A stretch of DNA of 64,000 bases, from contig JALSNC010000126.1 of NCBI GenBank assembly GCA_026987195.1, positions 1 through 64,000 of the forward strand, given 5' to 3'. The stretch's first letter is position 1; every line of letters begins with the position of its first letter. The position numbers and the translations under genes are program-made. Positions 1 to 64,000 of this stretch are shown here, one piece after another. This DNA is from Desulfobulbaceae bacterium (GTDB lineage: Bacteria; Desulfobacterota; Desulfobulbia; Desulfobulbales; Desulfobulbaceae). The notes beneath the pieces are model-generated. The model had not been told where the DNA came from. It was given only the letters and a program-made list of their open reading frames with translations, and ran no database searches.

Positions 1-1
1 G

Positions 2-958
2 GAACGGGAACAGTCCATTGCCATGGCCGTGGACGGCATCCTCGAGTTGCACAGCGAGATCTCCAAGGAGCGGGTCACCGAGATCCGTACCCTGGAGGTG
101 AGCAAGTTCCGTGGCAGCGATTACCTCTCCGGCCGCCATACCCTGCGGATCACCGCCGACGGTATCGTCGTCTACCCGCACCGGATCGAGATCCTGCAGC
201 GTCCCGGCCGGGAAAGCATGAAGCTCTCCACCGGCATCACCGCCCTGGACGAACTGCTCATGGGGGGATTCCACCTGGGAACCTGCACCCTGCTCACCGG
301 TCCCTCGGGGACCGGCAAATCCTCCCTTGCCACCCATTTCCTTGTCGAGGCGGCCCGAAACGGCGTCCGCGGCGCCATGTACTGCTTCGAGGAGGGCGCG
401 GAGTCCATTCTCGACCGGTGCCGCGGCATCAATATTCCCCTCCAGTCCTGCCTCGACCGGGGAACGGTCAGCCTGCGCGAGGTCAACCCCCTGGAGATGT
501 ATCCGGACGAGTTCCTGGAGATCATCCGCCGGGATGTGGAATCGGACAGCCGGCAGATCGTTGTCATCGACAGCCTGCGCGGCTACAACCTGGCCATGGA
601 CGAGTTCGGCAACCTGACCGCCAACGTGCAGAACATTCTCAACTATATCCGCCGGCAGCGGGCCACCCTCTTCCTGCTCAACGAAATGGAGAATATCGTC
701 GGCGACCTGCGGATCTCCGAAGACGGGGTCAGCTACCTGGCCGATAATGTCCTCATGATCCGCTATGCCGAGTACAGCGGCGAGATCATCAAGGTCGTTG
801 CCTGCCTGAAAAAACGGCATGGCGATTTCCAGACCGACCTGCGCGAGTTCAAGATCAGCGGCCAGGGCATCCTGGTCGGCGAAAAGCTGTCGCGACTCCG
901 CGGTCTCCTGACCGGGGTGCCCCAGGTCGAGGACCTGGGCAGCAAACCGGAGCTGTAA
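2..958 (+). CDS. KaiC-like RecA-superfamily ATPase (5' end outside window)
   Basis: The reading frame is open from base 2, so this is the C-terminal part of a longer protein. The first ~65 residues look like the tail of a first KaiC domain (a K-F-R-G-S-D segment followed by a D-G-I-V-V strand). A second KaiC/RadA-like domain follows, with Walker A GPSGTGKSS near bases 301-327 and a Walker B-like strand ending I-V-V-I-D-S. KaiC-family ATPases outside cyanobacteria usually act as signalling ATPases paired with histidine kinases. The hybrid kinase 2 bp downstream fits that, suggesting one transcription unit and one pathway. There is no evidence for a circadian function. The ATG at base 23 is internal rather than a start, because the upstream codons continue family-like sequence. 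Confidence 0.85.
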   Translation, partial: EREQSIAMAVDGILELHSEISKERVTEIRTLEVSKFRGSDYLSGRHTLRITADGIVVYPHRIEILQRPGRESMKLSTGITALDELLMGGFHLGTCTLLTGPSGTGKSSLATHFLVEAARNGVRGAMYCFEEGAESILDRCRGINIPLQSCLDRGTVSLREVNPLEMYPDEFLEIIRRDVESDSRQIVVIDSLRGYNLAMDEFGNLTANVQNILNYIRRQRATLFLLNEMENIVGDLRISEDGVSYLADNVLMIRYAEYSGEIIKVVACLKKRHGDFQTDLREFKISGQGILVGEKLSRLRGLLTGVPQVEDLGSKPEL

Positions 959-960
959 CC

Positions 961-3222
961 GTGGGCCAGGCGCGGACGACCATCGGCATCTCGTTCGCAC
1001 GCCCGGCAGACGAGCGGCTTGTGCGCGAGCATCTCACCATGCACGGGCACAGGGTGGTGTCGCTGGCCGGGACAGAGGCGGGCGAGGCCGACCTGATCCT
1101 GATCGATGTTCCCTCCACGCACCGGTACGACATGGCCTGCCTGCGCCGGCTCAAGGAAAAGGATCCCGTCTTCCTGCCGCTGATCCTGGCCATTGACGGG
1201 CGGGCCGATGCCGCGGCCTGGCTCAACACCGGCGTGGTCGATGACTGCCTGCGCCTGCCGCTCAGCAAGGCCGAACTGGTCAGCCGGATCAACGTCTTCC
1301 TCCGCCTGCGGCAGCGGACCGCTGCCCTGGCCGAGAAGAGCGAGGAGATCCGCGCCCTGGTCGAATCATCGGAAGACCATATCTTCATGCTGGATGAGCA
1401 GGGACGGTTCATAGCCAGCAACAACCGGATGCAGCATCTGGGGCCCGGATCGTGCGAAGAGCTGATCGGGTGTCGTCTGGAGGATGTGCTGCCGCCGTCC
1501 GCGGCCAGGAGCCTGCGGCGGGAAGTCGAAAAGGTTCTGGACCAGGGCCGGGTCCGGAGCATGGAATACAGCCTGGCCGCAGGCACCACCTTGCATCGCC
1601 ACCTGACCCTCTTTCCCGTCACCCTGGCCGATGGCAGGAGGCGGATCGGCGGTATCTGCCGTGACATCACCGCCCAGGTGGAGACGGCGAAAAGCCGGTT
1701 CCTGCTCGCCAAGGCCGTTGACTACACGGCCGAGAGCGTGATCATCACCGACCGGGACAGGAAGATCATCTTTGTCAATGCCGGTTTTGAAAAGATCAGC
1801 GGCTACAGCCGCCAGGAGGCCCTGGGCAGGAGCCCGGCCTTTCTCAGCAGCGGCAGACATGACAACGCCTTCTACCGCCATCTGCTGGAGACTATCCATG
1901 GTGGCCGGACCTGGAAGGGCGATCTCGTCAACCGGAGAAAGGATGGCAGGCTCTACGTGGTGGAGGCCACCATCTCCCCGGTCTTTGACGAACAGGGCGA
2001 GATAACGCATTTTGTCTCGGTCCGCCGCGACGTTACCGAGGAACGGCGCTTTGAGAAGGTGCGGCAGCGGATGCAACGGTTCGAGGCCATCGGCACGCTT
2101 GCAGGTGGCATTGCCCATGATTTCAACAACATCCTTACTCCGATCATGGGATACTCCGAGTTGTGCAAGAGCATGGTTCCCGACGACTCCCAGCTCCGGG
2201 ACCACCTTGAACAGATCGTGCTCGCCGCTGGCCGGGCCAGGGAACTGGTCCGCCAGATCCTCACCTTCAGTCGTCAGAAGGAGGCCAGACGTGTTCCCAT
2301 GGATGTGCGCATGGTGGTGAAGGAGGCCCTGAAACTGATCCGGGCAGCCCTTCCGGCCGACATCCGCATCGAGCAGCAGATAGAAACGGCAAAAGAGTAC
2401 GTGCTCGCCGATCCCACCGAGATCCACCAGGTGGTCATGAACCTCTGTACCAATGCCCAGTATGCCATGTACGAGACAGGCGGCATCCTCAGGGTCCGGC
2501 TGCGCAGGGTGGACATGGATGCCGCAGGGGCCGCTGCCGTGCCCGGCCTCCAGGCAGGCGCCTATCTGCAGCTCACGGTTGCCGATACCGGCTGCGGCAT
2601 TCCGCCGGAGATCCTGGACCGGATCTTCGAGCCCTATTTCACCACCCGGAGTGAAGACCGGGGCACCGGCCTCGGTCTTGCGACCGTCCATGGCATTGTC
2701 ACTGATATCGGCGGCGTGGTCACCGTGCACAGTGAACAGGACCAGGGGGCGGTCTTTGATGTCTATCTGCCGGTGGTGGAGCCGCCCGGCGTAACGGAGG
2801 GTGAGGAAGAGGACCGGCCGGTTCCGGGGGGAGACGAGCGGATCCTTTTTGTGGATGACGAGCCGATGATCGCCGACCTCGGCCGAAAGATGCTCGGCCA
2901 GCTCGGATACGCGGTCACCGCCACCTCTGACCCGTTGGCCGCCCTGGCCCTGCTGCGGAAAAATCCCGGCTGTTTTGACCTGGTGGTCACGGACATGACC
3001 ATGCCGGGCATGAGCGGTATGGAACTTGTCCGGCAGATTGGCACCCTGCGCCCGGACCTGCCGGTTATCGTCTGCACCGGCTTCAACCGGAAGATGCCGC
3101 ACCAGGATTGGACCAGGCGGAAAAATGTGCGCCAGCTGCTCATGAAACCCATGGGATTCAGAGAACTGGCGCAGGCGGTCAGAAGCGCCCTTGATACTCC
3201 GGGGCCCGAGGAGCGGAAGTGA
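961..3222 (+). CDS. Hybrid sensor histidine kinase (REC-PAS-PAS-HisKA-HATPase-REC)
   Basis: A 753-residue protein starting at GTG 961, two bases after the KaiC-like stop. It has an N-terminal receiver-like domain (residues ~5-120), two PAS domains (~125-240 and ~245-365), a HisKA domain with phospho-acceptor His386 in G-G-I-A-H-D-F-N-N, an HATPase domain (N-box near N-L-C-T-N-A-Q, G1 motif A-D-T-G-C-G-I-P) and a C-terminal receiver with D678. No membrane segment is visible, so it should be a cytoplasmic kinase. Its close coupling to the KaiC-like ATPase suggests that the ATPase modulates it or responds to it. The input signal is unknown. Confidence 0.93.
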   Translation: MGQARTTIGISFARPADERLVREHLTMHGHRVVSLAGTEAGEADLILIDVPSTHRYDMACLRRLKEKDPVFLPLILAIDGRADAAAWLNTGVVDDCLRLPLSKAELVSRINVFLRLRQRTAALAEKSEEIRALVESSEDHIFMLDEQGRFIASNNRMQHLGPGSCEELIGCRLEDVLPPSAARSLRREVEKVLDQGRVRSMEYSLAAGTTLHRHLTLFPVTLADGRRRIGGICRDITAQVETAKSRFLLAKAVDYTAESVIITDRDRKIIFVNAGFEKISGYSRQEALGRSPAFLSSGRHDNAFYRHLLETIHGGRTWKGDLVNRRKDGRLYVVEATISPVFDEQGEITHFVSVRRDVTEERRFEKVRQRMQRFEAIGTLAGGIAHDFNNILTPIMGYSELCKSMVPDDSQLRDHLEQIVLAAGRARELVRQILTFSRQKEARRVPMDVRMVVKEALKLIRAALPADIRIEQQIETAKEYVLADPTEIHQVVMNLCTNAQYAMYETGGILRVRLRRVDMDAAGAAAVPGLQAGAYLQLTVADTGCGIPPEILDRIFEPYFTTRSEDRGTGLGLATVHGIVTDIGGVVTVHSEQDQGAVFDVYLPVVEPPGVTEGEEEDRPVPGGDERILFVDDEPMIADLGRKMLGQLGYAVTATSDPLAALALLRKNPGCFDLVVTDMTMPGMSGMELVRQIGTLRPDLPVIVCTGFNRKMPHQDWTRRKNVRQLLMKPMGFRELAQAVRSALDTPGPEERK

Positions 3223-3330
3223 GAAACCGGCATGGTTGGGGCGGAATCGTTCACCGCCGTCGGCAACCTCATTACATACCGATACGTTTACGGCTGGGTC
3301 AGGATTTTTTGTCGCAGCCACACCAACCGA

Positions 3331-3488
3331 TGATGGACTCGTAAAAAGTCCATCACACTCAACACAAAGATGGCTAAGCATAAAAAGGCGTAGCGGTGTC
3401 GGCCAGGCGGAGGCGTACTTGCGGTACGTCGGGCATCGGCCGTACCCGCTACGACGCCGTAGATCGGACTTTTTGCGATGCCATCAAC
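3331..3488 (+). repeat. R4 repeat, copy 1 (MITE-like, inverted ends)
   Basis: A 158-bp intergenic element similar to 24026-24211 and, inverted, 29697-29885. The ends form an imperfect 21-bp inverted repeat (3331-3351 against 3466-3486, 18 of 21 matching). The left end also folds alone into GATGGACT/AGTCCATC. It ends 28 bp before the selenoprotein peroxiredoxin start. It encodes no protein and fills most of the 3223-3516 gap. Confidence 0.75.
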
Positions 3489-3516
3489 CAACGAAAACCA
3501 GGCAGAGGAGGTCGTT

Positions 3517-4230
3517 ATGGGTGAAGAGATCCCGGCAGGCTGTGCACGCCCGACAGGAGGGCCGGTGGGCGATGCACCGGCGGAGACAGCCAGAAAGCAA
3601 CCAGAACAGAAGGAGGAAACCATGATCAGGGTTGGCAAAAAGGCCCCGGATTTTTCTGCACCGGGGTACCACAAGGGAGAGTTCGTTACCGTCAAGCTTT
3701 CGGATTACCTGGGGAAATGGGTCCTGCTCTGTTTCTACCCCGGCGACTTCACCTTTGTCTGAGCAACGGAGATTTCAGCGGTCGCTGAAAAGTATCCCGA
3801 ACTGCAGAAGCTCGGCGTGGAGGTCCTGTCCATGTCCATCGATTCCATGTTCACCCACAAGATGTGGGACGAGGATGAGCTCGGCAGGATGGTGGAGGGC
3901 GGGGTTCCTTTCCCCATGCTCTCTGACGCGGGCGGCAAGGTGGGTACGGTCTACGGGGTCTACGACGAGGAGGCCGGCGTGGAGGCCCGTGGCCGGTTCA
4001 TCATCGATCCCGATGGTGTGGTGCAGGGCTACGAGGTGCTGACCCCGCCGGTGGGACGTAATGTCAACGAGACCCTGCGCCAGGTGCAGGCCTTTCAGCT
4101 CGTCCGGGAGAGCAAGGGCGGCGAGGCGACCCCCTCGGGATGGCGGCCGGGCAAGGCCACGCTCAAGCCCGGCATCGATCTGGTGGGCAAGGTGTGGCAG
4201 GTGTGGAAGACCGACCAGGCCTTTGACTGA
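3517..4230 (+). CDS. Selenocysteine-containing peroxiredoxin (UGA recoded)
   Basis: An AhpC/Prx-family peroxidase read through an in-frame TGA at 3760-3762. The local protein is G-D-F-T-F-V-U-A-T-E, with Sec exactly where Prx enzymes have the peroxidatic Cys (V-C-P-T-E). The frame stays open and strongly Prx-like to 4230 (237 residues with Sec82). The usual C-terminal resolving Cys (V-C-P-x-x-W) is replaced by A-T-P-S-G-W, so this is a one-Sec enzyme needing an external thiol reductant. The start at ATG 3517 has SD AGAGGAGG 5 bp upstream and adds a 35-residue Pro/Glu-rich leader. ATG 3622 (SD AGGAGG) would give a 202-residue Prx core with Sec47, the normal family length. Likely role: reduction of H2O2 and hydroperoxides in an anaerobe. 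Confidence 0.93.
3773..3790 (+). promoter_or_regulatory. Bacterial SECIS hairpin for UGA 3760-3762
   Basis: A perfect 7-bp stem TTTCAGC/GCTGAAA closes a GGTC tetraloop and starts 10 nt after the UGA. Bacterial SelB-binding elements sit at this distance, and the E. coli fdhF loop is GGUCU. The hairpin lies inside the coding sequence and is compatible with it. Confidence 0.85.
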
Positions 4231-4271
4231 TTTTCTGTACAGGGACGGCAGCACGGCATCTGCATGTGCTG

Positions 4272-4312
4272 GTGCCTGGCCGCTTGCCAGGAGGAGCATA
4301 GCGGCCAGGCAC
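4272..4312. terminator. GC-rich hairpin between convergent genes
   Basis: A perfect 13-bp inverted repeat (4272-4284 with 4300-4312, arms beginning GTGCCTGG and AGCGGCCA) with a 15-nt loop, between the convergent peroxiredoxin and response-regulator genes. No T-run follows on either strand, so it may be a transcript 3'-end stabiliser rather than a classical intrinsic terminator. Confidence 0.45.
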
Positions 4313-4341
4313 TCCTGCAGCAGACGATACGATACAGTCGT

Positions 4342-5550
4342 TCATCTGCACTCCGGCTGCCGGTTTCTCTCCTCTGGCCTTCTGTCCCCCTCTTCTCGTC
4401 CCTGCGATTCTTCCTCCTCCTGGCCGATCCGTACCCGGATAGGTTCGACAATCCCCACCTGGCGGTTGAAATTATACAGTCCCTGCAGGACCGACCAGGT
4501 GATCTCCTGGCCGCGGGGCAGGATCAGGGCGCCGTTGCGGGCCGTGATATCCTCCTCGGCGATCATGCCCACCGCAATGTCATCCACCGTGAGGCAGACC
4601 GTGCGGCTCTGCTCCTCGAAACGGATGGAGGCCAGGGCATCCAGAACCCGGGGGTTGTACAGGCCCTTCCGCCGCCGCAACCGGTCGATGCTTGCCTTGG
4701 GACTGTTGCCCTTGTAGGTCTCGAGATCAAAGTCAATGGCCACTTTCAGGATCTGCACACCGGTGAGGACCTCGTCATATTCTGTTGCGGCCAGTTCCTG
4801 CAGTTCGTCAAACGGGACCTGCTGCCAGCGGATCATCTTGGTCACATTTTCCAGGCGCGGAATGCTTTCCAGCAGCCGGGCACCGGTTTCCGGATACCCG
4901 GACCACATCTCCTCCTCTTCCCTGTCCAGGTCCAGGCCGGCATACTTCTTGTTGATAATATCCGTGGGCAGCGAGATGCAGCCGATCTGAACCAGCAGGG
5001 CCGCCACCTCGATCTGCCAGATGTTGGGCAGGTCCATTGTTGCCGCCAGGCGGGAGGCAAGGTCTCTGATCCGCAGGCCGGCGCTGAAGACCGTGGGCTT
5101 GGCCTGGCCAAGGAGTTCCGAGAGCACGGTCACGCAGCCCTTGAGTGTCTTCTGCAGAAGTTCCTTTTCCGCGGTCACCAGCCGGTACTGCCGCTGGGCC
5201 AGGGCCAGGGCCGGCACCAGAATGGCGGTGGAGCAGGGCTTGGTGAGAAAACGGAAGATCTGGCCGCTGTTGACGGCCTCGATGGCGGTCTCCTGGTCGG
5301 CATTGCCGGTGAGCATGATACGGACCGTGTCGGGATAGAGGTTCTTGACCCGCGACAGGAGTTCCACCCCGTTCATTCCCGGCATCCGCATATCGGAGAC
5401 AATGACGGCAAACGGGCCTTCCCGCTTCATGACCTCCAGGGCCTCGTCCCCGCTCAGGGCCGTCTGCAGGGGAAACCGCTTGCGCAACTGCCGCCGCATG
5501 GACTGCAGCACGTTCTGTTCGTCATCGACAAAGAGTATCTTATCCGTCAC
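4342..5550 (-). CDS. Response regulator with degenerate HD-GYP-like output domain
   Basis: A 402-residue protein. The start is GTG at 5550 (AGGAG 7 bp upstream), lying inside the end of the preceding HDOD gene (stop at 5540-5542), so the two are translationally coupled. It has an N-terminal receiver with D53 in V-S-D-M-R-M-P-G and the K of T-K-P. The C-terminal ~200 residues resemble an HD-GYP (RpfG-type) fold, but the metal-binding signature is lost: where active enzymes read A-A-x-L-H-D-I-G-K, this one reads A-A-L-L-V-Q-I-G-C near residues 182-190, and no HHE or GYP motif of the right form is seen. It is therefore unlikely to hydrolyse cyclic-di-GMP and may be a binding or scaffold domain. 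The extreme C terminus is rich in E and R. Confidence 0.85.
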   Translation of the reverse strand: MTDKILFVDDEQNVLQSMRRQLRKRFPLQTALSGDEALEVMKREGPFAVIVSDMRMPGMNGVELLSRVKNLYPDTVRIMLTGNADQETAIEAVNSGQIFRFLTKPCSTAILVPALALAQRQYRLVTAEKELLQKTLKGCVTVLSELLGQAKPTVFSAGLRIRDLASRLAATMDLPNIWQIEVAALLVQIGCISLPTDIINKKYAGLDLDREEEEMWSGYPETGARLLESIPRLENVTKMIRWQQVPFDELQELAATEYDEVLTGVQILKVAIDFDLETYKGNSPKASIDRLRRRKGLYNPRVLDALASIRFEEQSRTVCLTVDDIAVGMIAEEDITARNGALILPRGQEITWSVLQGLYNFNRQVGIVEPIRVRIGQEEEESQGREEGDRRPEERNRQPECR

Positions 5551-6757
5551 CGCTCTTCTCCTGGAGTTCGCCGCAGAGCTCCAACCACTGGTCGGTTTTG
5601 TCCAGCATGCCCGCCCGGTCAAGGATCTCCTCGTCAAGGCAGGGCTGTTCACCGATGCACTGCCCGGGCTCCAGGCGATAGCTGATGTAATCGGCCACGT
5701 GGACGATCAGGGCCGGGCCGAAATCCGGATCCGGATAGTCCCGGAGGCGGTGATGGAAGGTGATCGATTCCACCACCGGCCCGGGCAGGCCCCAGAGGCC
5801 GATCAGATAGCCGCCCACATCGCCGTGGGAAAGCCCGAAGATCTTTTGTTCCGCCTCCAGCAGGGAACAGGAAGTCTCCATGGCCATGCGCACGGCCTGC
5901 TCATATTCCCCGTGCATACGGGACAGAAGGAGCAGCTTGCCCACGTCGTGCAGCAGGCCGGCGACAAAGGCATGGTCGATCAGGTCCCTGTCCTCCGATT
6001 CCAGGGTGGCGATCTTCTTGGCAAAGGCCGCAGTCGCCATGGAATGGGACCAGAGTGTCTTGACATTGAAGATCCTGCTTGGCGGCGCCTTCATATCCGT
6101 GAATACGCCCACCCCCAGCACCAGGGCCTTGATGGTGTCCAGACCGAGCAGGTTGACGGCCCGGCCCGGGCTTTCGATGTGTCTGAACAGACCGAAAAAT
6201 GCGGAGTTGACGAGCTGCAGGACCTTGGCGCTCATGGCAAGATCCTGTTCGATGACCGCGGCCACATCGGCAAGAGATCCGTCCGGGTCCCGCAGGACCT
6301 GCTGCAGCCTGGCATAGGTTTCCGGCAGGCTGGGCAGGCTGCCGATGCTGGAGACCACCTTCTTGAGCCGCTCGTCGGCCATCAGGTCCTGCAGGGCCGT
6401 GGCCCGGCTGATCACCTGTTTGAGCTGCACCGGGTCAGCCGGTTTGGCAAGAAACTGGTGGGCCACGCTGACAGTGCGCAGGACCGATTCGTCATCCGCC
6501 TGGCCGGTGAGCATGATACGGATCGCATGCGGGTACTGTTCCTGGATGGTGGCAAGCAGAGTCGCCCCGTCCATGCCCGGCATGCGCATGTCAGAGATCA
6601 CGACATCGACCTTCCTGGCCGCCATGACCTCCAGGGCCGCCGGACCATCTTCGGCAAACTCGAAGTTCATGGCCCGGCGCATGGGGCGCAGCATCCGTTT
6701 CAGCCCGGAAAGAATATTGGGCTCGTCATCGACAAACAGGACGGTCTTCTTGTCCAT
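5540..6757 (-). CDS. Response regulator with HDOD output domain
   Basis: 405 residues. ATG 6757 is chosen because GGAGGAG lies ~5 bp upstream; it starts 17 bp after the stop of the preceding kinase gene. The receiver (residues 1-120) has the V-D-D-E-P acidic pocket, phospho-acceptor in I-S-D-M-R-M-P-G and a C-terminal A-K-P. It is followed by an HDOD domain (~135-330), recognisable from S-L-P-S-L-P-E-T near its start, D-L-A-M-S-A-K-V-L-Q-L-V-N-S-A-F-F and H-D-V-G-K. HDOD regulators sit downstream of kinases in signalling and motility control. Order and overlaps make kinase 6775-8733, this gene and the degenerate HD-GYP regulator one operon. Confidence 0.9.
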   Translation of the reverse strand: MDKKTVLFVDDEPNILSGLKRMLRPMRRAMNFEFAEDGPAALEVMAARKVDVVISDMRMPGMDGATLLATIQEQYPHAIRIMLTGQADDESVLRTVSVAHQFLAKPADPVQLKQVISRATALQDLMADERLKKVVSSIGSLPSLPETYARLQQVLRDPDGSLADVAAVIEQDLAMSAKVLQLVNSAFFGLFRHIESPGRAVNLLGLDTIKALVLGVGVFTDMKAPPSRIFNVKTLWSHSMATAAFAKKIATLESEDRDLIDHAFVAGLLHDVGKLLLLSRMHGEYEQAVRMAMETSCSLLEAEQKIFGLSHGDVGGYLIGLWGLPGPVVESITFHHRLRDYPDPDFGPALIVHVADYISYRLEPGQCIGEQPCLDEEILDRAGMLDKTDQWLELCGELQEKSGDG

Positions 6758-6774
6758 GGCAACTCCTCCGGCCA

Positions 6775-8733
6775 CTAGATGGGCAGCCTGATGATAAAGG
6801 TCGCTCCCTCACCGGGCACGGATTCAACGGTGAGAGACCCGCCATGCTTGTTGGCCACGACATCCAGGGAGATGGCCAGTCCCTGGCCGGTGCCCCTGCC
6901 CACCTCCTTGGTGGTGAAGAACGGGTCAAAGATCCTGTCGCGGATCTCCGGCGCGATCCCTGTCCCCGAATCGGCAATGCGTATCTCGACCATGTTGTCT
7001 GCCAGGCGGGTGGTAAACGTGATACGCCCCGGGCCCGCCTCTTTTCCGGCAGCAATCTTTTCGCCGACAGCATGGGCGGCATTGACCAGCAGGTTGAGCA
7101 GTACCTGCCCCATCTCGTCGGCAAGGCAGGGCACCGGCGGCAGAGCGGGCGCCAGGTCGGTCTCCACCCTGGCCACATACTTCCACTCGTTGCGGGCCAC
7201 GGTAATGGTGGTCTCGATGAGCCGGTTCAGGTCAACGGGCTGTTTTTCCCTGCCTGCAGGGTGGGAGAACTCCTTCATGGCCCGGACAATGGAGCTGACC
7301 CGGGAAATTCCCTCCCTGGACTGGGCAATGGCCTCAGGGATCTCGTCGGCCAGGTACTCCCAGTCCAGTTCTTCCAGGATCTCTGTCATGGTCTGCAGCA
7401 TGTCGGCCGGCACCCTGCCCTGCGCGGCAGCCTCCCGGAGGCGGAGACAGTGTGCCATCAGTTTTTCCACATCCCGGAAGGACTCGTCGAGAAAATCGAT
7501 ATTGGACCCCACATATTGGATCGGGGTATTGATCTCGTGGGCAATACCGGCGGCGAGCTGTCCCACGGCCTCGAGCTTGTGGGCCTGGAGGAGCTGACGC
7601 TCCATCTCCTTTCTCTCCTCCTCGACCTTCTTCCGCCTGCTGATGTCACGCAGCACGGCAACGATGTGACCGGTCCCCCCGTCCAGCTCGATATACTGGA
7701 GCTGGACGTCCACAGGATGAACCTCGCCGTCCCGGGAGCGCATGCGGCACTCGAACTGAAGAACATCACGCTCCCCGTTCACAAGCAGGTCCAGGATCTC
7801 TTCGAAATACCCTGCCCCCTGATCCGGAAACAGGTCGGACAACGGCATCTGCAGCAACTGTTCCATCGGATAGCCGCTCTTCTCCATGACGGCCCGGTTG
7901 ACATACAGTGGCCGCAGGTTCTCAGGATCCAGCATGAAGACACAGTCGTTGATCCGGTCCAGGGTCAGCTTGATGTTTCTCAGCTCTCCGGCCACGGCCT
8001 GGTTCTTTTTGATCTGGACAGACAGACGGTGAAAGTCGATCCCGAGGCCCAGCAGCCCCGCGCTCCAGGCAGCCAGGAAAAGAAGAAAGCTCCGCAGGAG
8101 ATGCTGCCGTTTCAGGACGTTCCACTTGTCCATGGACACCGAGGCCGAGATGCCGCCGCGGAGATCCCCGAGGCCGTATCCCTGCCTGCCGTGGCACTTG
8201 AGGCAGCTCTGCTCCACCCTGAGGGGGAGCATCAGCCGCAGGTAGGGTCGTCCCTGCAGCTCAGCCAGGCCGCAGACCTCGCTCTCCCCCTGCTCGAACC
8301 GCTCCAGGGCCTGCCGCTCCCAGGGGTCCGGCGCATTGGCCGGCCGTATGGGACGGAGGCTGGTGATGTGACTGAGCAGGCCGCCGGGCTGTCGCCGTTC
8401 AAGCTCGTGGACCTGGCGGGTCATGTAGGCCGGGTTGACCAGGGTCAGCCTGCGGCCTGACGGCGTGGTCAGGTCCCTGTCCCTGACATCGAGATAGGGA
8501 TTGGGTGGAGTTGTCGCGGAGCGGGTCGCGTAGACCCCGCCGCTTCCGGCGTTCCATTGCCTGTAGACGATGTCCTTGCCGATGGCGGTGCGTGCTTCCA
8601 GCCTGGCCATGGCAAGGATTCCATGGCTGGTATCGTACATGTCCAGGGCCATGAGCAGGAGCATGATGCAGGACCAGCACAGGGCAAGAACAAAAAAATT
8701 GTTGCGGATGCCGATCTGGTGCGGGCAGTTCAT
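6775..8733 (-). CDS. Membrane sensor kinase with Tll0287-like heme domain
   Basis: About 652 residues. A membrane segment lies near residues 12-30. A periplasmic domain (~30-205) carries a single c-type heme motif C-L-K-C-H (Cys177, Cys180, His181) followed by G-x-G-x-G-D-L-R-G-G-I-S, the Tll0287/DUF3365 sensor pattern. Then come a second membrane helix, a PAS domain (~245-365), HisKA with His399 in A-G-I-A-H-E-I-N-T-P and an HATPase domain. A covalently bound heme suggests redox or small-ligand sensing. The start is uncertain: ATG 8733 is chosen because it directly precedes the first membrane helix; TTG 8808 is an in-frame alternative and neither has a clear SD. Its kinase core closely resembles that of the next kinase (8834-10561). 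Confidence 0.87.
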   Translation of the reverse strand: MNCPHQIGIRNNFFVLALCWSCIMLLLMALDMYDTSHGILAMARLEARTAIGKDIVYRQWNAGSGGVYATRSATTPPNPYLDVRDRDLTTPSGRRLTLVNPAYMTRQVHELERRQPGGLLSHITSLRPIRPANAPDPWERQALERFEQGESEVCGLAELQGRPYLRLMLPLRVEQSCLKCHGRQGYGLGDLRGGISASVSMDKWNVLKRQHLLRSFLLFLAAWSAGLLGLGIDFHRLSVQIKKNQAVAGELRNIKLTLDRINDCVFMLDPENLRPLYVNRAVMEKSGYPMEQLLQMPLSDLFPDQGAGYFEEILDLLVNGERDVLQFECRMRSRDGEVHPVDVQLQYIELDGGTGHIVAVLRDISRRKKVEEERKEMERQLLQAHKLEAVGQLAAGIAHEINTPIQYVGSNIDFLDESFRDVEKLMAHCLRLREAAAQGRVPADMLQTMTEILEELDWEYLADEIPEAIAQSREGISRVSSIVRAMKEFSHPAGREKQPVDLNRLIETTITVARNEWKYVARVETDLAPALPPVPCLADEMGQVLLNLLVNAAHAVGEKIAAGKEAGPGRITFTTRLADNMVEIRIADSGTGIAPEIRDRIFDPFFTTKEVGRGTGQGLAISLDVVANKHGGSLTVESVPGEGATFIIRLPI

Positions 8734-8833
8734 TGAGGCATCTCGAACCTGCTGGTTCGCTCCGGGCCGGTTCCGCTTGCGGATGGCCGGCATGGACGGG
8801 GATGGCAAGTTGTGCGGGCAGAGCCTGCAAACG

Positions 8834-10561
8834 CTACTTCAGGGGCAGTTGAATGATAAATGTCGTGCCTTCTCCTTCCAGGGATTCAAATGTCAGGGTG
8901 CCGCCATGCTTGTCGCTGATGACGTCATGGGCGATGGTCAGCCCCTGGCCGGTGCCCCTGCCCACCTCCTTGGTGGTGAAAAAGGGGTCAAAGATCTTGT
9001 CATGGATCTCCGCCGGCATGCCGATGCCGGTATCGGCGATCCGGATCTCGATCTTTTCCGGCCGGGCAAGGGTACGGATGGTGATGGTTCCCTTGTCGCC
9101 CTCGGGATTTTCACCGAGTTTCCCGGCAATGGCATGGGCGGCATTCACCAGCAGATTGAGGATCACCTGCCCCATCTCGTCGACAAGGCACTGTACAGGG
9201 GGCAGATTTTCCGCGAGCTGCAGGTCCACGTCGGCGACATATTTCCACTCGTTTCGTGCCACGGTGACCGTGGTCTCGATGATCCTGTTGATATCCGCCT
9301 CTGTCTTCTTCCTGGAGGCAGGATGAGAAAATTCCTTCATGGCCCGGACAATGGAACTGACCCGCGCCACGCCTTCCCGGGACTGCTGAATGGCCTGGGG
9401 GATCTCTTCCTGCAGGTACTGCCAGTCCACCTCTTCCAGACATTCCTCGGCCTGGCGGATCAGGTCGGGGGTGAGCTGCTCCTTTTTGGCCGCGCTCACC
9501 AGGCCCTGCAACTGTTCGGCCAGCAGGGAGAGGTCGCTGAAACATTCCTGCAGGAAATCGATGTTGGTACCGACAAACTGCACCGGCGTGTTGATCTCGT
9601 GGGCGATGCCGGCGGCCAGCCGTCCCACGGATTCGAGTTTCTGGGCATGGAGGAGCTGGGACTGGAAGGCCTTTTTTTCCTCTTCCAGTTGTCTTTCCCG
9701 GTTGATGTTGCGCCCCACCAGGACCGAGCCGATCAGGGTGTTGTCGTCGGGATCGTAATAGGGAGAGACCGTGTAGTGGATATGCCCGCCCAGCCTTGGT
9801 TCGTGGACCTCCATCGAGTGCGCCTTCCCGTCGGCAAAGACCTTGGCGTGGGGGCAGTCGTCCATAGGTTCGCTGCGGTCGTGCAGGGCCTGGCAGCAGT
9901 ACATGCCGATCATCTCCTCGGGTCGCATGCCCAGGGTACTGCTCAGGGTCTTGTTGACACGGACAAGACGGTATTCCCGGTCGATGAGGGCAACGAAGTA
10001 GTCCATGGAGTCGGCGGTATGCTCCCACTCCTTCTTGGCGTGGAGAATGGCGGCCTGGGCGGCGCGCCGCTGCCGGATCTCCTGTTCCACCTGGCTGGTC
10101 CTCTGGCTGAGCTCCGCTGTCCGCCTGGCAACGGTCTGCTCAAGATCCTCCTGGTATCGGCTGACCTTTTCCAGCAGATAGCTGCGCTCCAGGGCACGCT
10201 CCACGGCATGCAGGAGCAGGGTCGGATCGTGAATCGGCTTGGTGACATAGTCCCATGCTCCGAGCCGGATGGCCTCGATGACGTCCTCCATGGTGCCGAC
10301 CCCGGAGACGAGGATGATCGGTTTATCGGCGGCCTGGCTCCGCACCGCCTTCAGGAGTTGCAGGCCGTCGAGTCCGGGCATGTCCAGATCCGTGAGCAGG
10401 ATGTCCGGGTCATGCTCCATGAAAAGCTCCAGGGCCCGGCTGCCGTCCGCGGTGGTGAGGGTCCTGTATCCCTGCTTCTGAAGGTAGCCGGCCATGTAGT
10501 CGCGGACAAAAGGATCATCCTCTGCCAGAAGAATCGTGATGGAATCGTTGGGTTTTCTCAT
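8834..10561 (-). CDS. Soluble hybrid kinase (REC-PAS-HisKA-HATPase)
   Basis: 575 residues from ATG 10561, which has GAGAGG 6 bp upstream. It has an N-terminal receiver (D58 in L-L-T-D-L-D-M-P-G), a coiled coil (~130-180), a Cys-containing PAS domain (~185-300; C-C-Q-A-L and D-D-C-P-H), HisKA with His321 (A-G-I-A-H-E-I-N-T-P) and an HATPase domain ending F-F-T-T-K-E-V-G-R-G-T-G-Q-G-L. No membrane helix is seen. The receiver-first layout means its kinase activity is probably set by another kinase, plausibly the heme kinase next to it, giving a relay. A good promoter lies ~250 bp upstream. Confidence 0.92.
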   Translation of the reverse strand: MRKPNDSITILLAEDDPFVRDYMAGYLQKQGYRTLTTADGSRALELFMEHDPDILLTDLDMPGLDGLQLLKAVRSQAADKPIILVSGVGTMEDVIEAIRLGAWDYVTKPIHDPTLLLHAVERALERSYLLEKVSRYQEDLEQTVARRTAELSQRTSQVEQEIRQRRAAQAAILHAKKEWEHTADSMDYFVALIDREYRLVRVNKTLSSTLGMRPEEMIGMYCCQALHDRSEPMDDCPHAKVFADGKAHSMEVHEPRLGGHIHYTVSPYYDPDDNTLIGSVLVGRNINRERQLEEEKKAFQSQLLHAQKLESVGRLAAGIAHEINTPVQFVGTNIDFLQECFSDLSLLAEQLQGLVSAAKKEQLTPDLIRQAEECLEEVDWQYLQEEIPQAIQQSREGVARVSSIVRAMKEFSHPASRKKTEADINRIIETTVTVARNEWKYVADVDLQLAENLPPVQCLVDEMGQVILNLLVNAAHAIAGKLGENPEGDKGTITIRTLARPEKIEIRIADTGIGMPAEIHDKIFDPFFTTKEVGRGTGQGLTIAHDVISDKHGGTLTFESLEGEGTTFIIQLPLK

Positions 10562-10810
10562 CTTTTCCTCTCGCGGAAGCCGGTGGATGGCAACGGTTGA
10601 CAGCGGATCCGGCCACGGAGCGGGGATGGCAGGCAGGCCGGATACACGGGGGCAGCGCCCATGGCCTTGCGGTGCAGGCTGAGATGACATGGCTGGGAGC
10701 GGAGCGTACCTGCCGGGATATCATGGGCAGGAGGAAAAGGTGACAGGAGCAATGGCGGGAGCATGGCGGCCCTCCCCTGGTTTCTGGCAGGATTACTGTT
10801 GCTTTCCTTC

Positions 10811-10838
10811 AGTATCGCACATTCTCCGGCTCTGTCAA
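10811..10838 (-). promoter_or_regulatory. Sigma-70-type promoter for the REC-PAS kinase
   Basis: On the minus strand a perfect -35 TTGACA (10838-10833) and -10 GATACT (10816-10811) are separated by 16 bp. Transcription would start near 10804 and leave a ~240-nt leader before the kinase at 10561. Nothing else was seen in the 309-bp gap 10562-10870 that separates priA from the kinase. Confidence 0.5.
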
Positions 10839-10870
10839 AATGGTAATTGCCTTGGCATGCAGGTCGTCCT

Positions 10871-13381
10871 CTACATCATGTTTTCCGGGTCCACATCCAC
10901 CGCCATCCGCACCCCGGCCGGGCAGAGTTTCCTCTTCTCTTCCAGCAACTGTTCGCAGACCTGGCGCAGGCAGGCCCGGTCGCGGCTTTTGAGCAGGAGC
11001 TGCCAGCGGGACCGGTCGCGCAGCCGGGCCAGCGGCGCCGGTGCCGGGCCGAGGAGCATCACCGGCTTACCGGCGCAGGCACGGCGCAGGAATTCGGCCA
11101 CCTGGCCTGCACATCGCCTGACCATATGCTCGTCGCGGGCGCTGAAACGGATGTTGACCAGGCGGGCAAAGGGCGGATAGCCCAGTTCCCGGCGCAGCTC
11201 GATCTCCCGGGCATAGAGTTTCTGGTAGTCATGGTCGCGGGCATGGCGGATGGCATAGTGTTCCGGCTGGTGGGTCTGGATGATCACCCGGCCCGCATTC
11301 TCGCCCCGGCCGGCCCGGCCGGTGACCTGGGAGAGCAGGGAAAAGGTCCGTTCCGATGCCTTGTAGTCGGGCATGCCCAGACCGGAATCGGCCCAGACCA
11401 CGCCCACCAGGGTGATGTGCGGGAAATGGAGCCCCTTGGCGATCATCTGGGTGCCGACCAGGATATCGACATCCCGGTCGCGCACGGCCTTGAGGATGGC
11501 GAGATAGTTCTTGCGGCTGGTGGCGGTATCGCTGTCCAGCCGGGCCACCCTGGCATGGGGCAGGAGCTGGCGGACCTCTTCCTCTATCCGTTCCGAGCCA
11601 AGGCCCAGACCGACGACCTTGTCCGAGCGGCAGGCCGGACAGAGGATGTCGGGCGGGAGGCTGAAGCCGCAGTAATGACAGACCAGCCGGTTCTGCTGCC
11701 GGTGCATGGTCAGCGAGACCTGGCAGTGGCTGCACTGGACGATGTGGCCGCAGTCCCGGCAGAGCATGAAGGAGGAAAAGCCGCGACGGTTGACGAAGAG
11801 CAGGCTCTGCTCGCGCTGTTCCATTGTCTCGCGCAGGGCGGCGATCAGCCGGTCGGAAAAGAAAAGATCGGGCCTGGAGCGCTTTTCCCGGGCCAGGTCG
11901 ACCACCTCGACCGTGGGCAGGGTCCGGCCCTGGACCCGGCGTGCCATGGCCAGCAGCCGGTACTTGCCGTTGCGGGCATGATGAAAACTGACCACTGACG
12001 GGGTGGCCGAGCCAAGGAGGACAGGACATCCGGCCAGCTTGCCGCGCAGGACGGCCAGGTCACGGCCGGAATAGCGCAGGCCGTCGTCCTGCTTGTAGGC
12101 CGGTTCGTGTTCCTCGTCAACGATGACCAGGCCGGGATCAGCCAGTGGCGCAAAGACCGCGGAACGTGCCCCGATGACGATCCTGGCCCGGCCTGTCATG
12201 ATGCGCTGCCACTGGTCAAGGCGCTCGCCGGCCGAAAGTCCGCTGTGGAGCACGGCCAGCCGGTCGCCGAAACGGGAATGGAAATGGGCCTCGAGCTGCG
12301 AGGCCAGGGCGATCTCCGGCACCAGGACCAGGACACTCCTGCCGCGCTCCAGCGCCGCCTCGCTGGCCCGCAGGTAGACCTCGGTCTTGCCGCTGCCGGT
12401 GGTGCCGAAGAGAAGAAAGGTGGCAAATTCCTGTGCCTCGATCACGGGCAGCAGTTCGGCCAGCACCTGCTCCTGCTCATCGGTGAGCTGCCGCGGAGGC
12501 GGAAGATAGGGCGGCTGACTGCCAAAGGGGTCGCGGTGGACCCTGCGGCGGCCCATGGCGAGAATCCGGCGCCGGCAGAGGCCCTTGAGGGGGGCCGAGA
12601 TATTGCTGTAGTGGCGGCGGAGTTCGGGCCGCGGCACGGGACGTCTGCCCTGCCCCAGCCAGAGCTCGACGAACAGGCGCAGGGCACGGTGCTCGGAGGG
12701 CTTGAGATCATCGGCACCTGCCGATGCCGCGAGACGGCGCAGTACCTGCTCGGCGTCCCGGGCCGGTTCCCTGTCCGGCAGTGGTTCAAGCAGGGGTCCG
12801 GGTTCGACCACATCCACGGTCCTGGCCCTGACCTTGTCACCGGTGACCACCTCCTCGATGCTGATCAGTCCGTCGTTTTCCCACTGCCGGAGCAGCCGCT
12901 GCCTTGCCGGGCTGCGCCACAGCGTCAGCACGGCCGCCGGAGACAGTTCGCCCCGGGCAAGGAGGCGGTCGACCCATGCGCCCTTCTCTTTTTCCTGCAG
13001 GCGCGCCGCTTCGCGCCGGCCACGCCCGGTGAGTACCACCCTGCGGCCGCTGCAGGAGGTGAGCCCGGCCGGCAGGGCAGTGCGGATGACCTCACCGGGC
13101 GGATGGAGATAGTAGGCCGCGACCCAGCGGAAAAAGGGAACCAGGACCGGGGGAAAGAGAGGTTCCGCATCCAGAATGTCAACGATATTCCTGATGGTGA
13201 AACCGCATTGGTCCTCTCCGGCTTCCGGGGCGGGGCCCAGCAGGTAACCGGTGACCAGGCGGTTGCCGAGGGGGACCAGGACCCGGACTCCGGGTCGGGG
13301 GTCGGTGTCCATGGTGTCCGGCGCGCCATAGGTCAGGGTCCGGGTGAGCGGCGCGGCAACGGCGACCTCGTAGAGTTTCAT
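10871..13381 (-). CDS. priA: Primosomal replication restart helicase PriA
   Basis: 836 residues from ATG 13381 (M-K-L-Y-E-V-A-V). It remodels stalled forks and loads DnaB independently of the origin. Visible are the N-terminal DNA-binding domain, Walker A G-T-T-G-S-G-K-T (Lys ~332), Walker B with D-E-E-H, the zinc-binding cysteines (C-R-D-C, C-S-H-C, C-H-Y-C, C-P-A-C) between the helicase lobes, and the late motifs G-T-Q-M-I-A-K-G and G-R-A-G-R. The helicase lobes and zinc region are typical. It is divergent in context from hrpA and lies 37 bp downstream of galU on the same strand, so galU-priA may be co-transcribed. Confidence 0.97.
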   Translation of the reverse strand: MKLYEVAVAAPLTRTLTYGAPDTMDTDPRPGVRVLVPLGNRLVTGYLLGPAPEAGEDQCGFTIRNIVDILDAEPLFPPVLVPFFRWVAAYYLHPPGEVIRTALPAGLTSCSGRRVVLTGRGRREAARLQEKEKGAWVDRLLARGELSPAAVLTLWRSPARQRLLRQWENDGLISIEEVVTGDKVRARTVDVVEPGPLLEPLPDREPARDAEQVLRRLAASAGADDLKPSEHRALRLFVELWLGQGRRPVPRPELRRHYSNISAPLKGLCRRRILAMGRRRVHRDPFGSQPPYLPPPRQLTDEQEQVLAELLPVIEAQEFATFLLFGTTGSGKTEVYLRASEAALERGRSVLVLVPEIALASQLEAHFHSRFGDRLAVLHSGLSAGERLDQWQRIMTGRARIVIGARSAVFAPLADPGLVIVDEEHEPAYKQDDGLRYSGRDLAVLRGKLAGCPVLLGSATPSVVSFHHARNGKYRLLAMARRVQGRTLPTVEVVDLAREKRSRPDLFFSDRLIAALRETMEQREQSLLFVNRRGFSSFMLCRDCGHIVQCSHCQVSLTMHRQQNRLVCHYCGFSLPPDILCPACRSDKVVGLGLGSERIEEEVRQLLPHARVARLDSDTATSRKNYLAILKAVRDRDVDILVGTQMIAKGLHFPHITLVGVVWADSGLGMPDYKASERTFSLLSQVTGRAGRGENAGRVIIQTHQPEHYAIRHARDHDYQKLYAREIELRRELGYPPFARLVNIRFSARDEHMVRRCAGQVAEFLRRACAGKPVMLLGPAPAPLARLRDRSRWQLLLKSRDRACLRQVCEQLLEEKRKLCPAGVRMAVDVDPENMM

Positions 13382-13418
13382 GCGTTGTACCTGTCCACGG
13401 CCGGTGCCGCGATGCGGT

Positions 13419-14309
13419 TCACCGGTCAGCGGGACTGCAGCCGTTGCAGATCTGCTCGAGATGTTCCCGGAACGGTTCTCCCAGGGCGGGATGATCCAGG
13501 GCGAAATCGACAATGGCCTTCAGGTAGCCCAGCTTGTCGCCGGCATCATACCGCCTGCCCTCGAATTCATAGGCGTACATGCCCCGTTTCTTGGACAGGG
13601 CCAGCAGGGCATCGGTGAGCTGGATCTCGCCGCCGTAGCCGGGAGTGGTCCTGCCCAGGAGGTCGAAGATCTCGGGCATGAGGAGGTAGCGGCCGATGAT
13701 GGCCATGTCGGAATCCGAGGTGCCGGGCGCCGGTTTCTCCACCATCCGTTTCACCCGGTAGGTATTGTCGATATCGGTCTCCTCGCCCTCGACGATACCA
13801 TACTGGTAGGTCTGGTCACGGGGGACCCGCTGGATGGCGACAATGGCCTCGCCGACCCTGTTGTACAACTTAATCATCTGCTTGCAGCAGGGCACCCGGC
13901 TCCGCACCAGATCATCGCCCAGCAGCACCAGGAAGGGCTCGTCACCGACAACGTTGCGGGCCATCCAGATGGCATGGCCAAGGCCCAGGGGTTCCTTCTG
14001 CCGGACCGACACCACGTCGATGAGGTTGGAGATATTGTTGAGTTCTTCGCGCAGCCGGGCCTTGTTCTTCTCCTTGAGCACGGTGTCGAGCTGAAAATCG
14101 TAGTCAAAGTGGTTCTCAATGGCCGATTTGCCGGCGCTGGTGATCAGTATCACCTCCTCGATGCCGGATGCCACCACCTCTTCGACGATGTACTGGATGG
14201 TCGGCCGGTCGACGATGGTCAGCATCTCCTTGGGAATGGCCTTGGTTGCGGGCAGGAATCGGGTGCCGAGCCCTGCCACCGGGATAACCGCCTTGCGGAT
14301 TTTTTTCAT
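13419..14309 (-). CDS. galU: UTP-glucose-1-phosphate uridylyltransferase
   Basis: 296 residues. It makes UDP-glucose from UTP and glucose-1-phosphate for lipopolysaccharide and exopolysaccharide synthesis. The N terminus has the nucleotidyltransferase signature G-L-G-T-R-F-L-P-A-T-K with K-E-M-L in the next turn. The middle has L-G-D-D (metal/nucleotide) and the C-terminal third has V-E-K-P. The length is normal for the family. The start ATG 14309 has a GGGGGA-type SD. It is divergent from hrpA across a 156-bp gap. Confidence 0.96.
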   Translation of the reverse strand: MKKIRKAVIPVAGLGTRFLPATKAIPKEMLTIVDRPTIQYIVEEVVASGIEEVILITSAGKSAIENHFDYDFQLDTVLKEKNKARLREELNNISNLIDVVSVRQKEPLGLGHAIWMARNVVGDEPFLVLLGDDLVRSRVPCCKQMIKLYNRVGEAIVAIQRVPRDQTYQYGIVEGEETDIDNTYRVKRMVEKPAPGTSDSDMAIIGRYLLMPEIFDLLGRTTPGYGGEIQLTDALLALSKKRGMYAYEFEGRRYDAGDKLGYLKAIVDFALDHPALGEPFREHLEQICNGCSPADR

Positions 14310-14369
14310 CTTTCCCCCTTTATGTTGCTTTCAATCCGGGTTGCTTTTCAAGTGAGTTTTCTGAAGAGA

Positions 14370-14429
14370 CCGGGTATAGATGGCACGGATTGTGGTCACG
14401 GCGGAGCGTATCATATCCATTATACCCGG
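14370..14429. promoter_or_regulatory. Inverted repeat in galU-hrpA divergent gap
   Basis: The 9-bp sequence CCGGGTATA (14370-14378) recurs inverted as TATACCCGG (14421-14429), centred in the divergent galU/hrpA intergenic region. It could be an operator pair or a transcript hairpin. No regulator can be assigned. Confidence 0.35.
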
Positions 14430-14465
14430 CCATGGGTGCCGTGTCGAAGAAATAAAAACAAAGTC

Positions 14466-17400
14466 ATGCTGTTAACCTATCCTCCCGAACTTCCCATCAC
14501 CGCCTGCCGGCAGCGGATCGTCGAGGCCATCCGCACCAGCCGCGTGCTGGTGGTTGCCGGTGACACCGGTTCCGGCAAGACCACCCAGCTTCCCAGGATG
14601 TGCCTGGAGGCCGGCCGTGGCCGGCATGGCCTGATCGGCTGTACCCAGCCCCGGCGCATCGCGGCCGTGGCCATGGCGGAGCGGGTGGCGGAAGAGGTGG
14701 GCGATCCCGCGGCAGTGGGCTACAAGATCCGTTTCAGCGACCACACCCGGGACACGACCCGGATCAAGTTCATGACCGACGGCATTCTCCTGGCCGAGAC
14801 CAGAAGCGACCGGCTGCTGCAGGCCTATGACACCCTGATCATCGACGAGGCCCACGAGCGCAGCCTGAACATCGATTTCCTGCTCGGCCATCTCAAGGGA
14901 CTGCTGGCACGCCGCGACGACCTGCGCCTGATCATCTCCTCGGCCACCATTGACACGGACCGGTTCAGCGCCCACTTCGACGAGGCGCCGGTCATCGAGG
15001 TCTCGGGCCGCACCCATCCGGTACAGGTACGCTATGACGGCGAAGATGACGAAAACGAGACCTACCTGGAGCGGGCCGTGGCCCGGGCCCTGGAGCTGGC
15101 AGCCCTGCCTGAGGGCGGAGATATCCTGGTCTTCATGCCCACGGAACGGGACATCAGGGAGACCGTGGACGCCCTCTCCCACCGGCTGAAGGGCCAGGCC
15201 CTGATCCTGCCCCTGTTCGGCCGCCTGCAGGGCGCGGACCAGCGGCGGATCTTCCGGCCGGCCCGCCGGCGCAAGATCATCGTGGCAACCAACATCGCCG
15301 AGACCTCCATCACCGTGCCCGGCATCCGCTACGTGGTGGATACAGGGCTTGCCCGCCAGGCACGCTACAATGTCCGGGCCAGGACCACCAGCCTCCTGGT
15401 CTCCCGCGTCTCCCAGGCGTCCTGCCGGCAGCGGGCCGGCCGCTGCGGCCGCACCGGGCCCGGCATCTGTTACCGGCTCTACAGCGAAGAAGACTATCTC
15501 GCCAGACCGCAGTTCACCCTGCCCGAGATCCAGCGTTCCAACCTGGCCGAGGTGATCCTGCAGATGATCGCCCTGAACCTGGGTGATCCCCGCCGCTTTC
15601 CCTTCATCGATCCGCCTTCGCCCGGCGCCATCCGCGAAGGATTCCGGGTCCTGCACGAGCTGGGCGCCCTGGATCAGCACGACCGGATCACCGACCGGGG
15701 GCGGATCATGGCGCGGTTGCCCCTGGACCCCAGGATCTCGCGAATCATCATCGAGGGGGCGGAGCTGGGCGCGTTGCGGGAAGTCAGGATCATTGCCGCC
15801 GCCCTCTCCATCCAGGATCCGCGGATCAGGCCGGCCGAGCAGGAGGCAAAGGCCGACGAGGCACACCGGCGGTTCCGGCATGAAAAATCGGATTTCCTCA
15901 CCTATGTCACCATCTGGGACACGTTTCATGCCACTGGTGACCAGGCCCGCACCGCGGCCAGGCTGCGCAGGTTCTGCCGCGACAACTATCTCTCCTGGCA
16001 GCGGATGCGCGAGTGGTTCGACGTCCATGACCAGATCAGACGGCAGCTCCGGCAGGAAGGCGGATTTGCCGACAACACCGAACCGGCATCGTATGATGCC
16101 ATCCACCAGGCCCTGGCCGCCGGTTTTCTGCGCAACATCGCCCAGCGTCAGAAAAAGAACCTCTACCAGGGCGCTGGCGGCCGCGAGATCATGCTCTTTC
16201 CCGGCTCCTCTCTTTACAACCGGGGTGGCCAGTGGATCGTTGCTGCCGAGTTTGTCGAGACATCCCGTCTCTTTGCCCGGACCGCGGCGGTCATCGACCA
16301 GCGCTGGCTGGAACACCTCGGCGGCGACCTGTGCCGCCGCTCCTGGTCCGATCCCCACTGGAGCCGCAGGTCCGGCCAGGTGGTGGCCCTGGAACGGGTC
16401 ACCCTGTTCGGGTTCACCATCGTGGCCGGCCGGCGGGTCAACTACGGCCGCATCAGCAGGGCCACCCGGAAGGAGGCGCGACAGATCTTCATCCGCCAGG
16501 CGCTGGTCCGGGGCGATCTCGGTGGCCGGTATGATTTTCTCGAACAGAACCTGAAGCTGGCCCGCACCCTGAGCGACATGGAGCAGCGGCTCCGCCGGCG
16601 GAACATCATGGTGGACGAAGAGGATATCTACGGGTTCTATGACCGGCGGCTGCCGGCGTGGGTCCATGACCGCCACACCTTGAACCGGTTTCTGAAAAAG
16701 AGGCACAACCGGGAGACCCTGCGCATGGGCGAACAGGATCTCTGCCAGGGCAGACCGGCTGCCGATGAGCTGTACCGCTTTCCGGCCACCCTGCGCTCCG
16801 GCAGGCTTGAATTTCGCCTCCACTACCTCTTTGAGCCGGGCAGTGATGCCGACGGTGTCACCGTGGAGATCCCGCAGGACCTGCTGGGCGAGGTGGAACC
16901 GGCAGTCTTTGAATGGCTGGTGCCGGGCCTGCTGCCGGAAAAGGTGCTCCATCTGCTCAAGCGTCTGCCCAAAAAACTGCGGCGGCACCTGGTGCCCCTG
17001 CCCCATGCCGTGGACCGGCTGCTGGACGGGCTCGACCTCTACCAGGGTTCCCTGTACCCGGCCCTGGAACGGATGATCCGCCGCCGTTACCAGGTGGAGG
17101 TGCGGCGGGAGGACTGGCGTACCGATACCCTGCCGCCCCATCTCAGGATGCGGTTTGTCCTTGTGGATGGGCAGGGGCAGACCCTCGGGGCCGGGCGTTG
17201 CTTTGCCGATCTGCGCAGGTGGCAGGCGCCGGGGGAGGCAGAGACGAAGAAAAGGACAGGGAAGGTGTCCCTGCCGGAAAAGCAGGGGATCACCGACTGG
17301 GACTTTGAGGGACTTCTGGATCCGGTCCAGACGAGGGATGCCGACAGTGGTCAGCCGCTCATCCACTACCCCGCCCTGATGCCCGACAGGGAAGGCACCA

Positions 17401-18209
17401 CCCTCACCCTGCGGTATATCCGGGATCGGGAACAGGCCCGGATATCCAACCGCCGGGCCATGCGCTGGCTCTACAGCCGCAGGTTCGCCAGGGAACACCG
17501 GGCCCTGGCCCGGGAGTGCAAGGCGGCGGTGGCCGGCCATTCGGCCTCCTGGCTGGCCCTGGGAGCGCGGGCCACGGCGGCGGAACTGAAGGAGGCGCTG
17601 CTGGGGCTGGTCATGGACCGGATCTTCCGGACCGGCGGCGGAGAGATACCGGACCGGCGGACCTGGGAGGAGCGCATCAGGACCATCGAGGGACAGGGTC
17701 TGCTCCGGACCGGCCGGCAGGAACTGGAGCGCGTGCTGACGATCCTGGTCACCCGGCGCAAGGTCCGCGCCGCCATCATGCAGTGGGCGGAACGGGCGCG
17801 CAGGAGCCGCTGTTTTTCCCGGCAGCGGCTGGATGACTACCTGGCGCTCCTGGCCGAGATCGTACCACCGGATTTTCTTTTCGCCCCGGAGCCGGTCGAG
17901 CTGCAGCACCTGGAGCGCTACCTGCGGGCCCTGGCACGACGCGTCGAGCGGGCCGAACAGGCGCCGGCCAAGGACGAGGCCAAGGCGACACGGCTCCAGC
18001 CCTTTCTCCGGCGGCTGCAGCATCTGGCCGAGCTGGAGCGGTCCGGTTCGCGCAAGTGCCGCGAGGCCGTGGCACGCTATCGTTTCATGGTCAACGAGTT
18101 CAGGGTTTCCCTTTTTGCGCCGGAGCTGGGCACCGCCATCCCGGTGTCGGAAAAACGGCTCAACGCCCTCTGGCAGGAGCTGCAGGATCTCTGCCGCCGC
18201 GTGGAGTGA
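14466..18209 (+). CDS. hrpA: ATP-dependent RNA helicase HrpA
   Basis: 1247 residues (E. coli HrpA about 1300). A DEAH-box helicase, with motif I G-D-T-G-S-G-K-T-T (residues ~33-41), motif II D127-E-A-H130, S-A-T (III), and motif VI Q-R-A-G-R-C-G-R-T-G. Then come the winged-helix/ratchet and OB-fold regions and a long C-terminal HrpA-specific domain (roughly residues 640-1247). HrpA acts on mRNA and stalled ribosomes in Enterobacteria. The ATG at 14466 directly precedes family-like sequence; the SD is weak. The gene is intact. A long antisense open frame covers it but shows no family features. Confidence 0.95.
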   Translation: MLLTYPPELPITACRQRIVEAIRTSRVLVVAGDTGSGKTTQLPRMCLEAGRGRHGLIGCTQPRRIAAVAMAERVAEEVGDPAAVGYKIRFSDHTRDTTRIKFMTDGILLAETRSDRLLQAYDTLIIDEAHERSLNIDFLLGHLKGLLARRDDLRLIISSATIDTDRFSAHFDEAPVIEVSGRTHPVQVRYDGEDDENETYLERAVARALELAALPEGGDILVFMPTERDIRETVDALSHRLKGQALILPLFGRLQGADQRRIFRPARRRKIIVATNIAETSITVPGIRYVVDTGLARQARYNVRARTTSLLVSRVSQASCRQRAGRCGRTGPGICYRLYSEEDYLARPQFTLPEIQRSNLAEVILQMIALNLGDPRRFPFIDPPSPGAIREGFRVLHELGALDQHDRITDRGRIMARLPLDPRISRIIIEGAELGALREVRIIAAALSIQDPRIRPAEQEAKADEAHRRFRHEKSDFLTYVTIWDTFHATGDQARTAARLRRFCRDNYLSWQRMREWFDVHDQIRRQLRQEGGFADNTEPASYDAIHQALAAGFLRNIAQRQKKNLYQGAGGREIMLFPGSSLYNRGGQWIVAAEFVETSRLFARTAAVIDQRWLEHLGGDLCRRSWSDPHWSRRSGQVVALERVTLFGFTIVAGRRVNYGRISRATRKEARQIFIRQALVRGDLGGRYDFLEQNLKLARTLSDMEQRLRRRNIMVDEEDIYGFYDRRLPAWVHDRHTLNRFLKKRHNRETLRMGEQDLCQGRPAADELYRFPATLRSGRLEFRLHYLFEPGSDADGVTVEIPQDLLGEVEPAVFEWLVPGLLPEKVLHLLKRLPKKLRRHLVPLPHAVDRLLDGLDLYQGSLYPALERMIRRRYQVEVRREDWRTDTLPPHLRMRFVLVDGQGQTLGAGRCFADLRRWQAPGEAETKKRTGKVSLPEKQGITDWDFEGLLDPVQTRDADSGQPLIHYPALMPDREGTTLTLRYIRDREQARISNRRAMRWLYSRRFAREHRALARECKAAVAGHSASWLALGARATAAELKEALLGLVMDRIFRTGGGEIPDRRTWEERIRTIEGQGLLRTGRQELERVLTILVTRRKVRAAIMQWAERARRSRCFSRQRLDDYLALLAEIVPPDFLFAPEPVELQHLERYLRALARRVERAEQAPAKDEAKATRLQPFLRRLQHLAELERSGSRKCREAVARYRFMVNEFRVSLFAPELGTAIPVSEKRLNALWQELQDLCRRVE

Positions 18210-18251
18210 CCTGCTCCATTCACGGGATGACGAACCAGCGGTTTTTCCGAG

Positions 18252-18382
18252 AACAATGGTGCAAGCGCTCTCAGGGGCCGCAGGCAAGCGACCGCAGGGA
18301 GACTCCGACAGCCTGGCTTTTCGGCCAGCCGCGAGCGCGTGCAGGTAAACGTAGACTCCGGATGGCGTGCTGCTGAACTTTC
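18252..18382 (+). repeat. Composite repeat: partial R3 joined to R1 end
   Basis: The left part matches the R3 left end (GTGCAAGCGCTCTCAGGGGC, then the ACCGCAGGGAGACTCCGACA core). The right part matches an R1 right arm (GGCCAGCCGCGAGCGCGTGC, then GCGTGCTGCTGAACTTT). It lies in the gap between hrpA and the convergent small gene. Confidence 0.6.
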
Positions 18383-18426
18383 ACCCGGAGCAGGGTGTCC
18401 GCCCCGAGATCCGCCGGATCTCCGGA

Positions 18427-18687
18427 TCAACTGTAGATCAGCACCCAGGTCTCATCGTTGACACTGATCCGCAACCGGCCGCCATGGTTACGGCCATAGA
18501 CCTCCCAGGCCGGCTCCCCTTTTATCTCGCATTTCAGGCACTGGGGCGAGTGGATGCCCTTGTCAGCGTCATTCCAGGCGACCAGGGTGGCGAACTCATT
18601 GTCCCGCAGGGCCAGCGGTTCGGCCATCCTGCGAACGGTTTCAAAATCGAGTGTGCAGCCGGTGACGGCAATGGTGATCTCCTGCAT
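18427..18687 (-). CDS. Small conserved-looking protein, function unknown
   Basis: 86 residues with a strong AGGAGG about 10 bp before ATG 18687. The protein is soluble and has a C-x-x-C pair (P-Q-C-L-K-C, residues ~48-53), one earlier Cys, and a compact C terminus W-E-V-Y-G-R-N-H-G-G-R-L-R-I. Codon use and SD strength argue that it is real. I do not recognise the family with confidence; it may be a small archaeal/deltaproteobacterial conserved protein of unknown role. It stands alone between repeat elements and is convergent with hrpA. Confidence 0.7.
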   Translation of the reverse strand: MQEITIAVTGCTLDFETVRRMAEPLALRDNEFATLVAWNDADKGIHSPQCLKCEIKGEPAWEVYGRNHGGRLRISVNDETWVLIYS

Positions 18688-18766
18688 GGTTCTGCCTCCT
18701 CCTGTACCTGCTTATACACCACCTGCCGCCAATGGACAATGGCTCAGAAACAAAAGAGCAGCCCTG

Positions 18767-18799
18767 GTCACGCACAGCTGACGCACTGCCGAATTTTAC
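18767..18799 (+). repeat. R1 right-arm fragment
   Basis: Matches the end of R1 copies: TCACGCACAGCTGACGCACT followed by G-C-C-G-A-A-T-T-T-T-A-C. The left arm is missing. It lies in the 18688-18868 gap, which otherwise shows only the SD of the small gene. Confidence 0.6.
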
Positions 18800-18868
18800 A
18801 GAAGTCCCGGTAATTCACAATCAGATGCCCCTGGCCGGTTTTTTCCGGGCCAGGGCCCTGCGACCTGC

Positions 18869-20719
18869 TCAGGCCTCTCGCGACGGGCCCTCAGCCATAT
18901 GCGGAGCGGCCGGACTGTGCGAGATCTGCGACCAGCGTGAGAAGACCACCGAGCCCACCGCGGCCACGGCGCCGAAGGAGAAGACGCTGAGAACCAGGGG
19001 GACGCCGTGTGCCTTGAACAGATCATATCCAAGGGTCTTGAAGGCACCGAGGACCACGATACCGATGGCGGTATAGAGGATCTCCCGCTGCCGTCTGAGC
19101 AGGCCGAAGACCATCAGTCCCATGGCGCCGACATTGATGAAGACCGACTGGGCGCCGAGCAGGGCATTGACCGGGTCTGCGGAGGAGGCAAGCAGATCGT
19201 GGGCGATGAGCTGCAACATGCAGAAACCGTCCACCAGGGCGGTGAGCAGCAGGAGGATGGCGGAATGGTCGCCGGGATCCACCTTTTTGAAAAACCCCAC
19301 GCTGCAGGCCAGGGGGTGCTGGCGGCTCCATACGAACTGGAAGGCGCTCATCACTGCCAGGGAGCCGGCGGCAAGGGTGGCGAGCATGGGATCCGGGGTG
19401 CCGGGCAGGAGCACACCGTAGCCGATACCGAGAATGGTGGCCACCACCTGCAGCAGGTAGGAGGTGAGGCGGATGCCGCCGATCTCGCAGGCCCGGGAGG
19501 CAAAGGAAAGCATCACCGCCACGGCGCCCCAGAGCGGCAGGGCCGGCAGGATGTTCTCCACCGCCGCCAGAGTGGCCATCACCATCAGGGTGGCACCGGC
19601 AAAGACATAGGCGCAGATGCCGGGGCCGCCATGTCGGGAAAACCTGAAGATGGCGCCCGCCACCAGGAAGTGGACCATGGCAAGAGCAAGGCCGGCGTAG
19701 CCGAGCAGGGTATCGTCTCCCAGCAGGGGAACGGCGACAAGGCTTACGGCCGGATAGAGCCAGAGGACATTGATGGTGGGCAGGACGATGTCGAAAAGGC
19801 TCAGCGAGTCACCGTGGCGATAGGAGGTGTAGACGGAAAAGCCCATCAGGATGAAGACCGTGGCCAGGGTCATGGGCAGGTACCAGGCGAGGGCGACCTC
19901 GGGCGTGGTCACGATCCCCTTGACCATGGGGGCATGCAGCTTGAGGGCCCACAGGAACCAGAAGGTCATGGTCATGCCATAGAGCACCACCTGCACCCAC
20001 CGGGTCCTGCCGCTGACATGGAGAAAGGCCACCACGTTGGCGGCGAGCAGGAAAAAGGCGAGCTGCGGGAAAAATGGTGCGGGAAAATCAAGGGCAAAGG
20101 CGGTGCAGGCCCCGCCGATGAGCCCGACCGCCAGGAAGAGCGAGCGCTGGTAGCGCTTCCCCATGATGGCAAGCGGCAGCATGGTGAAAAAGAGGATCAA
20201 ATAGGCGGTAACCGTGGTATAGGCGGCAAAGCGGGCATGGGTCTCCAGGATGAGCGAGAACATGAGCAGGGCGCCGCAGACAGGAAAGATGGGGCCCAGT
20301 CCCTGGCGGTTGCGGAGCAGTTTCCAGCCCGTGGCGATGAGCAGGGCCGCGTAGGCCGTGCCGATCATCGAGCCGGCCTTGGCCCCGATGATGCCACTGT
20401 CGGTCAGGGTCCGCAGGATGAGGGCGATGACGAGAATGAAACAGATGGCCGCAAGCCTGGCGAGAAACGAGCCGCTGCCGGCCCAGGATGAAGTGACCGG
20501 CATCACGGTCACCTGTTCTCCCGCCTGCCCTCCGGCCACTGCATCGGTCCGGAGACTGTCCAGCGGTGCCGGTTGTGCCGCCGGGGCCTGGGCCTGTCTT
20601 CCGGCCAGGGTGTTTTCCAGTGCTGTCAGGCGGGCATTCTGTTTGCTGAGCTGATTGGTGAGGATGGTGATCTGGGCCGCCAGTTGGTCAAGTTTGGTTT
20701 CGATTTCCTTGTCTGCCAT
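18869..20719 (-). CDS. Large polytopic membrane protein (DUF2339-like)
   Basis: 616 residues from ATG 20719 (CGGAG upstream). The N terminus is a coiled coil (residues ~1-45, heptad-like L-x-x-L-x-x-Q) and a Pro/Ala/Gln-rich linker. The remainder is almost entirely hydrophobic helices, well over a dozen, with short loops. This matches the layout of DUF2339 predicted membrane proteins, whose function is unknown. It is divergent from the cytochrome-NrfD operon and monocistronic by spacing. The DUF2339 assignment rests on architecture, not on a motif. Confidence 0.75.
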   Translation of the reverse strand: MADKEIETKLDQLAAQITILTNQLSKQNARLTALENTLAGRQAQAPAAQPAPLDSLRTDAVAGGQAGEQVTVMPVTSSWAGSGSFLARLAAICFILVIALILRTLTDSGIIGAKAGSMIGTAYAALLIATGWKLLRNRQGLGPIFPVCGALLMFSLILETHARFAAYTTVTAYLILFFTMLPLAIMGKRYQRSLFLAVGLIGGACTAFALDFPAPFFPQLAFFLLAANVVAFLHVSGRTRWVQVVLYGMTMTFWFLWALKLHAPMVKGIVTTPEVALAWYLPMTLATVFILMGFSVYTSYRHGDSLSLFDIVLPTINVLWLYPAVSLVAVPLLGDDTLLGYAGLALAMVHFLVAGAIFRFSRHGGPGICAYVFAGATLMVMATLAAVENILPALPLWGAVAVMLSFASRACEIGGIRLTSYLLQVVATILGIGYGVLLPGTPDPMLATLAAGSLAVMSAFQFVWSRQHPLACSVGFFKKVDPGDHSAILLLLTALVDGFCMLQLIAHDLLASSADPVNALLGAQSVFINVGAMGLMVFGLLRRQREILYTAIGIVVLGAFKTLGYDLFKAHGVPLVLSVFSFGAVAAVGSVVFSRWSQISHSPAAPHMAEGPSREA

Positions 20720-20841
20720 GGCACTCCGTTCCAGTGGTTCTGATGAAACAACTTCCGGTCTTTGCGGGAATTTCATCGCATGCCGCGATTCGACTCTCCA
20801 GGTTATAGCATGATTTTTCCTGGGTTAGAGCAAATTGGGTG

Positions 20842-20901
20842 TTTACTTCTATACCACAGAGTTGTATAAAGGGCCAAAAAATTTTTCCCACTTTGTGGTA
20901 T
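20842..20901 (+). promoter_or_regulatory. Promoter with operator-like inverted repeat for the cytochrome operon
   Basis: A -35 TTTACT (20842-20847) and -10 TATAAA (20865-20870) have 17-bp spacing. A perfect inverted repeat ATACCACA (20851-20858) / TGTGGTAT (20894-20901) puts one half-site in the promoter spacer and the other in the early transcribed region, the geometry of a repressor pair. The rest of the 346-bp gap 20720-21065 shows nothing else I can name. Confidence 0.55.
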
Positions 20902-21065
20902 CAGTGGAGCGGTCGTTCAACCTGTTGTTTTGCCGATGTTCGTCGCCCGGAACCGGTTCGGCCCCGGAGGGCCGGCAGCACTGAAACGGTGGGCGGGCGG
21001 ATCAGGCATCGGGGCTACGCACCGGCTCCGCCTGTTTTTTTCGGTCAAAAGAAGGAGAGTACTGT

Positions 21066-21539
21066 ATGAAAAACCATGTACTGCGGCCGCTGTTTGCGGC
21101 CATGGCGCTCGTCGCCCTGATCCTGACGGCCCGGGCACTGATGGTGCCGTCGGATTTCGGGGTGCACGGCAAGAGCTTCACCTACAATTTCTACCGGGCC
21201 GGCGCTGTTTCGGACTGGAAGAACTTTCCGGTGAGCTACAAGGGCGGCGGTTCCTGTGTGGAATGCCATGACGAGAATGCCGAGAGTCTCGCCGCGTCCA
21301 GGCACCAGATCATCCAGTGTGAAAACTGTCATGGACCGGCCCGCAACCATCCCGAGGACCCTGAAACACTGACCATCAACAGGAGCAGGGATCTCTGCCT
21401 CCGCTGCCATGCCGATCTCCCCTACCCCGGCAGCCTGCGCAGTGAACTGCCGGCCATCGATCCCGGGGAACATAACCCGGGTGAGGCCTGTGTCGAGTGT
21501 CACAACCCACACAACCCGAACCTGGAGGATATGGAATGA
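21066..21539 (+). CDS. Tetraheme c-type cytochrome, membrane-anchored
   Basis: 157 residues with an N-terminal signal anchor (residues ~8-27) and four heme-binding motifs: C-V-E-C-H, C-E-N-C-H, C-L-R-C-H and C-V-E-C-H. It is periplasmic. It overlaps the next gene by ATGA, so it is translated with the ferredoxin subunit. By analogy to NrfB and the DsrJ/QrcA class of cytochromes, it would pass electrons between the ferredoxin subunit and periplasmic partners. No catalytic terminal reductase is encoded beside it. Confidence 0.9.
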   Translation: MKNHVLRPLFAAMALVALILTARALMVPSDFGVHGKSFTYNFYRAGAVSDWKNFPVSYKGGGSCVECHDENAESLAASRHQIIQCENCHGPARNHPEDPETLTINRSRDLCLRCHADLPYPGSLRSELPAIDPGEHNPGEACVECHNPHNPNLEDME

Positions 21540-22306
21540 AGTGTTCCCGGAGAAGTTTTCTGAAAAAGGGGCTCGGGAGCGCCATTGCAGCCTCCCTGCC
21601 GCTGAGCAGTTTCAAGTTCCTCTCACCGGCCGAGGCCAGGGCCGCGGTGGGTGACCCCGCTGTCCGCTGGGGATTTTTGATCAACACCTACAAGTGCACC
21701 GGCTGCGGCTTCTGCGTCAAGGCCTGTAAAAAGGAGAACAAGGTTCCCTATGACCTGCCGGTCACCAGGACCTGGGTGGAGCGGTATGTGGTCACCAGGG
21801 ACGGCGAGGCCCACATCGATTCACCTGCCGGCGGGCGTGACGGCTATACTGATCCGAAGATCGAGGGTAAAGAGATCGCTGCCGAGGAGATCACCAAGGC
21901 CTTTTTCGTTCCCAAACTGTGCAATCAGTGCCAGAACCCGGCCTGTGTCCAGGTCTGCCCGGTGGGTGCGACCTTCCAGACCGAGGACGGGGTTGTTCTC
22001 GTGGACCGGACCTGGTGCATCGGCTGCGGCTACTGCATCATGGCCTGTCCCTACGGCGTTCGTTTTTTTCACCCGGTCTACAAGGTGGCCGAGAAATGCA
22101 CCTTCTGCTACCACCGGATCACCAAGGGCATGAAGTCGGCCTGTGTCCAGGCCTGTCCCTTCGGGGCCCGGCAGATAGGCGATCTGAAGGATCCGGATGA
22201 TCCGGTGACCAGGGCGATCCTGACCCAGAGGGTCGCGGTCCTCAAAGATGAATATGGTACCAAACCACAGGTTTTCTATATCGGCCTGGACGAGAACGTG
22301 AGGTGA
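21536..22306 (+). CDS. Tat-exported 4x[4Fe-4S] ferredoxin subunit (NrfC/DsrO-like)
   Basis: 256 residues from ATG 21536, overlapping the cytochrome stop. The N terminus is a Tat signal (C-S-R-R-S-F-L-K-K, then a hydrophobic stretch to A-E-A-R-A). Four cysteine clusters are visible: C-T-G-C-G-F-C-V-K-A-C, C-N-Q-C-x4-C-V-Q-V-C-P, C-I-G-C-G-Y-C-I-M-A-C-P, and C-T-F-C paired with C-V-Q-A-C-P-F-G. This is the periplasmic electron-wire subunit seen with NrfD/PsrC membrane partners. It is followed 3 bp later by the NrfD gene. Confidence 0.93.
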   Translation: MKCSRRSFLKKGLGSAIAASLPLSSFKFLSPAEARAAVGDPAVRWGFLINTYKCTGCGFCVKACKKENKVPYDLPVTRTWVERYVVTRDGEAHIDSPAGGRDGYTDPKIEGKEIAAEEITKAFFVPKLCNQCQNPACVQVCPVGATFQTEDGVVLVDRTWCIGCGYCIMACPYGVRFFHPVYKVAEKCTFCYHRITKGMKSACVQACPFGARQIGDLKDPDDPVTRAILTQRVAVLKDEYGTKPQVFYIGLDENVR

Positions 22307-22309
22307 GAA

Positions 22310-23578
22310 ATGCTGGATCAGTTAGCGACAAACGGACATCTGATTGCACACGGAATGGACTGGACCATCAAGGAAGGGTTCGTCTATCCCAATGAATTCA
22401 TCTACTGGAGCATCCAGATCGTGCTCTATCCCTACATGACCGGTCTGGTGGCGGGCGCCTTTGTCCTCTCCTCCCTGTACCACGTGTTCGGTCAGCAGGA
22501 CCTCAAGGACATGGCCCGGTTCTCCCTGGTCTTTTCCCTGGCCCTCCTGCCGGTGGCCATGATGCCGCTGCTCATGCACCTGCAGCAGCCGCTGCGCGGC
22601 ATCGAGGTACTCTTCACGCCGCATTTCACCTCGGCCATCTCGGCCTTTGGTATCATCTTTACCACCTACTCCATCATTGTCCTCAGCGAAATCTGGTTTG
22701 TCTACCGCACCTATTTCGTGGAACAGGCCAGGGCATTGAAGGGCAAGAGCGGGGTTGCCAACACCTTCATGAGGGGGCTGTACACCGTACTCTCCCTCGG
22801 AGCGTGGGACCTGGGCGAGGCCGCCGTCGCCAAGGATAAAAAAGCCATCAAGATACTGGCGGGTATCGGCATTCCGGTTGCCTGCTTCCTCCACGGGTAT
22901 GCCGGATTTATCTTTGGCTCGGTCAAGGCCAACGCCCTCTGGATGTCACCGCTGATGCCGGTGATCTTCATCATGTCGGCCGTTGTCTCGGGTATTGCCC
23001 TCTGTATGCTGACCTATATCGTCATCATGGAGTGGAAGAAGTTCACCACCACGCTCGCCAAGGGGCGTGGCGACGACTCGGTCAAGCTGATCAAGGGTGC
23101 GGAGATCGATGTCATCAGCAAGACATCGCGCTACCTGATCGGTTTTCTCATCGCCGCCATCACCCTGGAGCTGCTGGACCTGATCTTCCGGGGCTATACG
23201 GCTATGAAGTCATGGGACATCCTGCGCTCGGTCATGTACGGCAAAGATTTTATCAATATCTTTGTCCTGCAGTACGGCTTCGGCAACCTCATTCCCTTCA
23301 TTCTGCTGATCCTGCCAAGGCTCACCATCAGGCGGACAGCACTCGCCCTGGTCCTGGTCCTGTTCGGCGTCTTCATGATGCGCTGGAACGTGGTCATCGG
23401 CGGCCAGGCATTCTCCCTCTCATTTGCCGGCTACATGCACTACGTGATGCCGATCATTCCGCATAACATCGAGACCTTCAAGGAGGGACTGGGCGGCGCG
23501 CTCCTGGTCGGCATAACGCCGTTTGTCCTCTTCTGGCTCATCAACAAGGTGACGCCTTCACTGCGCTTCAACAACTGA
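22310..23578 (+). CDS. NrfD/PsrC-family quinone-reactive membrane subunit
   Basis: 422 residues, mostly transmembrane (about ten helices), with the NrfD-family pattern including an N-terminal Y-P-x-E-F-I-Y-W-x-I-Q segment and H-G-Y-A-G-F-I-F-G mid-protein. It oxidises or reduces menaquinone and exchanges electrons with the ferredoxin subunit. The three-gene set resembles NrfBCD or the JOP part of DsrMKJOP, but with no catalytic molybdopterin or NrfA partner. The operon ends at a strong terminator 30 bp downstream. Its exact electron acceptor or donor cannot be read from the sequence. Confidence 0.92.
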   Translation: MLDQLATNGHLIAHGMDWTIKEGFVYPNEFIYWSIQIVLYPYMTGLVAGAFVLSSLYHVFGQQDLKDMARFSLVFSLALLPVAMMPLLMHLQQPLRGIEVLFTPHFTSAISAFGIIFTTYSIIVLSEIWFVYRTYFVEQARALKGKSGVANTFMRGLYTVLSLGAWDLGEAAVAKDKKAIKILAGIGIPVACFLHGYAGFIFGSVKANALWMSPLMPVIFIMSAVVSGIALCMLTYIVIMEWKKFTTTLAKGRGDDSVKLIKGAEIDVISKTSRYLIGFLIAAITLELLDLIFRGYTAMKSWDILRSVMYGKDFINIFVLQYGFGNLIPFILLILPRLTIRRTALALVLVLFGVFMMRWNVVIGGQAFSLSFAGYMHYVMPIIPHNIETFKEGLGGALLVGITPFVLFWLINKVTPSLRFNN

Positions 23579-23607
23579 TTCATTCTCCACTCCTGCTCCT
23601 TCCTTCG

Positions 23608-23646
23608 GGCAGCCGCGGCTTTTTTTGCCGTGGCTGCCTTTTTTTC
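23608..23646 (+). terminator. Intrinsic terminator after the NrfD gene
   Basis: An 11-bp stem GGCAGCCGCGG (23608-23618) / CCGTGGCTGCC (23628-23638) with one G-T pair, followed by seven T. It ends the cytochrome-ferredoxin-NrfD operon. Confidence 0.9.
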
Positions 23647-23758
23647 CTCTTGCCTGCCTTTTGGCGATGCTCTCTGTTAACAACCCATTGTGATGGGGAA
23701 TACTGTGGACTGGCGGTCCGGCACCGTTGTCCGGACCGTCAGCCCATGTACCGTAACC

Positions 23759-23970
23759 CTCACGGGACGGCTAACCATCGGCTTGTCCGGCCACAATGGG
23801 GTAAGCGCTCTCAGGGGCCGCAGATTCGGAGTCTACGCTTACCTGTGCAGGCATGCCTGGCCACAGGTAAGCGACCGCAGGGAGACACCGATAGCCTGCC
23901 CATGCGGGCAGGCAACGACCGTGCAGTGAGGCAAGCGAAGACTCCGTGCGGCTCCTGTGAGCGCTTACCA
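23759..23970 (+). repeat. R3 repeat, full copy
   Basis: A repeated leader (CTCACGGGACGG onward) precedes a 168-bp core with 22-bp inverted ends (23801-23822 against 23947-23968, 20 of 22 matching; outermost GTAAGCGCTC/GAGCGCTTAC). Related copies are at 29931-30142 and 54206-54352, with fragments at 18252 and 53448. With the R4 copy, it fills most of the 665-bp gap 23579-24243. Confidence 0.75.
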
Positions 23971-24025
23971 TGTACCTGCTGTCCACAGTCGGTGGCCGAT
24001 ATGTTTTGGCAACAATTCGCCGCTG

Positions 24026-24211
24026 GCGGACTCGTAAAAAGTGCATTACACTGTACCAGCGATGGCTAAGCATGAAAGTTCGATACACAGGTACGCGAAC
24101 GGAGGGAGACTCCGAGGCGTGGCGGTGTCGGCCGGACGCAGGCGTACATTGACGTCGGGCACTGGCCGTAGCCTCTGCAAGGCAGCAGACCGGACCTTTG
24201 ACGCCATCACC
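24026..24211 (+). repeat. R4 repeat, copy 2
   Basis: Matches R4 copy 1 along most of its length, with an extra ~30-bp segment after GATGGCTAAGCATGAAAG that copy 3 also has. It ends 32 bp before the selenoprotein rhodanese start, in the same orientation as copy 1 relative to its gene. Confidence 0.7.
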
Positions 24212-24243
24212 GATCCCGTTGAAGAGGAGGGAAGAAGGCCGAC

Positions 24244-25350
24244 ATGACGAGGATGATACTGCGGAGCCTGACCCCATGGGTGGCCGCCGCTTTCCTTTTC
24301 GGAGGATGTACAGGCATGCGGCCGGACCAGGCCGTGGTGGGAGGAAAGCAGCCGCCGACCCTTTCGACCGGACCGCTGCCGGTCAGCCTGCCGGCCGGAG
24401 TGGAGATGATCTCTGTGGAAGAGGTGCAAAAACTGGTCAGCGCCGGTGACGACCTCATGCTGGTCGACACCCGGCCAGGGTCGCGCTACAGACGCTCCCA
24501 CCTGCCAGGTGCCATTTCCCTGCCGGCAGCCGGGGCGGCAGAGAACATCGACAGGCTGCCGACGGACAGGGATCGTCTGCTCATCTTTTACGGTGAGGGA
24601 CCCACATGAGGGAGGAGTTCCGTGATCGCCGGTCTGGCGAGAAAATCCGGGTACCGGGAAGTACGGGTCATGGTCGCCGGAGAGCCCGGCTGGGTCAGGG
24701 CCGGCTACGCCACCTATGCCAGCCGTGACGTTGTCCGGGACCACGGACCGTTGCTCATCGACCTGCGCGACAGAGCCGCGGACAGGACAGGCAGGATTCC
24801 CGGGTCTGTTTCCGTTCCTCTTGCCTTTCTTGAAACCGCAGCAGCGGAAATCCCGGCAAGGGCGCCGGTGGTGCTCTATGGCACCGACGACGACCAGGCC
24901 CGGCAGGGATTGAAGATCCTGCGCAGCAAGGGGCTCGGCAGGGTATCGCTGCTGGAGGGCAACCTGGCTGGCTGGCTGGGAGCCGGCGGCATCCTGGTGA
25001 AGGGACCGGTGCGCACCACCATCACCTGGCAGAAAAAACCTGCAGCCGGCGAGGTCTCCCTGGCCGACTTCAGGAACGTGATGGCGGGCAGGAGCGACGC
25101 TTTGCTGCTGGATGTACGCACCAACGAGGAGACAGCGGCCGGTCTCCTGCCAGGGGCACGGCATATACCCCTGGAACACCTGCTGGCACGGATGGACGAG
25201 TTACCCCGCAATAAAAAAATATTCATCTATTGCGCCAGTGGCCCCCGGGCCGAGATGGCCAGCCGGTTACTGGCAGGCAAGGGCTTTGCGTGCCGCTACC
25301 TTGACGCCAGCGTCCGCTGCGCCGGAGGCAGGTGCGAGGTGAAAGAGTAA
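24244..25350 (+). CDS. Triple-rhodanese lipoprotein with selenocysteine (UGA recoded)
   Basis: A 368-residue product if TGA 24607-24609 is read as Sec122; the frame is open on both sides and the rhodanese fold is continuous across it. It has a lipoprotein-type signal (hydrophobic helix, then L-F-G-G-C22). Domain 1 (~55-150) has D-T-R-P-G-S-R-Y, then the active loop F-Y-G-E-G-P-T-U-G-R-S and the family ending G-E-P-G-W. Related proteins have F-Y-C-G-G-x-x-C, so Sec replaces the second loop Cys and the first is Gly. Domain 2 (~155-255) has a Cys-less loop (Y-G-T-D-D-D) and looks inactive. Domain 3 (~270-368) has a canonical C330-A-S-G-P-R loop. Likely role: periplasmic sulfane-sulfur or selenium transfer. 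SD elements AGGAGG and GAAGAAGG precede ATG 24244. Confidence 0.88.
24626..24640 (+). promoter_or_regulatory. Bacterial SECIS-like hairpin for UGA 24607-24609
   Basis: The stem TCGCC (24626-24630) / GGCGA (24636-24640) closes a GGTCT loop, identical to the E. coli fdhF SECIS loop, and begins 16 nt after the UGA. The match to the loop consensus and the position support SelB-dependent decoding. The 5-bp stem is shorter than in the peroxiredoxin gene. Confidence 0.78.
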
Positions 25351-25397
25351 TGCCGCCGGGCGCAGGCGTTTTACGACGAGTCCTGAAGAAAGCGCAG

Positions 25398-25721
25398 CTA
25401 GAGTTTCCCGACTTCGGCCAGCAGGGAGGCCATTTCTTCCAGCTTTGCCGCGGCACAGGCCACGGAATCCTGGCGGGCATCCATCTCCATCTCCAGGGCC
25501 AGGGAACGGATGGTCTCGAATCCGAGGCTGGCCGATGCCCCCTTCAGGCTGTGGGCCGCCTCCACCACCGCCGATGCATTATTCTCGTCGACGGCCCGGC
25601 GTAACTTCTCCAGGTCACCAGCCGACGCATCCTTGAAGAGAAGCAGCAGTTCCTCCAGCAGCTCCTCGTCGCCCGCGGTCTGTTCCAGGGCAAAGTCCCT
25701 GTTCCACAGTAACTGGCTCAT
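25398..25721 (-). CDS. Stand-alone Hpt phosphotransfer protein
   Basis: 107 residues from ATG 25721, which has GGAGGA just upstream. A single four-helix Hpt domain carries the phospho-acceptor motif A-A-H-S-L-K-G-A-S-A-S-L-G; the His is near residue 56. Acidic, cytoplasmic. It would shuttle phosphoryl groups between hybrid kinases (several are encoded in this window) and response regulators. Convergent with the rhodanese gene; it lies downstream of the TsaC-like gene and may be its operon partner. Confidence 0.9.
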   Translation of the reverse strand: MSQLLWNRDFALEQTAGDEELLEELLLLFKDASAGDLEKLRRAVDENNASAVVEAAHSLKGASASLGFETIRSLALEMEMDARQDSVACAAAKLEEMASLLAEVGKL

Positions 25722-25788
25722 ATCTCCTCCGGATTGATCGGTGATCCCGATCGTTGTTCTCCCCTGTTGTTCCGTTTTCGTCTTCTCT

Positions 25789-26394
25789 TCAGTGGCAACC
25801 GGCCAGGATCCGGACAAATGGAACCGCGCCCTGCCGCAGGCAGACCAGCCTGCCCTTCTCCAGGCCCACCAGGGTCGATGGCCGCTGTCCCGGGGTTGGC
25901 CCGTCGTCCAGAATCAGGTCCACCTGGTGGCCGAAGACGCTGCGTATCTCCTCTGCTGTGCATGCCGGTGGTTCACCGCTCCGGTTGGCACTGGTGGCGG
26001 TGAGGGGGGCTCGGAGCCGGGCCAGGAGCCGCGCCGCGCAGGGATGGGGCGACTGGCGTATACCCACCGTGCCGGTCCGGCCGGTGAGCAGCTCCGCTGT
26101 CCCGGGCCGGGCCGGGAAGATCAGGGTCACCGGACCTGGCCAGAACCTGTCCATGATCGGACCATAGGGTTGCGGTATGAAAGCGGCGAGTTGTCCGATC
26201 TGTTCACGATCACCGACCAGGACCAGGACCGGTTTGGCCTCCTGCCGCCCCTTGAGGGCAAACAGTCGCGTCAGGGCCGTCCTGTTGCCTGGATCGACAC
26301 CAAGGCCATAATAGGTCTCGGTGGGATAGGCGATCAGCCCTCCGGCACGGATGATCCGCACCGCCTCCCTGATCGCATCCTCCCGGACCTTCAC
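25789..26394 (-). CDS. L-threonylcarbamoyladenylate synthase family (YrdC/TsaC)
   Basis: 201 residues, starting at GTG 26394 and overlapping the purD-purE stop by GTGA. It uses threonine, bicarbonate and ATP to make threonylcarbamoyl-AMP for tRNA t6A37. The signature Y-P-T-E-T-Y-Y-G-L-G near the N terminus and K-G-R next to the nucleotide site (A-L-K-G-R) are present, as is S-A-N-x-S-G near residue 145. The C-terminal Sua5 domain is absent, so this is the short TsaC/YwlC form. Confidence 0.93.
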   Translation of the reverse strand: MKVREDAIREAVRIIRAGGLIAYPTETYYGLGVDPGNRTALTRLFALKGRQEAKPVLVLVGDREQIGQLAAFIPQPYGPIMDRFWPGPVTLIFPARPGTAELLTGRTGTVGIRQSPHPCAARLLARLRAPLTATSANRSGEPPACTAEEIRSVFGHQVDLILDDGPTPGQRPSTLVGLEKGRLVCLRQGAVPFVRILAGCH

Positions 26395-28169
26395 TTGCCG
26401 GCATGCAGTTTTCGGTTTTTCTCCTCCACCTGTCTGGCCATGGAGCGACTGAAGTCCTCAAGGGCGGCCGAGATGTCACGGTCCGAGATACCCAGGATCC
26501 GCGCGGCCAGGACAGCGGCATTCCTGGCCCCGGGTTTGCCGATTCCCATGGTTGCCACCGGTATGCCCGGGGGCATCTGCACCGTGGAAAGCAGCGCGTC
26601 CAGGCCATTGAGCGGTGAGGCGTCGATGGGCACGCCGATGACCGGCAGGCTGGTGTGGGCAGCCAGTACGCCGGCGAGATGGGCCGCCATGCCGGCACCG
26701 GCAATGATGATCTTCAGGCCCCGGTCAGCGGCGGAGGCGGCATATTCCGCGGCAAGGGCCGGGGTACGGTGTGCCGAGGCGATGGTGATGTCGTGGCGGA
26801 TACCCATCGAGGCAAGAAAATCCGCAGCCGCCTGCATGACCGGCAGGTCCGAGTCGCTGCCCATGACGATACCCACCAGGGGGCCGTCCTTCCGCTGCAG
26901 CCGCTGCAGCGCCCGATGACCGATATCACGGCGGAAATAGACACCGGACCACCTGATCTTGTCCACGGCCTCGTAGGCCCGGTCAATGGCGGCGGCAATA
27001 TTCGCTCCCATGGCGGTCACCCCCAGGACCCGGCCGCCGGCGGTGACGATACGCCTGTTTTTGAGTGCGGTACCGGCATGGAAGACCATCACGTCCTTCA
27101 TCCGTGCCACCGTGACCAGCCCGGTGATGGGCTTGCCGGTGACATATCTGCCCGGATACCCCTGGGAGGCCATGACCACGCAGACCGAGGGTCTGGGATC
27201 GATCTCCAGTTCGATCTCGTCGAGCCGGCCGTCAATGGTGGCCTCCAGGATCTCGACCAGGTCGGATTTGAGGCGCATGAGCAGGGGCTGGCACTCGGGG
27301 TCGCCGAAGCGACAGTTGAACTCGAGCACACTGATCCGGTCGCCGTCGATCATCATGCCCGCATAGAGCATACCCTTGTAGGGTCGGCCTTCGGCGGCCA
27401 TGCCGCGGATGGTGGGCAGCATGACCTCGTTCATCACCCGCATGGCCATATGCCCGGTCATGACCGGTGCCGGCGAATAGGCCCCCATGCCGCCGGTATT
27501 GGGACCGCGGTCTCCCTCGAAGACAGCCTTGTGGTCCTGTGAAGACGGCAGCGGCAGCACCGTGGTGCCGTCGGTAAAGGCGATAAAGGAGGCCTCTTCA
27601 CCGGTGAGAAATTCCTCCACCACCACCTGGTTGCCTGCAGAGCCAAAGGCCTTGTCCTTCATGATCATGTCCACCGCCTTGCGGGCCTCGGCCGTGGTCC
27701 GGGCGACAATCACGCCCTTGCCGGCAGCCAGGCCGTCCGCCTTGACCACACAGGGCGCGCCGATCTTGTCAATGTATTTCTTGGCCGCGCCCCGTTTGCT
27801 GAAGACCCTGTACTTTGCCGTGGGGATATCATATTTTTTGAGAAAATCCTTGGTGAAGACCTTGCTGCCCTCCAGCTCGGCCGCCCGGGCACCGGGCCCG
27901 AAGATCCGCAGACCGGCCTCCTCGAACCGGTCGACGATCCCCGCGGTCAGCGGATCCTCTGGCCCGACCACGGTCAGGTCGATATTTTCTTTTGCGGCAA
28001 AATCGAGCAGGCCGTCGATGTCACTGGCGCTGATATCGACGCAGGTCGCGAGCTTGCGAATTCCGGCATTTCCCGGGGCGCAGTAGATTCTGTCCACCCT
28101 GGCGCTCTGGTGTATCTTCCAGACCAGTGCATGTTCACGGCCACCCGAGCCGACAACGAGTATCTTCAT
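26391..28169 (-). CDS. PurD-PurE fusion (GAR synthetase + N5-CAIR mutase)
   Basis: 592 residues in one uninterrupted frame. Residues 1 to ~422 are phosphoribosylamine-glycine ligase (PurD): N-terminal V-G-S-G-G-R-E-H, ATP-grasp A-D-G-L-A-A-G-K-G-V, and E-F-N-C-R-F-G-D-P-E-C-Q for metal and ATP. Residues ~427-592 are class I PurE: G-S-D-S-D-L-P, A-S-A-H-R-T-P, and A-G-M-A-A-H-L-A-G-V. They are steps 2 and 6 of purine synthesis, which are not consecutive. ATG 28169 has GGAGG 6 bp upstream. The join is a linker of only a few residues (R-K-D-G-P). The TsaC-like gene follows with a 4-bp overlap. Confidence 0.95.
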   Translation of the reverse strand: MKILVVGSGGREHALVWKIHQSARVDRIYCAPGNAGIRKLATCVDISASDIDGLLDFAAKENIDLTVVGPEDPLTAGIVDRFEEAGLRIFGPGARAAELEGSKVFTKDFLKKYDIPTAKYRVFSKRGAAKKYIDKIGAPCVVKADGLAAGKGVIVARTTAEARKAVDMIMKDKAFGSAGNQVVVEEFLTGEEASFIAFTDGTTVLPLPSSQDHKAVFEGDRGPNTGGMGAYSPAPVMTGHMAMRVMNEVMLPTIRGMAAEGRPYKGMLYAGMMIDGDRISVLEFNCRFGDPECQPLLMRLKSDLVEILEATIDGRLDEIELEIDPRPSVCVVMASQGYPGRYVTGKPITGLVTVARMKDVMVFHAGTALKNRRIVTAGGRVLGVTAMGANIAAAIDRAYEAVDKIRWSGVYFRRDIGHRALQRLQRKDGPLVGIVMGSDSDLPVMQAAADFLASMGIRHDITIASAHRTPALAAEYAASAADRGLKIIIAGAGMAAHLAGVLAAHTSLPVIGVPIDASPLNGLDALLSTVQMPPGIPVATMGIGKPGARNAAVLAARILGISDRDISAALEDFSRSMARQVEEKNRKLHAGK

Positions 28170-28338
28170 CCCTTCCTCCATGATGATTCGATTGGGGCAA
28201 GCTTCTGTCTTCCAATACATTCACTCTAGCAAAAAGATCCCGCCTCCTCAACATCCAATACCACCGGGGCCCGATACCTCCGGGTGGTAGCGCCCCCTGC
28301 CCCCCCTTCCGCCACTGCCGCCCGCCGGCCCATTTTCC

Positions 28339-28387
28339 TTGACACCCGCAAGGGGCCTCTGGTAAGCTGCAGAATGAGCATTCATTC
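28339..28387 (+). promoter_or_regulatory. Promoter and palindromic operator upstream of TetR gene
   Basis: A -35 TTGACA (28339-28344) precedes a weak -10 TAAGCT (28363-28368). A perfect palindrome GAATGA-GCAT-TCATTC (28372-28387) immediately follows. TetR regulators of the FadR/PsrA type bind palindromes of this TGAATG...CATTCA form, so it is a likely autoregulatory site. Confidence 0.6.
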
Positions 28388-28426
28388 ACTTTCCGTATAA
28401 CTCCTATTCCTCCGGACCATTTCCCG

Positions 28427-29017
28427 ATGAAATCAGCAGATAAGCACGCCAAGATCATACGTGCTGCCACCAAGGTCTTTGCCAAAAAAGGCTTTTTCAA
28501 TGCCAGGATCTCTGACATTGCCAAGGAGGCAAAGGTCGCTGACGGTACCATCTATCTCTATTTCAACAACAAGTTCGACATTCTGATCTCCGTTTTCGAG
28601 CAGGAGATCGGCAAGCTGATCGACCAGGTGCGGGTGCTGCTGGACAAGGAGGACGATCCACGGAAGATGCTGGAGATCTTCATCACCAAACATCTCACGG
28701 AAATGAAGAAGAACAGGAACCTGGCAGAGGTCATACAGATAGAGCTGCGCCAGACCAACAAGCTGATCCGTGACTACCGCAACAACCGGTTTGCCGAATA
28801 TGTGAATATCGTCTCGACCATCATCAAGAAAGGGCAGGAAGAAAAGATCTTCCGCCAGGATATCCTGCCCGGCATCGCCAAGCGGGCGATCTTCGGTGCC
28901 CTGGACGAGATCTCCCGGATCTGGAACCTGAACCTGGACACCAACTATACGGTGGAGGAGACAGCCCGCCAGGTGGCTGACATCTTTCAGAAAGGCATCC
29001 TTGCCAACAAGGATTGA
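28427..29017 (+). CDS. TetR/AcrR-family repressor (FadR-like)
   Basis: 196 residues. The N-terminal helix-turn-helix (residues 5-52) shows I-I-R-A-A-T-K-V-F-A-K-K-G-F-F-N-A-R-I-S-D-I-A-K-E-A-x-V-A-D-G-T-I-Y-L-Y-F. The C-terminal helical ligand domain resembles regulators of fatty-acid metabolism. No target gene is adjacent: upstream is the divergent purD-purE, downstream the convergent greA. Autoregulation through the GAATGA-N4-TCATTC palindrome 40 bp upstream is likely. The ligand (acyl-CoA by analogy) is inference. Confidence 0.92.
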   Translation: MKSADKHAKIIRAATKVFAKKGFFNARISDIAKEAKVADGTIYLYFNNKFDILISVFEQEIGKLIDQVRVLLDKEDDPRKMLEIFITKHLTEMKKNRNLAEVIQIELRQTNKLIRDYRNNRFAEYVNIVSTIIKKGQEEKIFRQDILPGIAKRAIFGALDEISRIWNLNLDTNYTVEETARQVADIFQKGILANKD

Positions 29018-29175
29018 GCCCCGTCCATCTCCCCCCCCTCTCCTTCCATGACAGCCGGAATCCTCTGCCCGGCAGCGACAGTCTTCGCACCAGTTCGCCA
29101 CTTTCGGCAACAGCTTTTGACCACCGCTGCTTTTTGAAAACATTCAGCATGATCGGCAAAGAACAGGACTCCTGC

Positions 29176-29661
29176 TCAGTCCGATTCCGCTGCCCGGATA
29201 TCGATCACCTCGAACTCCCTGACACCGCCCGGTGTCTTGGCGACAACCTCGTCTCCGACCTCCTTGCCGAGCATGGAACGACCAAGGGGTGAGGCAACGG
29301 AGATAATGCCGTTCTTGACATCCGATTCTTCGGGACCAAGAAGCTGATAGGTGATCTCCTCCTCGGTTTCCAGGTCCAGCAGGGTGACCACGGTACCGAA
29401 GACCACCCGGTCGGTGCTGACGCTGGAACAGTCAATGACCTCGGCCCTGCCGAGTTTGTCCTTCAGCTCCATGATCCTGCCCTCGATCATGGACTGCCGC
29501 TCCTTGGCCGCGTGGTATTCGGCATTTTCGCTGAGATCACCATGGGCCCGGGCCACCTCGATGGCCTTCACCACCTTGTGCCGTTCCACCCGTTCCAGGT
29601 GATCGAGTTCCTCGCGCATCCGTTTGTTTCCCTGTCTGGACATCGGGATTCGCTCCACCAT
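29176..29661 (-). CDS. greA: Transcription elongation factor GreA
   Basis: 161 residues from ATG 29661 (SD AAGGA, preceded by GGAGGAG). It rescues backtracked RNA polymerase by stimulating transcript cleavage. The N-terminal coiled coil carries the tip acids in G-D-L-S-E-N-A-E-Y, and the C-terminal FKBP-like domain contains S-P-L-G-R and L-L-G-K-type residues. Length is normal (E. coli 158). The R4 repeat copy 3 lies directly upstream. Convergent with the TetR gene. Confidence 0.96.
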   Translation of the reverse strand: MVERIPMSRQGNKRMREELDHLERVERHKVVKAIEVARAHGDLSENAEYHAAKERQSMIEGRIMELKDKLGRAEVIDCSSVSTDRVVFGTVVTLLDLETEEEITYQLLGPEESDVKNGIISVASPLGRSMLGKEVGDEVVAKTPGGVREFEVIDIRAAESD

Positions 29662-29696
29662 ATCCTTCTCCTCCAAAATAGTACTACTCGTCAGTT

Positions 29697-29885
29697 GTGA
29701 TGGCATCGCAAAAGTCCGATCTGCCGCGTTGTAGCGGGTACGGCCAATGCCCGACGTACTCCATGTACGCCTCCGCCTGGACGACACCGCTACGCCCCGG
29801 AATCTCGCACCGTTCGCTTCCCTGTATATCGAACGTTTATGCTGAGCCACATTCAGAGTGTGATGGACTTGTTACGAGTCCATCA
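29697..29885 (-). repeat. R4 repeat, copy 3
   Basis: In the minus orientation it aligns with R4 copies 1 and 2 and keeps both inverted ends (TGATGG... at the outside). It ends 35 bp before the greA start, the same orientation and nearly the same distance as the other two copies from their genes. Confidence 0.75.
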
Positions 29886-29930
29886 GTTGTGAATGTGACT
29901 GGGGCCGAAAACAGCCTCCTGGTGTACAAC

Positions 29931-30142
29931 CTCACGGGATGGCTCACCATCGGTCTGTCCGACCACAATGGTGTAAGCGCTCTCGGGGTCGCAGATTCGG
30001 AGTCTGCGCTTACCTGTGCAGGCGTGTCTGACCGCAGGTAAGCGACCGCAGGGAGACTCCGACAGCCGCCTACCCATGCGGGCAGGCACGACCGTGCAAA
30101 GAGGTAAGCGAAGGCTCCGTGCGGCTCCTGCAGGGCTTACCT
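29931..30142 (+). repeat. R3 repeat, second full copy
   Basis: Has the CTCACGGGATGGCTCACCAT leader, a left end GTAAGCGCTCTCGGGGTCGC and a right end TGCGGCTCCTGCAGGGCTTA. Similar along its length to 23759-23970. With R4 copy 3 it fills the 503-bp gap between greA and the TPR gene (29662-30164). Confidence 0.75.
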
Positions 30143-30164
30143 CCTGGTCGTTCCGCTCAGGCGG

Positions 30165-31484
30165 TCACCGGCCGCCGGCCGGTCCGGCCGCAGACCCGGA
30201 GGTTTTTCTCTCATGCGCTCTTGCCTGCCTGCGCTCGAGCCGATCGAGTTCAGCGGTCACCTCCCGGTCGCCGGGCTGCTGCCGGTGGATGATCCGCAGG
30301 ACCTCCACCAGTTCCCGCCATCTGCCTCGCCGGCGCAGGAGATCGGCCATGGCCCGGTAGACACCGGTGCGGTCGGTGGTGACCCTGACCAGATCCTGCC
30401 ACAGCATCTGGGTGCCGGCGTTCTCCACCAGGGCAAGGAGGCTCTCGGCCAGCACCCTTCTTGCCTCCTGTCGCTGCTCCTGTACCTGCGGGTCATCGGG
30501 ATGCAGGGCCAGGTACCATGTGAAATAATCAAGGGCCCTGTCAGCCCTGCCGGTCTGGAGGTTCAACTCACCCGCCCTTTTGAGAAGGGCCGTATCTGCA
30601 GGATGGATATCGAGCAGGGCCATGACATGGGACAGCTCTTCGGTCCGGTTGTCCGTCCGGTCGAAATAGCGTGCCAGGTGCCGGTGTGCCTGGACATCCT
30701 GCGGTGCATTGACCAGGAGCAGCTGCCAGTAGGTGGCCGCCGCCTCCTGGCTGCCCTGCCGTTCACTGAGCAGGGCGAGCCTGCGCAGCACCCGGGGATC
30801 ACGCGGATGCCGGGCGAGCAGTGCCAGCAGGTATTCCTGTGCCTTGTCGAACTGCCCTGCATCGGCGGCCAGTTCAGCAGCCTTGATCCGCAGGGAGGTA
30901 TCCCCGGGGCGACGCAGGATCAGCTGTTCCAGCAGCGGCAGGACAAGAGCACCCTTCTGCTGGGCTTCCAGGGCCCTGATCAGGCCGGACAGGGCCTCCC
31001 CGGCATCGGCGGCTGCAGGCTGCTCCTCGTAGAGTCTTCCGTAGATGGAGACCGCCTGCTCCACCTGGCCCGAGGCCAGGTCAACACGGGCCCGGGCCAG
31101 GAGATAGCGCCGGTTTTTCGGATCGCTCCGCAGGAGAATATCCAGTTGTTCACCGGCCTCGGGCCATCGTTTGAGAAAAAGAAGAATGGAGGTGTACTCC
31201 CAGCGCGCCTCGTCGACATTGTTCTTGCCGGCAAGCAGCAGCCTGTAGCGGGCAAGGGCCTGCTCATACCGGCCCTGGCGGGAGAACTCCCGCGCCCGGT
31301 CCCAGGCCTGTTTCCAGCGGGGGGCCTCGGCATCCCGGTAGAGAATATCGCGGTCCGGGACCAGGGGGGCGTTGTTGCCGGAGACGGTTTCCCCGCTGTC
31401 ACCGGCATTGACGACCGGCACGGTCAGTGGGCCGGCCAGGCAGACAGCCGCCATGAGGATGGTGAGGGAGGTCCGCAGGTTCAC
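30165..31484 (-). CDS. Exported TPR-repeat protein
   Basis: 439 residues from GTG 31484 with a cleavable-type signal peptide (residues 1-27, ending V-V-N-A). The remainder is about nine tetratricopeptide-like helical pairs (for example Q-G-R-Y-E-Q-A-L-A-R-Y and A-G-Q-F-D-K-A-Q-E-Y), Arg-rich toward the C terminus. It is probably a periplasmic scaffold for protein-protein contacts. It starts 27 bp after the DegT aminotransferase stop, so the pair likely forms an operon linked to surface polysaccharide or envelope assembly. No enzymatic motif is seen. Confidence 0.85.
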   Translation of the reverse strand: MNLRTSLTILMAAVCLAGPLTVPVVNAGDSGETVSGNNAPLVPDRDILYRDAEAPRWKQAWDRAREFSRQGRYEQALARYRLLLAGKNNVDEARWEYTSILLFLKRWPEAGEQLDILLRSDPKNRRYLLARARVDLASGQVEQAVSIYGRLYEEQPAAADAGEALSGLIRALEAQQKGALVLPLLEQLILRRPGDTSLRIKAAELAADAGQFDKAQEYLLALLARHPRDPRVLRRLALLSERQGSQEAAATYWQLLLVNAPQDVQAHRHLARYFDRTDNRTEELSHVMALLDIHPADTALLKRAGELNLQTGRADRALDYFTWYLALHPDDPQVQEQRQEARRVLAESLLALVENAGTQMLWQDLVRVTTDRTGVYRAMADLLRRRGRWRELVEVLRIIHRQQPGDREVTAELDRLERRQARAHERKTSGSAAGPAGGR

Positions 31485-31511
31485 GACTGGCAGGAGACGA
31501 GTGAGAGGCGA

Positions 31512-32690
31512 TCAGAAAAATTCGGATATCTTGTCGACAACATAGGCGATCTGTTCCTGTTGCAGCTCCGGGAAGATCGGCAGGGCCAGGGACTCCCGTG
31601 CAGCCTGTTCCGCCACTGGAAAGGACTGGGATCCATAGCCGAGCGGGTCGAGACAGGCCTGCTGATGGAGGCACAGGGGATAGTAGATCTCGCAGCCGAT
31701 GGAGTTGTCCTGGAGAAAACGTCGCAGGGCGTCTCTTCTGGGAACGCGAATGACAAACTGGTTGTAGATATGATAGTTGGCACTGTCCGCACCCTTCACG
31801 TTCCCATGGGCCTCGGCGGGCAGTACCACCGGGTTGTCCGCCAGCCCGGCCCGGGTGAAGAGCTCCCGGTACAGACGGGCATTGCGCCGCCGGGCCCGGT
31901 GCCATTCTTCCAGATGGGGCAGCTTGATGGACAGCACCACGGCCTGAATGGGATCAAGACGGAAGTTGCCGCCGATTCGGGCATGATAGTACTTGGGCTC
32001 CGCACCATGGTTCCGGCAGGAGCGGAGAACCCTGTCCAGGTCCGCATCACTGGTGACGACCATGCCGCCGTCGCCGATGCCGCCGAGGTTCTTGCTCGGG
32101 AAAAAGGAAAAACAGCCGAGGGCTCCCATGGCACCGGCCCTCTTCCAGGTGACCGCATTGTTTTCCACCAGGGGGAACTGGGCGCCAATGGCCTGGGCCG
32201 CGTCTTCGATGACCGGTATCTTGTACCGGTCGGCCAGCTGCAGCAGGCGCCCCATGTCAGCACACTGGCCGAACAGGTGCACGGGCAGCATGGCCTTGAT
32301 CCGCTGTTCGCCCGCCCTGTCCGCCTCCAGTATCCTTTCCACCTCACCGGGATCGATATTCATGGTCCCCGGTTCGATGTCGGCGAACACGGGCCTGGCC
32401 CCCACCCGCAGGATGGAGCCCATGGTGGCGAAGAAGGTGTAGGGGGTGGTAAGGACCAGATCGCCGGGTCCGATGCCAAGGGCCATCAGGCTGACCAGAA
32501 GGGCGTCGGTGCCGCTGGAGACCCCGACACCGAAGCGGGTCCCACAGTAGGCGGCCACCTCTTCTTCAAATCCGCTCACCTCGGAGCCGAGGATATAGCG
32601 GGTGGAATCAATCACCGATGTGACCGCGTCCAGGATCTGGTCGCGGAAAAGTGTCATCTGCGGATGCAGATCCAGCAATGGTACATTCAT
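31512..32690 (-). CDS. DegT/DnrJ/EryC1/StrS-family aminotransferase
   Basis: 392 residues. A PLP-dependent sugar aminotransferase fold: the N terminus V-P-L-L-D-L-x-P-Q, the cofactor-contact region S-S-G-T-D-A-L and V-I-E-D-A-A-Q-A-I-G-A, and the Schiff-base Lys in F-F-P-S-K-N-L-G-G-I-G-D-G-G. These enzymes aminate keto-sugars for lipopolysaccharide O-antigen or similar glycans; the exact nucleotide sugar cannot be read. Here it is separate from any glycosyltransferase cluster. It precedes the exported TPR gene. Confidence 0.92.
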   Translation of the reverse strand: MNVPLLDLHPQMTLFRDQILDAVTSVIDSTRYILGSEVSGFEEEVAAYCGTRFGVGVSSGTDALLVSLMALGIGPGDLVLTTPYTFFATMGSILRVGARPVFADIEPGTMNIDPGEVERILEADRAGEQRIKAMLPVHLFGQCADMGRLLQLADRYKIPVIEDAAQAIGAQFPLVENNAVTWKRAGAMGALGCFSFFPSKNLGGIGDGGMVVTSDADLDRVLRSCRNHGAEPKYYHARIGGNFRLDPIQAVVLSIKLPHLEEWHRARRRNARLYRELFTRAGLADNPVVLPAEAHGNVKGADSANYHIYNQFVIRVPRRDALRRFLQDNSIGCEIYYPLCLHQQACLDPLGYGSQSFPVAEQAARESLALPIFPELQQEQIAYVVDKISEFF

Positions 32691-32776
32691 CTATGTTCAG
32701 TGCTCACATACAGCCGGTTCGGCCGGGATAGCAGTGTACTGCTACCGGCAACCAGCTTGAAATACAAATATTTTTC

Positions 32777-32883
32777 ATGAAGGTCCAGCAGTGCCTCGGC
32801 TGTGCATGAGCACGCCTGGCCGGCAGGCTGACGAACGCGTGCAGGTAAGCGTAGACTCCGGGTGGCGTGCTGCTGAACTTTTA
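32777..32883 (+). repeat. R1 foldback repeat
   Basis: The left arm ATGAAGGTCCAGCAG and right arm CTGCTGAACTTTTA are the inverted ends. The inside contains TGCCTCGGCTGTGCATGAGC and GCGTGCAGGTAAGCGTAGAC, shared with other copies. Between rpoH and the DegT aminotransferase. Confidence 0.7.
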
Positions 32884-32907
32884 GCGGGCCGCAGGCTTCT
32901 GTCTCGG

Positions 32908-33906
32908 TCACTTCTTGCCCGATGCTTCCGGACCACCGGCCAGGACCACCGTGTCACCGTCAAAGAAGTCACGGACATCCGGCATCTCTTTTTCAAAATG
33001 TTTTTTCAGCTTTTTCAGCAGGTTTGCCTCTATCTGCCGGACCCGTTCCCTGGAGATGCCGAACTCGTCGGCAATGGTCTGCAAGGTTCGGGGCTCATCA
33101 CTGAGGAGCCGGGTCTCAAGTATGCGCCGTTCCTTGTCGTTGAGGCTGTTCTTCAGTCCCTCCAGGATGTCGGTCAGCCGCTCCCTGATCTCCTGGCTGG
33201 CCACCATCTCCTCGACCCCGGGACCGGTATCGGGTAGAAAACTCTTCTGCTCGTCATCGGAATCGTTGCGCACGGTCGACTCCAGGGAGACGTCCCAGTT
33301 GTCCATGCGCTGGCCCATCTCGATGACCTCGCTCTCCTTGACATTCAACCGCTGGGCAAGCAGCTTGACCTCGGGTTTGAACCCCTGGGCCTCGAGCAGC
33401 TTTTTCTCCTTGTTGAGGCTGAAGAAGAGCTTGCGCTGGGCCTGGGTGGTGCCGATCTTGACCAGTCGCCAGTTATCCATGATGAATTTCAGGATATAGG
33501 CGCGAATCCAGTAGGCGGCATAGTAGGAGAACTTGACCCCCCGGTAGGGATCGAACTTCTTGGTCGCCTGCACCAGGCCAACGTTTCCCTCCTGGATCAG
33601 ATCCATGAAGTTCTGCATCCAGTACTTCTGGAAATCCATGGCCACCTTGACCACCAGGCGGAGATTGGACGATACCAGACGGTAGGCTGCCTCGGGATCA
33701 CCGGTCTCGCGATAGCGGGCAGCGAGTTCGTCGGTCTCCTCCCGGGAAAGCAGCTCGTACTGGCTGATCTCCTGCAGGTACCGGTGCAGGGCGGGATTGC
33801 TGATCGCGGGAAGGTTCTCGTCGTCCGGCATCACCACCAGAGGGTGGTGCTGATGCGGGATCGGTGCGGTCTTCTTCTGTTCCTTCTCTTTGGTCTTCTG
33901 TGGCAT
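32908..33906 (-). CDS. rpoH: RNA polymerase sigma factor RpoH (sigma-32 type)
   Basis: 332 residues, somewhat longer than E. coli RpoH (284). Region 2 shows N-L-R-L-V-V-K-V-A, D-L-I-Q-E-G-N-V-G-L and the -10 contact stretch ending Y-A-A-Y-W-I-R-A-Y-I. The RpoH-specific box is visible as Q-R-K-L-F-F-S-L-N-K. Region 4 has the helix-turn-helix I-A-D-E-F-G-I-S-R-E-R-V-R-Q-I-E. It directs heat-shock transcription. The N-terminal ~30 residues are a Lys/Gln/His-rich extension. An R1 element occupies its 5' region 31 bp upstream. Confidence 0.93.
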   Translation of the reverse strand: MPQKTKEKEQKKTAPIPHQHHPLVVMPDDENLPAISNPALHRYLQEISQYELLSREETDELAARYRETGDPEAAYRLVSSNLRLVVKVAMDFQKYWMQNFMDLIQEGNVGLVQATKKFDPYRGVKFSYYAAYWIRAYILKFIMDNWRLVKIGTTQAQRKLFFSLNKEKKLLEAQGFKPEVKLLAQRLNVKESEVIEMGQRMDNWDVSLESTVRNDSDDEQKSFLPDTGPGVEEMVASQEIRERLTDILEGLKNSLNDKERRILETRLLSDEPRTLQTIADEFGISRERVRQIEANLLKKLKKHFEKEMPDVRDFFDGDTVVLAGGPEASGKK

Positions 33907-33937
33907 GCAGGTCCGTGGCTCGATGCAGGAAAAACAC

Positions 33938-34062
33938 GTAAAGGTTCAGCAGCACGCCATCCGGAGTCCACGCTTACCTGGATACGCTCGCGACTGCCGG
34001 CATGGCGGGCTATAGCCGGCCGGCCGCGATCACGCACAGCTGACGTCCTGCTGAACTTTTAC
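33938..34062 (+). repeat. R1 foldback repeat, full copy
   Basis: 125 bp from GTAAAGGTTCAGCAG to CTGCTGAACTTTTAC, with inverted arms (ACGCCATCCGGAGTC inside left; ATCACGCACAGCTGACGT inside right). It fills the rpoH-upstream part of the 398-bp rpoH/lepA gap (33907-34304). The rest of that gap holds one R2 copy and AT-rich sequence before lepA with no convincing promoter. Confidence 0.75.
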
Positions 34063-34077
34063 CAGACGCACCGGTGA

Positions 34078-34111
34078 TTCAAGGTAGTTGCCGATAGCGG
34101 TGAACTGGTAC
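34078..34111 (+). repeat. R2 short repeat
   Basis: Core GTAGTTGCCGATAGCGGTGA then ACTGGTAC. It directly follows the R1 copy. Confidence 0.65.
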
Positions 34112-34304
34112 AAAAACACAACCCTGCAAGGAGAAAACTCCCATGCAGGGTGGTGGCATCGGCCATATTACCCCATGCGCTGAAAAAATTCACTTGAATA
34201 AAGGGAATAATGGCGGCAACGGTTTTATTTTCGCGTGATCTGTGCTATCTAGTGGCCGGGCAGGGCCGGCATACGACTTCTTTTGGGAATCCGACGTGGA
34301 TCAC

Positions 34305-36098
34305 ATGAAAAACATTAGAAATTTCAGCATAATAGCCCATATCGACCATGGCAAGTCCACCCTTGCCGACCGGATGATCCAGCGTTGCGACATGGTCACC
34401 GACCGTGAATTCAAGGACCAGCTGCTCGACAACATGGATATCGAACGGGAACGGGGCATCACCATCAAGAGCCAGACCATCTGTCTGCCCTACACGGCAG
34501 AGGATGGCACCACCTATACCCTGAACCTCGTCGATACCCCTGGCCATGTCGACTTCAGCTACGAGGTCTCCCGGGCCCTCTCGTCCTGCGAGGGTGCCCT
34601 GCTGCTCATTGACGCTGCCCAGGGAATCGAGGCCCAGACCCTTGCCAACCTCTACCTGGCAATGGAGAACGATCTCGAGATCATTCCCGTGATCAACAAG
34701 ATCGACCTGCCTGCCGCTGAACCGGAAAAGGTCGCCCGTTCCATCGAGGAGGACCTGGGGCTTGACCGGGAGACGATCTGTTTCTGTTCCGCCAAGACCG
34801 GCGAGGGGGTTGACGAGCTGCTGGAGGCCATCGTCACCCTGCTGCCGCCGCCGGAGGGTGACCCGGAGAGCCCGCTGGAGGCCCTGATCTTTGACGCCAA
34901 TTACGACCCCTACCGGGGCACGGTCATCTCGGTGCGCATCGTCAACGGCCGCATCCGCGCAGGCGAGCAGATCGTCTTCATGTCCAACAACGCCACCTAC
35001 CGGGTGGAGGAAGTGGGGTTGTACCGGCTCTCCCGGGAGCCGCAGAAGGAGCTGGCCGCGGGCCAGGTCGGCTATATCATCGCCGGAGTGAAAACGGTCT
35101 CCGACACCCGTCCCGGCGATACCATCACCCACAGGGAACGTCCCTGCCCTGCCCCGCTCCCGGGATTCCGTGAGGTGCAGCAGGTGGTCTTCTCCTCCAT
35201 CTATCCCATCTCCACCGATGATTACGAGGATCTGGCCAATGCCCTGGAAAAGCTGAAACTCAACGACGCCGCCCTCACCTTTCAGAAGGATTCGTCGGCA
35301 GCGCTCGGCTTCGGTTTCCGCTGCGGATTTCTCGGCCTGCTGCACCTGGAGGTGGTGCAGGAACGGCTGGAACGGGAATTCGGTATCTCTCTGATCCTCA
35401 CCGTGCCCACGGTCAAATACAAATTCTACCTCCGGGACAAGACCATGGTGGAGATCGACAACCCTGCCTATTTCCCGGACCCCGTCTCCATAGAGCGCAT
35501 CGAGGAGCCCTTCATCAAGGCCACCATCCATATACCGGAACGGTACATGGGCGCGGTGATGACACTCTGCATGGAGCGGCGCGGCGAAAACACCAACTAC
35601 CACTACCCCATGCCAGGCCGCATCGAGTTCACCTGTGAGCTGCCGCTTGCCGAGGTGATCTATGATTTCTATGACAAACTGAAATCCGTGACCCAGGGAT
35701 ATGGTTCCTTTGACTACGAACTGACCGATTACCGGCCCAGTGACCTGGTCAAACTCGATATCCTGGTCAACGGCGAGCAGGTGGATGCCCTGTCCCAGCT
35801 CATCCACCGCATGCATGCCAGAGAACGTGGTCTCAAGGCCTGCGAAAGCCTGAAGAAAGAGATCCCGCGCCAGATGTTCAAGATCGCCATCCAGGCAGCC
35901 GTGGGTGGCAACATCGTTGCCAGGACCAATATCTCGGCCCTGCGCAAGGACGTGACAGCCAAGTGCTATGGTGGTGATATATCGAGAAAGAGAAAACTCC
36001 TGGAAAAGCAGAAGGCCGGCAAGAAGAGGATGAAGACCGTGGGCAACGTCGAGATTCCCCAGCGGGCCTTTCTGTCGGTGCTCAAGTCGGATCAGTAA
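34305..36098 (+). CDS. lepA: Elongation factor 4 (LepA), back-translocating GTPase
   Basis: 597 residues, the usual length, from ATG 34305. G1 motif A-H-I-D-H-G-K-S-T, switch II D-T-P-G-H-V-D-F, N-K-I-D (G4) and S-A-K (G5) are all present, followed by EF-G-like domains II, III and V and the LepA-specific C-terminal domain (K-K-R-M-K near the end). It binds ribosomes and promotes back-translocation. It is monocistronic and ends at a bidirectional terminator. Confidence 0.97.
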   Translation: MKNIRNFSIIAHIDHGKSTLADRMIQRCDMVTDREFKDQLLDNMDIERERGITIKSQTICLPYTAEDGTTYTLNLVDTPGHVDFSYEVSRALSSCEGALLLIDAAQGIEAQTLANLYLAMENDLEIIPVINKIDLPAAEPEKVARSIEEDLGLDRETICFCSAKTGEGVDELLEAIVTLLPPPEGDPESPLEALIFDANYDPYRGTVISVRIVNGRIRAGEQIVFMSNNATYRVEEVGLYRLSREPQKELAAGQVGYIIAGVKTVSDTRPGDTITHRERPCPAPLPGFREVQQVVFSSIYPISTDDYEDLANALEKLKLNDAALTFQKDSSAALGFGFRCGFLGLLHLEVVQERLEREFGISLILTVPTVKYKFYLRDKTMVEIDNPAYFPDPVSIERIEEPFIKATIHIPERYMGAVMTLCMERRGENTNYHYPMPGRIEFTCELPLAEVIYDFYDKLKSVTQGYGSFDYELTDYRPSDLVKLDILVNGEQVDALSQLIHRMHARERGLKACESLKKEIPRQMFKIAIQAAVGGNIVARTNISALRKDVTAKCYGGDISRKRKLLEKQKAGKKRMKTVGNVEIPQRAFLSVLKSDQ

Positions 36099-36100
36099 TA

Positions 36101-36197
36101 AAAATGCCGGTATTTTCAGGTGGTTGTCAATAGCGCTGAACTGTTGCCATCAGTGAGAGGAGAGATGGGGCGGATGGCGTGCTGCTGAAGTTTCAGG
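36101..36197 (+). repeat. R2 followed by R1 end fragment
   Basis: R2 core TTTTCAGGTGGTTGTCAATA (36113-36132) followed by GCGCTGAACTG, then an R1 right end GGATGGCGTGCTGCTGAAGT (36172-36191). Immediately 3' of lepA. Confidence 0.55.
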
Positions 36198-36206
36198 AGG
36201 AGCATG

Positions 36207-36236
36207 AAAAAGGCCGGGCCTGTGCCCGGCCTTTTT
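36207..36236. terminator. Bidirectional intrinsic terminator
   Basis: A 13-bp perfect stem AAAAAGGCCGGGC / GCCCGGCCTTTTT with CTGT loop. The T-run works for lepA on the plus strand and for the convergent small gene on the minus strand. Confidence 0.93.
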
Positions 36237-36264
36237 CATTGGCAGGATTCCTGCGCTGGAGATC

Positions 36265-36528
36265 TTACCGGAAGTTCGGGCAACGATGACCGGTTACATC
36301 AATGCCTTTCTGGCACATGATGCTCAGGATTTCTTCCTTGCTGAAGATGGAATTTTTCTGTTTGGAAACGTAGACGAAACAGTCCTTGCAGATGTTAAAA
36401 GATCGGAAATCCAGATCCCGCATGACCTCCCAGCAGGGTCTGTTCGAATGATAGGCCGGACATTGGGCCGCTTCATCGGGGTTACACTTCATTATCTCCC
36501 AACAGGGCCAATCTGATCTCAGTGGCAT
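36265..36528 (-). CDS. Small two-CW cysteine-rich protein
   Basis: 87 residues with a strong GGAGGAGGAG SD. It shows two Cys-Trp motifs in the order C-W-E-I-M-K-C...C-P-A-Y and C-W-E-V-M...I-C-K-D-C-F-V-Y, plus further Cys at the C terminus (nine Cys in all), suggesting metal or cluster binding. The same cysteine spacing occurs inside the receptor at 45041-47218 (residues ~354-408), so both may read the same redox or metal signal. Function is unknown. No signal peptide is seen. Confidence 0.85.
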   Translation of the reverse strand: MPLRSDWPCWEIMKCNPDEAAQCPAYHSNRPCWEVMRDLDFRSFNICKDCFVYVSKQKNSIFSKEEILSIMCQKGIDVTGHRCPNFR

Positions 36529-36643
36529 CAGACTCCTCCTCCTTTTTGGTTGCCCGAATACAACTTCCCCTGAACCTGGACGCAGCCTCCCTCTGCATAC
36601 AGAATATGAAAGATCTCTCTTGCAAGGTATCCAATATCACATT

Positions 36644-37231
36644 CTACCAGCTCTCATGGTACAATGCAAGCCTGCTTTGCAGCTCGCGGCATCCCTGACC
36701 GGTACGTGCGGAAAAGATGATCCGCTCTCCCGGGGTGATGGTCAGGGCGGCGTCCAGGGCGGAGGCATGGCTCGTCTGCCGGTTTTTGCTCAGTTTGTCG
36801 GCCTTGGTATAGACGGGCAGAAAGGCGACGCCATGATGACGCAGCCAGTCGACGAGTTCGCGGTCCAGGGGCTTGAGTTCGTGGCGCAGGTCGATGATCA
36901 CCACCACACAGGCCAGGGTGCGGCGGCCGCTCAGATAGCCGGTGATCAACTGCTGCCATGACGACTGCATCTTCCTGGATACGCGGGCAAACCCGTATCC
37001 AGGCAGGTCGACCAGGTAGAGGGCGTCATCGACAAGGAAATAGTTGAGACTCTGGGTCTTGCCCGGCCGGGCACTGGTCTTGACCAGGTTCTTCCGTCCC
37101 ACCAGCCGGTTGATCAGGCTCGATTTGCCGACATTGGAACGTCCGGCAAAGGCGATGTCGGGATAGATGGGCTCAGGCAGTTGTCCCAGGCTGAAGGCGG
37201 AGATGAGGAAACGGACGTTATTGAAGTTCAT
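36644..37231 (-). CDS. engB: Ribosome-biogenesis GTPase EngB (YihA/YsxC)
   Basis: 195 residues. A GTPase fold: Walker A G-R-S-N-V-G-K-S-S, G3 D-L-P-G-Y-G, G4 T-K-A-D-K and S-A-R. EngB acts in 50S subunit assembly. It overlaps no neighbour and has no clear SD. An R2 element lies 5' of it, separating it from hisG (same strand). Confidence 0.96.
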   Translation of the reverse strand: MNFNNVRFLISAFSLGQLPEPIYPDIAFAGRSNVGKSSLINRLVGRKNLVKTSARPGKTQSLNYFLVDDALYLVDLPGYGFARVSRKMQSSWQQLITGYLSGRRTLACVVVIIDLRHELKPLDRELVDWLRHHGVAFLPVYTKADKLSKNRQTSHASALDAALTITPGERIIFSARTGQGCRELQSRLALYHESW

Positions 37232-37269
37232 GTAACAGGACCGGTGGCTGGATCGCAGGGTAAAGGTGT

Positions 37270-37308
37270 CGGTACTTCATGTAGTTGCCGATAACGGTGA
37301 ACTGTTAC
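37270..37308 (+). repeat. R2 short repeat
   Basis: Core TCATGTAGTTGCCGATAACG then GTGAACTGTTAC, between hisG and engB. Confidence 0.65.
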
Positions 37309-37358
37309 GAGACGGCAGGCACAGCCTCCTCTTTTCCGACCTCCTGACCTTCTGCTGT

Positions 37359-38231
37359 TCAGATCACCTTGTTGAGAGCATACTCGATGATCCCCTCGGC
37401 CCCCATCTTTTTCAGGCGGGGCACCAGGTCGCGTACCTGATGCTCCGAAATGACCGTCTCAACGGAAAACCAGTCCTGCTTGTAGAGCTGGGCAACCGTG
37501 GGTGCGGTGACACTGGGCAGGACATCGATAAGTTCATCGAGCCGGTCGTGGGAGACGTTCATCTTCAGGCCCACGATCCTGTCCGCCCGCAGGGCGCCCT
37601 GGAGCAGGAGAGCGATGTTCTCGATCTTCTCCCGTTTCCACGGGTCCTGCCAGGCGGCCTTGTTGGCAATGAGCTGGGTGTTGGACTGCATCAGTTCGTG
37701 GATCACCCGCAGGCCGTGGGCGCGGATGGTGGTCTCGGTCTCGGTCACCTCGACAATGGCATCGGCCAGGCCGGACACCGCCTTGGCCTCGGTGGCGCCC
37801 CACGAGAAGATGATGTCCACCTTCATCTGCCGCTCCTCGAAGAACCGCCGGGTGACGTTGACCAGTTCCGTGGAGATCCGCTTGCCGTCCAGATCCTCGA
37901 CCCGGGTGATACCGGAATCCCCGGGCACCGCGATCACCCAGCGGGTCGGCTTCCTGCTGACCTTGGAGTAGACCAGGTTGGCGATGACCTCCACGTCGGA
38001 GCCGTTCTCCAGGGTCCAGTCCTTGCCGGTGATACCGGCGTCCAGCATACCCGATTCCACGTAAGTGGACATCTCCTGCGGCCGGCAGATGGAGCAGGAG
38101 AGCTCCGGATCATCCACCTCGGGAAAATAGTTCCGGGACATCAGCTTGATCCGCCAGCCCGATTTCTCGAACAGTTCGATGGTGGCCTTTTCAAGGCTTC
38201 CCTTGGGTATCCCTATCTTGAGTTGTTGCAT
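37359..38231 (-). CDS. hisG: ATP phosphoribosyltransferase, long form
   Basis: 290 residues, first step of histidine synthesis (ATP + PRPP to PR-ATP). The PRPP-binding loop appears near residue 160 in E-V-T-E-T-E-T-T-I-R-A. The C-terminal ~75 residues are the regulatory HisG_L domain, so no HisZ partner is needed. ATG 38231 is followed by Q-Q-L-K-I-G-I-P-K-G-S-L-E. hisI is upstream on the same strand, separated by an R2 repeat. Confidence 0.97.
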   Translation of the reverse strand: MQQLKIGIPKGSLEKATIELFEKSGWRIKLMSRNYFPEVDDPELSCSICRPQEMSTYVESGMLDAGITGKDWTLENGSDVEVIANLVYSKVSRKPTRWVIAVPGDSGITRVEDLDGKRISTELVNVTRRFFEERQMKVDIIFSWGATEAKAVSGLADAIVEVTETETTIRAHGLRVIHELMQSNTQLIANKAAWQDPWKREKIENIALLLQGALRADRIVGLKMNVSHDRLDELIDVLPSVTAPTVAQLYKQDWFSVETVISEHQVRDLVPRLKKMGAEGIIEYALNKVI

Positions 38232-38266
38232 TTGCTCGTATCCATGATGATTACAGAAAACCTCTC

Positions 38267-38328
38267 CTGAACTTTTACCAAAAGTATTGCTCTTTTTCAG
38301 GTGGTTGCTGATAGCGGTGAACTATTCC
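38267..38328 (+). repeat. R1 end joined to R2
   Basis: CTGAACTTTTACCAAAAGTA (R1 right end running into R2) and TTTTTCAGGTGGTTGCTGAT (R2 core). It ends at the hisI stop, in the hisG-hisI spacer. Confidence 0.6.
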
Positions 38329-38331
38329 GGA

Positions 38332-38712
38332 TCAGTTGCCATAGACCTCTGCCGGATCAAACACCTGCTCGCCGGTGACGACCAGGCTGTCGCCATCCAC
38401 CCGGCGAAAGAAACAGCTGCGATATCCCTTGTGACAGGCCGCGCCGCCGAGCTGCTCCACTTTGAAGATCACCGTATCCCGGTCGCAGTCCACCAGGATT
38501 TCCCGGACCAGTTGCACATGACCCGACGATTCACCCTTGAGCCAGAGCTGGTTGCGCGAGCGGGACCAGTAATGGGCCTTTCCGGTTTCAAGCGTCCTGC
38601 GCCAGGACTGCCTGTTGATATAGGCCAGCATCAGAACCTCGCCGGAGGCGGCATCCTGAACAATGGCCGGAAGAAGTCCCTGTTCGTTTTTTGCAAAATC
38701 AAGTTCTATCAT
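38332..38712 (-). CDS. hisI: Phosphoribosyl-AMP cyclohydrolase
   Basis: 126 residues from ATG 38712. It opens the adenine ring of PR-AMP in histidine synthesis. The zinc-site pattern D-C-D-R-D-T and [10 protein letters not shown] is present, as are V-L-M-L-A-Y-I-N and T-G-x-A-H-Y-W-S-R-S-R. No HisE domain follows, so it is the single-function form. Its start overlaps the end of the small Cys protein gene by 14 bp. Confidence 0.96.
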
Positions 38713-38899
38713 CTTCCCTGTCCGTGGCACTGGTGCTGTCATTGGCGGCTGTCGCCTTCTCTTTCCTGCTCCGTCGCAGCTCTCCTTCCATGAAATGGAT
38801 CATGCAGGAGGACCTGAACTGGCAGTAATCGCCGGGATGGGCGCAGGCAGGCGCATCCGAAGAAACCTTGTCGTGATATTTGGCACATTCGAGTTCCAT
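38699..38899 (-). CDS. Small cysteine-rich protein upstream of hisI
   Basis: 66 residues from ATG 38899 (CAGGA about 6 bp upstream). The first 35 residues hold four Cys in the order E-C-A-K-Y, A-C-A-H-P, Y-C-Q-F-R and S-C-M-I-H-F, a likely zinc site, and the second half is a charged, Lys/Arg-rich tail. It overlaps hisI by 14 bp, suggesting coupled translation. I cannot name a family with certainty. Confidence 0.6.
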
Positions 38900-38950
38900 G
38901 GGATCCTGTGAGTTGTGATCAACGTGACAGTCCATCCGCTATGCGGGCAT

Positions 38951-39075
38951 AAAAGTACCAGTCTTTTCATGTGGTTGCCGATACCGGCGAACCAGTACAT
39001 GCGGGCAGCCGCGCGCGCGTTCAGTTCAGTTCAGGTAAGCGCAGACTCCGGATGGCGTGCTGCTGAACTTTTACC
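38951..39075 (+). repeat. R2 followed by partial R1
   Basis: TTTTCATGTGGTTGCCGATA (R2 core), then R1-like GGTAAGCGCAGACTCCGGAT and GCGTGCTGCTGAACTTTTAC. It fills part of the 412-bp gap 38900-39311. Confidence 0.65.
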
Positions 39076-39168
39076 GCCTGCTGTTGCCGTACCGGCGGCC
39101 TAGCACATTTATGCCTTCACGGACTCTTTGTCAAGAGTGGGCAGACTTTTCCTGTCTGCAGGACTTCC

Positions 39169-39198
39169 TTGTCAAACCGTTGCCTGGTAGATTAAGAT
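39169..39198 (+). promoter_or_regulatory. Possible promoter for the FKBP gene
   Basis: -35 TTGTCA (39169-39174) and -10 TAAGAT (39193-39198) with 18-bp spacing, 114 bp before the SlyD-like start. Match is moderate. Nothing else stands out in 39076-39311. Confidence 0.35.
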
Positions 39199-39311
39199 AA
39201 CCGGAGCCGCTCCGTAAGCGGTCACAGGTACCGCATCTTCGCACGGTCGCTCCTGTCAAACACATTCAAACGTACTGCCGCTCACGGTGAACTGTCAGCA
39301 AAAAGGATATC

Positions 39312-39749
39312 ATGAATACCGTACAACTGACCGACCGGGTCACCATCAGCTATACCGCCACCCTGGAAAACGGCGAGGTCTTTGAAAAGGTTTCACCTGA
39401 AAAGCCCATCACCCTGGCCATCGGCTCGGGCCGGGTCCTCAAGGCCGTGGAGGCCGGCATGCTCGGCATGCGGCCGGGCGAAACCAGGGTTTTTCATATT
39501 CAGCCCGAGGACGCCTACGGCCCCCATTTCAAGGAACTGCTCCACAATGTCAAGCGCTCCACCTTTGCCGGCAGGATCGACCCCAAGCCAGGAATGATCC
39601 TCTCCCTGACCATTGAGAAGGACGGCACCGAACAGCAGGTCCCGGCAACAGTGGTCGCCGTGGGCAGTGACACGGTCACCATTGACTACAACCATCCCCT
39701 GGCCGGCAAGGTCCTCACCTATGCCGTCACCCTGCACGAAATCCTGTAG
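39312..39749 (+). CDS. FKBP-type peptidyl-prolyl isomerase (SlyD-like)
   Basis: 145 residues, SD AAGGAT. It is a SlyD-type isomerase/chaperone with the FKBP core (V-T-I-S-Y-T-A-T-L-E-N-G-E-V-F-E near the N terminus; G-M-R-P-G-E) split by an insert-in-flap chaperone domain (residues ~70-125). The His-rich metal tail of E. coli SlyD is absent, so it probably does not act in nickel delivery. Cytoplasmic. Confidence 0.93.
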   Translation: MNTVQLTDRVTISYTATLENGEVFEKVSPEKPITLAIGSGRVLKAVEAGMLGMRPGETRVFHIQPEDAYGPHFKELLHNVKRSTFAGRIDPKPGMILSLTIEKDGTEQQVPATVVAVGSDTVTIDYNHPLAGKVLTYAVTLHEIL

Positions 39750-39760
39750 CTCCTCTCGTT

Positions 39761-39784
39761 CCGGGCGGCTGACCAGCCGCCCGG
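39761..39784. terminator. GC-rich hairpin at convergent gene ends
   Basis: A perfect 10-bp stem CCGGGCGGCT / AGCCGCCCGG with GACC loop, 12 bp after the SlyD-like stop and before the convergent small gene. There is no T-run. Confidence 0.45.
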
Positions 39785-39868
39785 CAGCACACCTCGCCAA
39801 GATCAGCAGTACCTCAGCGCCAGATTCCTGCCCCCTGGCACCTGGCACCTGGAACCTGACCCGGCCGG

Positions 39869-40069
39869 TCAGGGGGCAGGACGTTCGTCCACCTGGTAAC
39901 AGAACCGGTCCCACTCCACCCTGGTGCCGGAGACCGGGCAGCGCAGGCCGACCTTGCTCTCCGAGACCGAAATCACTTCCCAGTCGCCCTTGCGCGGACC
40001 ATCCTCGATATACAGTCTTTCCCCGATCCGGAAAGGATATCTCCTGAAAATCACGATTTTTTCTTCCAC
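39869..40069 (-). CDS. Small basic protein of unknown function
   Basis: 66 residues from GTG 40069, preceded by GGGGAGGAG with good spacing. Sequence features are V-I-F-R-R-Y-P-F-R-I-G-E-R-L-Y-I-E-D-G-P-R-K-G-D-W-E-V, a compact beta-rich layout with a single Cys (R-C-P-V-S-G-T-R-V-E-W). I do not recognise it. It is divergent from the chemotaxis operon. Confidence 0.65.
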   Translation of the reverse strand: MEEKIVIFRRYPFRIGERLYIEDGPRKGDWEVISVSESKVGLRCPVSGTRVEWDRFCYQVDERPAP

Positions 40070-40192
40070 GACTCCTCCCCTGTCTGCAACCGGACTCCGG
40101 CATGAATCCGCACCTGGCCGCCGCCGGATCCGGCCCGCTGGCGGGCGGTGACTTGAGCAGATGATCTTTTTCATAATCCAACAAAAAAATCT

Positions 40193-40219
40193 GTACAATC
40201 AAAAATGGATACGTACAAT
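40193..40219 (+). repeat. Direct repeat in AT-rich region before cheA
   Basis: GTACAAT at 40193-40199 recurs at 40213-40219, exactly 20 bp apart (about two helical turns), within an AT-rich stretch 40170-40240 upstream of the chemosensory operon. It could be a regulator site. No confident promoter is seen in the 40070-40322 gap. Confidence 0.35.
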
Positions 40220-40322
40220 AAAATTATAGACTTGATAATTCGGGCGAGAACCGGCCAACAGCCCCGGCAGCATGCGGCCGGGCCGTTCTCCAGAGTCCCG
40301 ATCGACCAGAGGAGATTGTACC

Positions 40323-43253
40323 ATGTCCATAGAAGATGATGAAATTCTGCAGGGATTCATAGAAGAGTCACTGGAGCACCTGGCAGACATCGAAAACGAC
40401 CTGCTGGCCATCGAGGAGGCAGGGGCCGACATCGACGACGAACTGGTGAACAAGGTCTTCAGGGCCGCGCACTCCATCAAGGGCGGCGCAGGTTTCATGG
40501 GCCTCACCGTGATCCAGGAACTGGCCCATGCGGCGGAGAATGTGCTGGGCATGATCCGCAGCCGCAAGCTCGTTCCCGACCCCGACATCATCAATGTCCT
40601 GCTTCTTGCCTCCGACGAACTGCAGCAGCTCATCGAAAATGTCGAGGAAAGCAACGAGGTCGATATCTCGGAGCACCTGCAGGCCCTCAATGCCATCTAT
40701 GAAGGCAAGGAGATCCCGGCCAGGACAGCGGCCGAGGGTGATACCGGGGATTCGGCATCCGCGCCGCCGGAAAGCGATCAGGAAGCGTCCACCGCGCCCG
40801 AGAGCCCTGCCGAAGCAGAGCCCGATCCCGAGCCCGAACCCGAACCCGAGCCTGTCGCTGCAGCAGCACCGGAGCCGGAGCCTGAACCTGAGCCCGTGCC
40901 TGAACCGGCGGCCCGGCCCGAACCGGAACCTGCCCGGGCAGAGACGGCCCCCGAGCCGGCTCCTGCGCCAGCGGCGGAGAAGAAAAAAAAGATCAAGAAA
41001 TCCAAGCACAAGACCGACACCTCCATCCGGGTCACGGTCAGCCTGCTCGACCAGTTGATGAACCTGGCAGGAGAACTGGTCCTGTCCAGGAACCAGCTTC
41101 TCCAGACCATCACCTCCGGCGACGTCCGCAGTGCCGAGGCGGTGGGACAGCGAATCGACCTGGTGACCTCCGAGCTGCAGGAGGCCATCATGCTGACCCG
41201 CATGCAGCCCATCGGCAATGTATTCAACAAGTTCCCCCGCGTGGTCAGGGACCTGTCCAAGAAACTGGGCCGTCAGATCGACCTCACCATTGTCGGCAAG
41301 GAGGTCGAGCTGGACAAGACCATCATCGAGGCGATCAACGATCCTCTCACCCACCTGATCCGCAACTCCGTGGACCACGGCATCGAGCCGCCCGATGTCC
41401 GGGTCAGGCAGGGCAAGGACCCCAAGGGGCTGATCGTGCTCAAGGCCTACCATGCAGCAGGCCAGGTGGTGATCGAGATCAGCGACGACGGCAAGGGTAT
41501 CGACGGCAACAGGCTGGCCGATATCGCCATCAAGAAGGGCCTGATCACGGTGGAGCAGGCCAAGGCCATGTCGGACAAGGAACGGACCAACCTGATCCTG
41601 CTGCCCGGTTTTTCCACGGCCGAAAAGGTCACCGATGTCTCGGGCCGGGGCGTGGGCATGGATGTGGTCAAGACCAACCTGGACCAGCTGGGCGGGTCGC
41701 TGGAGATCGAGTCCGAGGTCGGCAAAGGCACCACCATCAGTATCAAGCTGCCGCTTACCCTGGCCATCATCCCCTGCCAGATCGTCATGACCGGCGGCGA
41801 GCGGTATGCCATCCCCCAGGTCAACCTGGAAGAGCTGCTGCGCATCCCGGCGGCCAAGGTCAAGGAGCGGGTGGAACGGGTGGGTGATGCCGAGGTTGTC
41901 CGGTTGCGCGGCAATCTGCTGCCCCTGATCCGGCTCTCCGACGTGCTCGGCATCGAACGGACCTACTTTGATGTCATCACCGAGGAGACGCGGGAGGACA
42001 AGCGGCGCAACATCGCCGACAGGCGATCGAAATCAAGCCCGCTCTTCAGGGACAAGGACGTTGAGCAGGAGCAGACCGGGCAGGAACAGGAAGAGGAAAA
42101 GGCGGCTGCGCGGACAGGCCGGGAACGGCGGCAGAGCCCTTCCAGCGCTCTCAATATCGTTGTCGTCTCCACCGGCGCCATGAAATATGGCCTCATCGTC
42201 GACCGGCTCCACGATTCCGAGGAGATCGTCATCAAGCCGCTGGGCCGGCATCTGCAGCAGTGCCGCGGCTATGCCGGCGCCACCATCATGGGCGACGGCC
42301 GCATCGCCCTGATCCTCGATGTGAGCAATCTGGCCCGCATGGCCGGGCTCACCTCCCTGGACGGTTCCGACCGCGCCAACGAGCTGGCCGATGCAGCCAG
42401 GGACGCCATCTCCAAGACCCGCGACAAGCAGGCCCTGCTCATCTTTTCCAGTTCCCCGGAGGAACAGTTCGGCGTGCCCCTCAACCAGGTGGAGCGGGTG
42501 GAGAAGATCAGGAGGAGCGACATCGAGGATGTGGGCGGCCGGCGGGTCATGCAGTACCGCGGCGGCAGCCTGCCCCTGGTCTCCATCGACGAGGTGGCGG
42601 CGGTACAGCCCCTGGCCGACCAGGAAGACCTGCTGGTCATTGTCTTCCATCTGGCGGGCAAGGATATCGGCCTGCTGGCCATCGGCCCCATCGACGCCAT
42701 GGAAGTGGCGGCCGACATCGACGACATCACCCTCAAGCAGCCCGGCATCATGGGCTCGGCCATCATCAACGGCCACACCACCATGCTGATAGATATCTTC
42801 GAGATCGTCCAGACCGTGAACCCGGACTGGTTTGTCGATCATCCCATGAGCATGCAGGTCGACGAGGAGGCCGAGGTGGTGATCCTGGTGGTGGAGGATT
42901 CCAACTTCTTCCGCAACCAGGTCAAGGGCTACATGGAAGAGGCCGGTTACAGTGTGCTCGAGGCCGAGGACGGTGTCGAGGCCCTCAGGGTTCTGGAGGA
43001 TCACGTGGATGAGATCACCATGGTCCTCAGCGATATCGAGATGCCCAAAATGGACGGCTTCGAGCTGACCGAGAAGATCAAGAACGACCCCCGGTACCGG
43101 CATCTGCCGGTCATCGCCCTGACCACCCTGGCCGCCGAGGAGGACGTGGCCCGCGGCAAGGCGGTAGGCTTTGACGAATACCACATCAAGCTGGACAAGG
43201 AACGGCTGATGGCCAGTGTGCACAGGTATGCCACCGCCGGGGTTGCGGCGTAA
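40323..43253 (+). CDS. cheA: Hybrid CheA kinase with two CheW domains and a receiver
   Basis: 976 residues from ATG 40323 (AGAGGAG). In order: an Hpt domain with His50 (A-A-H-S-I-K-G-G-A-G), a Pro/Glu repeat linker (~160-220, E-P-E-P), the dimerisation domain, an HATPase with N-box I-R-N-S-V-D-H-G, a first CheW domain (~480-680) interrupted by a ~75-residue charged insert, a second CheW domain (~695-840), and a C-terminal receiver with D904 (L-S-D-I-E-M-P). The carboxy-terminal receiver is typical of CheA-CheY hybrids in alternative chemosensory systems. No P2/CheY-docking domain is recognised. It heads the operon. Confidence 0.96.
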   Translation: MSIEDDEILQGFIEESLEHLADIENDLLAIEEAGADIDDELVNKVFRAAHSIKGGAGFMGLTVIQELAHAAENVLGMIRSRKLVPDPDIINVLLLASDELQQLIENVEESNEVDISEHLQALNAIYEGKEIPARTAAEGDTGDSASAPPESDQEASTAPESPAEAEPDPEPEPEPEPVAAAAPEPEPEPEPVPEPAARPEPEPARAETAPEPAPAPAAEKKKKIKKSKHKTDTSIRVTVSLLDQLMNLAGELVLSRNQLLQTITSGDVRSAEAVGQRIDLVTSELQEAIMLTRMQPIGNVFNKFPRVVRDLSKKLGRQIDLTIVGKEVELDKTIIEAINDPLTHLIRNSVDHGIEPPDVRVRQGKDPKGLIVLKAYHAAGQVVIEISDDGKGIDGNRLADIAIKKGLITVEQAKAMSDKERTNLILLPGFSTAEKVTDVSGRGVGMDVVKTNLDQLGGSLEIESEVGKGTTISIKLPLTLAIIPCQIVMTGGERYAIPQVNLEELLRIPAAKVKERVERVGDAEVVRLRGNLLPLIRLSDVLGIERTYFDVITEETREDKRRNIADRRSKSSPLFRDKDVEQEQTGQEQEEEKAAARTGRERRQSPSSALNIVVVSTGAMKYGLIVDRLHDSEEIVIKPLGRHLQQCRGYAGATIMGDGRIALILDVSNLARMAGLTSLDGSDRANELADAARDAISKTRDKQALLIFSSSPEEQFGVPLNQVERVEKIRRSDIEDVGGRRVMQYRGGSLPLVSIDEVAAVQPLADQEDLLVIVFHLAGKDIGLLAIGPIDAMEVAADIDDITLKQPGIMGSAIINGHTTMLIDIFEIVQTVNPDWFVDHPMSMQVDEEAEVVILVVEDSNFFRNQVKGYMEEAGYSVLEAEDGVEALRVLEDHVDEITMVLSDIEMPKMDGFELTEKIKNDPRYRHLPVIALTTLAAEEDVARGKAVGFDEYHIKLDKERLMASVHRYATAGVAA

Positions 43254-43331
43254 TACATTCCAGGATCTGGCGGGAACCGGCTGACCGGTTACCGAAATAT
43301 TTCCCATAAGATCAGAGACAGGTAGATCGCA

Positions 43332-44978
43332 ATGAGCATCAAAACAAAACTCGGCCTCAGCTTTGCCGGCTTCTCCATCATCATCGTCTGTATGTTTCTG
43401 GCCACCCTGTATGTCACCGGCAAGCAGAAGAGTGACGGCCTGATCATCAACCTGGCCGGCCGGCAGCGGATGCTGAGCCAGAAGCTGGCCAAGGACCTGC
43501 TCGAATTCCAGCTTGCCAGGGAACGGACCGGCCAGGCAGACCCGAAACTGGAGCGGAAGGTCCGTGATACCATGGAGATCTTTCACCGCACCCTCAAGGG
43601 ACTCATCCAGGGTGGAGCGCTGCCCCTGACCCTTGATCCCGCCTCCGGCAAGACCGCGCCGGTGGAAGGGGTCACCGGCCAGGCCCTGCAGCAGCTCAAG
43701 GTGGTGGACAAGCTGTGGAATCAGTACATGGCCGACGTGAAAACCGTGCTTGCCGGCGGCAGGGACGCGGACGAGGCCCTGCAGAAGGTGATGGACAACA
43801 ATCCGGCCCTGCTGCAGGAGATGAACCGGGCGGTCACCCTGCTCCAGCAGAACGCCGAATCCTCGGTCACGCTCCTCAAGACCATCCAGCTTATCCTGAT
43901 CGGCGCCGGCCTGGTGGTCATCATCCTCGCTTTCCTGGTGCTCAGGTCGGTCATCCAGCGGCTCGACAAGATCCAGTCCTTCAGCGAGAAGCTGGGTGAT
44001 GGCGACCTGCGGGCCACTTCCGGTATCAGCGGCAAGGACGAGCTGGGCCGGATCGGCGCCAGTCTCGACGCCATGGGTGCCAGCCTGCGCACCATGATGA
44101 AGAATATCGCCGAGACAGGCACCACCCTGTTCAAATCCTCCAGCGAGCTGGGCGAGATGGCCGACGATTTTGCCTCTGCCGCCGTGGACTCGGCCGAACG
44201 GACCACCGCCGTTGCCGAGGCGGCCGAGGAGATGAGCACCAACATGAACACCGTTGCCGCAGCCACCGAGGAGGCGGCCACCAACATCTCCCTGGTCTCC
44301 ACGGCCACCGACGAGATGTCCAGCAACATCAGCGGTATTGTCAGGTCGACGGAAAAGGCGCAGGAGATCACCAGGGTAGCGGTTGAAGAGGCGGGTTCGG
44401 CCTCGGACAAGGTTGACGAGCTCGGCAAGGCGGCCCAGGAGATCGGCAAGGTCACCGAGGCCATCACCGAGATCTCCGAACAGACCAACCTGCTGGCACT
44501 GAACGCCACCATCGAGGCGGCCCGGGCCGGCGAGGCCGGCAAGGGCTTTGCCGTGGTGGCCAACGAGATCAAGGAACTGGCCAAGCAGACCGCCGAGGCC
44601 ACGGGTGAGATCAAGGCACGCATCGATTCCATCCAGAACTCCACCGATGCCACGGTCAGCCAGATCCAGCAGATCACCAATGTCATCAACGAGGTCAACG
44701 AGATCGTGGCCACCATTGTCACCGCGGTGGAGGAACAGTCCGCCACCACCACCGAGATCGCGGAAAACATCGGCCAGGCATCCCTGGGTATCCAGGAGGT
44801 GACCGAAAACGTGGCCCAGGTCTCCACGGTCTCCGGCGAGGTGGCCCAGGACATCTCCGAGGTGAGCCAGACCTCGGGGGCGATCTCGGATGGCAGCGGC
44901 AGGGTCAAGGAGAGCGCTGTTGCCCTGAACAGGCTTGCCGAGGAGCTGCGGGTCATGGTGGGCAGGTTCACCACCTGA
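43332..44978 (+). CDS. Methyl-accepting receptor with PilJ-like periplasmic domain
   Basis: 548 residues. Helix 1 (~7-29) and helix 2 (~186-210) flank a ~155-residue periplasmic domain with [14 protein letters not shown], a PilJ/NarX-type signature. A HAMP domain and a long coiled coil follow. The signalling tip reads [23 protein letters not shown]. It is a transmembrane chemoreceptor. Ligand unknown. It follows cheA by 78 bp. Confidence 0.95.
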
Positions 44979-45040
44979 GCGCTGGCCGCAAATCGCCGGG
45001 AGGACCTTTATCTTTTCCACGTACCATCGGGGTATTCACC

Positions 45041-47218
45041 ATGCTGACAATCTTGAAAAAAGTACTGCCCAGCCGTGTCAAGACCAGGCTGCTCCTTGCC
45101 GTGGGTCTCCTTATCGCAATCCTGATCACCGTGCCGGTGGTCCTCCAGTTGACCGGCAGCCTGCGCCAGGCCCGGGAACAGGGGCGCATGCAGGCCGAGG
45201 AACTTGCGACCCGGGCCATTGATCAACTCCACGAGACAGAAGAAAAACTCCTTCTCGTAGCCCAGACCGTGGCCCACATGCCCGCGGCCACCCGTTTCCT
45301 GGCAGAACGGGACCGCCCTGCCCTCCTTGCCCTGTGCATGCCCCTCTACAAGCAGCTCAGGCAGCACATGGAACTCAATGTCTTCCACTTCCACCTGCCG
45401 CCGGCCACCTCCTTTCTGCGGCTGCAGAAACCGGAGAAGTATGGCGACGACCTTTCCGGGTTCCGGAAGACTGTGGTCGATGTCAACAGGACCCTGAAAC
45501 CGATCAGCGCCATCGAGGTGGGCAGGGCCGGGATGTCGGTGCGGGCGGTGGTGCCGGTGATGTATTCGGAGCCGGGATCCACCGGGGAACGGCATGTCGG
45601 GTCTGTGGAATTCGGCGCGCCACTGAAGCAGGCCTTTGTCGACTCGGTCAAGAAACTCCTTGGAGCCGATATCGCCCTTCTCGTACCCGACGGCCAGGGG
45701 TTCAAGATCCAGGCCGCCACCTATGCCGCTGATCTCTCTTCAGGCCGAGCCGCCATTCTGCGCAGGGTGATGAACACGGAAAAGATGACCACCATCGAGG
45801 GTGAGATCAAGGGCCGCGAGGTCATGATCGCCTATCGCCCGGTGACCGACTATTCCGGCAAGGTGGTGGGTATTCTGGCGGTGCCTTCTGATATCTCCGC
45901 CGAACTGGCCGGCGCCCACAGCAAGGCGCTGGTCACCATTGGTGTCGGTCTTGCCGCCATCCTCCTGGTGCAGGGAGTGATCTGGTTGCTGTTCAACCGG
46001 CTCGTCAACCGCCCCCTGGACGAACTGACCCGGCGCCTCGAGCTGGCCAGCCAGGGCGACCTGACCCAGACCATGGACAGCAGCCACATCAGGGAGGTCA
46101 ACTGCTCCGAACTCCTGGAATGCAACAGGCCTGACTGTTCCATGTACGGCCGGACCGGCTACTGCTGGGAAGAGGCCGGATCCCTGGCCACCAATATCCA
46201 GTGTCCCGAGATCCTGTCCGGCAAGCTGGATTCCTGCTCCATGTGCCGCAAGGTCTTCGGTTCCACGGTCAGGGACGAGTTTTCCGAGCTCACAGTTTAT
46301 TTCAACGGTTTTCTCGCCAACGTGACCAGGATGGTGGGCGAGATCAGGGCCAACTCCGAACAGCTCAACCAGACCTCGAACGCCCTGGGCTCGGTCTCCT
46401 CGCAGCTCGATGCCAGTACCTCTGAAACCGCCAGCCGGGCCGAAAGTGTGGCCGCGGCGGCCGAGGAGATGAGTGCCAACATGAGCAGTGTCGCTGCGGC
46501 CACCGAGGAGGCGGCGGCCAATGTCAACGTCATGTCCACCGCTGCCGAGGAGATCGGTTCCACCATCGGCGAGATCCAGGAAAACACCGCCAATGCCAGG
46601 AAGATCACCGGCCAGGCCGTGGACGAGGCCGCGGACATCTCCGTCAAGGTGGACGAGCTGGGCAGCGCAGCCGTGGATATCGGCAAGGTGACCGAGACCA
46701 TCACCGAGATCTCGTCCCAGACCAACCTGCTGGCGCTGAACGCCACCATCGAGGCGGCCCGGGCCGGCGAGGCGGGCAAGGGTTTTGCCGTGGTGGCCAA
46801 CGAGATCAAGGACCTGGCCAAACAGACCGCCGAGGCCACCGGCGAGATCAAGAAGCGGATCGAGGGCATCCAGCACTCAACGGACATCACGGTGGACGGT
46901 ATCAGGAAGATCACCGATATCATTCGCGAGATCGATGAGATCGTCACTTTCATTGCCGGTGCCATCGAGGAACAGGGCCACACCATGACCGAACTGACCA
47001 GCAATGTCCAGCAGGCGGGCCAGGGGATCAGCGAGGTCTCTGAAAACGTGGCCCAGAGCTCCGGGGTCTCCCGCGAGATCGCCGATGACGTAGCCCAGGT
47101 CAACTCGGCAACAGAACAGGTCGCCAAGGGCAGCCGCCAGGTGCACGACCGGGCCGCCGAGCTGCAGCAGCTTGCCGCCGACCTGCAGAAGATGATCGAC
47201 AGGTTCAAGTTGAGCTGA
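45041..47218 (+). CDS. Methyl-accepting receptor with cache sensor and Cys/Trp module
   Basis: 725 residues. Helix 1 (~14-35) and helix 2 (~291-314) bracket a ~255-residue periplasmic cache-type domain. After the HAMP segment comes a cytoplasmic cysteine-rich module (residues ~354-408) with C-S-E-L-L-E-C, C-S-M-Y, Y-C-W-E-E-A-G, Q-C-P-E and C-S-M-C-R-K, resembling the stand-alone two-CW protein at 36265-36528. The signalling tip is nearly identical to that of the preceding receptor ([17 protein letters not shown]). The module suggests a second, cytoplasmic redox or metal input. Confidence 0.95.
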   Translation: MLTILKKVLPSRVKTRLLLAVGLLIAILITVPVVLQLTGSLRQAREQGRMQAEELATRAIDQLHETEEKLLLVAQTVAHMPAATRFLAERDRPALLALCMPLYKQLRQHMELNVFHFHLPPATSFLRLQKPEKYGDDLSGFRKTVVDVNRTLKPISAIEVGRAGMSVRAVVPVMYSEPGSTGERHVGSVEFGAPLKQAFVDSVKKLLGADIALLVPDGQGFKIQAATYAADLSSGRAAILRRVMNTEKMTTIEGEIKGREVMIAYRPVTDYSGKVVGILAVPSDISAELAGAHSKALVTIGVGLAAILLVQGVIWLLFNRLVNRPLDELTRRLELASQGDLTQTMDSSHIREVNCSELLECNRPDCSMYGRTGYCWEEAGSLATNIQCPEILSGKLDSCSMCRKVFGSTVRDEFSELTVYFNGFLANVTRMVGEIRANSEQLNQTSNALGSVSSQLDASTSETASRAESVAAAAEEMSANMSSVAAATEEAAANVNVMSTAAEEIGSTIGEIQENTANARKITGQAVDEAADISVKVDELGSAAVDIGKVTETITEISSQTNLLALNATIEAARAGEAGKGFAVVANEIKDLAKQTAEATGEIKKRIEGIQHSTDITVDGIRKITDIIREIDEIVTFIAGAIEEQGHTMTELTSNVQQAGQGISEVSENVAQSSGVSREIADDVAQVNSATEQVAKGSRQVHDRAAELQQLAADLQKMIDRFKLS

Positions 47219-47313
47219 GGAACCTTGCAAAGGACAAGGGCTCAATAATCAGGCGTTGATACCGTTCCGCCACCAATGCAGGGGAAACCTTTCCCGGAAC
47301 AAGGAAGAACTTC

Positions 47314-47808
47314 ATGGAAAACGAAGAAAAACTCGCAGACAAGAGCATCATTGAACTGGCCACCTTCTACGTGGGCGATGCCCTCTGCGGCATGGACATC
47401 CTCAAGGTCCAGGAGATCAACAAGCTGATGGAGATGACCGTGGTTCCCCAGGCGCCCGACTATGTCAAGGGTATCCTCAACCTGCGCGGCCAGATCGTCA
47501 CCATCATCGACCTGGGCCGCAAACTCGGCCTGGACGAGACCGCGCTCGGCGACGATCCCCGCAACATCATCGTCAATGCACCCGGCGAGCATATAGGTCT
47601 CCTGGTGCGGCAGATCAGCGACGTGGTCATGGCCGACCTGGAAAAGGTCGAGCCGGCGCCTGCCAACATGAGCGGTATCCAGGGCAGCTACTTTCTCGGT
47701 GTCTACAAGACCGAAAACAGGCTGATCGGCATCCTCGATGCCGAACAGGTCCTCAGGATGGAGACAGACAGCAGGACCGGCCCTGCCGCAGGCGGCTCTG
47801 TTGCCTGA
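47314..47808 (+). CDS. cheW: Chemotaxis coupling protein CheW
   Basis: 164 residues with SD AAGGAAG. A single CheW SH3-like domain (residues ~10-145) has Y-V-K-G-I-L-N-L-R-G-Q-I-V-T-I-I-D-L near the middle and G-S-Y-F-L-G-V-Y-K after it. It bridges receptors to CheA. Position between the receptors and cheB supports one operon. Confidence 0.94.
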   Translation: MENEEKLADKSIIELATFYVGDALCGMDILKVQEINKLMEMTVVPQAPDYVKGILNLRGQIVTIIDLGRKLGLDETALGDDPRNIIVNAPGEHIGLLVRQISDVVMADLEKVEPAPANMSGIQGSYFLGVYKTENRLIGILDAEQVLRMETDSRTGPAAGGSVA

Positions 47809-47970
47809 ACAAGAAGGCCGGAAGCCCGGGATTCTTCGTGCCGCCCGTGGCGGGCTTGACACCATGGGAGCAAGGCAAGGGGGAAGGTTAATGTGCCGCT
47901 CCTGCGGACGCCGATGTTCCTTTTCGTGTTCCGTTGCCATCCGGACCGGGTGGCACAGGGCTGAACGTCC

Positions 47971-48010
47971 CGGTATTTCTAAGGAGTCGCCGACAGCGGC
48001 GAACTGGTAC
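47971..48010 (+). repeat. R2 short repeat inside the chemosensory operon
   Basis: GGTATTTCTAAGGAGTCGCC then GACAGCGGCGAACTGGTAC; the best-matching part is the GCCGACAGCGGCGAACTG core. It ends 16 bp before cheB. Confidence 0.55.
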
Positions 48011-48026
48011 GAACAGAGGAGTACAG

Positions 48027-49157
48027 GTGGTACCGAGAAAGAAGAAGATAAAAGTCCTGGTGGTCGACGACACCATTGTCTATCGTAAGGCGGTCAGCGA
48101 TATCCTTGCCGAGATCCCTGGCGTAGAGGTCGTGGGTGTGGCCCACAACGGAAAGATCGCGGTCTCCAAGATCAGGACCCTCAAACCGGACCTGCTGACC
48201 CTGGACATCGAGATGCCGCAGATGAACGGCATCGAGGTGCTTGAATATATCCGTGCCAATGCCCCCGAGGTCAGCGCGATCATGGTCTCCACCCTGACCA
48301 GCGAGGGCGGCGAGATGACCATGAAGGCCCTGGAGCTGGGGGCATTCGATTTCATCCTCAAGCCCAGCGCCGGCAATATCGAGGACAGCAAGCGGCAGCT
48401 CAGGGAACTGCTGCTTCCCCTGGTCAAGGCCTTTCAGATCGGCCGCACCGCTGTCGGTTCCATGAAGAGCGCCGGCCGGCCGATCCGCCATACCCGGCCG
48501 CCGGCCCGCCGGCCCTGCCGGTCGCGAACCGCGACCAGCCCACGCAAGGTGGCAGCCACACCCGCTGTCCAGCGCAAGGGCAAGTCGGAAGTGGTTGCCA
48601 TCGGTATCTCCACCGGGGGGCCCAATGCCCTGTCGCGGATGATGCCCATGCTGCCCGCCGATCTCGGGGTGCCGGTACTTATTGTCCAGCACATGCCGCC
48701 GGTCTTCACCAGGTCGCTTGCCGCCAGCCTGGACGCCAAGTGCGCCCTGACCGTCAAGGAGGCGGAAAACGGCGAGGTCATCCAGCCCAATGTCGCCTAC
48801 ATCGCGCCCGGCGGCAAGCAGATGAAACTGGTTGCCGCCACCGATGGCCGCAACCGGCTGATCAAGATCACCAATGATCCGCCGGAGAACTCCTGCCGGC
48901 CCTCGGTGGACTACCTCTTCCGCTCCGTGGCCGATTACTACGTGGGCCGGACCACCGGCGTGATCATGACCGGCATGGGGTCGGACGGCACCGCCGGCCT
49001 TGAGGTCCTCAAACAGAAAGGCAGCTTCAATATCGGCCAGGACCAGGCAAGCTGCGTCGTCTACGGCATGCCCAAGGCGCCGGCGGAACGCGGGCTTCTC
49101 GACGTTGTCGTGCCCCTGGACAAAATCGCGCCGGAAATAGTAAAGAGTGTCCGGTGA
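48027..49157 (+). CDS. cheB: Chemotaxis methylesterase CheB
   Basis: 376 residues from GTG 48027 (GAGGAG, 6 bp spacing), chosen because it directly precedes V-P-R-K-K-K-I-K-V-L-V-V-D-D. The receiver has phospho-acceptor in L-T-L-D-I-E-M-P, a basic Arg/Pro-rich linker (~150-190) follows, and the methylesterase domain shows the catalytic Ser in G-I-S-T-G-G-P, His in Q-H-M-P-P and Asp in G-M-G-S-D-G. It demethylates receptors. The linker is more basic than usual. Confidence 0.95.
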   Translation: MVPRKKKIKVLVVDDTIVYRKAVSDILAEIPGVEVVGVAHNGKIAVSKIRTLKPDLLTLDIEMPQMNGIEVLEYIRANAPEVSAIMVSTLTSEGGEMTMKALELGAFDFILKPSAGNIEDSKRQLRELLLPLVKAFQIGRTAVGSMKSAGRPIRHTRPPARRPCRSRTATSPRKVAATPAVQRKGKSEVVAIGISTGGPNALSRMMPMLPADLGVPVLIVQHMPPVFTRSLAASLDAKCALTVKEAENGEVIQPNVAYIAPGGKQMKLVAATDGRNRLIKITNDPPENSCRPSVDYLFRSVADYYVGRTTGVIMTGMGSDGTAGLEVLKQKGSFNIGQDQASCVVYGMPKAPAERGLLDVVVPLDKIAPEIVKSVR

Positions 49158-49219
49158 TCACGAGGCCTCGCACGCCACGACTTAAAAAACCTCCGCCGCT
49201 GCACCGTCAATACTGATAC

Positions 49220-50059
49220 ATGCTGAAAATCACTCCTGAAGAACTGAAGGTCATCACCCGCTATATCCACGAGATATCGGGCATCCATCTCGATGCGGGC
49301 AAGAAGTACCTTCTCGAGACCCGGCTGAGCAGTATTGCCGAGGAACTGGGCTGCAGCAACTACATGGAGCTGTACCAGAAGGCAAAGAGGGACGCCCGCC
49401 GGCAGATCCAGCAGCAGATCATCGACGCCATCTCCACCAACGAGACCCTTTTCTTCCGGGATGAGGGGCCGTTCAAGCTCCTGCAGTACAAGATCCTGCC
49501 CGAGCTGATCGACGCCAGGACCCCGAAATCCTCCTTCATGAAGACGCCGATCCGCATCTGGAGCGCCGCCAGTTCCACCGGCCAGGAGCTCTATTCCATC
49601 GCCATTGTCATCAGGGAACTGGTGGGCAACGACATCTCGAAATTCAACTTCAAGCTGCTTGGCACCGATATCTCCGATTCGGCAGTGGCCCAGGCCAGCC
49701 GCGGAAGGTACAACAAGTTCGAGATCGAACGCGGCCTGCCGCGCGACAAGCTGAACCGCTATTTTACCCTGCGGGGCGGATTCTGGCAGGTCAAGGATGA
49801 ACTGCGGGCCATGGTCCATTTCCGCAAGCTCAACCTGATGCTGCCCTTTTCAGGTCTTGGAAAATTTGATATCGTCTTCTGTCGGAACGTGGCCATCTAT
49901 TTCACCATGGAGGACCGGAAAAAGCTGTTCAACAAGATTGCGGATATCCTGGAGCCGGACGGATACCTGGTCATCGGCTCCACCGAGTCGCTCACCGGTA
50001 TCTGTTCCCGGTTCAAGCCCAAACGTCATTTACGCTCCATCTTTTACCAGCTCCAGTAG
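49220..50059 (+). CDS. cheR: Chemotaxis methyltransferase CheR
   Basis: 279 residues. The N-terminal helical domain has Y-I-H-E-I-S-G-I-H-L and K-K-Y-L-L-E-T-R-L. The C-terminal S-adenosylmethionine-binding domain has W-S-A-A-S-S-T-G-Q-E-x-Y-S-I-A, G-T-D-I-S-D and F-D-I-V-F-C-R-N-V. It methylates receptor glutamates using SAM. No TPR extension is present. It follows cheB closely. Confidence 0.95.
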   Translation: MLKITPEELKVITRYIHEISGIHLDAGKKYLLETRLSSIAEELGCSNYMELYQKAKRDARRQIQQQIIDAISTNETLFFRDEGPFKLLQYKILPELIDARTPKSSFMKTPIRIWSAASSTGQELYSIAIVIRELVGNDISKFNFKLLGTDISDSAVAQASRGRYNKFEIERGLPRDKLNRYFTLRGGFWQVKDELRAMVHFRKLNLMLPFSGLGKFDIVFCRNVAIYFTMEDRKKLFNKIADILEPDGYLVIGSTESLTGICSRFKPKRHLRSIFYQLQ

Positions 50060-50119
50060 ACAGGAGGCCTTTGTCCCGGCATTTCGCCGGCAAGAGGGGA
50101 AAGCGAGGAAGATTCCATC

Positions 50120-50695
50120 ATGAAGCAGATGCGCATACTGGTTGCCGATGACGATCCGGTCATCAGGCGCCTGCTGGAAAAACGACTCAGCGAAAACGGC
50201 TACGATGTGACCGTGGTCAGTGACGGCATGGAGGCGGCCAGGCTGGTGGACCGGAAGCGTTTTGATGTCGTCATCACCGACCTGGTCATGCCCGGTGACA
50301 TCGGCGGCATCGAACTGCTGCAGGTGGTCAAGGACAGGGATATCGCCACCGAAGTCATCGTTATCACCGCCTACTCTTCCATTGACACTGCCGTGGACGC
50401 CATGAAAAAGGGGGCAGTCGACTACCTGGAAAAACCCATCAACTTCGAGGAGCTCTTTCTGCGCCTTGACAAGATCGCCCAGGTTCGCGCCCTGATCCGC
50501 AATGCCGGCGACCTGCGCGAGGCCATGGATGTCACCGAGGCATCCGCCGCCCAGACCATCCAGCAGCTCGAGATCACCGCCGGTGACCTGCAGCTCCGCC
50601 TCGATCAGCTCCGGCGGATACTCGGCAGAGACGACCGGCCGCCGGAAGCACGTATCGCCGAGGCCCTCGGGCTCCTTGGCCGGGAACAGGGATGA
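50120..50695 (+). CDS. Receiver protein with C-terminal coiled coil
   Basis: 191 residues with SD GAGGAAG. A receiver (residues 1-120) has the D-D-D acidic pocket, phospho-acceptor in V-I-T-D-L-V-M-P-G and K of L-E-K-P. The last ~60 residues form an acidic coiled coil (I-Q-Q-L-E-I-T-A-G-D-L-Q-L-R-L) with no DNA-binding motif. It is probably the CheY-like output or a phosphate sink of the chemosensory system. Its stop overlaps the mazG start by ATGA. Confidence 0.9.
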   Translation: MKQMRILVADDDPVIRRLLEKRLSENGYDVTVVSDGMEAARLVDRKRFDVVITDLVMPGDIGGIELLQVVKDRDIATEVIVITAYSSIDTAVDAMKKGAVDYLEKPINFEELFLRLDKIAQVRALIRNAGDLREAMDVTEASAAQTIQQLEITAGDLQLRLDQLRRILGRDDRPPEARIAEALGLLGREQG

Positions 50696-51108
50696 CAGGC
50701 ATGGATGAGGCCGACAACAGGTCGGACGACGCTCTTGCCCGACTGCTGGCCATCGTTGCCCGGCTGCGGGGCGAGGACGGCTGCCCATGGGACAGGAAGC
50801 AGACCCCGGCCACACTGAAAAAATATCTTCTTGAAGAGACCGCTGAACTGGCCGAGGCCATCGACTCCGGTGATCCGGACCATATACGCGAAGAGATCGG
50901 CGACTGTTTCTTCATCCTTGCCATGCTGACCACCATGTTCCGAGAGCAGGGCCTGTTTGCCGCCACCGACGCCCTTGAAGACATCATCGCCAAGATGATC
51001 CGGCGCCACCCCCATGTCTTTGCCGACCAGACCGCAGGCAGTGAACAGGAACTGCGACGGCAGTGGGAAGAGATCAAGGCCGGAGAAAAGCGGCCCCCCT
51101 CCTCCTGA
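50692..51108 (+). CDS. mazG: MazG-family nucleotide pyrophosphohydrolase
   Basis: 138 residues, starting at ATG 50692 inside the preceding stop (ATGA). It is the short single-domain form (E. coli MazG is ~263 residues). Metal-binding E-E-x-x-E (E-E-T-A-E-L) near residues 49-54 and E-E-I-G-D (~67-71) match the MazG fold. It hydrolyses NTPs to NMP and PPi as a housecleaning or stringent-response modulator. Coupling to the chemosensory operon is by overlap only. Confidence 0.92.
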   Translation: MTGMDEADNRSDDALARLLAIVARLRGEDGCPWDRKQTPATLKKYLLEETAELAEAIDSGDPDHIREEIGDCFFILAMLTTMFREQGLFAATDALEDIIAKMIRRHPHVFADQTAGSEQELRRQWEEIKAGEKRPPSS

Positions 51109-51190
51109 GTCCCTGGCCGTTTGCTGTCATATCCGTCCCGCCCCGTGACATTCTCCATGCGCCCCCATGGATCAGACCCGGAAGAATCGT

Positions 51191-51239
51191 TAAAGTATCG
51201 GCATGTTCAGGTGGTTGCCGACAGCAGAGAACTGTTACG
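51191..51239 (+). repeat. R2 short repeat
   Basis: TTAAAGTATCGGCATGTTCA (R2 left part) then GGTGGTTGCCGACAGCAGAG and AACTGTTAC. It lies upstream of the rpsF promoter in the 319-bp gap 51109-51427. Confidence 0.65.
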
Positions 51240-51278
51240 CAGAATCTGCCGGGTTTCAGTCCGGATCCGGTTTTTTCA

Positions 51279-51307
51279 TTGACATCGATTCCGATGAAAT
51301 GTAAAAA
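51279..51307 (+). promoter_or_regulatory. Sigma-70-type promoter of the rpsF operon
   Basis: A perfect -35 TTGACA (51279-51284), 17-bp spacer, -10 TAAAAA (51302-51307). Transcription would start around 51313. Confidence 0.6.
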
Positions 51308-51309
51308 GT

Positions 51310-51367
51310 AAGGTTCATTGCTTATACCGGCCGACGTTCCAGACGACGGCCACCGACAACGAACCTT
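51310..51367 (+). ncRNA. Candidate S6:S18 ribosomal-protein leader
   Basis: An outer stem pairs AAGGTTC (51310-51316) with GAACCTT (51361-51367) and TTG (51318-51320) with CAA (51357-51359). An inner GC-rich stem pairs GGCCG (51329-51333) with CGGCC (51347-51351) and CGT with ACG, loop TCCAG. The 3' side of the internal loop reads ACCGA, holding a CCG triplet (51353-51355). Known S6:S18 autoregulatory leaders have two stems with a conserved CCG; the S18 site in 16S rRNA is similar. If transcription starts near 51313, the outer stem loses three pairs but still forms. Confidence 0.6.
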
Positions 51368-51427
51368 CTCGCTCTCCCCCTGCAGACAGGAATGAAGCGA
51401 GGGCCTGTATGACCAAGAGGAGGCAAC

Positions 51428-51841
51428 ATGCGGCACTACGAAACCACCTTTGTACTCCGCCCGAATCTGGGCGAGGATCAGTTCACTGAAATCATCGACC
51501 GGACCTGTTCGATCATCACCGATGACGGAGGAACCGTTCTCGATGTCGATCGCTGGGGTATGCGCAAGCTGGCCTATGAGATCAAAAAAGAGGCCCAGGG
51601 CTACTACGTGTATCTTAACTATGCCGCCCCCGGGAAAACCGTTGACGAGATCGAACGGATCTTCCGTATCGACGATCGCCTGTTACGCTACCTGACCATC
51701 AAACTGGCCGATTCCATGGATCAGGAGGCCATTGACAGGGAAAAGCAGCGGCTGGCCGCTCCTGCCGAGAGTGAAGAAGAAGAGAGCACAGCCGAAGCCG
51801 CAGAACAGTCTGCCGAGACCGGCACGGAAAAATCCGAATAA
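51428..51841 (+). CDS. rpsF: 30S ribosomal protein S6
   Basis: 137 residues, AAGAGGAGG upstream. Typical S6: [13 protein letters not shown] and [11 protein letters not shown] near residue 45, then a long acidic Glu/Ala tail (residues ~105-137), common in Gram-negative S6. It binds S18 in the platform of the small subunit and likely represses its own mRNA via the leader upstream. Confidence 0.97.
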
Positions 51842-51966
51842 TTCATGGTCTCCCCTTCATCTCTTCGCAGGAGGCGGAACAACGACAGCGGGCCCCGGGC
51901 CTGTTGACTCCGGATTTCCGGTCTTCCGACCTTCTGATTTTCTGCTACACAAGGAGAACTCCAGAT

Positions 51967-52206
51967 ATGGCACCAAGAAAAAGAGTGTTTTCACGCCGCA
52001 GAGTATGCCGTTTCTGCACGGATAAGGAACTGGTAATCGATTACAAAGATCCCAAGACCCTGCGGAACTTTGTCACCGAGCGGGGCAAGATCATTCCCAA
52101 GCGGATCTATGGCACCTGTGCCCGTCATCAGCGCCAGCTAACCGAGGCCATCAAGCGGGCCAGGCAGCTTGCCCTGATGCCCTACAGCGGTCCGACCCAG
52201 TACTGA
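51967..52206 (+). CDS. rpsR: 30S ribosomal protein S18 (zinc-type)
   Basis: 79 residues from ATG 51967. The S18 core ([13 protein letters not shown]) is preceded by a Cys pair C-R-F-C and followed by C-A-R-H, so a metal-binding C+ form of S18 is likely. Partner of S6. An alternative upstream ATG (51904) lacks family sequence. Confidence 0.97.
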
Positions 52207-52319
52207 CCGCATGGGGAATCCCGGCACTGGCCAGGCAGGGAACCTTTGTCCGCATCCGGGCACGGAACAGGGGGCCGGGACTGCGGATATCGTGCACAGA
52301 GCCGAGGTAACCGGCTGAC

Positions 52320-53297
52320 ATGGCGGCGGACGGCAGCAAGCAGCCCTGGGGCGCGACCTTCTTTTCGGCACCTACCCTGATAGTGGCCGGCGTCTACTTC
52401 CTGCCGGTGCTGATTCCGCCCCTGTTCGGCTGGATGAATATGGTTCTGGCCGTGCCGGTCTTCTATGTGCTGCGTGTTTTCGGCATCAGGGGAGGAACGA
52501 CGTTCCTGCGCAACGGTCTGCTGCTGGCGGCCCTGGGAGCACTGCCCCTCAACCAGACCGGGGTATTTCTCTTCTCCCTGACCATGCTGCCCCTCGGGTA
52601 CAGCCTGGACCGCAGCGCCACCCTGGGAGAGGGACCGGCCAGGGCCGGAGCGAGAGGCGTGTTAACGCTGGCCGCGACCTGGCTGCTCTTCTGGTCCGTC
52701 TATGGCATGGCAGCCGGTGTCAATCCCTACAGCCACCTGCTGGAACTGCTTGACGCCGGGTTCACGCAGACCTTCGAGGTCTACAAGAGCAACGCCGATC
52801 TCCCGGCCGATGTACTGCTTGAGCTCAACCAGGTGATCAGTGAACTGAAACTGCTGATTCCCAGGATCCTGCCCGGCGTCCTGGCCTGCATGGTCCTGAT
52901 GACCGTCTGGATGAACATGGTGGCAGGCAACACCCTGCTTTTGCAGCGTACCCCGGAAAAGGCCCCCTGGTCCGGTTACAGCAGGTGGCAACTGCCGGAA
53001 CAGCTCGTCTGGCTGCCCATCATCGCCCTGGCCCTGACCATCATCGGCCAGGGCCGTATACGCGACATCGGGCTCTGCCTGCTCCTTGTAGCGGGCCTGG
53101 TCTACTTCTTTCAGGGGCTGGCCGTCTTCATCCATCTGCTGGAGCGCTGGAACGTACCCCGTTATCTGCGGGTGTTTCTCTATCTCCTGCTGGTCATCCA
53201 GAGCTACGGTCTCATCATGCTGGCCGTGCTCGGCATCGCTGATGTATGGATCAATTTCCGCCGTATCGGCATCAGGGATCAGGCCGGAGACGACTGA
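52320..53297 (+). CDS. DUF2232-family membrane protein (YybS-like)
   Basis: 325 residues with about eight transmembrane helices, between rpsR and rplI, the position where YybS/DUF2232 proteins occur in many bacteria. No enzymatic motif is seen. Function is unknown. The downstream rplI is separated by a 312-bp repeat composite rather than the usual short spacer. Confidence 0.8.
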   Translation: MAADGSKQPWGATFFSAPTLIVAGVYFLPVLIPPLFGWMNMVLAVPVFYVLRVFGIRGGTTFLRNGLLLAALGALPLNQTGVFLFSLTMLPLGYSLDRSATLGEGPARAGARGVLTLAATWLLFWSVYGMAAGVNPYSHLLELLDAGFTQTFEVYKSNADLPADVLLELNQVISELKLLIPRILPGVLACMVLMTVWMNMVAGNTLLLQRTPEKAPWSGYSRWQLPEQLVWLPIIALALTIIGQGRIRDIGLCLLLVAGLVYFFQGLAVFIHLLERWNVPRYLRVFLYLLLVIQSYGLIMLAVLGIADVWINFRRIGIRDQAGDD

Positions 53298-53328
53298 GAC
53301 CCGCAGCAGGAACTTTTTACCATGATAT

Positions 53329-53552
53329 GGTAAGCCCTCACGGAAGGACTGACCATCTGTTTTTTCAAGCTCACGCACAGCTGACGCACTGCTGAACTTT
53401 TACCAGAAGTATCGGTATTTTCAGGTGGTTGCCGATAGCGGTGAATTACGGTAAGCGACCGCAGGGAGACTCCGGCAGCCTATCTGTGCGGGCAGGCACG
53501 ACCGTGCAAAGAGGCAAGCGAAGACCCCGTGCGGTTCCCGTGTGCGCTGACA
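53329..53552 (+). repeat. Composite repeat (R3 leader - R1 arm - R2 - R3 core) inside the rps/rpl operon
   Basis: Four blocks follow each other without gaps: an R3-leader-like CCTCACGGAAGGACTGACCA; an R1 right arm CACGCACAGCTGACGCACTG ending CTGAACTTTTAC (to 53404); R2 (TTTTCAGGTGGTTGCCGATA, to ~53446); and a partial R3 (GGTAAGCGACCGCAGGGAGA to ~53552). It fills almost all of the 53298-53609 gap. Confidence 0.7.
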
Positions 53553-53609
53553 TGATACCTGCCGGTGCCTGCTCAGGTCCCGGCTGCCACACCAATGAGG
53601 ATGACAGGA

Positions 53610-54092
53610 ATGGAAATCATACTGAAAAAGACCATCGACACCCTGGGCCGGGAAGGCGACATCGTCAATGTCAAGCCCGGATATGCCCGCAACTACCTGA
53701 TCCCCAAACAGATGGCCGTACCGGTCAACAAGGCGACCCTGGCCAGACTCAAGAGGGAGCAGCAGGCCATTGCCGACCGGCTGGCCCGGGAGAAAAAGGA
53801 GGCTGAATCCATGGCCGCCAGGCTCGAAGGCAAGGTGGTGGATATCACCCGCCGGGTCGGGGAGGAGAATCGGCTTTTCGGTTCCGTCACCACCAGTGAT
53901 ATCGCCGGTCGTCTCGGGGAGATGGGCGTTGACGTGGATCGTCGGGCCATTGTCCTGGCCGATCCCATCAAGAGCATCGGGGAGACCAGGGTCAGCATCA
54001 AGGTCGGCTACCAGATGACCGCCGAGATCATTGTCCAGGTCGTGCCCGAAGAGGCCGCAGGCGAGGAGCAGGACGAAGAGAAGGAAGAATAA
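53610..54092 (+). CDS. rplI: 50S ribosomal protein L9
   Basis: 160 residues from ATG 53610, with GAGG 9 bp upstream. The N-terminal domain shows I-L-K-K-T-I-D-T-L-G-R-E-G-D-I-V-N-V-K-P-G-Y-A-R-N-Y-L-I-P; a long helix and C-terminal domain follow, ending in an acidic tail. L9 stabilises the L1 stalk. A run of repeats lies both upstream and downstream. Confidence 0.97.
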   Translation: MEIILKKTIDTLGREGDIVNVKPGYARNYLIPKQMAVPVNKATLARLKREQQAIADRLAREKKEAESMAARLEGKVVDITRRVGEENRLFGSVTTSDIAGRLGEMGVDVDRRAIVLADPIKSIGETRVSIKVGYQMTAEIIVQVVPEEAAGEEQDEEKEE

Positions 54093-54205
54093 CCCTCTTT
54101 TCCTTCCTGCCTCCTGGCTGAATCGACCCGACAGAGGAGTGTTCCCGGGCGGATCCGGGACCGCCCCCTTCTGGCCACCCGTCGGCCACGGATCCAGGCG
54201 TACCC

Positions 54206-54352
54206 CTCACGGGATGGCTAACCATCGGGTTGTCAGGCCACAATGGTGTAAGCGCTCTCAGGGGCCGCAGATTCGGAGTCTACGTTTACCTGTGCAGGCG
54301 TGCCTGACCGCAGGTAAGCGAAGACTCCGTGCGGCTCCTGTGAGTGCTTCCA
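54206..54352 (+). repeat. R3 repeat, internally deleted copy
   Basis: Leader CCTCACGGGATGGCTAACCA, left end GTAAGCGCTCTCAGGGGCCG, right end CGTGCGGCTCCTGTGAGTGC. The middle (the GGGAGACTCC...GGGCAGGCACG block) is deleted. It lies in the 549-bp rplI-dnaB gap (54093-54641). Confidence 0.7.
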
Positions 54353-54402
54353 TCCAGGCTGGTCCGTGGTCGCTGCTCTCTGACGGTAAAAGTGCCGCTA
54401 GT

Positions 54403-54478
54403 TGAATGGAGTTGCCGCCTGCGCTGACCTGCCGTCCATGCCCATGCAGCAGGTCGCCGCCAGCGGCAACTCCATTGA
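54403..54478. repeat. Long imperfect hairpin upstream of dnaB
   Basis: Two 30-nt arms (54403-54432, beginning TGAATGGAGTTGCCGC; 54449-54478, ending GCGGCAACTCCATTGA) are inverted with a few mismatches around a 16-nt loop. It lies between the R3 and R1 copies and may be a separate foldback element or a longer transcript hairpin. Confidence 0.65.
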
Positions 54479-54495
54479 AATACTGACACTCTTTT

Positions 54496-54595
54496 GTGAA
54501 AGTTCAGCAGTGCCTCGGCTGCGGGTGATCGCTCCGGCCGGCCACGGCACGGCCAGCCACGATCACGCACAGCTGACGTACTGCTGAACTTTTAC
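54496..54595 (+). repeat. R1 foldback repeat, full copy
   Basis: 100 bp, GTGAAAGTTCAGCAGTGCCT at the left, GCTGACGTACTGCTGAACTT then TTAC at the right. It ends 46 bp before dnaB. Confidence 0.75.
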
Positions 54596-54641
54596 CTGCC
54601 CATGAGCATCTGCCCGCGCCGGTAACGGGAACCGAGACTCC

Positions 54642-56039
54642 ATGCAACACCAGCCCCTCCCCGCACAACCAGTCTCCCCGAACATGCTCCCGCCCCAGAA
54701 CGTGGAGGCGGAACAGGCGGTCCTGGGCACCATTCTCCTCCAGGACAAATCCCTGCTCAAGGTCATCGAGATCATCGGCCCCGATGATTTCTACCGCGAC
54801 GCCCACAAGATCATCTTCCGGGCCATGCTCACCCTGTTCGAAAAGCATGAGCCCCATGACCTGATCACGGTCACCGGCCTGCTCAACGATCAGAACAGAC
54901 TGGAACAGGTGGGCGGTGCCGCCTACCTGGCCTCGCTCACCGATATCATCCCCTTTTCCGGCACCCTGGTCCACCATGCCCAGATCATCCGCAAGAAGTC
55001 CATCCTCCGGCGGCTGATCCAGACCACCTCCGAGGTCGCTGCCCGCTGCTACGATGCCCAGGACGATATCGACACCCTGGTGGACGAGGCGGAAAAGACC
55101 ATCTTCGAGATCGCCCAGGCCAAAAAGGGCACCGGCTTCCAGCCCATGTCCGACATCGTGCCCAGGGCCTTTGACCGGATCACCAAACTCTTTGACCGCC
55201 AGGAACATATCACCGGTGTCGCCACCGGTTACGAGGAACTCGACCGCATGACCGCCGGCCTGCAGCCGGCTGACCTGATCATCCTTGCCGGCCGCCCCTC
55301 CATGGGAAAGACCGCCCTGGCCATGAACATGGTCCAGCATGCCGCCCTGATCGAGAAGATCCCGGTGGCGGTCTTCAGCCTCGAGATGTCCATGGAACAG
55401 CTTGCCCTGCGCATGCTCTGTTCCATCGGTCGCATCGACTCGCAGCGGATCCGGACCGGCCGGCTCCATGACTCGGACTGGCCCAAGCTGACCCGGGCCA
55501 CGGGCATGCTCTCCGATGCGCCCATCTTCATCGATGACACGGCCGGAACCACGGTCCTCGAGATGCGGGCCAAGGCGCGACGACTCAAGTCAGAGCACAA
55601 GCTGGGCATGATCGTGGTTGACTATCTCCAGCTCATGCAGGGCAAGGCCGGAACCGAGAACAGGGCCCAGGAGATCTCCGATATCTCGAGATCCCTCAAG
55701 GCCATGGCCAAGGAACTTGACGTACCCGTGGTCGCCCTGTCGCAGCTCAACCGCAGCCTGGAGAGCAGGACCGACAAGCGGCCGCAGCTCTCCGACCTGC
55801 GGGAATCCGGTGCCATTGAACAGGATGCCGATGTCATCATGTTCATCTACCGGGACGAGGTCTACAACAAGGCCGAGGACAACCCCAACCGGGGGCTGGC
55901 CGAGATCATTGTCGGCAAGCAGCGCAACGGTCCCACCGGCGTTGTCAAGCTGACCTTCCTGGCCGAGTTCACCACCTTTGAAAACTATACCAGCCTGCAG
56001 CCCCCCATGGGCGCCGACTTCGAACAGGGCCAGCAGTAA
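54642..56039 (+). CDS. dnaB: Replicative DNA helicase DnaB
   Basis: 465 residues. The N-terminal domain (N-V-E-A-E-Q-A-V-L-G) is followed by the RecA-like ATPase with Walker A G-R-P-S-M-G-K-T-A, Walker B V-V-D-Y-L-Q-L-M and the arginine finger region. It unwinds parental DNA at the replication fork. No intein is seen. leuS follows 45 bp downstream. Confidence 0.97.
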   Translation: MQHQPLPAQPVSPNMLPPQNVEAEQAVLGTILLQDKSLLKVIEIIGPDDFYRDAHKIIFRAMLTLFEKHEPHDLITVTGLLNDQNRLEQVGGAAYLASLTDIIPFSGTLVHHAQIIRKKSILRRLIQTTSEVAARCYDAQDDIDTLVDEAEKTIFEIAQAKKGTGFQPMSDIVPRAFDRITKLFDRQEHITGVATGYEELDRMTAGLQPADLIILAGRPSMGKTALAMNMVQHAALIEKIPVAVFSLEMSMEQLALRMLCSIGRIDSQRIRTGRLHDSDWPKLTRATGMLSDAPIFIDDTAGTTVLEMRAKARRLKSEHKLGMIVVDYLQLMQGKAGTENRAQEISDISRSLKAMAKELDVPVVALSQLNRSLESRTDKRPQLSDLRESGAIEQDADVIMFIYRDEVYNKAEDNPNRGLAEIIVGKQRNGPTGVVKLTFLAEFTTFENYTSLQPPMGADFEQGQQ

Positions 56040-56084
56040 CCCCTTTTCAAATATCAAGCAACTGCAAGAAACGGATGCAAGGCA

Positions 56085-58559
56085 ATGCAGAACAACGACA
56101 GGTACGATTTCAAAGCCATTGAGAAAAAATGGCAGCAGCGGTGGGAAGAGGAAAAGCCCAACCGGGTGAGCGAAGAACCGGGCAGGAAGAAGTACTATGT
56201 CCTCGAGATGTTCCCCTACCCTTCCGGGCGTATCCACATGGGCCATGTCCGCAATTACTCCATCGGTGATGTCATTGCCCGCTACAAGCGGATGCGGGGA
56301 TTCCATGTCATCCACCCCATGGGCTGGGACGCCTTTGGCCTGCCTGCCGAGAACGCTGCCCTCAAACGGGGCATCCATCCCGCCACCTGGACCTATGACA
56401 ATATCGCCTACATGCGGGACCAGCTCAAGGCCATGGGACTCAGCTATGACTGGGACCGGGAGATCGCCACCTGCAATCCTGGCTACTACCGCTGGGAGCA
56501 GCTTCTGTTCCTGCAGATGCTGAAAAAGGGCCTGGCCTACCGCAAGGAGACCACGGTCAACTGGTGCGATGACTGCCAGACCGTGCTCGCCCGCGAGCAG
56601 GTGATTGATGGTGCCTGCTGGCGCTGTGACCAGCCGGTGCAGCCCAGGACCATGCACGGCTGGTTCTTCCGGATCACCGACTATGCCGATGAACTCCTTG
56701 ATGACCTGGATCAGCTCACCGGCTGGCCCGAAAAGGTGGTCACCATGCAGCGCAACTGGATCGGCAAGAGCCAGGGACTGGCCTGCGATTTCCAGGTGGA
56801 GGACAGCGAGCGCAAGGTCACCATCTTCACCACCCGGCCCGACACCATCTTCGGCGTCACCTTCATGTCCCTGGCCGCCGAACACCCCCTGGTCAGGGAG
56901 CTGGTCCGTGGAACGGAACGGGAAGCAGAGGTGGAGGAGTTCGTCCGCCAGACCATGGTGGAGAAACAGCGGGCCTCGGTGGAGGATGAACTGGAGAAAA
57001 AGGGCGTCTTTACCGGTGCCTGGTGCATCAATCCTTTCAATGGCCGGCGGGTGCCCATCTATGTGGCCAACTTTGTTCTCATGGAGTACGGCACCGGCGC
57101 GGTGATGGCGGTGCCGGCCCATGACCAGCGAGATTTCGAGTTCGCCCGTCGCTACGGCCTGCCGGTCAGGCCCGTGGTGCAACCTCCGGAGGCCCCCCTG
57201 GACGGCGATACCATGGAGGCGGCCTGGGAAGGCCCCGGCGTGCTGACCGACTCGGGAACCTTCACCGGTATGGACTCCGAAGAGGCCAAAAAGGCCATCA
57301 TCCGTCATGCCGAAGAACAGGGATTCGGCAGGGCGCAGACGACCTACCGGCTGCGGGACTGGGGCATCTCCAGGCAGCGCTACTGGGGCGCCCCCATTCC
57401 GGTCATTCACTGCCCGGCCTGCGGCATCGTTCCGGTGCCGGAAGAGGAGCTGCCCGTGGTGCTGCCCGGCACTGATTCGCCCGACGGCAGCCATGCGCCC
57501 CTCCACCGGCAGGAAGCATTCTACCGCACCACCTGTCCCGCCTGCGGCGGCGAGGCCAGGCGGGAGACCGACACCATGGATACCTTTGTCGAGTCTTCCT
57601 GGTACTTTGCCCGCTACGCCAGTCCGCGGGACGAAACAGCGCCCATCAACAGGGAGGCGGCCGCCTACTGGCTGCCCGTGGACCAGTACATCGGCGGAGT
57701 GGAACACGCCATCCTCCACCTCCTCTATTCCCGTTTTTTCACCAAGGTCCTGCGCGATCTCGGCTACCTGGAGATCGACGAGCCTTTCACCAACCTGCTC
57801 ACCCAGGGCATGGTGATCAAGGACGGCGCCAAGATGTCCAAATCCAAGGGCAACGTGGTGGACCCCAGCGACCTGATCGAACAGTATGGCGCCGACACGG
57901 TGCGGCTTTTCTCCCTGTTCGCCGCTCCGCCCGAGCGTGACCTGGAATGGAATGCGGCCGGGGTCGACGGCGCCTCCCGCTTCCTGAACAGGGTCCATCG
58001 GCTGGTTATGGGCAACCTGGACTGTTTCCAGGCCGGGGACGTCAGCCCTGCCGACCTGGCTTCCACATCAAAGACGCTGCTTCGCAGGGTCCACCAGACC
58101 ATTGCCCGGGTCACCGACTCCATTGAATCCAACTTCCATTTCAATACCGCCATCTCCGGCATCATGGAGCTGGTCAACGAGGTCGGTACCGCCCTTGCCG
58201 GCAAGGAGGCCGTTGACCGGGCCGTTCTGCGCCAGGCCCTCGAAACCACCCTGCTGCTGCTCTTTCCCATGGTCCCCCACTTCTGCGAGGAGATGTGGGA
58301 GGTCAGCGGTCACCGGGAGCAGATCGCCACCGCATCCTGGCCGGTCCATGACCCGGACGCGGCCCGGGAAGAGGAGCTGACCATCGTGGTCCAGGTCAAC
58401 GGCAAGGTGCGGGCCCGCCTGCAGGTTCCCGCGGATATCGATGACCGGAAGCTCGAGCAACTGGCCCTGGCCGACCAGCGGGTTCGCAAATTCACCGGCG
58501 GCAAGGCCGCCAAAAAAATCATTGTCGTAAAGGGGAAACTTGTTAATATTGTTGTCTGA
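56085..58559 (+). CDS. leuS: Leucyl-tRNA synthetase
   Basis: 824 residues. Class I signatures H-M-G-H (in [10 protein letters not shown]) and K-M-S-K-S are present, with a zinc-type C-D-D-C...C-W-R-C insert, an editing domain (~210-410) containing T-T-R-P-D-T-I-F-G, and a second cysteine pair C-P-A-C. It attaches leucine to tRNA-Leu. Ends directly before lptE. Confidence 0.97.
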
Positions 58560-58645
58560 TGGCGAGACCGCCATGCCCTGGAGACAAACAACACTCCTGC
58601 CCCCTGTCTCCTGTCCTCTGACTTTCTGACAAAAGGAGCGTTTCG

Positions 58646-59179
58646 GTGAGAATACTTCCTGTCCGGCTGATCATTCTTCTCTGCCTGGTCGTCCTGCTCG
58701 GCGGCTGCGGATACTACTTTCCCCAGGTCTATGACGGCCCGACGCGCTACGTTTACATGCCGACCTGGAAGAACAGGACCAACGAACTGGGGCTCGATGC
58801 CAGAATCTACCAGTCGCTGGCACGCTGGTTCCAGAAGTCGGACGCCATCAGGATCACCAAGGACAAAAAGAATGCAGACCTGATCCTGGCCGGGGAGATT
58901 CTCTATATCGACCTGCCCAGCGTCTCCTGGAACGGTGATGCCCGCAGTACCAGTGTCAAGGTCAAGCTCGGGGTGCGTTACGTGCTCAAAGACCTGAAAA
59001 AAGACAAGATCCTCTGGGAGGTTCCCGATGAGCTCTGGACCGAGGACTACTCGATCCATGACATCGGCACCAATGCCGAAACCAAGGCGCTGGCCCAGAT
59101 CGTGGACGACCTGTCGGAGCGGATCTACCTGGGAACACTGGATAAACTGAGAGAGCAGAACAGGCGGGCCACCAAATAG
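58646..59179 (+). CDS. lptE: LPS-assembly lipoprotein LptE
   Basis: 177 residues from GTG 58646 (AAAGGAG). A lipoprotein signal ends L-L-G-G-C21. The rest is the LptE pattern (G-Y-Y-F-P-Q, then a beta-alpha domain with a conserved Arg/Lys-rich helix). It plugs the LptD barrel in the outer membrane. Position after leuS is the usual one in proteobacteria. Downstream lies a strong terminator. Confidence 0.88.
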   Translation: MRILPVRLIILLCLVVLLGGCGYYFPQVYDGPTRYVYMPTWKNRTNELGLDARIYQSLARWFQKSDAIRITKDKKNADLILAGEILYIDLPSVSWNGDARSTSVKVKLGVRYVLKDLKKDKILWEVPDELWTEDYSIHDIGTNAETKALAQIVDDLSERIYLGTLDKLREQNRRATK

Positions 59180-59223
59180 CACCCAAGCCGGTCGGTAGCG
59201 CCGCACCGGAGTTTCCATGAACG

Positions 59224-59260
59224 AAAAAGGGCGTTGAGACAGATCTCAACGCCCTTTTTT
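59224..59260. terminator. Bidirectional intrinsic terminator
   Basis: A 16-bp perfect stem, AAAAAGGGCGTTGAGA (59224-59239) with TCTCAACGCCCTTTTT (59244-59259), loop CAGA, then T residues on the plus strand. It serves lptE and the convergent transketolase gene. Confidence 0.95.
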
Positions 59261-59285
59261 TGTCCCTCCGGCGGAACAGGACCGT

Positions 59286-61223
59286 TCAGGCAAGCAGCTC
59301 CTTCATGGCAGCGGCGATGGAGGCCGCATCCAGGCCCTGGGCCCGGTAGAGCTCGGCCGGCTTGCCGGAACTGCCGTACCGGCTGACCCCGAGCCGCCGC
59401 AGCCTGGCCGCCACGCCGCGATCCATGAGCGCAGCCGCGGCACTGGCGCCGAGACCGGTCTCCACATGGTGATCCTCCACCGTGAGGAGGGGGCCTTTTG
59501 CCGCCGCTTCAACCAGGCTTTCCGTGTCCAGGGGGATGAGGGAGGCCATGTTGAGCACGCCCACCCGGATGTCCTGCCGGCGCAGCAGGGCCCAGGCCTC
59601 GATGCAGGCAGGGGTCAGGGCGCCATAGGTGACGATGGTACCGGCATCGCCCCGGCGCAGCCAGTCGGCCCGGCCAGGCTCGAAACGGTAGTCGGTGTCA
59701 TAGAAGACATTGCCGTCCTCGGTGGTGATCACCGGGGTCTTGGAGCGCCCCATACCGACGAAGTGGTTGCCGGGCCGGGTGGCGACGAAACGGACAATAC
59801 GGTCGGTCTGGTTGGGGTCTGCGGGCATGAAGACCGAAAAACGGAACAGGTTCCTGAGCAGGCCCAGGTAGTCGATGCACTGGTGGGTCGGCCCGTCCTC
59901 GCCCACATCCAGGCCCACGTGGGTTGCCACGATCTTGAGATTGGTATGGTTGAAGTCGCTGAGCCGGTTCTGATTGTAGACCTCGGAGACAGCGAAGACG
60001 CCAAAGGTCGAGAAGAAGCTCACCAGCCCTTCCCTGCTCATGGCGCCGCCCATGCCGGCGGCGTGGTGTTCCTGGATGCCGGCCTCGAAATAGGCATCCG
60101 GCGAGTGCTTGTGAAAGCCGCCCATCTTGACCGAGCCTTCCAGGTCACAGGAGATACCGACGATCAGCGGCGCCTTTCCCCCGACATTGTTGGCCTCGGC
60201 CAGACCGAGGAGGGCATTGCCGTAGGCGGAGCGGTTGTCGGTCATGGTGTCGGCGTCATACAGGATTGGGTCGCCGGGCGCCACCTCGGGATAATTGCTC
60301 TGCGGGGCAACGATGGTGCTGGTACGTACCGGCTCCTTTCTTTTCTCCAGCCAGCTTTCGTACTCATTGTCCACGCCCAGTTCGGCCAGGGCCTCGGCCA
60401 ACTGGTCCGGCTTGAGCGGTGAGCCGTGGTATTTTGCCTGGTTCTCCATGAAGGAGATGCCCTTGCCCATGACGGTCCTGGCGATGATCACCGTGGGGAC
60501 GCCGGAGGTGTTCCGGTAGGCTGCGGCCAGGGCACGGAAGATGGCGTTATGGTCATGCCCGTCCTCCAGGCGGACCACGTTCCATCCCAGGGCCTCGTAA
60601 AGGCGGCCAATGGGCTGGGGCATGACCTTTTCGGTGTCGCCGCAGATCTGCAGATGGTTGCGGTCCACCAGGACGGTCAGGTTATCCAGCCTGTACTTGT
60701 GACCATAGCGGATGGCCTCGGTGATCTGCCCCTTCTGGTGTTCGCCGTCTCCCATGAGCGTGATCACCCGGGCATCGCTTCCCTTGACCTTGAAGGCCTG
60801 GGCCATGCCCACGGCAACGGAAAGGCCCTGCCCCAGGTTGCCGGTATCCCACTCGACCCCCGGCACGATGGACTCCACATGCCCCGGAAAACCGGATCCG
60901 GTGCGCCTGAAGCCGGCGAGGAAATCCTCTTCACTGAAATAGCCATATTCGGCGAGCACGGAATAGACACCCGGAGAGATATGTCCTATACTCTCCACCA
61001 CCCGGTCACGATCCTCCATGTGGGGGTTGGCCGGGTCATGCCTGATCATGCCGTAGGTGACGAGCAGCATGTCGAGAGAGGACAGCGACCCGCCCGGATG
61101 GCCGGATGCCGCCAGGGTGGTCGACAGCAGGATCCGCCGCGCGCACCGGCGGCGCATCTCCTGCAGGGTGGAGAGCTCTCCGCTGTTCAGTTCTTCCGCG
61201 TTGATATCTAGTTTGAACGTCAT
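59286..61223 (-). CDS. tkt: Transketolase
   Basis: 645 residues, single-chain. Thiamine-diphosphate motif G-D-G-E-H-Q-K-G...D-R-N-H in the first third, central D-V-G-E-D-G-P-T-H-Q and the C-terminal domain. It transfers two-carbon units in the pentose phosphate pathway. The N terminus has A-S-G-H-P-G-G-S-L-S-S. Slightly shorter than E. coli TktA (663). Convergent with lptE. Confidence 0.95.
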   Translation of the reverse strand: MTFKLDINAEELNSGELSTLQEMRRRCARRILLSTTLAASGHPGGSLSSLDMLLVTYGMIRHDPANPHMEDRDRVVESIGHISPGVYSVLAEYGYFSEEDFLAGFRRTGSGFPGHVESIVPGVEWDTGNLGQGLSVAVGMAQAFKVKGSDARVITLMGDGEHQKGQITEAIRYGHKYRLDNLTVLVDRNHLQICGDTEKVMPQPIGRLYEALGWNVVRLEDGHDHNAIFRALAAAYRNTSGVPTVIIARTVMGKGISFMENQAKYHGSPLKPDQLAEALAELGVDNEYESWLEKRKEPVRTSTIVAPQSNYPEVAPGDPILYDADTMTDNRSAYGNALLGLAEANNVGGKAPLIVGISCDLEGSVKMGGFHKHSPDAYFEAGIQEHHAAGMGGAMSREGLVSFFSTFGVFAVSEVYNQNRLSDFNHTNLKIVATHVGLDVGEDGPTHQCIDYLGLLRNLFRFSVFMPADPNQTDRIVRFVATRPGNHFVGMGRSKTPVITTEDGNVFYDTDYRFEPGRADWLRRGDAGTIVTYGALTPACIEAWALLRRQDIRVGVLNMASLIPLDTESLVEAAAKGPLLTVEDHHVETGLGASAAAALMDRGVAARLRRLGVSRYGSSGKPAELYRAQGLDAASIAAAMKELLA

Positions 61224-61315
61224 TTGTCTACTCCGTTTTTCAGAAGCCGGAAGGCCGGAAATCAGATAACAGTTCCGCAGTGGTCTGCCGCCGCAGCCTG
61301 TGCTGCGTTATGTAT

Positions 61316-61470
61316 TAGTTCACCGCGATGAGCAACTACCTGAAAAAGAGCGATACTTTTGGTAAAAGTTCAGCAGTGCGTCAGCTGTGCGTGATCGCGG
61401 CTGGCCGCTATAGTCCGCGCTATGCGGCCAGCCGCGAGCGCGTGCAGATGGCGTGCTGCTGAATTTTTAC
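61316..61470. repeat. Inverted R2 joined to full R1 foldback
   Basis: R2 on the minus strand (61316-61356, TAGTTCACCGCGATGAGCAA) abuts a complete R1 (61362-61470) whose ends GTAAAAGTTCAGCAG and CTGCTGAATTTTTAC are inverted and whose centre CGCGGCTGGCCGC / GCGGCCAGCCGCG pairs perfectly around TATAGTCCGCGCTAT. It occupies the middle of the 324-bp tkt-dus gap (61224-61547). Confidence 0.8.
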
Positions 61471-61547
61471 TGCGTTATAATACACTGATGCAGAATGACA
61501 ACAGGAAAAATCACCACCGTCCCTCATGGGCAACATCAGCGAGAACG

Positions 61548-62489
61548 ATGAAAATAGGACAGGTTACAGTGGATGGCACCCTGTTGCTGGCTCCCCTGGC
61601 CGGATACACGGACCTCCCCTTCCGGCTCCTCTGCCGCGAACATGGGGCTGCGCTCTGCTTTTCGGAGATGGTCAGTTGCCATGGCCTCTGCTTTGGCCAG
61701 GGCAAGACCCTGGAGCTGCTGCGCAGCCATGAACGGGACCATCCCCTGGCGGTCCAGCTTTTCGGAAGTGATATCGAGGTGATGGGGAGGGCAGCGGGCC
61801 TGGTGGATCCCGATGCCGCGGCGTTGATTGACATCAACATGGGCTGCCCGGTGCGCAAGGTGGTGCGCAAGGGGGCCGGCGCCGCTCTGATGAAGAACCC
61901 GGAGCGGGCGCGGGCCATCATCAGGGTCGTGTGTGACAACACCAGCCTGCCGGTGACGGTCAAGATCCGCAGCGGCTGGTCCGGCGAGACCATCACGGCG
62001 CCGGAGTTCGCGCAGATGGCGGAGGAGGCTGGTGCCGCCGCGGTGACGGTACATGCACGCACCTGGGCCCAGGGATTTGGCGGCCGGGCGGACTGGGATG
62101 TCATTGCCAGGGTGCGGCAGGCGGTCACCATCCCGGTTGTCGGCAACGGCGATGTCCTCTGCCAGGAGGATGGTGAGCGGATGATGGCGGCAACCGGTTG
62201 TGACGCTGTCATGATCGGCCGCGGTGCCCTGGGAAATCCCTGGGCGTTTTGTCGGGCCGGCCGGCCGGAAACCCTGGCCGGCCGGCTGCCCGCCCTGCGC
62301 CGCCACCTGGAGCTGGCCCGGCGCCACCTGCCCGGGCGGCAGGCGCCCTTCAGGATGAAGAACCACGCCGTCCGTTACCTGACCGGCCTGCCCTCTGCCG
62401 GCACTATCCGGCAGAGGATCATGGCCTGCGCCACACTGGAGGAACTCGACGAGCTTGTGCAGGCTCTGGAGACAGGCTCGATTGTGTAA
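61548..62489 (+). CDS. tRNA-dihydrouridine synthase
   Basis: 313 residues from ATG 61548 (M-K-I-G-Q-V-T). An FMN-dependent DusB-type enzyme: L-A-P-L-A-G-Y-T-D near the start, catalytic Cys in N-M-G-C-P-V-R-K-V-V, K-I-R-S-G-W and the FMN site V-G-N-G-D-V near residues 197-202. It reduces uridines in tRNA D-loops. The upstream frame is open to 61422, but that part is repeat sequence. Confidence 0.94.
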   Translation: MKIGQVTVDGTLLLAPLAGYTDLPFRLLCREHGAALCFSEMVSCHGLCFGQGKTLELLRSHERDHPLAVQLFGSDIEVMGRAAGLVDPDAAALIDINMGCPVRKVVRKGAGAALMKNPERARAIIRVVCDNTSLPVTVKIRSGWSGETITAPEFAQMAEEAGAAAVTVHARTWAQGFGGRADWDVIARVRQAVTIPVVGNGDVLCQEDGERMMAATGCDAVMIGRGALGNPWAFCRAGRPETLAGRLPALRRHLELARRHLPGRQAPFRMKNHAVRYLTGLPSAGTIRQRIMACATLEELDELVQALETGSIV

Positions 62490-62491
62490 TT

Positions 62492-62527
62492 GTTCACCGC
62501 TGACGGCAACTACGGCCTGCTGCTGAA
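62492..62527 (-). repeat. R2 short repeat with R1 end
   Basis: Inverted R2 core (TGTTCACCGCTGACGGCAAC) then an R1 end (GCCTGCTGCTGAACC). It fills most of the 67-bp gap between the convergent dus and DUF445 genes. Confidence 0.5.
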
Positions 62528-62556
62528 CCGGTGCAGCGTCCCGCTGTCGCCGCACA

Positions 62557-64000
62557 TCAGAGCTGGAGGAGCAGCAGGTTGATCAGGCCGATCAGGAACC
62601 CCAGGAGGGCACCGAACAGATTGATGTAGCGGAACTGTTCTTCCATGATGGAGAGCAGGAGCCGCTCAAGCTGGAGCAGGTCGAGAGAATTGACCTTGTC
62701 GGCGACCACCTGCCGGATATTGAGGGATTCCACCAGGCCGGGCACCTCCTTGAGCAGCATCCGGTTGGCGGTGAGAACGATGTAATCGGTGATGCCCGTG
62801 CGGATTCCCGCCGGCATGAGCCGGTGGAGCACGCCCACCGGACGGTTGACCAGGGAGTCCACCATGGTATTGACCATCCGGTCCAGGAGACGGACCACCT
62901 TGCGGGAGCGGACCAGGGCCACAGCCTCGCTGGTGATGAAGTCGTGGAGCCGGTGGCCGTCCCGGCCGGGAAAGAGTTGCGCGGCAATGTCGGCCAGCTC
63001 CCGTTCCCCGTGGTCGAGCATCTCCTCCATGCTGTTGCGGATCATGGTGGAAAGGGTCTCGGCAACACCCCGGGAGCGCAGGACGCCGAGGATCTGTATC
63101 GCCGCCTGCCGGCAGATCATCCGGTACTGGTCGTCGTCCACCCTGGCCCGGAACCGGGCCAGGGGTGTATGGAGGAAGCGCTCGGCCTGTTCGACCAGGA
63201 CCACGGCCAGCCGTTCCTGGAGCTCGGGTTCCTGCAGCCAGCCGATGATCTCGTCTTCCTTGTCGAGCAGATAGTCACGGATCCTGGCCTCCATGGTCTC
63301 CATATCCAGAAAACCGCGGGCCATGGCCCCCACCGGACCGAGGCTGTCCAGAAAATGATTGACCCCGTCCCGGACCGCGTGGATGATCCGTTCCCGCACC
63401 GCCGGCTCGGAGAGCATGGCCGAGAGCTTTTTCAGGATGCGCGGCGACTGCTGCTCGATGGAGGCGATGATGAACCCGATGAAGGGTTCCGGCAGATGAT
63501 CGGCCAGGGTACGGCCCTCCTGCGCCGCCTGATCGAAACGTCGGGCCAGATAGGCGGTGAGCCATTTTTCGGCACCCGGACCATGGAGCAGATCCATGAT
63601 CAGCCGGTCGATGAAGCTGTAGACCTCCTGCCGGTCCTCCACAGAGACCAGCTCGTTGAGCCGGTGATGGCCCATGCTCCCGAGCTGGTCCGTGACCAGG
63701 GCCGATACGGCCTGCTCAAAGTCTCTGCTGGCAATATAGCGATGCACCCCTTCCCGCAGCCGGTACTTGACCGTCCGTACCCCGATCTTGAAATAGGCCT
63801 GGAAACGACGCGGCAGCATGGTGATCACCGGGCCGTAGTCCCGGCTCAGGATCTCCCGCACCCGGGTATCGACGATCCCGTGGAGGTGTTCCTGGAACGG
63901 CTCCTCGGACAGGGCCGCGCCGATATCCCGGGAGGTCAGGAGGTGGCTGCCCACCATCTCGCCGATGTTCTCGGCCAGCAGCGCGCGCCGGGACGGGATG
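62557..64000 (-). CDS. DUF445 family membrane-associated protein (5' end outside window)
   Basis: The frame is open through base 64000 (last complete codon 63999), so the N terminus is missing. The part seen is ~480 residues, almost all helical, with a repeated DUF445 pattern (L-A-E-N-I-G-E-M-V-G-S-H-L-L-T near the visible start) and a C-terminal membrane helix (G-A-L-L-G-F-L-I-G-L-I-N-L-L-L-L). Function is unknown. Family members usually start with another membrane helix. Confidence 0.85.
   Translation of the reverse strand, partial: IPSRRALLAENIGEMVGSHLLTSRDIGAALSEEPFQEHLHGIVDTRVREILSRDYGPVITMLPRRFQAYFKIGVRTVKYRLREGVHRYIASRDFEQAVSALVTDQLGSMGHHRLNELVSVEDRQEVYSFIDRLIMDLLHGPGAEKWLTAYLARRFDQAAQEGRTLADHLPEPFIGFIIASIEQQSPRILKKLSAMLSEPAVRERIIHAVRDGVNHFLDSLGPVGAMARGFLDMETMEARIRDYLLDKEDEIIGWLQEPELQERLAVVLVEQAERFLHTPLARFRARVDDDQYRMICRQAAIQILGVLRSRGVAETLSTMIRNSMEEMLDHGERELADIAAQLFPGRDGHRLHDFITSEAVALVRSRKVVRLLDRMVNTMVDSLVNRPVGVLHRLMPAGIRTGITDYIVLTANRMLLKEVPGLVESLNIRQVVADKVNSLDLLQLERLLLSIMEEQFRYINLFGALLGFLIGLINLLLLQL

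Follow-up and report, generated by a model that had tools for sequence, protein, structure and literature searches.

A predicted selenocysteine without its partner cysteine in an exported triple-rhodanese protein of the Desulfobulbales

Five rhodanese selenoprotein forms are tabulated in PMC13188914. Periplasmic rhodaneses also figure in models of sulfur disproportionation and of sulfide oxidation by cable bacteria, in which the sulfur relay is poorly understood. Such proteins are described as expressed in cable bacteria and their relatives (PMC13047784), and in Desulfolithobacter dissulfuricans thiosulfate disproportionation was the only condition in which the rhodanese GF1_13980 was detected (PMC9751629). 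The gene described below encodes a three-domain rhodanese in which a UGA codon occupies the first active loop. It lies in the window, by which we mean the whole 64,000-nucleotide stretch of DNA analysed.

The open reading frame starts with ATG at 24244, ends with TAA at 25348–25350 and, apart from a single in-frame TGA at 24607–24609, is free of stops. Its features are as follows.

24244–25350, + strand: predicted selenoprotein gene for an exported triple-rhodanese protein of 368 residues (TGA read through, UGA = Sec122; three PF00581 stretches)
24244–24309, + strand: probable lipoprotein signal peptide, recognised in the sequence, ending in LFGGC with lipobox Cys22
24412–24699, + strand: rhodanese domain 1, loop FY-G117-EGPT-U122-GRS
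24592–24594, + strand: codon GGT of Gly117, which replaces the Cys at the family's catalytic position (the homologue L023 is the sole other copy with Gly; all further relatives with the loop have Cys)
24607–24609, + strand: UGA codon of the predicted Sec122, at +5 in the loop (the 60 fetched UGA members share this column, and members without UGA have Cys in it)
24626–24640, + strand: bSECIS apical hairpin UCGCC-GGUCU-GGCGA, 16 nt past the UGA (4-bp stem in 60/60 UGA members, frozen codons, covariation)
24739–24978, + strand: rhodanese domain 2, loop GTDDD without Cys (position 0 is Ser, Gly or Ala in 23/23 aligned members)
25087–25308, + strand: rhodanese domain 3, loop C330-ASGPR (family consensus CTTGAR)
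25318–25335, + strand: C-terminal C-x4-C (Cys359, Cys364), located on a predicted beta hairpin; most relatives conserve the motif

The three PF00581 stretches of the window protein have a total Pfam score of 123 bits (gathering threshold 22.2). An AlphaFold model that drew on 22 relatives (mean pLDDT 85.8, confident past about residue 50) places residue 122 in the rhodanese active loop, between a strand (residues 112–116) and a helix (residues 124–134). Loop positions are numbered from the end of the strand, with the Cys as 0 and Sec as +5; domain 3, with its C-x-x-G-x-R loop, has Arg at +5. Judged by alignment and model, the predicted Sec sits where the canonical loop has its Arg, near the position of the catalytic Cys. 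Position 0 itself holds Gly in the first two domains and Cys330 in the third, and domain 2 is probably catalytically silent. All of this agrees with an earlier note on this DNA, which had located the UGA inside the active loop of domain 1 with the frame running on through three domains, had assigned Sec to the second Cys position of an F-Y-C-G-G-x-x-C loop whose first Cys is Gly, a placement that the alignment of relatives supports, and had described one Sec domain, one Cys-less domain and one Cys domain. The protein is exported and probably held by a lipid anchor; the N-termini of its relatives carry clear lipoboxes (LVTGC, LTWGC) or, in some cases, a type I signal.

The UGA at 24607–24609 almost certainly encodes selenocysteine, in view of the Sec machinery in the genome, the restriction of UGA to one column, its replacement by Cys and the conservation of the SECIS. 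The host genome (G000, 3.8 Mb in 316 contigs) contains selB above the curated cut-off, tRNA-Sec (73 bits), selA (642 bits) and two selD genes, each of which itself has a TGA. On the comparative evidence, SelB and tRNA-Sec decode the UGA as Sec under the direction of the hairpin immediately downstream. Matches to the family occur in 216 of the 258 genomes of the order (Desulfobulbales). The homologue counts are based on 150 listed places within the order, 115 of which contain a single TGA as their only stop, while 35 have no TGA. The UGA column is identical in all 60 UGA members that were fetched; 25 members without UGA have Cys at this column, as do two others in which the surrounding sequence differs slightly. 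In the tree, the Cys forms are scattered at many separate places among the Sec forms, and the two states interchange several times. The exported three-domain Sec form, of which the note named no described example, is by these counts widespread (115 of the 150 listed homologues with a single UGA); the Cys-to-Gly change, in contrast, is rare, being confined to the window genome and one sister. The computational tests that had been proposed turned out in favour of Sec: in the relatives the column of the UGA holds either Cys or UGA, and selA, selB, selC and selD are all in the genome, so the feared lack of selB or selC did not occur. Nor did the two other outcomes that would have spoken against it, a sequencing error and homologues ending at this point, since the same-column UGA recurs in relatives of many species and their sequence continues.

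A hairpin with a GGTCT loop had likewise been reported 16 nt after the UGA, and both its position and its sequence are as claimed. The element is conserved through wobble codons and covariation. Its 4-bp inner stem pairs in 60/60 UGA homologues compared to 6/25 Cys homologues, and the loop is GGUCU in 35/60 and GGUCA in 21/60 of the UGA members. The codons that make up the SECIS are frozen in UGA members (GCC in 59/60, GGT in 58/60, GCG in 59/60) and free in Cys members. In a set of 44 sequences drawn also from other families of the phylum, standard pairs make up 93.6% of the pair cells; compensatory changes on both sides are found in 14 cells, compared to a mean of 2.6 in shuffles (0 of 500 as high), and standard pairing falls to 22–51% in all slid registers. 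The 61-nt RNA following the UGA does not have a better folding energy than its shuffles (z = 0.61), so the case for the hairpin is made by conservation and not by energy. Rfam has no family for this SECIS.

The window protein belongs to a large family with the loop C-x4-U in Desulfobulbales and other Desulfobacterota. A contig scan with the window protein returned only distant rhodaneses of Bacteroidota and Balneolales, and an order-wide search was used instead. Full-length relatives are about 440 residues long and consist of a signal peptide, an N-terminal domain of about 70 residues, which matches no Pfam family above the cut-off, and three rhodanese domains. The family's domain-1 loop is FYC-GGPT-U-GMS (C0-x4-U(+5)), its domain-3 loop is CTTGAR, and most members have the C-terminal C-x4-C. 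In a phylum-wide sample, the C-x4-U loop was found far outside the order in exported proteins with three domains, two domains or a single domain. The N-terminal domain of the distant homologues L152, L153, L154, L158, L164 and L166 contains one CXXCH haem motif, which is absent in the Desulfobulbales members read. Two paralogues, L168 and L169, have shortened loops (YYCVGGC and FYDIGGC, respectively), L169 being without the position-0 Cys and keeping the second Cys. In L178 and L173, rhodaneses stand in tandem and carry either a single Sec loop or two (FYCGGLAU; FYCGGPTU and FYCGGYTU).

The window copy departs from this pattern. Gly at loop position 0 is found only here and in L023, the copy of the sister genome G024; the Cys is still present in G023, the third species of the genus. 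Departures from columns that are conserved outside the genus include C117G, G118E, M124R, T332S and A334P, and the window copy is without the N-terminal domain of about 70 residues. L023 shares the loss of the loop-1 Cys, T332S and A334P and has additionally lost the Cys of domain 3 (C330S). The two copies are 57–60% identical (57% when shared codons are compared), in contrast to 90–98% identity between the same genomes for five of the seven neighbouring genes. Their dN/dS is about 0.4 (about 0.28–0.44), compared to 0.03–0.35 for the neighbours, which indicates purifying selection on the window copy relative to L023. Given this fast evolution and the loss of conserved residues in both active loops, the chemistry of the window protein may differ from that of the family. 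The active site is either remodelled around Sec alone or decaying, and the evidence favours remodelling because the UGA and the SECIS are retained in both Gly copies.

The gene is preceded by tetraheme/DsrO/NrfD-like genes and followed by Hpt, Sua5-like and PurD/E-like genes. The upstream group (window positions 21066–23578) encodes a tetraheme cytochrome, a DsrO-like Fe-S protein and an NrfD/DsrP-like membrane protein, is 92–97% identical in the two sister species and resembles the dsrOhPh-tetrahaem locus of cable bacteria, the function of which is unknown (PMC13047784). An operon of these genes with the rhodanese was considered and rejected because a 665-nt gap with a high-copy repeat separates them and the adjacency occurs only in the genus. 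The downstream genes were also rejected as functional partners: they are on the opposite strand and housekeeping-like, though they are placed alike in ~16–20 relatives. The interspersed repeat of ~215 nt is found at 23740–23970 and 29930–30141 of the window, with one copy just upstream of the rhodanese gene. Its copies are ~84–94% identical and ~70% self-complementary, it occurs at no fewer than 40 places in the genome (40 of 329 candidates scored), and it has no Rfam family.

The handling of sulfane sulfur outside the cytoplasm, by periplasmic transfer or reduction, is a reasonably likely role for the protein. It is favoured because of Phs/Psr-type neighbours in relatives, the detection of GF1_13980 and the periplasmic rhodaneses of PMC13047784. 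In L164, L165, L166 and L170, which are Cys forms from two families, the homologue adjoins genes for a molybdopterin oxidoreductase, an Fe-S protein and an NrfD subunit. The best NCBIfam match of the molybdopterin oxidoreductase is thiosulfate reductase PhsA (502–552 bits in the three that were scanned), which, being below the cut-off of 694, is a resemblance only. Upstream of the Sec form L057 (Desulfobulbales) are genes for a PhsA/PsrA-type molybdoenzyme and an Fe-S protein. This adjacency is a property of distant relatives (mostly Cys forms) and of one Desulfobulbales genome, and not of the window. By locus-tag spacing, calibrated on HynAB (GF1_18090–18100 at 2.011 Mb), GF1_13980 interpolates to ~1.553 Mb. 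The Sec rhodanese of D. dissulfuricans GF1 (G070) is at 1.5597–1.561 Mb, the closest other rhodaneses being at 1.646 and 1.308 Mb, and by this interpolation the orthologue is probably GF1_13980.

In the family at large, Cys0 would take up sulfur as a persulfide, which Sec would resolve via a selenenylsulfide; sulfide would then be released, or else domain 3 or a respiratory reductase of the Phs/Psr type would receive the sulfur. Since the window lineage has lost Cys0, Sec122 itself might be the nucleophile there and form a perselenide, to be resolved by Cys330 or by an external thiol. The specific version in which Sec +5 is the sole chalcogen nucleophile of the loop and hands its sulfur, as perselenide, to the domain-3 Cys of the same chain is tentative, and we consider it possible rather than likely.

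If the UGA were a real stop or arose from a sequencing error, and the remainder were a pseudogene or a separate gene, this would be in keeping with the post-UGA stretch folding no better than shuffles. Such an explanation is barely credible against the same-column UGA in relatives from many species, the covariation of the SECIS, the Cys replacements and the complete Sec machinery, and a pseudogene is ruled out by the dN/dS of ~0.28–0.44. Degeneration is a more serious contender, although we still judge it unlikely: the protein would be a real selenoprotein whose first and third active sites are decaying, with Sec122 a relic of the former C-x4-U pair and binding as the main function of the protein. 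The five substitutions listed above, the missing N-terminal domain, the C330S change in L023 and a dN/dS higher than that of the neighbours are all as expected from decay. Against it, the UGA and a perfect SECIS have been kept across a sister pair of ~60% identity that shares the Gly state, and the frame of 1.1 kb is intact with dN/dS below 1.

Two further explanations leave Sec in place and change the substrate. The Sec domain could use its rhodanese scaffold for the reduction or oxidation of thiol-disulfides or peroxides instead of sulfur transfer, as the likeness of the C-x4-U pair to redox motifs suggests; the related TsoB, a rhodanese/DsbD-like fusion, has a U-x4-U loop (PMC13188914), though the similarity is weak. 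The Phs/Psr gene neighbourhood, the sulfur-disproportionating context of the hosts (PMC9751629) and the absence of the redox partner Cys from the window protein make this function improbable, slightly more so than degeneration. A role in carrying selenium as a perselenide, either to the synthesis of selenoproteins or to the reduction of selenite, finds precedents in bovine rhodanese, which can form a perselenide (Ogasawara 2001, as cited in PMC5877670), and in the ext cluster of Geobacter, which pairs a rhodanese lipoprotein with selenite reduction (PMC5877670). It is nevertheless very improbable, as the protein is exported while SelD is cytoplasmic, no selenium genes are adjacent and the neighbourhoods of the relatives point to sulfur.

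If this widespread exported triple rhodanese is a selenoprotein, annotations that stop at the UGA split or shorten its gene, and the supply of selenium becomes a factor in the sulfur metabolism of the hosts. The natural variants Cys-x4-Sec, Cys-x4-Cys and Gly-x4-Sec provide a ready experiment on what selenium contributes to sulfane-sulfur chemistry.

Among known structures, the multi-domain rhodaneses 1yt8 from Pseudomonas aeruginosa and YnjE (2wlr, 3ipo), both thiosulfate sulfurtransferases, are among the best structural matches in the Protein Data Bank, and 1yt8 is also the best match in sequence. However, 1yt8 and YnjE have no Sec and their domain arrangement differs (TM-score of 0.2–0.3 over the whole chain). 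ExtH of Geobacter sulfurreducens (PMC6148476, PMC5877670), compared here by description, is an exported rhodanese lipoprotein of 49 kDa, similar in size to full-length family members, but its gene belongs to a porin/cytochrome cluster, the reported selenoprotein of which is ExtKL and not ExtH; this context (extI porin, extKL cytochrome) was not found beside the window gene. The window protein and three relatives stayed below the cut-off of every NCBIfam model. NF041203 (form 3, CxU, the LYCAU rhodanese) ranks among the highest-scoring models for domain 1 in relatives (L025 reaches 97 bits), but describes a single domain with C-x-U, whereas the window protein has the loop G-x4-U and scores 46 bits, below the cut-off of 115. 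TsoB (form 5, NF045694) is similar in that its loop chalcogens are five positions apart; unlike the window protein, which has one Sec, no DsbD and 48 bits against a cut-off of 805, it has two Sec and a DsbD-like region. Form 2 (UxxG) also carries Sec in the rhodanese active loop, but at position 0 instead of +5 and in a different architecture. The host genome encodes a second Sec rhodanese, L187 (G000:C254:5200-7476), with the form 2 motif, Sec at position 0 (FYURSGKRSRA) and then a rubrerythrin-like region, so two positions of the rhodanese loop appear to be used for Sec in one cell. Form 1 (UxxS, WP_010941598.1, Table 1 of PMC13188914), compared by motif only, shares PF00581 and U-x-x-S with the window protein (U122-G-R-S) and its family (U-G-M-S). 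Its motif also fits the single-domain exported proteins L172, L174 and L177 (loop C-x4-U-x-P-S), from which the window protein differs in having three domains and in the absence of the first Cys. On the evidence above, the window protein is a real selenoprotein and belongs to an already known kind, the rhodanese selenoproteins.
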